DNA from: Anas platyrhynchos
Taxonomy: Eukaryota > Chordata > Aves > Anseriformes > Anatidae
Direction of reading: 5' to 3'
Assembly: GCF_047663525.1 (NCBI RefSeq)
Contig: NC_092601.1
Span: 19,442,001 to 19,506,000 of the forward strand
DNA length: 64,000 bases
The translations under genes were made by a program, and so were the position numbers. The notes beneath the pieces are model-generated. The model had not been told where the DNA came from. It ran no database searches and saw nothing but the letters and a program-made list of their open reading frames with translations. How positions within the stretch are numbered: position 1 is the first letter of the stretch; every line of letters starts with the position of its first letter. This document shows, piece after piece, positions 1 through 64,000 of this stretch.

Positions 1-270
1 ACTTCAGAATGTGCTGCTAATGACTGGTTCTGAGTGTCTTTAACTGAAAGGCTGCTTACCAGCAGGAATGCTTACATTAAAGCTCTTGGGATTGAGCATT
101 AATCCTAACGCTTAGGGCAGGAGAGAAAACCCTGAACTGCTAGAATTGTGAGAAGATTTTGCAAAACCAGTCTGAGGCAGCTGGCAGTTCTCTAAGTCAC
201 TAGATGCTTCTGGGTAGGAGTCCTGTGTGCTGTACGTCCCCAGACTGTAAGGGCATCTCCTTTCCTAAAG

Positions 271-1004
271 GCTTATGGAGAGACAAACAGCTGTTTTGAC
301 CATGGAGGAGTTGAACAAAGACCTCAGAAACCTTCAGAAGCAAACCAGAGAGACTAAGTACAGCAGCATGATGAAGCTCCTTCGCCTGGCTCTCAGTGGG
401 CAACAGGTAAAAAAAAAAAAAAAAAAAAAAAAAAGTTCTGAGACTGGGACCTTCTCTTTTCCTGGCTGTGGTTTATTTTTTTCAAACAGCTACCTTCTCT
501 CTGATACCAAGATACTGGTATTTTGGTGGCACATCCTGCAAGAATTCACATCAGTTGCTGTTACGAGTGAAAGTACTGATGTGCAGTTCTGGAGGAAAGG
601 CTGCTCTGAAAGTTTCAGGAAGGCAGAAATTGTTAAGGCATGAATGTGCTGGTCACAAATGTGGGGTTAGGAAAAACTTCTGGACCAGCTGTCTTTCTGG
701 TTCAGTTTGATCATTCTTAGTATTTTGGCACTCAGTATTTTAGTACTTTGGGAGGGGAAAAAAAAATAAATCTTGCTTTGAGATTGCTGTTAGACTGAGG
801 GCAGGGGTTTTCTGAGCAATCTGATAGCTAATCACGCTGTCGCTTCCTGCCTGGTGGTGCAGACATTTGGACTGAGAAGTGCAGGTTTCCGTTCCTACAA
901 TGACTTCTCGTGTGTTTCAGCACGGACCCAGCGTGGCGGAGATGATGGTGACTCTGGGGCCCAGAGAAGTGTGTGGAAGGCTACACAAAGCACTCTCCAG
1001 CTGA
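271..1004 (+). CDS. EARS2: EARS2, last two coding exons (partial, 5' part outside window)
   Basis: Mitochondrial glutamyl-tRNA synthetase (class I), which charges mitochondrial tRNA with glutamate in the matrix. Only the extreme C-terminus, part of the anticodon-binding half, is here. Coding exons are about 271-406 and 921-1004, stop TGA at 1002. The first ends LALSGQQ before a GTAAAA donor at 407. The second follows acceptor TGTGTTTCAG, starts HGPSVAEMM and ends HKALSS. These match the tail of vertebrate EARS2 as I remember it, including the GPxVAEMM block. The join keeps phase 0. The left limit of the first exon is inferred from the AG at 269-270 and is the least certain point. The intron (407-920) opens with about 26 A bases. 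GGA2 starts 433 bp after the stop on the same strand, the expected synteny. Confidence 0.85.
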
Positions 1005-2150
1005 CACCAGACCAGTGACTGCGGGGGTCAGCCCTGGCACAGCACCGTGTCCCCGAGCCCTGTGCCTCCAGGGGACAGCGCGATCAGCGGGGGTCGCACG
1101 AGGGGGGCTCTGGGCGGTGTTTGCGGTCTGTACGGCTGTGGAAGCCGAGTGAAAGCCAGCCCGCCTGGGAGCTGGCAGCAGGAGTGGCTCTGTCCTTGTG
1201 CGTTCCTCGTGGGCACGGCCGGGTGGGCAGGCTGGGAGGGAGCGGGGTCCCCAGCGCCCACCGGCACCGCGCCCGGTGCCAGCACGGAGTGCCCCGAGCA
1301 CCCCCGGCCCTGGGGAGCCCGGCACCGGGGGGGGGAGCACGAGGAGCGGGCGGGGCCGTGCCGGGCGTTGTGCCGGGCTCCCCCCCGGGGCCGCGCCGCT
1401 TCCTGCCCGCCCTGCGGCGGGGCGGGGCGCTGCGCCCATGGACGGCACCGGGCAGCTGCAGCGCTGGCTCAGTGAGAGCGGCACCGGGACGGGACCGGGC
1501 GGGGGGACGGGAATGGGGGCACGGGGGAGGTGGGGAGGTGGGGAGGGGGCGGGGGGGACGGGGCGGGACGGGAGGTGGGGGGGGGAGACGGGGCCGGAGC
1601 CGGGTGCCGGGGGCTGAGCGCGGTCCCCGTGCGCCGCTCGCTGCCCCCCGCCCGTCGGTCCCCATCCTCGGTCCCCATCCTCGGTCCCTCTCCTCTCCCC
1701 CCGCTCAAGATGAAGCCACCGACCCGAGCGTCCCCGGGGAGAAGTGGGAGTGCATCCAGCGCTTCTGCGAGCAGCTGAAGGCGGACACGGCCGGGTAAGG
1801 CGGCACGGCCCCGGCCACAGCCACAGCTCCCCTCGGGGCCGGCAGCTGCAGCCAGGAGCTGCCCGGAGGTCCCCGTGCTCCTGCAGGCACAGCTCCTGCT
1901 TCCCGAGCCCGATGCCAGCAGCAGGGCTGTCCCCGCTGCCCCCCGCCCCGGCTTCCTCCCGCAGCCGGCGGCTGTCCCGTGGCTCCCCGCCCTCCCGCAG
2001 TCCGCGGTTTGGGAGAGGCGCAGGAGCTCGTTGTGCAGTGGAGCTGTCACAGCTCCGTGGCCGCCCGCTTCCTGAGAGCAGGCACCCGCACACCCCCAGC
2101 CCGCAGCCCGGAACCCGCAGCCAGCCGGGCTCTGCGCTGCGAGTCAGAGC
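1000..2150. promoter_or_regulatory. CpG-island promoter of GGA2
   Basis: A strongly GC- and CpG-rich block surrounds the GGA2 start and runs through intron 1 into intron 2. No TATA box is evident. It includes a run of G tracts at about 1524-1596 that could form G-quadruplexes on the plus strand. It also covers the whole gap between the EARS2 stop and the GGA2 ATG, so the EARS2 3' end and the GGA2 promoter share this DNA. The limits are estimated by eye. Confidence 0.7.
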
Positions 2151-5100
2151 TCCCGGCACCAAAGGAGCAGTTCTCGAGTTCTCGTGGTGCCTGTCCCACG
2201 GGCTCCCTTCTGAGAGATCAGCCTCTGGCGGGGCTGTCGTACCGTGCCACGAGCTGCTGAGGTCTGCCCATCGCACCCCGTGTGTGTGTAGGGACCCCAG
2301 GCCAGCCCTGTGCCAGGGATTGGTGTCAGCGATGTGACAGTCGTGCATCTGGTGACTGCTACTCTCTGCAGGGCAGAACTCGCAGTAGTTGTTTTTCTTG
2401 GGAAGCAGCGCGTTGTCTGACTTGCTTCTGTTGCTCCCCAGCCCGTCGCTTGCACTGAGGCTGCTGGCACACAAAATCCAATCACCCCAAGAGATGGAAG
2501 CTCTCCACGCGCTGACAGTAAGTGCTCTCACCCACGTGCAAGGAGAGGCAGTAGTTACTTGGAAATACAGCTTGTGGGGCAGGGACGGTGCAGCTGCCTG
2601 GGCGTCTTTTTCTCCTGGGTGTCTCTCCTTTACGTGTGCTTTTTTACATTGCACTATGGATCTAGAACCCAGGGCAGAGCGCAGGGAGTCGTTGTTGCTC
2701 CTTCCCTTAGCATTCTGCTGAGGTACTTAACGGGTCTGCAGCTCTTGTCTTGGCTGTGGTCTTGCCATGGGGTCAGTGAGTCCAAAAGTTAGTGATGGGG
2801 AGAACAGAGCAGATAGAAGTGTGCTGCTTAGGAAGGTTGGATGAAGAAAAGAAACCTCTCGTGTACAACTTCCTTAGTATCTTGTGTGTGTGCATGCAGT
2901 GCCAGAAAGTTCTTGGATATTGTATCTTAACAGCAAGTTTTTTAAAAATTCCCCAAAGCTTTCGTGTTCAGTTTCTGTTTGGTACCGGTTTGTTTTCTGC
3001 AGGTGCTGGAGATGTGTGTGAATAACTGCGGTGAGAAATTTCACAATGAAATAGCAAAATTCAGGTTTCTGAATGAGCTGATTAAAGTGCTTTCCCCAAA
3101 GGTAGGTGGTTGTGGTTACGCTGCACGTAGCAAATGGGACACGTTTATTTCACCATGGATACGAAAACTTAAAGTCAGTCTCTCATAGAAGCAGAACAGA
3201 GTTTCTGTTCTGTGCTTTCAAGCACTAGGATTAGAAGTGAATTTCCCCATAAAAGATGTAATAATTTTAACCCTTCTTAGGGTTAGCAGAAGGACATGGA
3301 ATACAAAGGAAATGTAGAAAGCATCTTGCGCTCTCTGCGAAGCTGAGTGGCAGAGGACAGACACCAGGAGCCTCTCCCATGTTTTCTTATGTTCTGTCCT
3401 CAAACTCTTGTGCTCAGCCTGCTGTCCTTGTTGCTTTCTCGTGTCAAAGCTTATGCTGAGTTTGGGTCCTGTTCATGAATCATGGTTCAGCATAAAAAGA
3501 GGACAAGGGGGGACTGGAGTTGAGCAGCGCTTGTGCCGAGCTTGCTCCACCACCGTGCGGAGGTTGTGCATTTGTGCAGCCCCCTTTGGGGTCTGGCAGT
3601 GTCCTGAAAGCTGGGCAGGGGGCTCTGAGCCCCGGCTGTGCGTGCCTGGCAGTTGACAGAGCTGAGAGTGAGGTTGGAAGGGATCATCTGTAGCTAACGT
3701 GCAGGCAAAGTCCCTTCCAGCTGCTCTGCTTCTCTGGCTTGCAGTGTGTTCATCGCTGCTCCCTGCTGTGGTGCACTTCTCTTCCGAGTGTCATCTCTGC
3801 CCCCTGAGAAGAGAAGCAACGATCAGAAATGGGAACTTCAGTTTTAAAAGCCAAGTGAGGAGGGTTCAGAGGGAATGCACTGTGGTGCACTGACCGTGGC
3901 TCGCACGATGAAAATCAGAGGTCTGTTTTATCAGAGACGGCGTGATCGTCACACGTTGGTCTTTGCATCAGATAGCAGGCCTGAGACGTTCTTAAATACC
4001 CTTCTCAGCAGCCCAGTACTCGGTTCCCTCTGTTAGTGGGTACAGCACACATTTACCACTTGCAAAGGCTTCATTTTCCATTACATCAGCTTGACGGCAG
4101 GGATGCCTCACCAGTTTCAGTGAAATGTTTAACAGAACAACAAAGACTCTTCTCTCAGTCACAGGTTTGGTAAAGGTATTTCAGTGAAACAACAGTTTAA
4201 AGAATAGATTACTTTGGAGAGGGAGTTTGCTGTTTTGACAAAAGAATTATCACATGAGTTTAAAACACCTTGTGTTTCAGAAGTTTCTATGTGGTTTTTA
4301 TCATTCTTCCTGATGGTTTTTGTAGTACTTTAAAGTGAGTGCTCATGGCAATAATAAGAGAAATCAGAGAAAATATCTAAGCGCTGAAAAAAGATAACTT
4401 CCCTTTCTAGTTTTGTTCAGTTTTCATTTCTCCAGGTCTATTTGTAGTGCAAACAGCTAAGGAAAGTATTTAAAGTTGAGCACAGAACTGTCTTCGCTGA
4501 AATTCAAAACAGAAAAAAAATACTTTTGGTTTCAGATTCAGTAACTGATCAGAGAAGCTTTGAAATGGTTTCATTTCGGTTGTCATATGATATTTATGCA
4601 ATTACCATACACATATTCCTTTTATTCACACCCACTGCCGTGCACACTGTCCCGTGTACTGCAGAATGCAGTTGACAGCACCGTGGATGTGTCACAGGAA
4701 TCCATTTGCTCCTCGATCTTTGCATCCAAACAACTTGGGGCTAGACCCACATGTCCTGGATGGCACAAACTCTGGTTTTGATCTCTTTTTCTTATTTTAC
4801 TTTTTTCTTTTTCTTTTTCCAAGTACTATGGAACCTGGTCTTCAGAAAAAGTCAAGTCAAGAGTCACGGAAATAATATTCAGTTGGACAGTCTGGTTTCC
4901 TCAGGAAGTTAAAATCCGGGATGCTTATCAGATGCTGAAGAAACAAGGTTTATTTCTGTTATTGCAGCTTCCTTTTTAACTTCTGAAGTCCCGTGGCTTT
5001 AGATCACACGTATCTGTCCCCTCGGCTTTTGTGACTCAGCTTTTTTGTAAAATGTGCAAGGGAAAAGGGGACAAGGGCCACACTTACAAGGCTATTGGGG

Positions 5101-8100
5101 TACTCAAGGGTGCATGTGACTGCTTAAAGAGATTTACCAAAGAACAGCTTTGTTGAGTCAAAGATCAGCCTAACCTTGTGGCCTCCGTTCACACAGTGCT
5201 CACGCCTATTGTGTGTGGAAGAGGCTCAGGACAAATTCAGAGCGATCTTTGCCCTGGGATACTCTGCTGGGATTATGAAGTGATGGGTTCAGAGAGCTTT
5301 GAAGTCGGGGTTTGGATCCGTTCCTTGCAGTGCAGTGCTCTGTGCCGAAGGGCCGGCTGCTGCCGGTGCTGCCCAGGGAGCCACGGGCCTGTGGTGCAGG
5401 GGCAGAACGGGGAGGGGGCTGCGGGGGCTGCGGGGGGCTGTGGGGGGCTGCAGGGCTGCCCAGGGGCAGCACAGCATGGGCTCTGTGTGGCTGCGACCTG
5501 CCTGTGGAGTCGTGGCAGCCGGGTGCCTCAGCTGGTGGTGCCGGTGGCAGCAGAGCAGGGGCTGGGCGCCCGCTGATGCACCCGTGTTGTATTTCCCACC
5601 CGGGAAGTGTTGTGTGCCCTCTGGTTTGTTTAATGCAAGGCAGAGAGGGAAGTCTTTCTCTCTGAGGTGTGTGTGAAGGCAGCTCCTTGCTCCTGTCTCA
5701 CTCTGCAAACTCGTGGGGCCGGATGAAGGAGCTAGGCACAAACTCCAGCGTGCTGTTGAGCACTGCTGTTGCAGCAGCTCAGGCATCACTGAACAAATGT
5801 TGCTACCCGTTCCAGGCATTGTAAAAGAAGACCCCAAATTGCCAGAGGACAAAATTTTACCTCCTCCTTCTCCAAGACCGCAGAATTCTATTTTTGACAC
5901 AGATGAAGAGAAATCCAAGGTAAGCCTGAAGGCTTTCCTCCCTGCTCCCCCTCTGAGTTTCAGTGCTGAGAAAACGTGCTGGGTCGTGTTTTGGCGGCTC
6001 CTGCTGCGTCTCAGAACATCAGGACACTGCTGATACTTCTTGCTGTGCCAGGGCTAGAAGTAGAGAGTGAAAATTCTTTGAGACTTTGTCAGAAAATGTT
6101 GCATGGTCAAAAGTGAAACATTTTTACAGAAATAACTCAGTTCCTATTCACCTCTCCTGAGGGAAGGCTTCTGCAGTCCCCGCAGAGCCAGCTCCTATTC
6201 CCAAGCACCCTGTGAAGCAGAGCTCTCCTTTGCCCTGCCCAGGGCCTGGGTCATTTTCTCCCTTTTCCCCATGCCCCTGGTAACAATAATCAGCCTTCGG
6301 GCTGTTCCAGAAAGCGTTTGTTCTAATCTGTCTGTGCTGAGCTGCTTTCTGTTGCATAAATAAACCCATGTTTGCTACAGGGGCTTGAGCTTGTATCTCC
6401 TGTATCCCGAGTGAGTGCCTGAACCACGGGGCTGTTGAGGGCTTCTGCCCCGGCCCAGTACAAGGGTTTTTGGTGGTGGAGGGTGGGCTGGCAGAGATGG
6501 AGCAAAGCTGCAGCGTGAGCCTGTGTTCAGGGCACCCTTGGAAATCCCCGCGGTTCAAGCACTTCCTCAGTCTCCTACTGCTCAGCTGTTACTTTCAGTG
6601 TGGAAGTTCAGATCTGTTCCATGTTTCAGTGGAAGCTGTTTGAAGTGTTACAAACTAATAATCAGCGTGAGCAAGTGCCGGGGAAGCAGAGGGCTGTCAT
6701 TACTCTGCTCTTAGACATGGAGAGAAGCAGGGGGCTAAGGAGCCCTGCCACAAAGACAGATGTGTCGGAGCCAGCTCTGTTTTTTCTCAGCCTGACCTGT
6801 AGTTATTACCAGCTTTGCCTGTGCACTTTTGACTGCTGTTCCTCTGCCAGATTACAAGACAGAACCCCACGGATTTCCAGGGTTATGGAGACAATTATGT
6901 CAGTGGGTGTCTGTGACCCTGCTCTGTTGTGAGGTGTACCTGCAGCACAGTGCCCAGGGATGTTACTGACCTGTCCCATGGTCTCGCTCCACAGCTGCTA
7001 GCCAGGCTTTTGAAGAGCAGCCACTCTGAAGACTTGCAGGCAGCCAACCGTCTGATCAAGAGCATGATTAAAGAGGTAGGCATTCGCAAGAGCCGGCAGT
7101 TCCTCTGGTCAGAAGCTGTTTGTGGCAGGAGAGGATGAGAAGTGACTCGACAGTTGGGTTTGTGGCAGATGGCCCTCTGTACATGAGCTCCAGAATGCCT
7201 GCTGCCGTCCTGGTGTTAGAGGCAGGGCCAGCAGGTGCTAGTGGGGGCCCAGAGTTCAGCTTCAGGTGAACCGTTTATGCTGGGGATGAGTTTTCAGTAT
7301 TTGCTATTCTGAAGTTACAGTGTGAGATGCCTTACTTTGTTTCCCTAACGTATGCCAATTGCTATGAAGAGGGAATATTTATTCCCGGGAGCACCTGTGG
7401 CAGGATGCTCGCTCTTTAGTGGCATCCTGGCAGTAGTTTTGCATTAGTGATGGGAGGTTTCCAAAAATAAACTCATTTCCCAATTGGTGAAAAGCTACAT
7501 CTGTACAGAACTGTCTCTTTCCTGCAGGCATTGTGTGTGTGTGTGCAGTTGTTACACACACGGCTTTGTGCTGCTGTGTACCTTCGGTAATGTGTCAATA
7601 GGAAGCAGTCCTGCAACAAGAGTTATCCGGAGTGACCCTGACAAAAGCATGTGCACTGTGTTTATTAGTTAAATCATTGTCTATTTTTGTTTCATTTTTC
7701 ATCAAAGGAACAAGAAAAGACAGCCAAGGTGTCCAAAAGAGTGAATACAATCAGTGAGGTTTCTGAGAACGTTAAACAAATGGATGAATTGCTGGAAAAT
7801 TACAAGAGACAAGAATTAGCCAAATCTGACCATGAGACACTCCAGGTAGACGATTCTATTTACTGCATGGGAGGTTCTTTTGGCTGGCTATGCCTGGGAG
7901 GGCTCAGGACAACAGGATTCAAAGGGCAGCAGGCTGCACCCAGTTTTTGCGAGGGAAAGCGCGTTACCACAGCAGGAATAGCTTCCAGCATACCTGATGA
8001 GCGATGTCCCTCTTGTCTGAGAATGGAAATTGGAATGGAACTGGCTTTGATGTGCCACTTTGAGTTTCTGTGCAGATTATCTGCTCTTCTTGTGGTATCT

Positions 8101-11100
8101 TATAGGGAAATGGTTCTTCCTCTAATAGTGGAGTAACACATGGGAATTGCCTTTAGTCCAGCCGTGGTTAGGTGGGTGTGTGGAGATCTGATCAGGACAG
8201 CTTAAAGCTTTGGGTTCTTCAGCTTCCATTACGGTTCTGTGATTCCCCTTTTTTCTACCCAGAGTTCAGTAGTCTGCTTCACAAATCATTCACGTAATAC
8301 TTCCTAAAACACTGTGAAGAGAGCCATAAAGGTATTTGCAGCTGATGGTCGTAACACTTCACTCTCACTCCTCTTACATCCATGGATGCTTTTTTATTTT
8401 AAATTGGAAGTTTTAACACTGCCTTACCTTACACCTGTATGCATAGATGAGACGTGACTGAGGAGGAGATGCTAGTAACACTTGTTCCAGTGGCTGTACT
8501 TCCAGGTCGCTGTGAATTTTAGGAGTGCAGCAACATGCAGCACTGATGTCCTTTGTCTGGACCTGGGCAGAATGCATCTTGCTGTTCTAGAGTAGCATTG
8601 CCTACAGATGGTTGGATGGAGAGAAGTGCCCAGGATCTCCCAAGCAATGACACAAAACATTTCCTTTCTTAGAACCTGTTTCAGCGCTGTGAGAAGCTCA
8701 GGCCGCTGCTCTTCCGCCTTGCCAGTGAGACAGTTGATGATGATGATGCTCTCGGTAAGAGCCAACACTGTCTTTGGAACTCATTGCATTTAAATCCCTC
8801 TAACATCCTTTCATAAGTGGGGTATTCCTTTCCTCAGAGGAGAAATGCTCAGGTACTTGTGAGCCAAGTTTTCTACTTGGACTTTTAAACCGTTTCCATG
8901 AGAAGTGGCATAAGGATTCTCTTATTTCTTTCGAAGGAAGCTATTAATTTTCCCTCAAAGTTAAATGATGAATCCGGTTTCCTCCATCCAAGGTGGTTTT
9001 CAGAATTTGTTGAGTTCTACTGTTCTGAGAATTGAAAGCTTTTGAGGCTTTTCTCCTGAGAGATGGTAGTTTTCCCTATCTATATCAGAGGGGAGAATGC
9101 TTTTTGAATTTTGTAAATAATAGAAAGGGGAGGGTTATATGAGCAGAATTCTTTGAATTCCACGGTTGTGAAATTTAGCCCTTCCCAGAGTATTGCATTT
9201 CACAGTCTTATCTATTTGTCTCAAAAACATGACTGAAATGATGCCTCGCTGAAAATGCCGACAACTTAAACAGCAAAGAGCTAATCTGTGCCTCAGACAT
9301 TTTATGTGCATAAGAGATGCAGGGACTGTGAGTCCTTTGGAGATCAGTAGTCTCGATAAGTTACAGATAAGACTGAAATCAACAAATGTGTGTGCAAAAT
9401 GCTGTGCTTCAGGAAACAGAATGAAAAACGTGCAAAATGGGGACACTGGGTGGAGAGCAGGGCAGAAGAAAAGGCTCTGAAGGCGATAGTTCATCATGTT
9501 GGGTGCAAGTCTTCCTCTGCTTCTCTTCTTTCCCAGCCGAGATACTGCAGGCCAACGACAAGCTCACACAGGCGCTGGGACGGTGCAGGCAGGTTGTAGC
9601 CAGCCTTGAAGATGATGGTGGAGAAGGTTCAGTCACCGGCCTCTCTGATGCACCAGGTAAAGAGGATCCTGCAGTGTTCCACGACAGCTCGGCTTCCTGC
9701 TTTTTGTGTATGAATGGAGCTTGGAAGGGGAGACGCTTCTTGGAGAACAGATGTGGAGAAAATCCTCTAACATGGGAAAACTACGATGTAGTGATCATTG
9801 TGTTGTGTTTTTTTTTGTTTGTTTGTTTGTTTTTACATTTGGTTGACTGAAAATGTTCCTGGAGGTTTTCAACTGAGTCCTTTAGTCCTTGCTTGTAGCC
9901 AGGCATACACTGCTCCTTTTAGGAGGCTTCTCTTTAACTCCTTCTGCTTTTTCCAAAGCATGTCGGCCAGCGCCAAGACGTATGAAGAGCTATACATTGA
10001 TTGACTTCTCTGAGCTGGAGGCGACCTCCCAGTCTCCTACAGACCTATTTTCGGACGTAACCACTGCCTCCCGACACAGCAGCACCACCTCCAGTTGTCT
10101 GCTGGAGGAGGAGTTAATAGGTTTGTAAGCACACTTCAGTCCTGTTGTCCTTGTTACCAGAGTTCCTGGTACTTAACAGGTGTAGAAGAACTTTGACTGC
10201 AGTGTTGGTCCTAACCAAGCGTAGACCCTTTTAGCTAGGGAGAGTTTTCAGGAATGTAGTTTCGTTAATGGTGTTACACTGTAGTCAAACTGCTGTTAGA
10301 CAACAACGGAAGAATGTATGGAAAACAATTGCTTCCTGTAATTTATCTGTGCTCTTGGCATCTTTCTTAGGACTCAGCAACTCTCCTGGTTTACAGAAAC
10401 CACCACCTGACTTTGGAGTGGCAGAGGTTAGTGATCCTCAGGTATTTTAGTCAGTAAAATACAAAGGACAAAACTCAGATGGCATTTTTGATCTCCTAGC
10501 CTTCTCTGGCAACCTTTTTTTTTAAAGTCCCTCTATTCTGAATGGAAACTGTAATCTTCCTGCTCTGTAATGAGTTTATAAATTGCAGTTTGCAACAAGA
10601 TTTCTCACATCTATTTCTACCTTAAGTAGTAGTATTAAAAAAAAAGAAAAAAAGAGTTATTTTCAATGGAACAGGTTTGATTTTTGCTACCAGTATATAG
10701 TGTGAACCAGAAGTACCTTTTTTTCAGACTGGTGTACACAATGGATATAGTGAAATTGTAAGTGCTGTTGAAACGCTGGAACTGAAGGAGAGCTGGGAAG
10801 ACAGGACTTCATTGAAGAATGAATTTCAGGGCCTGGCTGATCAGTTCTCTCCACCTCCCAGGACCAAGACATTATCCTTGTAAGCAAGCCCCATGCAGCT
10901 CAGTTTGACTTTGGAGATGAGGAATATTGTATTATAGCAGTGAGGTTTGGGAAAACCTTTTAACTACATCTGGTTAATGATGGCAGGCTATCCATCCACG
11001 CATCAGCTCTTAAGCAGCAGTTGTGCACCTGTTTATTGTAATTCCACACTCTGACTTTCAAAGGGTCAGAAATGTGGTAGAACAAATCCTATGGCTTAGT

Positions 11101-14100
11101 AACAAGGTATTCTTGAGCTAAAGGAACAAAACCTTGCAGACAGGTCTCTTTTAATAATCTGTGACTAAGAAAATACTTTCCCCAGCTTTTTTCAGGCTCT
11201 GAGAAGATTGTTTCCTGGCATTCATTAGAAACCTAATAGTTTATGAACCAAATTAATCTCCACAGATCTTCAGAGTAGGTGACCATTATGGTGAGCTTAT
11301 CCAGTCTGTCAGAGCATAGGCTGAGAAATTTTACTGGAAATTCCTCACCATTTGCATTGTCTTTGAGCTAGAACTTACTTTAATCTCACGGACTAGAGCC
11401 CCAGAGAGCCTGCACAGCCCTCCAGAGCCCTGGACAAAGTTTCATGACAGTAACAGAAACCAAAGTCTGCCTTATTGAATGCTGAAACAGCAGCTTCTTC
11501 TACACAAAATAGAGGCAATTTTCAAGCTTTTTTAGAACTCAGAGAGCGTAAGCTTGTACTTTATTTATACATAAAAGGGTTGAGGGATTGGGAACACGAA
11601 AATGGACACAGCAGAAAATGGTATATACCATGTAGCCTTCCCAGTTAATAAAAGCTTTCTACGTGCTTTTCTTTCCAGGGATTTGTCACCAATGAAATTG
11701 CCCTTTCCAGATCTTCCAAATAGCCCAGTGGCAGATCCTTCATTTTCCAGCCTAGGCTACGAGCAGAAGCCTGCTGCCTCTTTGAATCCAGCTTCCAATG
11801 ATGTTTCTCTAGCAAACATTTTTGTCCCTTTAATTTCAATTACACCGAGTAAGTGCAATAATTTCTGTGCCCCGGCTCTGCTTAATAGAGCTCTCATTGT
11901 GATTTTTGCACAGGAACAAGAAAGCCAAAGTATCTTCATGTTGTGAGGGTCAGTTGGAGAAAAATAGAGTATTCTATGAACGACTTAGTGTATCTGAAAA
12001 TTTGAGAAAGTTCTAGGAGTTATTCCATGGAAATGTCCTTGTCCTCCCTGGTCAGTAGTCAGGAGTTTCCTGTCCTGGCTAATCTTAGTGTGCTTCTAAA
12101 CTTTTTGGCCCTAGCATCTTTAATCAGACTTCACGCAGTTCTTTTTCAGAGGCTTAAGAGATATCTACACATGGGAGTTATCCCACTTCCTAAGGCAGAG
12201 CTGTTCTTTCCACCTGTACTTTTTGATTTAATGCTGTCTGAAAGCACTTCATGGAATGAGTGTTACCCAGGGTACGTGGCACCCCAGTGTCCCATTGTAG
12301 GGCACGTCCTGTTAGAGGAGGACTGCAGCGTCTGGGCCGTGGTTATTTCTGAAGAGTATGGGTGCAAAGACATACTGACTCGGTTGTCTTCTGACTTCAG
12401 TCTCAAGCTCAGGATTTGTCAGGTTTGGGAAAGGCTGGATGGTGATAGGTGTGGATGTACCCAGGCAATAAGTTATATTTTTACTCCCAACTTCCCTCTT
12501 GGATTCATACCTGATCTCTCTGACTGTTAACGACTGACCTACTAGTTGTCCTGTACCTAATTCAGGCGTTCAGATTCCTTTCTGTGTCCAGGAGGTGAAA
12601 TGTAAATCGTGGCCAAATGCTGTATGCTTTGGCCTGTGAGTTTGCTAGAGGAAGTACAAGTTTGTACGAGTGTCTCCTTCTGCTGTTCCTTATCCTGTCT
12701 TCACTGTTCTGCCCTCAGAAGGGAGGGGCAATCTATGCTTCTTTTCTTATTTTGCTTTTATCTCTGGCAGGTGATATCTGTCCCCTCACGGTGTATGACA
12801 GGAATGGTTTCAAGGCTATGCTCCACTTCTCCAGAGACCCAGCTCCCGGCCGACCAGATGTGCTGGTGATGGTTCTCTCCATGCTGAGCACATCGGCTCA
12901 GCCAATTAAGGACATAGTGTTCCAGGCTGCAGTCCCAAAGGTAAGGAGCCAATGATGAAAAAAAGGGAGCGTGACTATTCAGAAATGTCCCGAGAAGGAG
13001 GTTTGGCATTTTGTGCTTAGAATTTGTCTTGTATATTGGAAATTGCACAGCTCATTTTCTCTGAACTGTGAACCAGTTGTATGGTGGTGCCTGTGGCCCA
13101 GGTGCCTGTTTCAGTGTGGATCCTTAGCCTTGAGAGAAAGAAACGGGGCTCCAGACATGCTACTTTAGCCTCCTGGTAAGGCACATATTCTGTCCGTATG
13201 TGCAGCAAAGAATTGTCTGTTTAAGAATATCTGCCTTTAGAGGTAGGCTGTGGATAGGCGTGTGTTTCATTAAATGACAAAATCTGCCTGACATCTTTAA
13301 CTAGCTCTGTGGCTTGGTAATACTCCCAGCTCTTTTTCAGCATGGCTCCAAAGGCTTTAATTTTGTTTTGTCTTTCAGACCATGAAAATAAAGTTGCAAC
13401 CAGCATCCGGATCTGAGCTTCCAGCCTTCAGCCCTCTTCTTCCCCCAGCAGTGGTGTCCCAGGTCCTGCTGCTGGCCAACCCACACAAAGTACGTGGCAA
13501 TGACTCTGTTGGTGGGTCACTCTGAATGTGACTGTAATGGGTAGGGTGTTAGCGTGAAAGGCAGGAATGTTATTAGTTGGGAGATGGGTGGAAGAGACAA
13601 GCCTGGGTTGTGCTGGGAAGATGTTTTTCCCACTGCCACAGCTTTTCAGATCAATAATCTGAAGGGGTAGTTGCTGCAATGGCCTGCACAGTTCTGCCTG
13701 CTGCGACGGCAGCTGGAGGACATCGTGCAGCTGTCTGCAACTAATGGAACATGAGGCCACCCAGGGCACAAGTGAGAGGTGGCAGTTCTGTAGCTTTAAT
13801 GAATAACTATGGGACAGAAGATGGGTGTAAGGGAGTCCTGACTCTGAGAAGGTTGGCCTGGATCTCCAAGCATGCCCTTTCAGGGTGTGCACAGGTCTCC
13901 TTCCCAGGAGCTCCTCACATATGGTGTGAAGCTCTAGGTGTTGCTCCTGCAGCTCTGAAGCGTTAGTCCCTCCTTTGAGGGGGCGATTCACTGCAGCAAG
14001 GCTGTGAGGGCTGAGGGAAGACCAGGAGCCAGCAGCCACGACTCCCCTCTCTCTGCCCCTTTCTCCCCTAGGTTCCCATCCGCCTGCGCTACAAGCTGAC

Positions 14101-14182
14101 CTTCACGCAGGGTGCGCAGCCCCTCAGCGAGGTGGGAGAGGTGACCGGCTTCCCAGAAGCAGAGCTGTGGGGCAAAAGCTGA
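1438..14182 (+). CDS. GGA2: GGA2, Golgi-localised gamma-ear-containing Arf-binding protein 2 (17 coding exons, 624 aa)
   Basis: Monomeric clathrin adaptor that sorts acidic-dileucine cargo such as mannose-6-phosphate receptors from trans-Golgi network to endosomes. Coding exons: 1438-1471, 1710-1794, 2442-2517, 3003-3101, 4824-4947, 5816-5919, 6995-7075, 7708-7845, 8673-8754, 9537-9656, 9959-10120, 10371-10426, 10728-10879, 11679-11848, 12771-12940, 13379-13489, 14072-14182. Phases agree throughout (1875 nt). Domains: VHS about 1-145 (WLNEATDP, CGEKFH, FSWTVWFP), GAT about 170-315 (DLQAANRLIK, RCEKLRPLLFRLAS), hinge about 315-490 with a clathrin-box-like LIDFSELE near 328, gamma-ear about 495-624 (VYDRNGF, LRYKLTF). 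ATG 1438 is the first in-frame ATG; it lacks the roughly 25-residue N-terminal extension I recall in human GGA2 (613 aa). EEELI in the hinge and a weak exon 5 donor are noted as findings. Introns hold no other gene that I recognise. GGA2 rather than GGA1 or GGA3 is favoured by VHS/GAT sequence and by synteny. Confidence 0.95.
5409..5457 (+). repeat. G-rich low-complexity tract in GGA2 intron 5
   Basis: Successive runs of four to six G separated by CTGC, CTGT or A make an imperfect minisatellite on the plus strand. At least five G tracts are spaced by short loops, enough for a G-quadruplex. It lies inside a GGA2 intron, away from splice sites. Confidence 0.7.
9809..9836 (+). repeat. T-rich (GTTT)n simple repeat, GGA2 intron 10
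   Basis: A short T run followed by GTTT units, within the intron between exons 9537-9656 and 9959-10120. Typical microsatellite; no function apparent. Confidence 0.8.
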
Positions 14183-14475
14183 ACTTCGCCTGGCGCGGAC
14201 ATTGCCACGTTGCCTTGGGGGAGTGATGGCGAGGGTGGGACCGGGGGGCGGTGTGCCAGGAGTGCCCCTTGGCCTGGGCAATGTTTCCTTTCCTCGGGAT
14301 CTGTCATCCCCTTCCTCCCGGTGTGTGACAGGACGGCTGCACCCGCCTGCTGCCGCCCTGCCCTGTGTGTCCTGACCCTGTGTGGGGCCCTGTGTGCCCG
14401 CAGGCTTCCTCCGTGCCGCCTTCCCTGCGCTTTTTTGGGTCCCTTTTCCCGTTATGTGCTTTTATTGGTTTAAAA

Positions 14476-14481
14476 AATACA
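14476..14481 (+). terminator. Possible non-canonical GGA2 poly(A) signal (AATACA)
   Basis: I see no AATAAA or ATTAAA between the GGA2 stop (14182) and the COG7 start (14883). AATACA, a known weaker variant, lies about 295 bp after the stop, at the edge of the COG7 GC-rich promoter. The assignment is inference from position only. Confidence 0.3.
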
Positions 14482-14803
14482 CGTTCCAGCCACCAGCCCG
14501 CGTGGGGTCGTGAATGCAGGGCCCCCCAGCGCGGTTTCACTGGAGGGGCGGGCACGGGGCTGGGGGGGCTCGGGGCGGCGGCTGGCGGGGGGAGCGCTAC
14601 CGGGGGGGGCCGGGGGGTGGCCGCCGGCCCTGCGGGGATAATCGGCGCTCCGGGATCACCGGGGGGCAGTGGGGGCACCGGCGGGCCCTCCCCGTCATCC
14701 AGCCCCGGGCAGGCTCCGCCCGGCGGGGGCGGTGCGGGGCGGGCGGTGTCCGCGCGGTGCCCGCCCGGTGCCGTACGGCGGCCGGGAGGAGCCCGGGAGC
14801 GGT

Positions 14804-14843
14804 TCCGGGTCCGGGTCCGGGTCCGGGTCCGGGTCCGGGTCCG
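14804..14843 (+). repeat. TCCGGG hexanucleotide tandem repeat before COG7 start
   Basis: Six perfect copies of TCCGGG plus a partial seventh. It supplies six GGG runs with exact 3-nt TCC loops, the canonical G-quadruplex pattern on the plus strand. It ends 39 bp before the COG7 ATG and so probably lies in the 5' UTR. Confidence 0.95.
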
Positions 14844-14882
14844 TGTCGGTCGGCGGGGCCGCGGGGCCCGGTGCCGGTGGCC

Positions 14883-35648
<20,766 letters not shown>

Positions 35649-36432
35649 CTGTAACGTCTCCACTGCTAGATTCAATTCAAGGGCTGAACTGCCTTTTTTT
35701 TTTTTTTTTGATTCTGTACAAACTTTGCAAGGACTGGGGAAATGTTTCTGGAAATAAGAGAGATTTTTATCTGAATAAGTTTTAACAATTGCCTTATTCC
35801 AGGAAAAGCTGGTTCCATTTTTCCATCTTTAGAAATGTAGAAAGATGTCCCACAACCAAATTTACCCAAAACTATCTGGACTATCTTGAACAGGCTGAGT
35901 GGCGCTGACTTCTAAGCAGGAATGTTCTGCTGCCAGCTGGAAGTTCATGCTTCACATCGGCAAGATGACCGGCTTTTTCGTAAGAGTTTAATCAATTCTG
36001 AATCTAAAATTAGGGGGTAGGTGCAGCAAAGATCAACTGATTGGAAGCTCTCTTACCTGGTGGCAGTGGTCATTGCTCAAGTTTGTCATTATTCAAAGCC
36101 AAGAAGACAGCCTCATCAATTAGTAGAAGAAGCATGATCAAGCTCAGTTCTGAGAATGAAACCAGTCTTGTAGGTTGTTTCTTTTGAGATTAATATGTCC
36201 TACTGAAAGCTATTTAAATTTAATGAAAGTTTCATTTTCTTGTAAAATTCATTAAAGCTTGACCTATCTTTGTAAAACGTCTTGTCTAGCCTAAGTACAC
36301 TTCCAGAACTTCCACAGCTTTTTGTTAATGAGAAAACTGGGCAAAACACAAAGAGGTCCTAAAACTGTAATGCCAGCTGTATAAACTGTGCTCTATAAAA
36401 CCTTACGTGCAAGCTCTCCTGTTTTGGAGGAG

Positions 36433-36438
36433 AATAAA
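36433..36438 (+). terminator. COG7 poly(A) signal (AATAAA)
   Basis: Canonical AATAAA 785 bp after the COG7 stop, followed by a T-rich stretch suited to downstream cleavage. ATTAAA at 36251 is a possible earlier, weaker site. The 3' UTR is thus about 0.6-0.8 kb. Confidence 0.75.
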
Positions 36439-36455
36439 ATCTTTCTTCCCTGTCT

Positions 36456-39400
36456 TTATATGCTTCTACCATTTTCTCCTCTTTTCAACACCAGATGCCT
36501 TGGGTAAGTAATTTTTTTCCCAGTACGCCTATTTTTGCCTCTTTCCTTAACTTGGTTCAGGTTGCTCTAATCAGTGTTTTGCTTGATCCACAAATCTCTT
36601 TGCTGTCTTTGCCAGGGAAAACAGTCCAAAACAGCCTCTGTTTTTTTAACAGCTATTGCTTGTTGTCCCAGCATTGCTACGTTTGTGGTGGCCCCTTTTG
36701 GGACTCTTCAGTCTGACACATCTCCCCTGGTGACTGTGTGCTTAGCTGCCGTGACTGCCAAATCTGCTGCTTTTTTTCAGAAGTCCCCTGCCTGTTTTTG
36801 TCACACCAACACCTTTTTTTGTGTGTTCTATAGCACACATGTAACATGCAGATGCAGGCTTATTTTTATCAGATGTGTTTAGGGGGTAAAATCGGGTTCC
36901 TTTGCTGCTCTCGTCTGGACTTTGGTCGTGTTTTACTGCCAAAAATTTAGTCTGGGGAGGTGAGGAGAGGAAGGGTATTTTATAAACAGTTTTTAGACTT
37001 TGCAAATTTTGGAACCTAAGACATTTCAGAACAGAAAATTAAAATAGTTTTCTGCATTTATTTTCTTGGCACTGTTCTCAGTTAGATGGTTATTCTTTTT
37101 GTTTGTGAGTATGAAAAGACTATTAAAAAATCCACAAATGAATGGGAAATTTGGTGCCGTATTGAGCTGGGACTTCTCGGGTGCCTTGTTCTGCTGTGAC
37201 TTGCGAAGCCTTGCTCTTGGACACCTCTGTGCCCAGTCCCGTGCAGGGCACAGCCGAGTCTTCCTGTGGCTGCACTACCGCGACAGCAAAAAAACGCTGC
37301 ATACATACGCTTATCTGTGTGTGGCAATCAGTACATTTGGGAAAGAGCTAAACTAGTAAAGAGACTAAGTCAAGTACCCGAGACACTTTCCACTTTTATT
37401 AGTTGTCAGACGCCCTCTATAAACCAGCAGTAACTGGAATAGTAAACTGCCCGTGTCCTGCCAGAGTACATGCTGTTCCGATTTACCATAGGTGTGAGAG
37501 GGGTGAATCTCATTGTTTGTGCCTCTCCCATCCTTTTCCTGGCTTGTAACTAGAAAGTGAGGATTTTTGAAGCTGTTCTTGCCCGCTGTTACAGCAGTTC
37601 ACAGGGCAAATAGCCCTGGGCAGGCACCCAGCTGGGGCTAAAGGTTTGAGGTGCTGGAGGCTGCCTGCGCTGCCAGCTCCTCGCTGAGACCTGCTGCTGC
37701 CTCTCCTGTCACTGCACAGGGTGCCCCAGGATGGGACCCACGGGGGGCTGCACGGGAGGGCTGCCTGCCCGATGTGCCCCCACCTCCCCGTCCCTGCAGC
37801 ATGCCCTGCAGAAAAGCGCCTGGCGTCCCTTTGCAGCATCTTTCTGTATGGACAGCTGTTTGGGTTCCCCTGCGACTGGCTCTCTTGGAAGTGGTGCTGA
37901 TAATGTCTGTTGGGGAGAGCACGGGGATACGTGCCCAGGCTCTTGCTGTCAGCTCTCCTGCTGGCTTCCTGCATGAGCCCGGGCACATTGCTGTATTGCC
38001 TTGATGGAGGGGGCGGTGTTTTTTCACTTGCAAAATCATTTGGAGGTCTTCCCCAAGGAAATTATGGGTTGGTCTGTGCCTATGGGGTTGGTGGGGAAGG
38101 GTGTCAGCCGCTTGTTTCTGGGTCAGTTGTGGCACAAAGCACTGCCCCCGCACAGGGGTCTCCTTTTCCATGAAGGAGCCAGGCCGTGGCTCTGCAGCCT
38201 TGGGTAAGACAATTCGGGAGAGGGGAAGCGAGGAGCTGAAAAGTCTAGGACAGCTCTTGTAAGAACTGGATTCCTCTGTCTGTAGCAAGTTTCCTAACCA
38301 CCTTTCATCTGCCCTGTCACTGCGGTTGTTGTCACTTGCTGAGCTCTGGCTGTCCCCAGGATCCTTACGGTGCCCACTTGCACAATGCCTCTGCTGGCCT
38401 GGAGCGGCCGTGTCAGCAGGCTCTTGGTGGGGGAACCAACAAATACAGCTCTGGGGCAGCCAGCGGATGTTCTAAGCAGGGGTACCCTAAATCTGGATTC
38501 CTCGTATCCTTTATTTTAGGTGTTCTTTGGCTGCAGGTGACTGCAAACTACCCCTACTTTTCCACTCCTCACCCTGGTCGGAATCAGAGGCAGGTGAGGC
38601 TGCAGCTGGGGGATGAGTTCTGCTTGCTGAGGTCTGACTTACTGCTCCAATTCACACGGAGTCTGGTGCTGGAGGATTGAAGTGTTTTTTGTTAAAGTTC
38701 TTTTTCTGATGTAGCATAGCAAATCTGTTCTCTGCTCCGTCTATGGAAGGTAATCGTGTGTTGTTACTATCTGAGGCAAAACTTCTGGAGGAATTGTTCC
38801 AGGTGCTATAAAACGCCTTTTAAAAATACCAGCTGGTTCAAGTGGAATGGTTAGGAATGGCACCAAGACCAACACCAGAAAAAACAAATGTACCAAGAAC
38901 GTGATCGCTAAAGCAGAATTGCTTCAGCATACAGGAACCTGCCTGCCGGTGGCAGCTGCTGGCATCACAGCCGGTGTGTTTCCTTGTAATTCTGTCTCCT
39001 GGCATTGTTTTGTTATTTAAGAATTGGAATTTAACTTAAAGACAGTGGTTAAGTGTCCTGTTCTTGGAATCACCAAGTGAAACTGGAAAATGTCTGTAAA
39101 ACTTGTAGGTGTCAGAAGGAGTAGAAAATCAAAACTTCATTGTAAATTGCCATTGTTTTTCGGAGCTAATCATAAAGTTAAAAAAAATCATTAGTCAAGT
39201 CTTTTGAAAATGAAGGCTACAAATATTCCAGCACATTGTCTTGTAACTGCAACTGCAGCCTTAGACCAGCAATCCACCAGTCATTAAGGGTTTGACTTTT
39301 TCAAAGAATTTTGAGCAGAGAAATTCCTCGCAGAGAAGGAGCGGGCAGTGACAGTGCAGCCTCACCAAAGCCATTGTCCCCAGCTGACTGGGATAGCAGG

Positions 39401-41490
39401 AAGCAAAAGCTCATTCTCTCAGAATTGCAAGAGGCCTTTGGAGTAAATAGAATAACCCCAAATGCAGTCGATAGGTTTGATTCTCCTTTTCCTTCTGTGA
39501 CATTGGCACTGGCAGCTGCAGCTTTCTAATGCAAGAAAGATCTAAAATTCCTAAAATCTGGTGACGGTGTTTGGTTTTTATATACCTGCTCCCTTCAACT
39601 TTTCAGGTTCTTGCTTATTTCCTCGGTGCCACCTGTGAGTAACTTCAGGGAGGTTCCTGTGGTGGCGGCAGCGTGCAGCCCCTGTTCATTTACCACTGCA
39701 ACCCTGACCCTGGAGATGCATTGCTGCCTTATCCCTTAAGTGGCTGAAAGAAACTCCTGTCGAGGAAGTGATTTGTAATTCGAACACTTGAGGACTTCAC
39801 GCTCCAGACAGTTAGTCAAGGTAAATCTGTCTCTCTGTATCTCACCTTGTTTGTTGATAGGCGCAGAAAAGGAAATGTAAGCAGAAAAACCGTGGGCAAT
39901 GGTAACTGGTTCTGGCCTGTGCAAACGAGGTAACCTGTAACAGGCTCCTATTTTAGAAACAGATCATAATGAAAGGCTCCAGGAATTTAATAAACCAAAT
40001 GAAAGGCTTTGCTTTTCTAACTCGTGCTTTCACCTGTGCGTGTGCAGGAACCTTCCGCCTGGCAGAAACACAGAAATTGGGCAGTGCAAACAGCAGGAAC
40101 AAAAACCAGGGGAAAGCAGAACAGGGGACCCTTAGAGAGATGATTGTGTCCAGGCCAGCATCTCCTCCCTACCCAGTCTGGCCCTGCGGTTGTCACGGTT
40201 TATGGCTCAGTGTGCTCAAGATGCGGTACTTGGGGCTGGGTCCTTGTCTGAATGTGGGGGATCAGCCATGGGGGCTGCTGCCAGCCGTGCTGCGGGGCAC
40301 TCGGTGCTCTCTGTCCCCACGCAGGGGCAGTGCTGGAGGCACGCGGGCGCTGTCCTGGTGGCTTTGGGCAGCTGGGTGCCCTGCTGCCACCATGGGTGCT
40401 GGCAGCACCCACCCGCGAGCAGCACAAAGCCCTCGGCACGCTGCCACCAAGCACGGCATGCTGCGAGAGCCCCCGGCACCCCCGGGGGCACGGCCCCCAC
40501 CTTCACACCCACCCATGGGGAATGTGCTGGGGCCCATGAGGAAGGACGGCGCTGGGACCGGCTGCCCTGGGACCCGCAGCCGTCACGCCACGCTGGGAAC
40601 CATGCCCAGGACATCAAGTTCCCAGTCCTGTGAGTTAACCACACGATCATGTTTCCTCTTGAAGTTCTGCACAAGTACTTCAGCAGATCCTCAGCGTGGC
40701 TGCGATGGGCACGGAGCCCCCTGGCAAGGCGCGGTGCCAGCAGCCCGGTGCCGGTGCCCTGGGCTCAGCGCCCTGTGCAGGCAGCAGCGAGGTCAGGCGA
40801 GTGCAGCCCCTCGCCCTCTGCCCCAAGATGCTGCTCAGCACCCTGCCAGGCTGAGCTCCACCCTCTGCCAACAGGAACCTCTCTAAAGGAGACTTTTCAA
40901 TTAATTTGTTTATTTATTGCCAAGAATGGTACTGTAAATGTCTTGGTGCTTCCTCTCCGCGCCTGAAGCTTTATCAAGTCTGGAGTACTTATCTCTGACA
41001 CACATTAACCGGTGTGCTCACCTCAGGGCGAGCATTAACAACAACTGAGCAGCAAACAGACTGCAGAGCGTGAAGCCTCCGAGCAGCAAAAGGATGTTCT
41101 TTTCACTCTGTTTACATCAGAGCCATTTAGACATGGAATTACGGTGATCTCTAGTCAAAAGCAGTCTGGGGCCCCGCAGATCTGGCTCAGCCCACGCTGC
41201 AGCACACGCTTGCAGCACAAGCTGCAGTCTCTGTCCAACGGGCTGTGACAGTTCCTGCTCCTGCACCTTGGAGGGCTCCCGGGTCCCCTCCCAGCGTGGC
41301 TGCCTCGCAGCGCTGCTTCCTCGTGCCTCTGGCACCGCAGCCCCTTGGGCAGACCCAGGAGCTCGGCATCCTCCAAGCTGCCCAGGAGGAAGAGCTCCAC
41401 ACATGCCTGTGCGCATGGCTGCTCATCGGAGAGAAGCGGGGTTATTATATCACCAGTCGATTCATACAAGCTCTGTGTGCTAAAGCCAGA
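36456..41490. other. Intergenic region between converging COG7 and SCNN1B
   Basis: About 5 kb between two 3' ends. I see no exon of a known protein, RNA gene or clear transposon. Open frames here are short or lie in the GC-rich patch at about 40170-40880 and resemble no protein I know. That patch contains proline/glycine-type low-complexity reading frames and an inverted CCCCCGG/CCGGGGG motif, but no clear CpG island. Confidence 0.6.
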
Positions 41491-41510
41491 GCCTGACGCA
41501 GGCTCTGAGA

Positions 41511-41528
41511 TTTATTGCAGGATTTATT
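41511..41528 (-). terminator. SCNN1B poly(A) signals (two AATAAA on the minus strand)
   Basis: The plus strand shows TTTATT at 41511-41516 and again at 41523-41528, that is two AATAAA signals about 155-170 bp after the SCNN1B stop on its strand. This gives a short 3' UTR ending near 41490. Confidence 0.75.
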
Positions 41529-41681
41529 AGAGCGCTTCTTCACAGTGAACATTTTAGGGGAGGGGAGGAGAGTGAGGGCTTTCGGCTCCTTCCTGATTTT
41601 GCCAAAGCGTCGGAGGCTGCTCAGCAAGCTGTGAACCGAGCACAGCAGCAGCTCAGTCCGCGGGGGCAGCGGGTGTGCTGC

Positions 41682-44600
41682 TTACTCGGTCTCCGCGTCG
41701 CTGTCCAGGCCCAGAGCGTCCAGCGGCCGCACGCGCAGCGAGTCGTAGTTGGGTGGGGGGGTGCCGGGCTCCGGGGGCAGCGCCTCGGCCCCTGGGCTGG
41801 GGACAGGGCCGGCCTCCTCGTGCTGGAAGCCCAGGTTCGTGTGAGCCTCCACCAGCTCCGACACCGTGGGCGGTGCGTCCGGGTACCGCGCCTGCGCCCG
41901 CTTCTGCTTCAGGCCTTTGCACCAGCCGATGATGTTGATAACAGTGATCCACAGGGAGTCTATGATGATTTCCCCAAACTCTATGAGGCACAGCACGGAG
42001 CCGCCCATCCAGAACCCGAACTGGCCTCCCAGGCTCGACAACAGCCAGACAATCTGCAGGTGGGAGAGCGGGACAGAGAGGTGAGGTGGGGCTGCTGGTG
42101 CCGTGGGCTCTGGTGCCGAGCCCACAGCAACCCTGCCGCAGCACCGCATGAAGCGAGCGCGGGGCACTCACCGTGGTGGCAGCAGACTCCGAGATGGTCC
42201 GGTAGTTGTACTCCTGGAAGTAGATGTTCAGCTTGATGATGCCGGTCCTGCAACACAGGACGGGAGCTCAGAGTAAGTCACACTGCAGGCATCCCGCGGG
42301 CACGCACTGCCCGCTGCACAGGGGGAGGGCAGCTCCCAGCCCAACAGCAGGAACCTCTGCCCACTGCGGGGAGAAGCCCAGCAGCGTTCCCTGTTGCAGA
42401 ACATGTGCTGGGGGAGGGATGTGGCTCTGCTCCTGCAAAAACACTTGTGCACCTGGAACCTTCTCCAGGGCTGCCCGCTGTGTTTTTTTCCCAGCTGCCT
42501 TAGTTGGTCTGAAGCCTCCCCTGAGCACTGCACTGCTTGTGCTCCAGTGCTGCTTGTGTTCCAGCCACAGGGACACAGCAGCCGCATCGTGCAACAGCCC
42601 CAGGGCGGCAGGAGCCCAGGCCCTGGTTCTGCCCTCAGCAGCCAGTCAGGGCACACACGGAGCTGCTGGCGAGGCTGGGTGGTGCTGGTGAGGTGTTTGC
42701 TCACCATGCAGAAGTTAAGCATCTTCTTTTTGTTTTGCTCTGATTTGTTTTTAGGGCCTGGCATTAGGGCAGGACCCGGTTGGAGCTTTGTACCAGCCCA
42801 GGCTGTGTTGCAATACGTGGGTTAACGCAGGGCTCCTCGGCCTCCGCAAGAACTGGCTTTTCAGGCATGCTGAGCAACAAACACCACGGGAGCTGCCTGT
42901 GCTTCCCCAGCCTGCCCATTCCTTTCTTCCCTGTAACTCAGGGCCTAGGTTATCGAGGGATAACTCATCAGCCACCCTGCTTTTGGTGTAACCCCCTCCT
43001 GCTGCTGCTGTTGACAATTTGGAGGCATAAGTATAAAGGGACGAACGCAGCACTACAGGAGCTGAACCCTTGCAGAGCAGCACGTCAGAGCTTCCAGGCT
43101 GCTGGATGGGACCAGCTGGAAGCATAGCTCATGTTCATGTTAATTTAACTCCATGTTCGCAGTTGTGCCTGACCCCGTTTGTTACTGTGGGGAGCAGACG
43201 ATGTGCGCGAGGTGCGTTTCTTGCTTCATGTATTTTCCAGGCAAGCGTGTGCTGAATCTTGTTCTACTTTCTGCATTAGCAGTGTGCGCTCTGGCTGATG
43301 GCCAAGGCACGCGTTCAACTAATGTAGGCAGGCTCGACAGAGAAGATACAGTGGTTGTGCTTCTCACTTACCTGTCCAGGGTCACATTTGTTGACATGTC
43401 CCTTTCGTAAGACAAAATATGGAAAATCCAGTCCTAGGGAAACAGAACTAATTCAGAACAGAGAACAGCATCCTGTCTAAGCACTTGCCAGGGCAGGAAC
43501 CCAGGGCAGTAAGAAACCTGTCCTGAGTAGTCCTGTTTTAATCCAGCTCTGTTGGATTAAAAACACTGAGTAACGTGTTGGTCGAGTGTCCTCCGTCCCA
43601 CTCCCACCCGGTGGTTTGTGCAGGGCTTACAGCACGTCACCACGCTGCCTCCACTGACTCTGACTTTGTGTCCACAGATGGTGTCGGGCTGCAGGGGCGT
43701 TCTGGTTTAACGCGGTGAGTTCATAAGGCACTCGTCCCATGTGCTTAGGAGGCAAAGGCAATTAACGGGAGCTTGTGGCAGAAGATGGTGCGTGTTTACC
43801 CATTCCTAACTCCTGCACTTCGCAACTTGTAGATGCCTTTGCTCAAGCACAGTTGCTGTGGCTGCGTTTATGCAGCGGTAGCAGAGCCATGCTGGCTGTT
43901 GTTTTATCAATTCAGGATTAGAGATGATTGTTAAGATAAAGTTTTTCTGTAAGGGCTGTGTGTGAAGTCCTTGGTGGCCATGTGCCGGAATAAATTGAAT
44001 CACAGTGCATGTCTGAAATCTCCTCTGAAATCAGCTCTAACTGACTCTGTGTCACGAGGCACACCGTACCGAACAGGGTTTGCCTTGGGAGCCGTGCTGC
44101 CCGCCTGGAGGATGCGGGCACGGCGTGCTGTGAGGCGGGCAGCCAGCGGGGCAGCAAAGCCTCTGGTGCGTGGCGGGGGCAAGAGGTAGGGCTGCACACC
44201 TAGCATCGATCCCAGGTTAATCCTGAGTGCTTAGTGCGTGGTCCAAATGAGTGTTTGTTCTCTCTTTAGGGAGCCCACGAGACCTGACTGCCCCTGCAGC
44301 CTCCACCACCCTCGTGCTGTGGGCAGGTGGCCCCGTTTCTGGCTGCTCTGCTCCCAAAGGCACGAAGCAGCAAGGCGACAGCTCCCAGTGAGTGCGCTGC
44401 AGACCCCGACCGGGCGGCGTGTGCGAGGCAGGGCTGAAGGTAAGCACCCGTGCCCTGTGCCATGCCAGCGATACTGGAGGAGGACAGCCTGTGCCGTGCC
44501 CTGCCTGCGCCCGCCTGGCAGGGAGCGTGGTCACTCAGTGGTCACTCAGCTTTGCTCATGCTGCTGCGGGGTTGTCACCCCTCGTGCCTCATGCTCTGGG

Positions 44601-47600
44601 GTTAGGCTCTGTCTGCAAGCTGAAAATGTGTAATTTAGCAAAGAGGCCCTTGCTACCTGGGCATTAACTCTAAAAGTACCAAGTGATTCACGTGGTTAAG
44701 AACGGGTAGTTATTAATGGCTGTTTCAAAACAAGAAATCAGTGTTACCTCTGAGGCTTCAGATGGCCAGTCTGCCATAGAGATGGTCATTTTATACTGCG
44801 TGTCGCTAGGAAGAAGGGGGAAAGAACATTAACACAGAAGTCACTGGAACTTCAGTTCTCATTTACATAAGCAACCCCACTCAGTTTTCTGCAATTTTAA
44901 GGAGGTCAGAATTGCTGGGAGACAAAATGCAGGATTCTTTTACCTCTACAGCTGCCAGAAATAGTCGAAGTACTTACTTGCATGTTTCCTTACAAGAGTC
45001 AATGCAAATTTGTCTCTGTCTTATACTTGATCTCAGTGATGAATAGCAGTATGCTGTTTGGTGAAAACAAAAAATCGAAGCTTCTGTTTAGATAAGAACC
45101 GCACTTACTGGATTATATTCATTTCATAGATTCAATTCTAATTTCTCAGTAGTGATAAACGTGCACCCAGGCCCTCCCTCCTGCGTGCCAGTGCCCTGGG
45201 AAGGCCGTACAGGCAGCTTTGTTGGTGCTCTTACCCCAGCCTGGGTTATCGTCGTTGTTGCAGTAAGTTACCCCTTCGGGTAAAGGGAACATGTAGTGAC
45301 CGCATCCACAGATCTCAGCCATGTGATTTTGGAAACAGGAACGCAGGCAGGCCTGGAAAAAGGGAAGAGGGAGCTGCTTAGAAGTGGGGTGTACTTCCCT
45401 GGTGAGCTCTGTGTTGCTGCTGTCCGTGTTTGCTATGAGAATTAGCCTGCTCCCAGGCACATTCCTTCCAGGGGCTCTCTTGCACCAAGTAGAAGGTTTT
45501 GTAGCTCCATACAGAGAGAAAGCTGCCTCTGCCATGGGAGCCATCCTACAGAGATGCTCCTCCAGCCTGTGCCAAGCGTCTCCAGTTGCTGCAGCACCGC
45601 GTGGCAGCCCCTCACAGCAGCACTGTTTGTGGTCTGTCACAGAGCAGTGATTCCAACAGAAAGAAGAGGTTGGTGAGTAAGCGATCATGTTTATAGCTGC
45701 ACTGCAATTACATTTCTCTTTATGTTGCATTTTTACTACTACTCTGGTTTTTAAGCTAAATTGTAGTGGCAAGTTAACGTGGGTAATTCACCTCGCAGGA
45801 GTAGAAGGGAGCTGCATGCCTGCTCCCAGCCGCACAGGGAACTGCTCAATTCTTAATTATTTTAGGGTTTCGTGGAAGCAATATAGAGTTTCCAAAAAGG
45901 AATAAAAATGTTCTGTTTTATCCACAGACACAGCTGTTGTCTCCAGGTTTTATATCACATATTGACAAAGGGTTGGTTTCCACTTGAAAGCCAAGACTTT
46001 AAAAATACTTCAACAAAAAGAGCAGGCTTTGGAAATCTGAATTATCTTATCTGTGCATCTGTTTCTCTCCTTGAAGGGATTACAGCTGCAGCTCCGACAG
46101 CATGCGATCCAGGGCTGCAACACTGCCATTAGCTCAGCGAGGCATGAAGTTAATCATCAGAGATTGGAGTGGGATTTTTCATGAAACAATGCACAAAGCA
46201 ATAACAAAGTCTATGAGAAGATAATTGAATTTAACAGTTTCAGCTAGGTAGGACAGTCAGAGAATGTCTATGTAACACGAAATGCTTACAGAATTCACTA
46301 TAATCATGGAGTGATAAAAAAGGCTGGTGTTGCTGAGAGGTCTCTGAAGTGACAGGAATTATGCGGACATAGTACCCTGGCCAGCGTTTAGCAACTTTTA
46401 AGTAATAATGCAATCATTTCAAGTATTTGCTTAAACATTATACAAGCATCTTAAAAAGTAGGGTAAAGTGGTCCAATTGTTATAATTATATAAAGGCAGA
46501 AATGCAAAAAGCCTGCTAGACCAAACCCCTTCAATTTGTCTGAGATGTATTCTTCAGTCATTTGTAAATAACCCCAAAAATGTTTTTGGTGTTTTCTTTA
46601 TTGCCAGATCTCACCCCTAAGGACTGTTTCTCCCTTATGTTATAGCCTGTTACAAATTAACCAGTGTTTGATGTTTACACTATATTTTTATTACAGATTC
46701 AAGGTTTACAAACACTCAACTTTCTCATCCCAATTTTAAAGTGAAGAAAAGACAAAGGTCTGTCTTCACTTCCTGTACAAAATAAGCAGCCCTTCTCAGC
46801 GTAAAAATTGACTTCTTTCTCTCAGAGAGAAGGATTAAAAAGGAAGAGGTGTGTTCAGGAGAGGGATCCCTCCCGTGTGTTTATCCCTGTCAGGGCAGTA
46901 GCACCATTATGTGCGTACACAAAATACAAGCTGCTTTGCACCTTAGGGCAGCAGAGCAGCAGCGTGGTTAAAGCCAGCAGCACGACAGTTACCCAGGTTG
47001 CTGTTATCCGCCCGGAGCAGCCGGAGCAGCAGGAGGCATCCTGCTTCGTGACAAGCTGCGCTCTCAGCAAAGCCTCCTAGCACTGCAGTCACCTGGGCAC
47101 AGCACTGGCACTGGCACAGCGGCACGTGAGGGCGTGCTGACTGCTCAGCAACCCCGGGAGTTTAAAGAAGTTCGCGTGTTGAACACAGGTAATGATTGCA
47201 CGCCCGCCCCTTGCAGTTGATCTCCTTATAATTAAAAGATTTCAGCCAAGCATGGAAATTGTAGAAGAAGACATTCTCACAGCTGAAAAGAAATTAATTG
47301 CCTCAGTGACACGTCAGGATCAGGTATTCTTTTAAAGGACCCCTGGAAGGAGAAAGCTGAAGTGGCAGGCGGCCGGCACGTGCAGCACTAGCGAGGCACT
47401 GACCCCTTCAGGAGCAACACCAAGGAGCCAGGATGTGTTAATGGGAGCGGGGGCACCCGGCTCACCTCCTCTCACTTTGATGTTTTCAGGTGAGAGGAAC
47501 CATCCGTGGGTGGAGCTGAGCTGAGCTGAGCTGAGGCAGCTGAGACCAGCTTTAAATCGTGTTTGTATGTCAAGGTAAAAATATTTTGCTTTTTGGTCTG

Positions 47601-50600
47601 AAAATCAGCGCTCTGCTGGTACATTGCCTGTACCAGGGTGCCTAACAACAGAGATGCTGGGGGATTTTCTGTGTTACGGCTTTTGAGAAAATTACAGCAA
47701 TGCCCGTTTTCATCCCTCTCAAAATGAAACAAACTTCATGCCTAAATAAGGCAAAAATTACTAATACTGCTTCCTTGCTATGTGAGCTGCTTTGGAACAG
47801 GAATGAGGACTGTATGTTACACGAAACTGCGTTGTCTGCCAAAACAATATTCGTAATAGTTTGATGTAACTTTTAATAACTACGTCATTAGGTTTTGATC
47901 CTGCAACAGAGTGCAAATACAGTGGCTTCACTGGATTGTTTCCAAACCCGGGGCTACTGCGTGTTCAGACCTGAGTTCTGATTTATTACCAGAAAAGAAG
48001 GTTCCCATGCTTAGGTTATGCTTCCTTCCTTATCACTGCTGAGCCTCCAGTAACCTGACAAGCCAGTCAAAATCTGCAACTGCTTTGAAGAGTTCCCCTG
48101 AACATCTTTGTTTGATTTAAAATCATGTGTTACCTGTATGGAGTAGGAAGTATTGTATTCGCTGTACAGGTTTTTTACAGGGACATCAGACCCATTCATG
48201 GTACAGTCACTGTAGGGGTAGCCCATCCGCTCTAGTTCATCCTGAAAGAAAACCAAGACAGCAAACGTGAGGTTATTGCTCCCCTGAGCACCTGGGGCTG
48301 CTTTTCCAGAGATTCTGTAATTCCCATATGTAATTCCCTGCTGGCTTTGGAAAAAAACTCAGAGAATCGCTGTCATCTTGTGCTCTGGCACCTCTGCTCT
48401 AGGAGAACCAGAGGCCCAGAGCGGGTGCCCTGGCCAGAGTTGCCAGCCAAAACTTGGGCTCTGGAGTGACATGCCAACAGCGTGTGTTAGCGAGGGACCT
48501 TCTGACATAGTATGAGAGGAGGGAACAATGACCTGGGCTCAATATTTTGGCTTTAATAAAGCACTTTGCCAGGACAGTTACATAAAAGTCTCCATAAACT
48601 TTTCCAGCCCATAGCTAGAGCACGCCTTGACTCTTTTGGTTTGAGCCAGTTCAGCCAAGACTTAAAACAAACTTGGTGGCGGTCCCATCAGATAACATTA
48701 TTCTCAGACAATCTGCTCTAGAGGAATGCCACACATACCACCAACACGCCGATGGAGGTTTCCGTCCCAGCCATCGCATAGATGCCCTGATCCTTGAGGA
48801 ATGGGAAGCTCTTCTGTTGATGCAGCATCAGCCGTGCCCCAGCAGCAGATGACAGGTAGGGGATGTAATCCTGCTGGCTGATGTCCAGAATCAGCTTCAG
48901 CCCTGTGGCACCAAACAAAATATTCTGAACAGGAATGGCATCAAAATTTAGGTCTTTATTAAAAAACAACAACAAAACACCTGAGCATCTTTTCCTCTCA
49001 CTGTGCACAGAAATCTCCAGTCCTTGGGGGAAGAACCCAAGCCTGTCTGCCACAGCAGGGTTACACGTGCGTAAATACGCATGATGGCAAATGCACAGAA
49101 TGGAAATATCTCACTGAGTGTTCAGCCATTCCCTCAGATACTTTGCCTATCCAGATGTTACACTTCTGCTAACTGTAGTCACGTTACTTCTCTCTATGCA
49201 ACAGATTTCCATTCTGGGGACTTATACCCTCTGGAAAACAGTTATTCCCTGCTGTAGTGCTCTGGAGAAAAAGAAATTACAAATCTGTTACAGATAACAG
49301 AAACTGCCATTGAGAGACAGAATAATTCCCAGCGCTTCTGTTCCTTTAACTCTTTCTTTAGTGCAGCTTTCTCTTACCAAACTCGGCTCCGGGGTTGGAA
49401 GAATTCAAAGCCTCTTTGTCCATGCCCCAGTTAAAGATGTAGCAGTTACCGTGGTCTGGGTGATAGATTTGGGTGAAATTCCTGGAAGAATCATGCGCAT
49501 AAAACTGTGACTCTCAGGGAGAACTAAAGGGTTATCAAATAACGGATGTGGTGAGACTGGCTTTTGGCAGCTAGCTCTGGGATTCACTTTAAATTGCTTC
49601 ATTTGTTGAACACTTGAATAGAAATTTCAGCTGATGTAATTCCAATCAATCTGCTGTTGGAAACAAAGAAAAGCCAGGTACTGACATGTACCGAGGCACA
49701 GCTGTTGAGGATAATGCTCTATCGTAATGGAAAAGAATAGCCTGCCATGCAGATGAGACCAAAAATACTGGCTTGATCTCAGCTATAGTAACAGGCTTTG
49801 GCTTGTGTTATATCTCATTCTTTGATAATAATTCTCTGTTGCCTTCTTTGCAGAAGTGGTATTGCTGGCAGGATTCCTTGAAGCCTGGGTTGCTGCTGTG
49901 CACTTGAATTTCTTAAAACTGTATATATAAATTCGGCATTCACAAGAAACAGTGATGGATAAAATGCATTTCTCAGAGCCTTGCGTAAAAAGATAAGGCG
50001 TAACTGAGGGCTGTGTCTCTGTGCTGACTCAACACCTGAGCTGGCAACGATTATTGCTAAATTCCTAGTGAAGGTCTCATCAGTGCTGCTAGCCTCAATA
50101 CATTGTGAGCAAAATGGCCCATCCAAACTAAACACCAAGCCACTATCCAAAAATACCATTTCAGCCAGGATCGCATCCAGAAACCATCTGGGAAATGCTG
50201 TTATATATACTTTAAAAACTAGAAAATAAAAAATAAAAGAGCTGTCCTGCCTTCAGCATCCTGCACCACTCCTGATGTGCCAGGAAGGGCTCAGTGTGTA
50301 CCTACTTGTAGTTGCAGGGTTCGGCCCCGTAGAGACATGCCAGGATCATGTCCTCTGCCTGGTAGCCCATCCTGATTCTTTCTTGCAGTGGGACTTTGGA
50401 GAGGATGCTGGTGGACTGCAGGATGTACCACTCCGTCACCGCCTGCGCTGCGCTGGTGAAGTTCCTGTAGGTGCAGTTGTTGGAGCCCTGGTGGCTGCAC
50501 TGGAGACACACACAGTCAGCTCCTGCCCCGGGCCAGCCCTGTCCCCTGGTCCTGAGGGACCAAAGCTGCGGCCAGGCAGGAGCTGAGGGAACGGTGGCCA

Positions 50601-52817
50601 CATCTGAATGTGCTCAACAGGTGGGTCGGAGAGTGATACCACATGGAGTGGGGGTTGGAAGGGACCCTAAGGATCATCTAGTTCCAGCTAGATGCCACCC
50701 ACTAGATCGGGGGCCCTTTCCCAGGGACATTTCCCAGCTGGACAGCTTCTCCATCAGTCCCAGAGGTTACCTCACCGTGCTTACAGAAAACATCATGTTT
50801 TGCTCAATTCTTGAAGGCTGCAGTTGTCTCAGCTTCCAAGGTCTTGGCCTGTAACACTGCCTGGCAGGACTGAGGCCATGGGAGAACAGGACGGGGGGAA
50901 GCAAGGCCACCGCGTGCCCCCACTGTGCCCCTGCAGCGGGCGCTGGGCAGGGGATGTGGCCGCAGCCTGTCCCCAGTGCTTTGGGTACGGGCATAGAGGA
51001 AGGGGTGGAGGTGGCAGGCAGAGCCCCCCCTCTGCCCTGCCCTGGTGCAGCGGGCAGCCCCTGGCTGGGGGCTGCTGCATGGCGCAGGGACAGGCAGAGC
51101 CCTGCCCGCACCCACTGAGGCTGTGCCCGGCCCTCCCCGTGGCGGGGATGCTGTCGCCACCGCACCCCCTCTTACCAGCTTCACTGCCAGCTTGTACTTC
51201 TTCTCTTCAGAGGTGAAGTTGGACGGGGCAGGAGGAGCAGCAGTGGTCCCGTTCCCTGGAGCAGTCCCGTTCCCTGGAGCAGTCTCGTTCCCTGGAGCAG
51301 TCTCGTTCCCCAGAGAGATCCCGTTCTCTAGAGCAGTCCCGTTCCCCGGAGAGGTCCCGTTCCCCGGAGCTGTCCCATTCCCTGGAGCAGTCCTGTTGGT
51401 CTCAAAGATCTCCACGATGACAGGGTTGTCCTTGTCATGCTCATCAATGAGCACCAGTGGAATCTGGTTCCAGAGTGCCAGATCCAGCCCCTCGGAGGCA
51501 TTGTCGCTGCCGTTCAGCAGCAGGGGTGTGATGGTGTCCCCGTGCGTGGGCTGCAGGATCCTCTCCAGAGCCGCCTCGATCAGCTTGTCCAGCTCTTTCA
51601 GCAAGTGCTTCACCTCCGAGTACCTGCAGGGCGACAGGCGGGCACCAGCTGGTGTAAGGGCGCTCGGGACGTGGCCGGGCTCCGTCACGCCGCTGTGCCA
51701 GGCCCGTGTGGGGCTGTGGCTGCGGGGAGCTGCAGGAGGCGAGCTGCACGGCAGCGCCAGGCTCTGTGCGCAGCCAGCGGGGCGCCGCGTCTCCCAGCAG
51801 CTGGGTGTAAAATCATCCGGAGATAAACAGAGTCCTTCACTGGCAAACCTCGCTCACAGCCTGTTGGCACAGGGCTGCCTGTGTTGTATTTCAGCAATTC
51901 ACTGAAGTTTACACAAAACAACTTCAGCAAGCAGAGAGAAAAAACAACAGATCCCTGTGCCTCAGGCGAGAGCATCTCACCTTGCGCTACGCTACTGCGT
52001 GGATATAAATTTGAAGCAACCCTAGCAAAGATCAGTTGCTCCTTTGAAATTGTAATTATGTTGCTGTAGCTCACAGCAGATATCACTGTTTAACTAGCTC
52101 TTAATGGCTGGAGTGTACGCGATAAGAGGTATGTTCATGGCGAGGAAAAAGAAAGGAATTGTGGGGAGAGATCACGAGACTGATTTTGATTGTGACAAGT
52201 TAGTTGAACTTCAAGTTTTCTCTGAGCCAGGGAAAGTTTACAGGGAGGCAATAACCATTATTAGATTAGCTGATACAGTAATGAGAAACAGACAAACTCG
52301 CAAGCACACAACCCCTGCTTTGGATCCGAGCCATTTGTTTTTACATTGTTCTCATTTGTTTGTTTTTTAGTGCCACTTGGTGAGTCAAAGGATAATTTTC
52401 ACTGCTGCTCCCAATGATACCTGAGACAGGAACAGCCCCGTGTATCTTGTGCTGTAACTGCGTGTGTTCACATGCAACGGCATAAATCAGGCAAAGGAAA
52501 ACTTACTTGAAGGGGTTGGCGTTGCAGACCGTGACTGCTGGGAACTTCATGGTCTTAAAGCCGATGGAGAGCGACGACGTGACGTTGTAGGAGAGGTACG
52601 TGTTAATGAGGATACCCCACTGCCAGAAGACCAGAGACGCGAAGAGCAGCGTTAAGAAGAACCAGATGACTTTCTTCTTCGGCCCCTCCTTGATGATGCG
52701 CTTGGGGCCGTGCGTGTTGGTGTTGTCGCAGTACCAGACCAGCAGCTCCTTGTAGGTGTAGCCGGGGCCCTTCTGGAGGCGGTGCAGGGCCCGGACAAAG
52801 TACTTCTTCACGTTCAT
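41682..52817 (-). CDS. SCNN1B: SCNN1B, epithelial sodium channel beta subunit (12 coding exons, 696 aa)
   Basis: Subunit of amiloride-sensitive ENaC, the apical channel for Na+ uptake in kidney, gut and airway. Coding exons in transcript order: 52817-52507, 51623-51176, 50499-50306, 49481-49378, 48902-48739, 48241-48134, 45352-45235, 45053-44978, 44805-44748, 43433-43372, 42247-42172, 42053-41682. All phases close (2091 nt). The gating HG motif is at 36-37 (NTHGPKRI), TM1 about 50-71, then the large cysteine-rich ectodomain ([54 protein letters not shown]). The TM2/pore starts near 582 ([14 protein letters not shown]); the C-tail holds the Nedd4-binding PY motif PPPNYDSL (Tyr676). It is longer than human (640 aa), mainly from a glycosylation-sequon repeat in coding exon 3. 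The start is chosen by homology (MNVKKYF), with A at -3; 8 bp of 5' UTR precede it in the same exon. Convergent with COG7. Confidence 0.96.
47511..47535 (+). repeat. (GAGCT)n pentanucleotide repeat, SCNN1B intron
   Basis: Four to five tandem copies of GAGCT in the intron between SCNN1B exons 48241-48134 and 45352-45235. Simple microsatellite. Confidence 0.8.
50640..50770 (-). mobile_element. CR1 LINE 3'-end fragment, reverse orientation
   Basis: The plus strand reads GGTTGGAAGGGACCCTAAGG, then ATCATCTAGTTCCAGC, the inverted CR1 3' terminus, continuing to about 50770. It lies in the SCNN1B intron between exons 51623-51176 and 50499-50306. Short and degraded. Confidence 0.8.
51246..51407 (-). 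repeat. 18-bp coding minisatellite in SCNN1B exon 3 (A-P-G-N-G-T repeat)
   Basis: Eight consecutive 18-bp units (51246-51389, boundaries every 18 bp) and a ninth degenerate one (51390-51407). Read on the minus strand they encode variants of A-P-G-N-G-T. Because 18 is a multiple of three, copy number can change without a frameshift. Encoded sequons in order are NRT, NGT, NGT, NGT, NGI (lost), NET, NET, NGT, NGT at residues about 180-230, with NFT following at about 239. The flanking channel sequence is normal SCNN1B. Confidence 0.95.
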
Positions 52818-52825
52818 CCTGGTGT
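52818..52825 (-). other. 5' UTR portion of SCNN1B first coding exon
   Basis: Eight bases between an acceptor (TTGCAG on the minus strand, plus-strand 52826-52831) and the ATG. This implies at least one upstream non-coding exon, as in mammalian SCNN1B. Confidence 0.7.
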
Positions 52826-55800
52826 CTGCAAGCAGGAAAGAGAGATCAGAGCAGCTGCTTGGAGAAGCAGGGCTTCGCAGCAGGCCAAGCCCAGCGGTGC
52901 TGCCAGCGGGGCAGAACGGCAGTTACATGGTGACAGCCCCGGTTTGTAGCCCTGCAGAAACCTGGGGCTGGAGCTCCTCATGGCAGGCTGTGACAGTGAA
53001 ATGGCCCCAAATTCTTGAGAGAGTGTAAGGGGGCATTTCTGCTTTGCAGTTCCAAAGTGGTGGATGCGGCCGTGTCCCTTTTTGTGGTGCCTCTCAGCCC
53101 CACGGGAGGGAAGCTGCTTGGGCCTGCATGAGGTTTGTGTGCCTGGCGGTAGCACACAGAGCCCTGGCTCCGTACACGTCCTTCCCATCCCTGGGAGGGT
53201 GGCCGTGTTGCACCAGGGTGGGCACACGGTGCCGGGGCAGCAGCAGGAGCTGCCCTGGCCCTGGGCTTCCTCCCAGCACCACCAGCAGCTGTCCTTGGAG
53301 GGCCCCTCGCAGCCTCCACCGCGCGGGGCTCCTCCGTTGGGGCAGACAGACGGACAGAGGGACAGCCCTGTGCGAAAATGGCTTCGAATCCCCAGGCCTC
53401 TGTCATTTCAAGTTAGCCTGTAATGGGTTTCCTTGGGAGGTGTTTTGCCCCCAGTGTCACCCAGGTCACTGTAAAAAGCCACAAGCGCTGTTGCTGCTGC
53501 AGCCCAACAGTGTCTGAGGGCTTGGTCAGTGCTGACGGACCGAGCGCTCAGACGTGGAAAGGCACTGCTCTCACCCCTTCAGGATAACCCTGCGTGGTGC
53601 TCGGCTAACGCGGGGCTTACCAGAGGGGATCTTAAAGTGGGTGAGGAAAAAGTATTGCAGTGTGCCAGAATACCAAGGGGGGACAGGACTTAGAAACTGC
53701 AGTGTCTTTCCCAGACCAAGAATGCTGTTAAGTACATGTTGCCCGCCAGAGGAAGAACAATGGATGTTTTTTTCCCACCAAATTCCTTTGTCTTTAAGAT
53801 AGTATCGGTATGTTTCTATGGCTCATGTGAGAGATGCTGCATATTTTACATTCATATTGTGAGTAAATAGAACATTTTGTGCTGCTATTTTTAAGGCGAG
53901 AATTTGTGTTACTAAATCTTAATATCCTGAGGCAGGATTTCAAAACAAAACAGAGTCAGCTACTTAGAAAATTCTCCAGACTTCAATTGTAGGGGAATAG
54001 AATTCAAGATAAATGCTGTGTGTATCACAGCATCCTAGAAGCAGTAGCACTGAACTAATACAGCCATATTTCAGTAAGGAGCAGTACTCAGTACCGGGCT
54101 CAAGTCACAGGCACCAAGACGGGTCTGATTTATAAACAGTACAGTCAAAATACACTTAAAGGCAGAGAGACCAGCAAAGCAAACTAGTAAATATTTTCCA
54201 CCTTTAAGAAATCCAATAAAAGATTTAGATTAGATTAAATTTAAAACACACCTACACTTTGCTGGGCAAAATCCAGCCCTGCTGGACCTGACTGGCTGCA
54301 TGCCCTGCAATCTGTTTGCTTTCCTGCTGACACACGGCGCTGCCTGCGCACGGAGCCTGGGCTGCTGCTGCTCCCTGAAACCTGCTAGAGAGGATCCCAG
54401 GTGCTCGGTGCACGGCTCCATCAGCTGCACATCAAGCTGAGAACACCAGAAGAAGTTGTTATTTTTAATACTGTTCCCTAAGCCTGATTTTAACAATTTT
54501 TTTCCTGATGACAATGTTGAGATGTGTACATGCGGTTTGAGGAGTGCATGCAGAATATGTTTCGTGTCTGACTGAAGTTGCTCAATGGCCAGTTTTGAAC
54601 CTGCCTTTAGTCTTTGTTCAGTTCTGCAGGAGTCACTCACACATTTATTCTCCATCTTGAATTTGTTTCCATTTAACCACTTTAAGAGTGTCTTTTTCTT
54701 GCTAGCAATAGCAGTGGCAAAGTGCTGCCACAGGAAAAGATGACCACGTTCAAATCAGTTTTAAGTAAAGATTAGAAAACCTTGTGGTTTGCTTTATGTC
54801 TTCAGCTCAGCAATCACAAAAACACCGTGCTGAAGGGCAGCAGTTTCTCATTTTTAAGTTACACTCTGGCCATACTGTGGAAAATGGAATTGAAATAGTT
54901 TTTAGATATGTTTTAAACTGATCCAAACCATTTTTTCCTCAATGTCAAAGCTGCTGGCCTGGTTCAGGTAATTGAGACCCCCTCACACAATCCCCTCCGA
55001 GGAAGGTGGCAGGGCTGCAGCAGGGCAGGGGCCAAGGAGGCTTCCCCCAGCAGTGTGGGTGGCACACAGCAGTGCTGAGCTAATGCTCACAAAGCGCTGT
55101 CCCTGCTGCTGCCCCCAGCCCCATTATTCATGCTGTGTGCAAGCTCAGGGACCCCAGAAACACGGCAGCTCACAGCTGCTGCAGGGGTTCCCTCCCAGGA
55201 GAACTGTTCCGTTCCCAAGGTCAGGGCAGGGGAACGCACACCCGTTGGGCTGCCCTGCTCCTTTTCCTCCTTTGTGTTTTTTATCATCGCACTGCTGATC
55301 TGCAGGTTCCCCCTCTAACACACCGATGGGAGCAGACCTTGTGTTCCCCTCAGCCACCTGTAAATGCGCTGCGGCTGCTGCGCGGCTCCCCGGGGCTTGG
55401 CAGGGCTGCACCTCGCGGTGTGCAGTGAACGAAGCACCACGGCCCTGCCGCTGGCACCTGTCTGTGAGCCGGGCTCCCCTGGGAGCACTTCCAGGACCTG
55501 CTCCCAGGGCCACGAGCCCTCTGCGGTGCACGGCCGCCCCGAGCCCTTCTCCCGGCAGCACCGCAGCTGCGCGCTGACTGAGGCCATCCCGAAGGCAGCC
55601 TCTGTGCTGTGCGGGTGTCCTCACCTTCCCCCATGGGCCACGAGTCCGGCCTTACTCCTAGCATCATCCCGGGTGAAACTCCTCCACCTTACCGGTGAGA
55701 TCAGACTTCCACATTACGAAATTACCGTGTTGACTGTGTTTAATCTCCTCCAGGGTTTTCCTGGGGCAGTTACCACTTACAGGAAATAAAGACATAAGCA

Positions 55801-57245
55801 AAACTCAGCACACTCCGGGAGGCTGCAGGTGATACCTGGGCTGTAAAACCACCCCAGCAGTACCAGCCCGATACTGCAATTATTCCCTACTTTCGCTACT
55901 GAGACACACAATAGTCATAGCTCTTTGATCATCAGCTGCTCGTATGCCATCTCCTCTAGAGCCTGATGAAAAGACTGCAGTAAAACAACCAGCCTTGTTT
56001 TCCTAGAGAAGATGGTTATGTTAGCTAATGGTACTTTTGCAGCTTAGAGGGAAGTTTTTTATCATACCACGAGTTTACAGGATGGCAGATGAAAGGAACA
56101 GCGGAGCAGCGAGGTGTCACTGTGCGATGAAAGCCCCCCAAGGCAGGGGGCACAGAGTGCCCAGCGGGCGCTTTGCTTTGCTGGCTCTGTGTGATGCCAC
56201 ACGCAGCCGCCGGCTCAAACGCCTGCCGGTGCTGCCTGGTCCTTGCCAGGCACACACAGCACTGGGAGCTCAGAAAGCATCTGCCTGCCTTTCTGCACTG
56301 TACATCAGATGCTCCATCCCTTCTCTCCCTGCCGTGAAGCCTGGATTTCCCATGATGTTGCTGCCTCCCAGGGCAGTGAGAAGCCTTACCCCCCGCTCGC
56401 CACTCAGGTGACGTTGCTGAGTTACACCTGCTGCTTGTGCAACGCTCAGCACGGATCCCTGAGCGCGGAGGAGCAAAACCCCTCGGTGGCTCCTCCCCAA
56501 ACGCAGCGCTGCGGTTCTGCAACAGGCAGAGCCCGGCCAGGGAGCATCCTCTGCCGGCGCCCCGGGACGCAGCAGCGCGGGGCGGGTGGCACCTTTCCCA
56601 GAACAAAGGAAATGGACAGTGAAACGTTCAGAAAGCTGCGGTCTGCTTCCATACCTCTTATCAGGGAGACTAAGGTATGAAGGCCCTGTGTAAACAGAGG
56701 TTAAATAAGAACAACTACACCTGACTGCACAGTAGGCGCGTCCAGGACACCCGGCTGGCACGGTAACCCGCACGGATGCTGCCAAAGCCAGAAAAGGTCG
56801 GGCGGCTTCGGGGCGGTCCCAGCGGGTTCCTCACTGCGGGCACCACGGCCATGGAAGCTCCGCATCCCCCAAAAACGCCGCCAAAGAACCGCCCCGAGCT
56901 CTGTCCCTCTGCGCGCGGTGCTGCGCCCGCCGGGACGGCGACCCACGGCCCCCACCCGGGGCACGTCCCGGTGCTGCCGGGCACCGAGCGCCCCCGCCCC
57001 GCGCGGTGCCGTCGGGCTGGGCCGTCCCGGGGCGCCCCCGGACCCGGCGCCTCGCTGCCCCCGCGCTGCCCCCGCGCTGCCCCCGCGTCCTGCCCGGGCC
57101 CCGCGCCCCGACGGCGGCGTCGCCTCCCCGCGACAGCGCCCGGCGTGGCACCGCCACCGGCAGCCGTCGGGCCGGGGCGCCGCGTCCACGCTGGGCAGCG
57201 GCAGCCCCCAGCCCCCAGCCCCCAGCCCCCGAGCCCTGCCCGTAC
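52826..57245 (-). other. Probable SCNN1B intron 1
   Basis: About 4.4 kb between the acceptor at the first coding exon and the CpG island. It contains GC-rich stretches (about 53050-53350, 55000-55680, 56090-56640) but no coding exon or transposon that I recognise. Its status as intron 1 depends on the inferred exon 1 donor near 57245. Confidence 0.45.
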
Positions 57246-57640
57246 CTGCCCGTAGCTGCCGGTGCCCGCGCGGTCCGCGGGCGCTGCGCCCTGAGGCCGG
57301 CCCGGGCCGGGCCCTTCCGCCGCCGCCGTGCCCCGCCCCGGCCCCGCCCGCCCCGTCGGAGCCCTCCGGGGCCCCGCGGCCCCCCCCGGCCGCCTCGGGC
57401 CCTGCTCCGTCCCCGTCCCCGTCCCCGTCCCCCCGCCGGCCCGGCCCGGGGCAGCCCCCCCTGTCCCCGGCCCCGCGCGGGGCGGCTCCGGCTCTGCCCG
57501 CCCCGGGGGTGCCTCGCTCCGGGGCCGCCTTCCCCGCGCCCCCCCGGGGCCGTGCAGCAGCCGGGGGGCGCCGCTGCTCTTGGCCCCTAAGCGCAGGCGG
57601 CTGCAGCGGCGTTTGGCCGGGCTCATGCTCCGAAGGGAGC
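56870..57640 (-). promoter_or_regulatory. CpG island, probable SCNN1B promoter and non-coding exon 1
   Basis: Very dense CpG block. On the minus strand a good donor reads GGGCAG then GTACGGG (plus-strand 57240-57245), so a non-coding exon ending at 57246 is plausible. It carries C-rich tracts on the plus strand (CAGCCCC units at about 57205-57232, GTCCCC units at about 57405-57434) that are G-quadruplex patterns on the minus strand. Distance and orientation fit the SCNN1B promoter. A promoter firing to the right cannot be excluded, but no gene is seen there. Confidence 0.5.
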
Positions 57641-59460
57641 TCCCAGCCCCGTCCTGACGTCCCAAACTCCCCGTTAGCAGCTGTGTTTACTATCAAGACC
57701 GCTGCTGGGCACGTTTCCCTGCAGGTGTTTTGTACACCGCCTGTCTTTCAAGCACAGGCTGCACCGTGTTGATGCTTAAACAGAGCAGGAAGGCTGCCCC
57801 GGCCCCGGCAGGATGCTCCCGAAAGGTGGTGATCTCTTGCTAGGATAAATGATCTCTGCTTCCACAACATGACAAGAAAACCGAAGGACATCTCGCAAAG
57901 CCAGAATAAAAATCAGCAGATGGGTAAAAAGCTCTTTGGTTTATTTGAGGTGGAACATGAGTGCTGGGATGAGGCCGCGCACCCATGGCTGGGTTGTCAG
58001 CCCTTCTCAGACTTCAGCTGCGCATTTGCATTTTATGTCTTAATCTCATCCTCACGTCTGTTACACGCCGGTTCCTGCTGATCACACAATTAGTCCTTTG
58101 GGGGTGTTACACATGTAGCCCCAGATACGTGTGTTTTCTGTGTTTTCCCACACCAGGGCCAGTACACGCTGTGCCAGCGAGGTGCAACCCCTGAACCCAA
58201 CAGTCCCTCACAAACACGGTTTAGAGGTAAAACCCTGAACATCTTGAGTGACTGTGGGAGTTGTTAACTCCTGCCAGCAGAACAGTAAACGTGTATAAAA
58301 CTCCTTGGAACCATAAATTGCTGCACAGTGGCTCAGCATTGTAAAACGTAACGATTGCTAGGAAAAGTAACCACAGATTCTTGTTCAATCAAGACTTGGT
58401 CAGACTTTCCCAAATGTCCCTGTGTTTTGTTGTTTGGGAACAAAAGGGATTTTTACTTTTAAATTGCACCAGAGTACCTCCTACCATTATGTCAAAACTG
58501 GAATGTGGGATTGTGTTTAAACAGTATTTTCAAGTGAAGCTAGAATGAACAGGTTTCACGGTGAATACCGGGACTTACCCAGTTTCTAACCTCTGTCCTG
58601 TCAAAATAATTGCCCTTCTATTGCTACTTATTTCCCTGGAGAACAATGTCCATTAACAACACTGGCAGCTCTAATGCTGAAAATAGAGCAGGCTCCATTT
58701 GCTCAGTAGGTTGAAAAATCAGCTGTGAAGCCAACGAAGCCAAATGACCTTGGATTTTGCTTGACTTTGCGTTGTCTCTCTACTTGCTTCATGAGAAAGT
58801 TTATTTCATAAGCAAAAACCTCCTGCTAAAAATACAGCTGAAAAACACTGCGATGATCTCCTCTACACCCAGGGCATTGTGTGTTATGTTAGCGTGATGC
58901 ACTACTGACAGCGGTTAAATACAGCTGAGAAATTAGGTACACGGGACAAACTGGCACAGAAAATGGCACCATCGATCTAATCTGTAATGTGTCTAAAACA
59001 TCAGCTGGTCCTAAACTTACCTGGTAAAATTAAATATTTTAATGGTGACTGAAGTTGATACAAAGAAGGTTGAAAAGGCTTCTGGGATAGCTGTAAGTGA
59101 AGATGTAAATAAAGATTTAAAAAATAAGATAAATAAGTGGAGGTGTTTGTGCCAGAGCCCAACTCAGAGATCCTGGGACAGTTCCACAGGGAAGAAGTCA
59201 CGCAGCAGTTACACTCAGGTCACTGGACAACCCATACAGCTTTTCATAACTGGTTCCTTCATTTATGTAAACCCACATTTCTTCTGGCCCAATGATGCCC
59301 CTCAGCAGGGGGGTGGGTGCCATCCGGGGTGTCCAGCCCTGGTGCCGTGGTGCCACCGCTGCCGCCGGGGCCATCACACGGCTCAGGGAGCTGCCCTTCT
59401 GCGGCAGCATTTGGTGAGTGGAAAAGCTCTCTGAGACACAGAAATAGAGAGGGAGAAGTG

Positions 59461-59486
59461 CTTTTATTATTATTATTATTTATTTT
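59461..59486 (+). repeat. (TTA)n microsatellite
   Basis: About six tandem TTA units followed by TTTATTTTG. Simple repeat in the SCNN1B upstream flank. Confidence 0.85.
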
Positions 59487-60186
59487 GTGTTTATCTACCC
59501 AGGCTCTGCTGGAGCCCCGCACCACGCTGCCCCCCTCCGGAGCTGTCCTGGCCCGAGGAGGCAGCGCGGCTCTGGCCGCAGTCCTACCCAGGGCTCAACG
59601 TGTGCACTGCTCAGGACCTAATTAGGATGCCATTTAACTGCGAGATGTACGTGCTCAATACCAGTCATTTCTGCAGCGAGGCTTCCAGTTGGACAACTGG
59701 TGTATGCAGGCAGCCCCCCTGCTCACAGGAGCGGGAGCAGCGCACGGCTCCACGTCACCTGGATTCACCCGCTGCTTGTGGTGAGGAGCTGCAGCCCGGG
59801 CAGCAGGAACACTGCTGTTCTGCACTGTCCAGTGAAATGGCATCACCTGTTCCTAACTAGGGTGCAACCAGGCTAATTCAGCACTTTAATTGCTTGGTTT
59901 ATCAGAAACACGCCATTACTAAACAAAATAATATACTGAGTAATTTAGTTTTAACCGGTGAAGTCACAGTCAAAGGATACTGAACATCTAACCAGCCGAG
60001 TTACACGGGTAATCACCACGTATAAAACCTTTTAACTAATCTCTGTTTGCGTTACAAAGATCAGGCAGTAAAGTGAAGACCGGTGTGTTTTACAGCGGGA
60101 GGCAGGAGGGAAGCTGTCCCCACGGGTCGTTCCCACAGCCACTGCGCTGCGCTGGCGGCCGCTGCCTGGCGCCGAGGGGCTGGGAG

Positions 60187-60251
60187 CGGGGGGGTGATGG
60201 GGTGGTGGGGTGGTGGGGCAATGGGCGGCAGGGTAGTGGGGTGGTGGGGTT
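60187..60251 (+). repeat. GGGGTGGT-type G-rich minisatellite
   Basis: Repeated GGGGTGGT units with several runs of four or more G on the plus strand, interrupted by CAATGGGCGGCA. Strong G-quadruplex pattern in the upstream flank, about 3 kb beyond the CpG island. Confidence 0.85.
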
Positions 60252-61914
60252 CCTGCAGGGACATGCACTGCCGGAGTATGGGCTCCATGCACTCCCTCCA
60301 ATTCAGGGAGCTCCAACTGCCCTGTTTGGTTCAGAACAGGAAAGAGAGGACAAAACCTATTTCAGGCCCAACTTACTTTAGCCCATCTATTAATGACTGA
60401 TGATTTAACCCCATGGCTGCACACCTCTGTGGCCTTAAAACTAGCAGGATGCACAGCACAAGGGCTCGGTGCTCAGGCAGGGATTTGCCACAGGTGAAGT
60501 TACTCCCAGATACACTCTGTGTTCAGTGACGTGACGGGGAAATAATTGCATTAATTTGCTTTTTCTGCCATAAAGTTTAGTGGGAAAAATGACCACCCTG
60601 CCTTTGCTCCAGCTTCATGGGGTAGGCAATAGCCCAGGGTGCCTTCGGCGTGCTGGGTCCTGGGAGCGCAGCGCTGCTGGGGCGCAGCTGATAAAGCATC
60701 GGCGGAGCTGGTGCAGAGGAGGAAGCTCTGCAGAGGTCCCCGGCTGCTGCTTTATGGGCTCTTTCCCATGCTCTGGGGGAGAAATGTAAAATATTCTGTG
60801 ACCAATGAACTTTTATAACAAGAACAAGACTAAGGGATGATTACTAGTCGTGTTTATCTCAAGGAACATGTTGTACCTTTCAGGATTGATTATGTAAACT
60901 TGAGTGAGAAGGTCTTAAAATGTAACAGAGGAGGAACTGTAGCAATATAGCATTATGAAAACACCGTGATTCATGGTGACTCTGACTAGCAACTAGATTT
61001 AGCCATGCTTCACGACAATCGCATCTTCTTCGGGAAACGCAGCGTTTTTAATTTCAAGTGAATAAATACATATATAAACATATAAATGCATGAAATGCAT
61101 ATGCTTTTCCATCTCTAGAAGCATATCTGAGACAAAAAAAGAGTAGAAAGAGCCAGAGAAATGATCACGTATCATCGTGCTGCATAGGGCCAGTCTCATT
61201 CAGCTGTTTGGAAATCCTGGAGTTCTGATTTCGGGTGAGCAGGAGGAAGGAAGGCCAGCAGTGACACAGCCTCGCGCCTCCTCAGCTCTGCGTCAGCCAA
61301 CTCTGGCAGGGGCCTCGCTCGTGAGCTGCGTCCTTCTGCGCCCAGCACTGCCGCTGCTTTGGAAGCGCTGCCTGCAGCAGCCTTGGCAGAGTGGGAGCGG
61401 GGTCCTGGGCAGTGTAGGGCAGCGCCCCAAAACCACTGGGGAGTCAGCCCTGCTGAGGGACCTGAGCCCCCTGGTTGCTTCAGGAGGGATGTTGAGAGCC
61501 AGAGTGGGTATGGGAATCTGACAAGAATGTGCCAAAGCACGGGTGGTGATACAGGAGAGAAAAAAACACCAGGAACATATTGTCTGTGGTCCTGGAGCTG
61601 GATGTGTTTTTGTGTTTATAGATCGGGCTGTGTTGCAACCGGGCCAGGGAGCAGGAGCGACTCCCAGGTCAGCCCCGGAGCCCAAAGCGTGATCTCAGCG
61701 TGAGGCAGGGGAAGCGCCGCATTAGCAGCATGACAGCCTGCACTGCGGCCTGCTGCGAGGAACTCGCCGCGCTGCATTCCGCGGTGCGCCGCGCACGGCA
61801 CGGTGCCGGACAGCAAACCGTGCCCACGCCGCCCACGCGCCCGCACCGCGGGTGCCCTGAGTGCCAGGCGGGACAGCCAGCCCTGCTCTGCCATGGCAGG
61901 GGGCATGGACGTGC

Positions 61915-61962
61915 CCTGTGTCCCACGTCCCGTGTCCCATGTCCCGTGTCCCATGTCCCCAG
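61915..61962 (+). repeat. Short tandem repeat of GTGTCCCATGTCCC-type 14-mers
   Basis: Two to three imperfect copies of a 14-bp unit alternating GTGTCCC, ATGTCCC and CGTCCC. Non-coding, in the GC-rich right end. Confidence 0.75.
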
Positions 61963-64000
61963 CCCAGCTGGGTGCTGCATTAGCATGGGCCTGGTGCGCC
62001 CAGGCGCGCTGCCCTGCCTCTGTGCTCAGCGCTCTGTTAGCCAGAGTCCCTGGTCTTCACCAAGGAGCTTTCTGGGGGCTCAGCTGTGGGCTGCCGTGGG
62101 GAGAGTGGGTTAACGAGGCCGTGCCCTTTATGGTTCCAAGCAGTGTGTGGTGGCTGTTATCTACTCTGGCACCATTTAGTTGCACTTTTCATGGTCAGGA
62201 TGAGTAATGCACATACTGAAAAAATGCAGATCTTACTGCTGTGTGAAGGACGTGTTCTGCATGGGAAAGGGAATTAGGGAGCTGTGCCACAGCAGGTACC
62301 GGCAGGAGAGAGAAACTCCTGATTCATCCTGAATTTCTCTTTCTCCCTCTTTTTTTCATTCATGACTTTGTGTTCTCTCTTAAATCCTGTGGGTCTGGTT
62401 TCTCACTGTGCCGAGTGCCTGCCTGGTGATTTCACTTAGAAGTGTGGAGGAAAAGCGCCCGTAAAATTAGGTCCCATGTTGCTGTGGTCTCTTTTGTGTT
62501 TTCTTTGTACTCACTGAACTAAAAAAGCAGTAAGACATAAAAAGGGAGATGAGATGCTTTTATAGCCAGAAACCAAGGGAGCCATGAGAACTGACGGGCT
62601 GGAGGCTTGCTTTGCTAACACACAGCAGTTCATGGAGCTCCCCACGCCAGGGAAAGGGACACAACCCTGATAATGAGGTGGCCCTTAAACGGGGCAGGCT
62701 GCTGCCTGTCCTAATTGCTAGGCAGCTCTTCAGAAATTCTGCATTTCCTCACAAACCTCTCCAAGTCTTGCGCTTTAATGGGTCCTTACCAACATGCCTA
62801 CAATCTCCACTCCGGGGCTGCCTCTGCACGTGGGTGAAGCCCAGCTCGTGGGGCTGGGGTGTCGCTCCGCCCCCCCCCCAGGCACCAGTTACACTCTGAC
62901 AAACTCTCACTCTTCCCCAGTGCCTGTCAGTGATCAGCGCTCTCTGCCTTGGTGCTGGCAGCAGCTTTGCCTGGTGAGGCTGGCGGAGGAGGGAGGACAC
63001 GTCCGTGCCCGCACGCCTGCCCGGTCCGTCCTGTTCGCGGGGAGATGCCGGCGTCAGGATTAGTGCCAGAGCTGCCCTCAGAGCGTCTCACTCCGGAGGC
63101 AGCTGCTGCAGTCGCTGCGTAACGTCTTACTCACACCTGCCTGGCACCGCTCACACGCTGTCACCGCTTGGGGCTGCTTGCTTGGGATGCTCCAGCTCAT
63201 CGCTGGGATGCTGGAGCTCAACCTGAAAGCACTCCTGCCCCGAACACGTCTGGCTGATGGAGAAAGCTGGTGTTCGGCAGGGCTGGGAGTCACGGGGCAT
63301 TGCCTGCAGCCCCCATTGCATTCATTGTGGTGTCTGCTGCAACGGGCACTGACACCTTGGTGCTGCAGCAATGACCTCATACAGCTCAGCACCTGCTTGC
63401 CCCACGTCTCCGTGTTGCATGCCCTGGCCTCTCGCAGCATCCAAGCAGTTTAAGCCTGCATGCAGCTGAGGCCAGGGAGCCCCAGACCATGTCCACAAGC
63501 AGAGGGGAGTCATTTCTGTGTGTCTAAAGCATCTCTTGCTTCAATGCAGGCTTCCTGGGAAGTAGTGGCAGCTGCTGTTGGGGCTGGTGAGGCAGAACTG
63601 ATTTTCTTACAGCCAGGGGCTTTGATTGCAACCTGGCTTCAGGGCACGAAGGAAAAGTACTCTTGAAAGCCCAGTTCTTTGTGCTAGAAATGCAAGAGAA
63701 GGGCATTTTCCTGCAGTGGCAGCTTGGCTGTGAGAGCCGAGGGGCGGGAGCCAGAAGTTTGCCCTGCGGCTGTGGGGTTGTGAAGCCTGGGCCCTGCCTT
63801 GTGGGCCCAGTGGCTGCTGGCGCGGCCCCGCTGGGCACAGGGGCACCACAGCCCCCGCAGCAGAACAGCGGCTCTGCGTGCTCAGAGCCCGTGGCCTGCC
63901 CGGTGCTCCCTGGAGCACAATCTCAGAGCCCCGCCAGCCCCTTTGCAGGTGCCCGGAGGACGGCCCCAGCACTGGCAGTCACGGGGCTGGCTCTCTGCTC

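Follow-up and report, generated by a model that had tools for sequence, protein, structure and literature searches.

The window analyzed here, a stretch of 64,000 nucleotides (19442001-19506000 of its contig), carries on its minus strand SCNN1B, the gene for the beta subunit of the sodium channel ENaC. Its coding sequence begins in exon 2 (52507..52825, with the start codon at 52817) and continues through coding exon 3 (51176..51623), exon 4 (50306..50499), exon 5 (49378..49481), exon 6 (48739..48902), exon 7 (48134..48241), exon 8 (45235..45352), exon 9 (44978..45053), and exon 10 (44748..44805). These nine exons have AG/GT at their splice ends and, when joined from the start codon, give 527 residues in one frame with no stop. 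Exons 11 (43371..43433, with a sequon NVT) and 12 (42169..42249) follow on the same strand, both with approximate ends obtained by tblastn. The last coding exon (41682..42056, 5' end approximate) encodes the second membrane helix, the C-terminal PY motif in PPPNYDSL, and the stop.

The joined protein matches the Pfam family PF00858 (ASC, DEG/ENaC) over residues 29-526 (6.3e-88). With phmmer, it matches human beta at 2.8e-217, gamma at 3.2e-105, alpha at 1.1e-82, and delta at 1.7e-66, and human beta is its best match among the solved structures. The exons of SCNN1G adjoin on the same contig and strand (C15:19511221-19520648). On the side opposite to gamma, a plus-strand open stretch (7669-8133) shows weak similarity to the GGA GAT domain (E 0.0022), which we take to fit the GGA2 neighbourhood of SCNN1B in mammals. 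Together, the ASC match, the closeness to human beta, the gamma neighbour, and the GGA-like stretch make the identification of the gene as SCNN1B well supported, as proposed in a preliminary description of this DNA, and the exon that it named is supported as well.

Coding exon 3 is 448 nt long and encodes no cysteine. It contains nine 18-bp units in tandem and in codon phase (51236..51397, minus strand; residues 180-233 of the joined protein); being tandem, in frame, and of a period divisible by three, the array is a coding minisatellite. The corresponding TRF row (51246-51397; period 18, 8.4 copies, 83% matches) has a score of 197, the highest among the 19 rows in the window. N-X-T is kept in eight of the nine units, the remaining one reading NGI, and two of the sequons read NET. 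The exact hexapeptide APGNGT is found in four units, the others being variants of it. In its total of 11 sequons, in its in-frame period, and in the threonine retained at eight of nine asparagine positions with a single drift to NGI, exon 3 is as the preliminary description had it. Two of its details needed revision: what had been read as about eight copies of A-P-G-N-G-T is a set of nine units that are mostly variants, and the interval 51246..51407, while covering a real array, runs 10 bases beyond it at its end and takes over at its start the TRF boundary, which clips the degenerate last unit. The observation of the array is confirmed.

Within the array, identity at a lag of 18 is 0.81, whereas none of 2000 shuffles of exon 3 exceeded 0.40. 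When the residues of the exon were shuffled 5000 times, they gave a mean of 1.78 sequons and a maximum of 7, so that 11 was never reached; the 11 sequons are not independent events, because copying one sequon-bearing unit brings others along. Units 1-8 have pairwise identities of 0.67 to 1.00, with units 6 and 7 as the sole identical pair, and a divergence of up to one third fits an array of some age better than a recent expansion, as far as can be judged from the units themselves. A scan of the window with the 18-bp unit, allowing up to 3 mismatches, gave 6 matches (0.07 expected), all within the array. When the array peptide was searched against the whole 1.26-Gb genome (42 contigs), the sole strong match among the 25 obtained at E up to 10 was the SCNN1B locus (1.8e-30); the next had an E of 0.0198, and the weaker matches form a low-complexity tail. 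No published description of the array was found in the literature searched, mostly papers outside the subscription journals. We conclude that the array is genuine and unusual, in a gene already known, and that it shows a familiar kind of mutation at a new location.

Relatives of exon 3 were also sought in genome contigs by pattern matching; 331 stretches were found and 6 loci kept, none of them an ENaC gene. All 6 were rejected as relatives, since they are low-complexity prokaryotic look-alikes. These loci act as a control: as the same peptide pattern occurs in bacteria, neither homology nor glycosylation is proved by the motif by itself. A convergent look-alike of the array occurs in a Methanosarcina MAG (L001:5001-5228), a low-complexity run of (x)PGNAT/PGNGT that is full of sequons. 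As a separate observation, PF00858 was found above cut-off in a control genome, that of the bacterium Thermotoga maritima.

The alignment of the joined protein to human beta breaks at bird residue 183 (human 173) and resumes at bird residue 246 (human 188). In this interval 62 residues of the bird protein (184-245) replace 14 residues of human beta (174-187), in keeping with the preliminary description, in which the human segment is short and non-repetitive. The residues directly before the array match human beta PLVLIDERNPHHPMVLDLF, and gamma RIPLLIFDQDEKG aligns at the same place. Noreng and colleagues (PMC6197857) name the strands of the GRIP domain P1 to P4; in their account P1 holds the inhibitory tracts, and the second site at which proteases cut alpha and gamma is on the C-terminal side of P2. 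According to our own reading of the alignment, P1 and P2 of bird beta would correspond approximately to 51413..51484 (minus strand), a segment that includes PVIVEIF and is conserved with human beta. Since the alignment gap follows the P2-matching segment, the array is placed in the P2-P3 linker, outside the inhibitory tract. The proposed match to the protease-activation region of alpha and gamma is thereby borne out, and it narrows to the stretch after P2. Two further sequon-bearing segments flank these elements on the same strand: an upstream GRIP segment (51488..51534) with NGS and NAS, which aligns at the proximal polybasic site of gamma and lies before P1 in a stretch 10 residues longer than in human beta, and a tail past the array (51201..51235) that holds the last exon 3 sequon, NFT.

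A comparison with chicken was possible for the upstream segment, using the chicken SCNN1 qPCR primers listed in Table 4 of PMC3851161 and matched to this genome. Six of the eight primers have sites with 0 to 3 mismatches, the alpha forward primer is mismatched at 4 of 19 positions in its best place, and none of the indel-free placements of the beta reverse primer is clear. On these matches we take the DNA to come from a bird other than chicken. The chicken beta product is given there as 168 bp (PMC3851161), and an LNxS site starts 148 bases past the beta forward primer both in the window and in chicken. Because this spacing is equal, the 10 extra residues before P1 are probably present in chicken too. 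At this place chicken, judged by its primer, has LNNSNA and this bird LNGSDNAS. The chicken product stops before the array, and the comparison covers the sequence upstream of it.

Bird beta and human beta (SCNN1B; PDB 6bqn, 6wth) align from end to end over the joined part and share a P1-like tract, the PY motif, and a GRIP domain devoid of polybasic tracts. Human beta has cysteines within residues 104-203 at 184, 189, 196, and 203 only. The C196/C203 pair is kept in bird beta as cysteines 254 and 262, both encoded by exon 4, and these would form the GRIP disulfide shared by ENaC subunits. C184 and C189, in contrast, are absent from the bird protein, as are the human sequons at 141 and 146. Given that 184 and 189 are not retained while 196 and 203 are, the bond that we read as C184-C189, the ninth disulfide and one found in beta only, is probably missing in bird beta. 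At the start of exon 4 (50475-50499), an N-C-T sequon overlaps the second cysteine, replacing the human N199 sequon that lies between the pair. Bird beta has 19 sequons in residues 1-527, to which NVT in exon 11 is added, and human beta has 10 in residues 1-468, three of them in 104-195, with one more beyond residue 468. Human beta is thus itself rich in sequons, and the number of N-glycosylation sites predicted for it in PMC6197857 is 11.

The other ENaC subunits of the same genome differ from beta in this region. In exon 3 of gamma, KVRR and RKRK flank the tract, and exon 3 of alpha has RTSR and RQKR; the same alpha and gamma motifs are tabulated for chicken, with none for chicken beta (PMC8791634, Table 1). 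In bird beta exon 3 we found no R-x-x-R, no R-x-[KR]-R, and no run of three K/R, so that polybasic tracts flanking an inhibitory tract, as in a protease-activated GRIP of the alpha/gamma type, are not present. Exon 3 encodes one sequon each in alpha and gamma, 4 in delta, and 11 in beta, and no cysteine in any of the four subunits. In the 10-kb regions of gamma, alpha, and delta analyzed with TRF, no tandem repeat had a period of 18. Within one and the same domain and linker, alpha and gamma thus have polybasic tracts and a single sequon each, beta an array and no tract; the distal cleavage site of alpha and gamma belongs to this linker (PMC6197857). This contrast between cut and uncut subunits, drawn from four genes of one genome, is suggestive. 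The same source describes beta as not known to undergo proteolytic activation (PMC6197857), and this, with the lack of a polybasic tract to protect, is evidence against the earlier idea that the array alters protease access. Two observations were made along the way: the GRIP region of delta (exon 3 at L017:3772-4200, approximate) has the sequons NTT, NLS, NFS, and NKT and one RQSR-like motif, and the gamma region contains 26 perfect copies of (GGAAG) in a row (L015:9215-9346), between exons 2 and 3 by position.

The 11 sequons of exon 3 lie between the two membrane helices, in the extracellular part of the protein. In the array every sequon is of the N-x-T type, and the residue at +3 is A, S, or T, never proline. 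N-x-T is reported to be used better than N-x-S, and the sites that the STT3A complex skips to include N-C-T/S sites and closely spaced N-x-S sites (PMC4750078). Because the array sites are N-x-T, most of them are likely to be N-glycosylated. To what extent selection preserves them was addressed by counting changes from the consensus unit: 1 of 17 abolishes a sequon (3.05 expected, P 0.07) or, with each change counted once, 1 of 10 (1.35 expected, P 0.61), both being weak tests. Nonsynonymous changes numbered 9 against 9.73 expected, and 6 against 6.00 with each change counted once. We detected no significant excess of sequon preservation among the array units in this low-power test, in which the P of 0.07 leans weakly towards selection. 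Once one sequon-bearing unit has been copied, the remaining sequons come free, and the counts suggest that the array may have been retained neutrally.

The reading we favour, and hold to be reasonably probable, is that an in-frame tandem expansion turned the P2-P3 linker into a flexible N-glycosylated sleeve which is passive at most and merely tolerated. Within an intact SCNN1B, 18 bp of exon 3 would have multiplied in tandem and in frame, the array-bearing exon would be translated, and most of its N-x-T sites would receive N-glycans in the endoplasmic reticulum. The resulting linker would be disordered and hang from the rim of the extracellular domain, close to where beta meets gamma; human beta appears to have at this place a short loop that a disulfide closes. 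A bulky hydrophilic sleeve of this kind may passively shield the beta GRIP, which, unlike that of alpha and gamma, would be left uncut. The loop would tolerate length, and the array would persist mainly through its harmlessness. The GRIP region is described as poorly conserved across vertebrates (PMC8791634), and a length change there is therefore of the kind most easily tolerated.

Among the functional readings, the best anatomical fit is an adaptive one in which beta acquired sequons at each of the two sites that are cleaved in alpha and gamma, with the result that its GRIP could no longer be opened and P1 would act as a fixed brake. NGS and NAS do fall at the proximal polybasic place of gamma and the array at its RKRK place, the sequon counts of the four subunits peak in beta, the P1-like segment is conserved, and coelacanth beta, with a KRER at site 1 (PMC8791634, Table 1), is an example of a beta subunit that has a tract there. 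We nevertheless consider this reading unlikely: bird beta has no tract left to be protected, human beta, which has 3 sequons in the matching stretch, is not cut either, the four subunits of a single genome do not suffice to establish a correlation, and the comparison of array units gave no signal of selection. It is less probable still that the arm is a tether, its N-glycans attaching to extracellular matrix or glycocalyx so that shear force reaches the channel through them. The array would offer many such sites on a flexible arm, and N-glycosylation motifs added to human delta did raise the shear response in a manner dependent on intact hyaluronan (PMC7958617). That engineered channel likewise has extra N-x-S/T sites in an ENaC subunit, but the effective ones were two designed single sites in the palm and knuckle of delta, whereas the array is a natural one and lies in beta, in the GRIP linker; position matters (PMC7958617). 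Moreover, alpha N232, N293, and N397 and delta N166, N211, and N384 were without shear effect, and in a study cited there the replacement of several asparagines changed maturation and trafficking but not shear activation (PMC7958617). These published finger-glycan results weaken the idea of a shear tether, and a slack linker, in another subunit, would transmit force poorly.

Of very low probability in our view is a mucin-like linker with O-GalNAc on its T-A-P and TTAAPPAPS parts and with few N-glycans. The A, P, G, T, and S composition of the arm does resemble that of mucin repeats, MUC1 being a repeat of similar composition, but most of its threonines belong to N-x-T sequons, and N-glycans are attached first. 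An artefact, whether a misassembly, a wrong number of units, or a part of the exon that is spliced out, seems to us highly improbable. The identity of units 6 and 7 means that the exact number could be off, and two acceptor-like sites (51204 and 51202) lie past the array. However, the other units differ from each other, unlike the product of a collapse or of a simple duplication error, and the contig spans 20.3 Mb. The best donor-like site in exon 3 before the array scores 5 of 9 on a crude scale, against 7 for the true donor, and the splice signals thus scored make an excision inside the exon unlikely; skipping the whole exon would shift the frame, as its length is 448 nt.

Coding minisatellites (VNTRs) in glycosylated linkers are known, mucin repeats being an example. 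The bird array has in common with these an in-frame period divisible by three, degenerate copies, and a low-complexity A/P/G/T composition. It differs from them in lying inside an ion channel subunit beside the gating machinery, and in that its unit encodes an N-glycosylation sequon.

ENaC controls salt and water balance, and the GRIP domains of alpha and gamma are the sites of its activation by proteases. Bird beta, some 60 residues longer in the matching linker and with a series of potential glycan sites there, offers a natural test of how much length and sugar such a linker tolerates, and also of whether the beta GRIP participates in gating. If the array is merely tolerated, it is a caution against deducing function from sequon counts. 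A more far-reaching possibility, to which we give little credence, is that the beta GRIP is locked by glycans, the mammalian disulfide loop having been lost, and that the number of repeats sets channel opening through the glycan bulk at the beta-gamma interface; were this so, length alleles would be a natural dial on sodium uptake. The worth of the array hinges on its spread, be it one species, the order, or all birds, and on whether its length varies. SCNN1B variants have been studied for eggshell traits in layers (PMC3851161). If the number of units varies, it may have a bearing on salt handling or, for layers, on eggshell traits.
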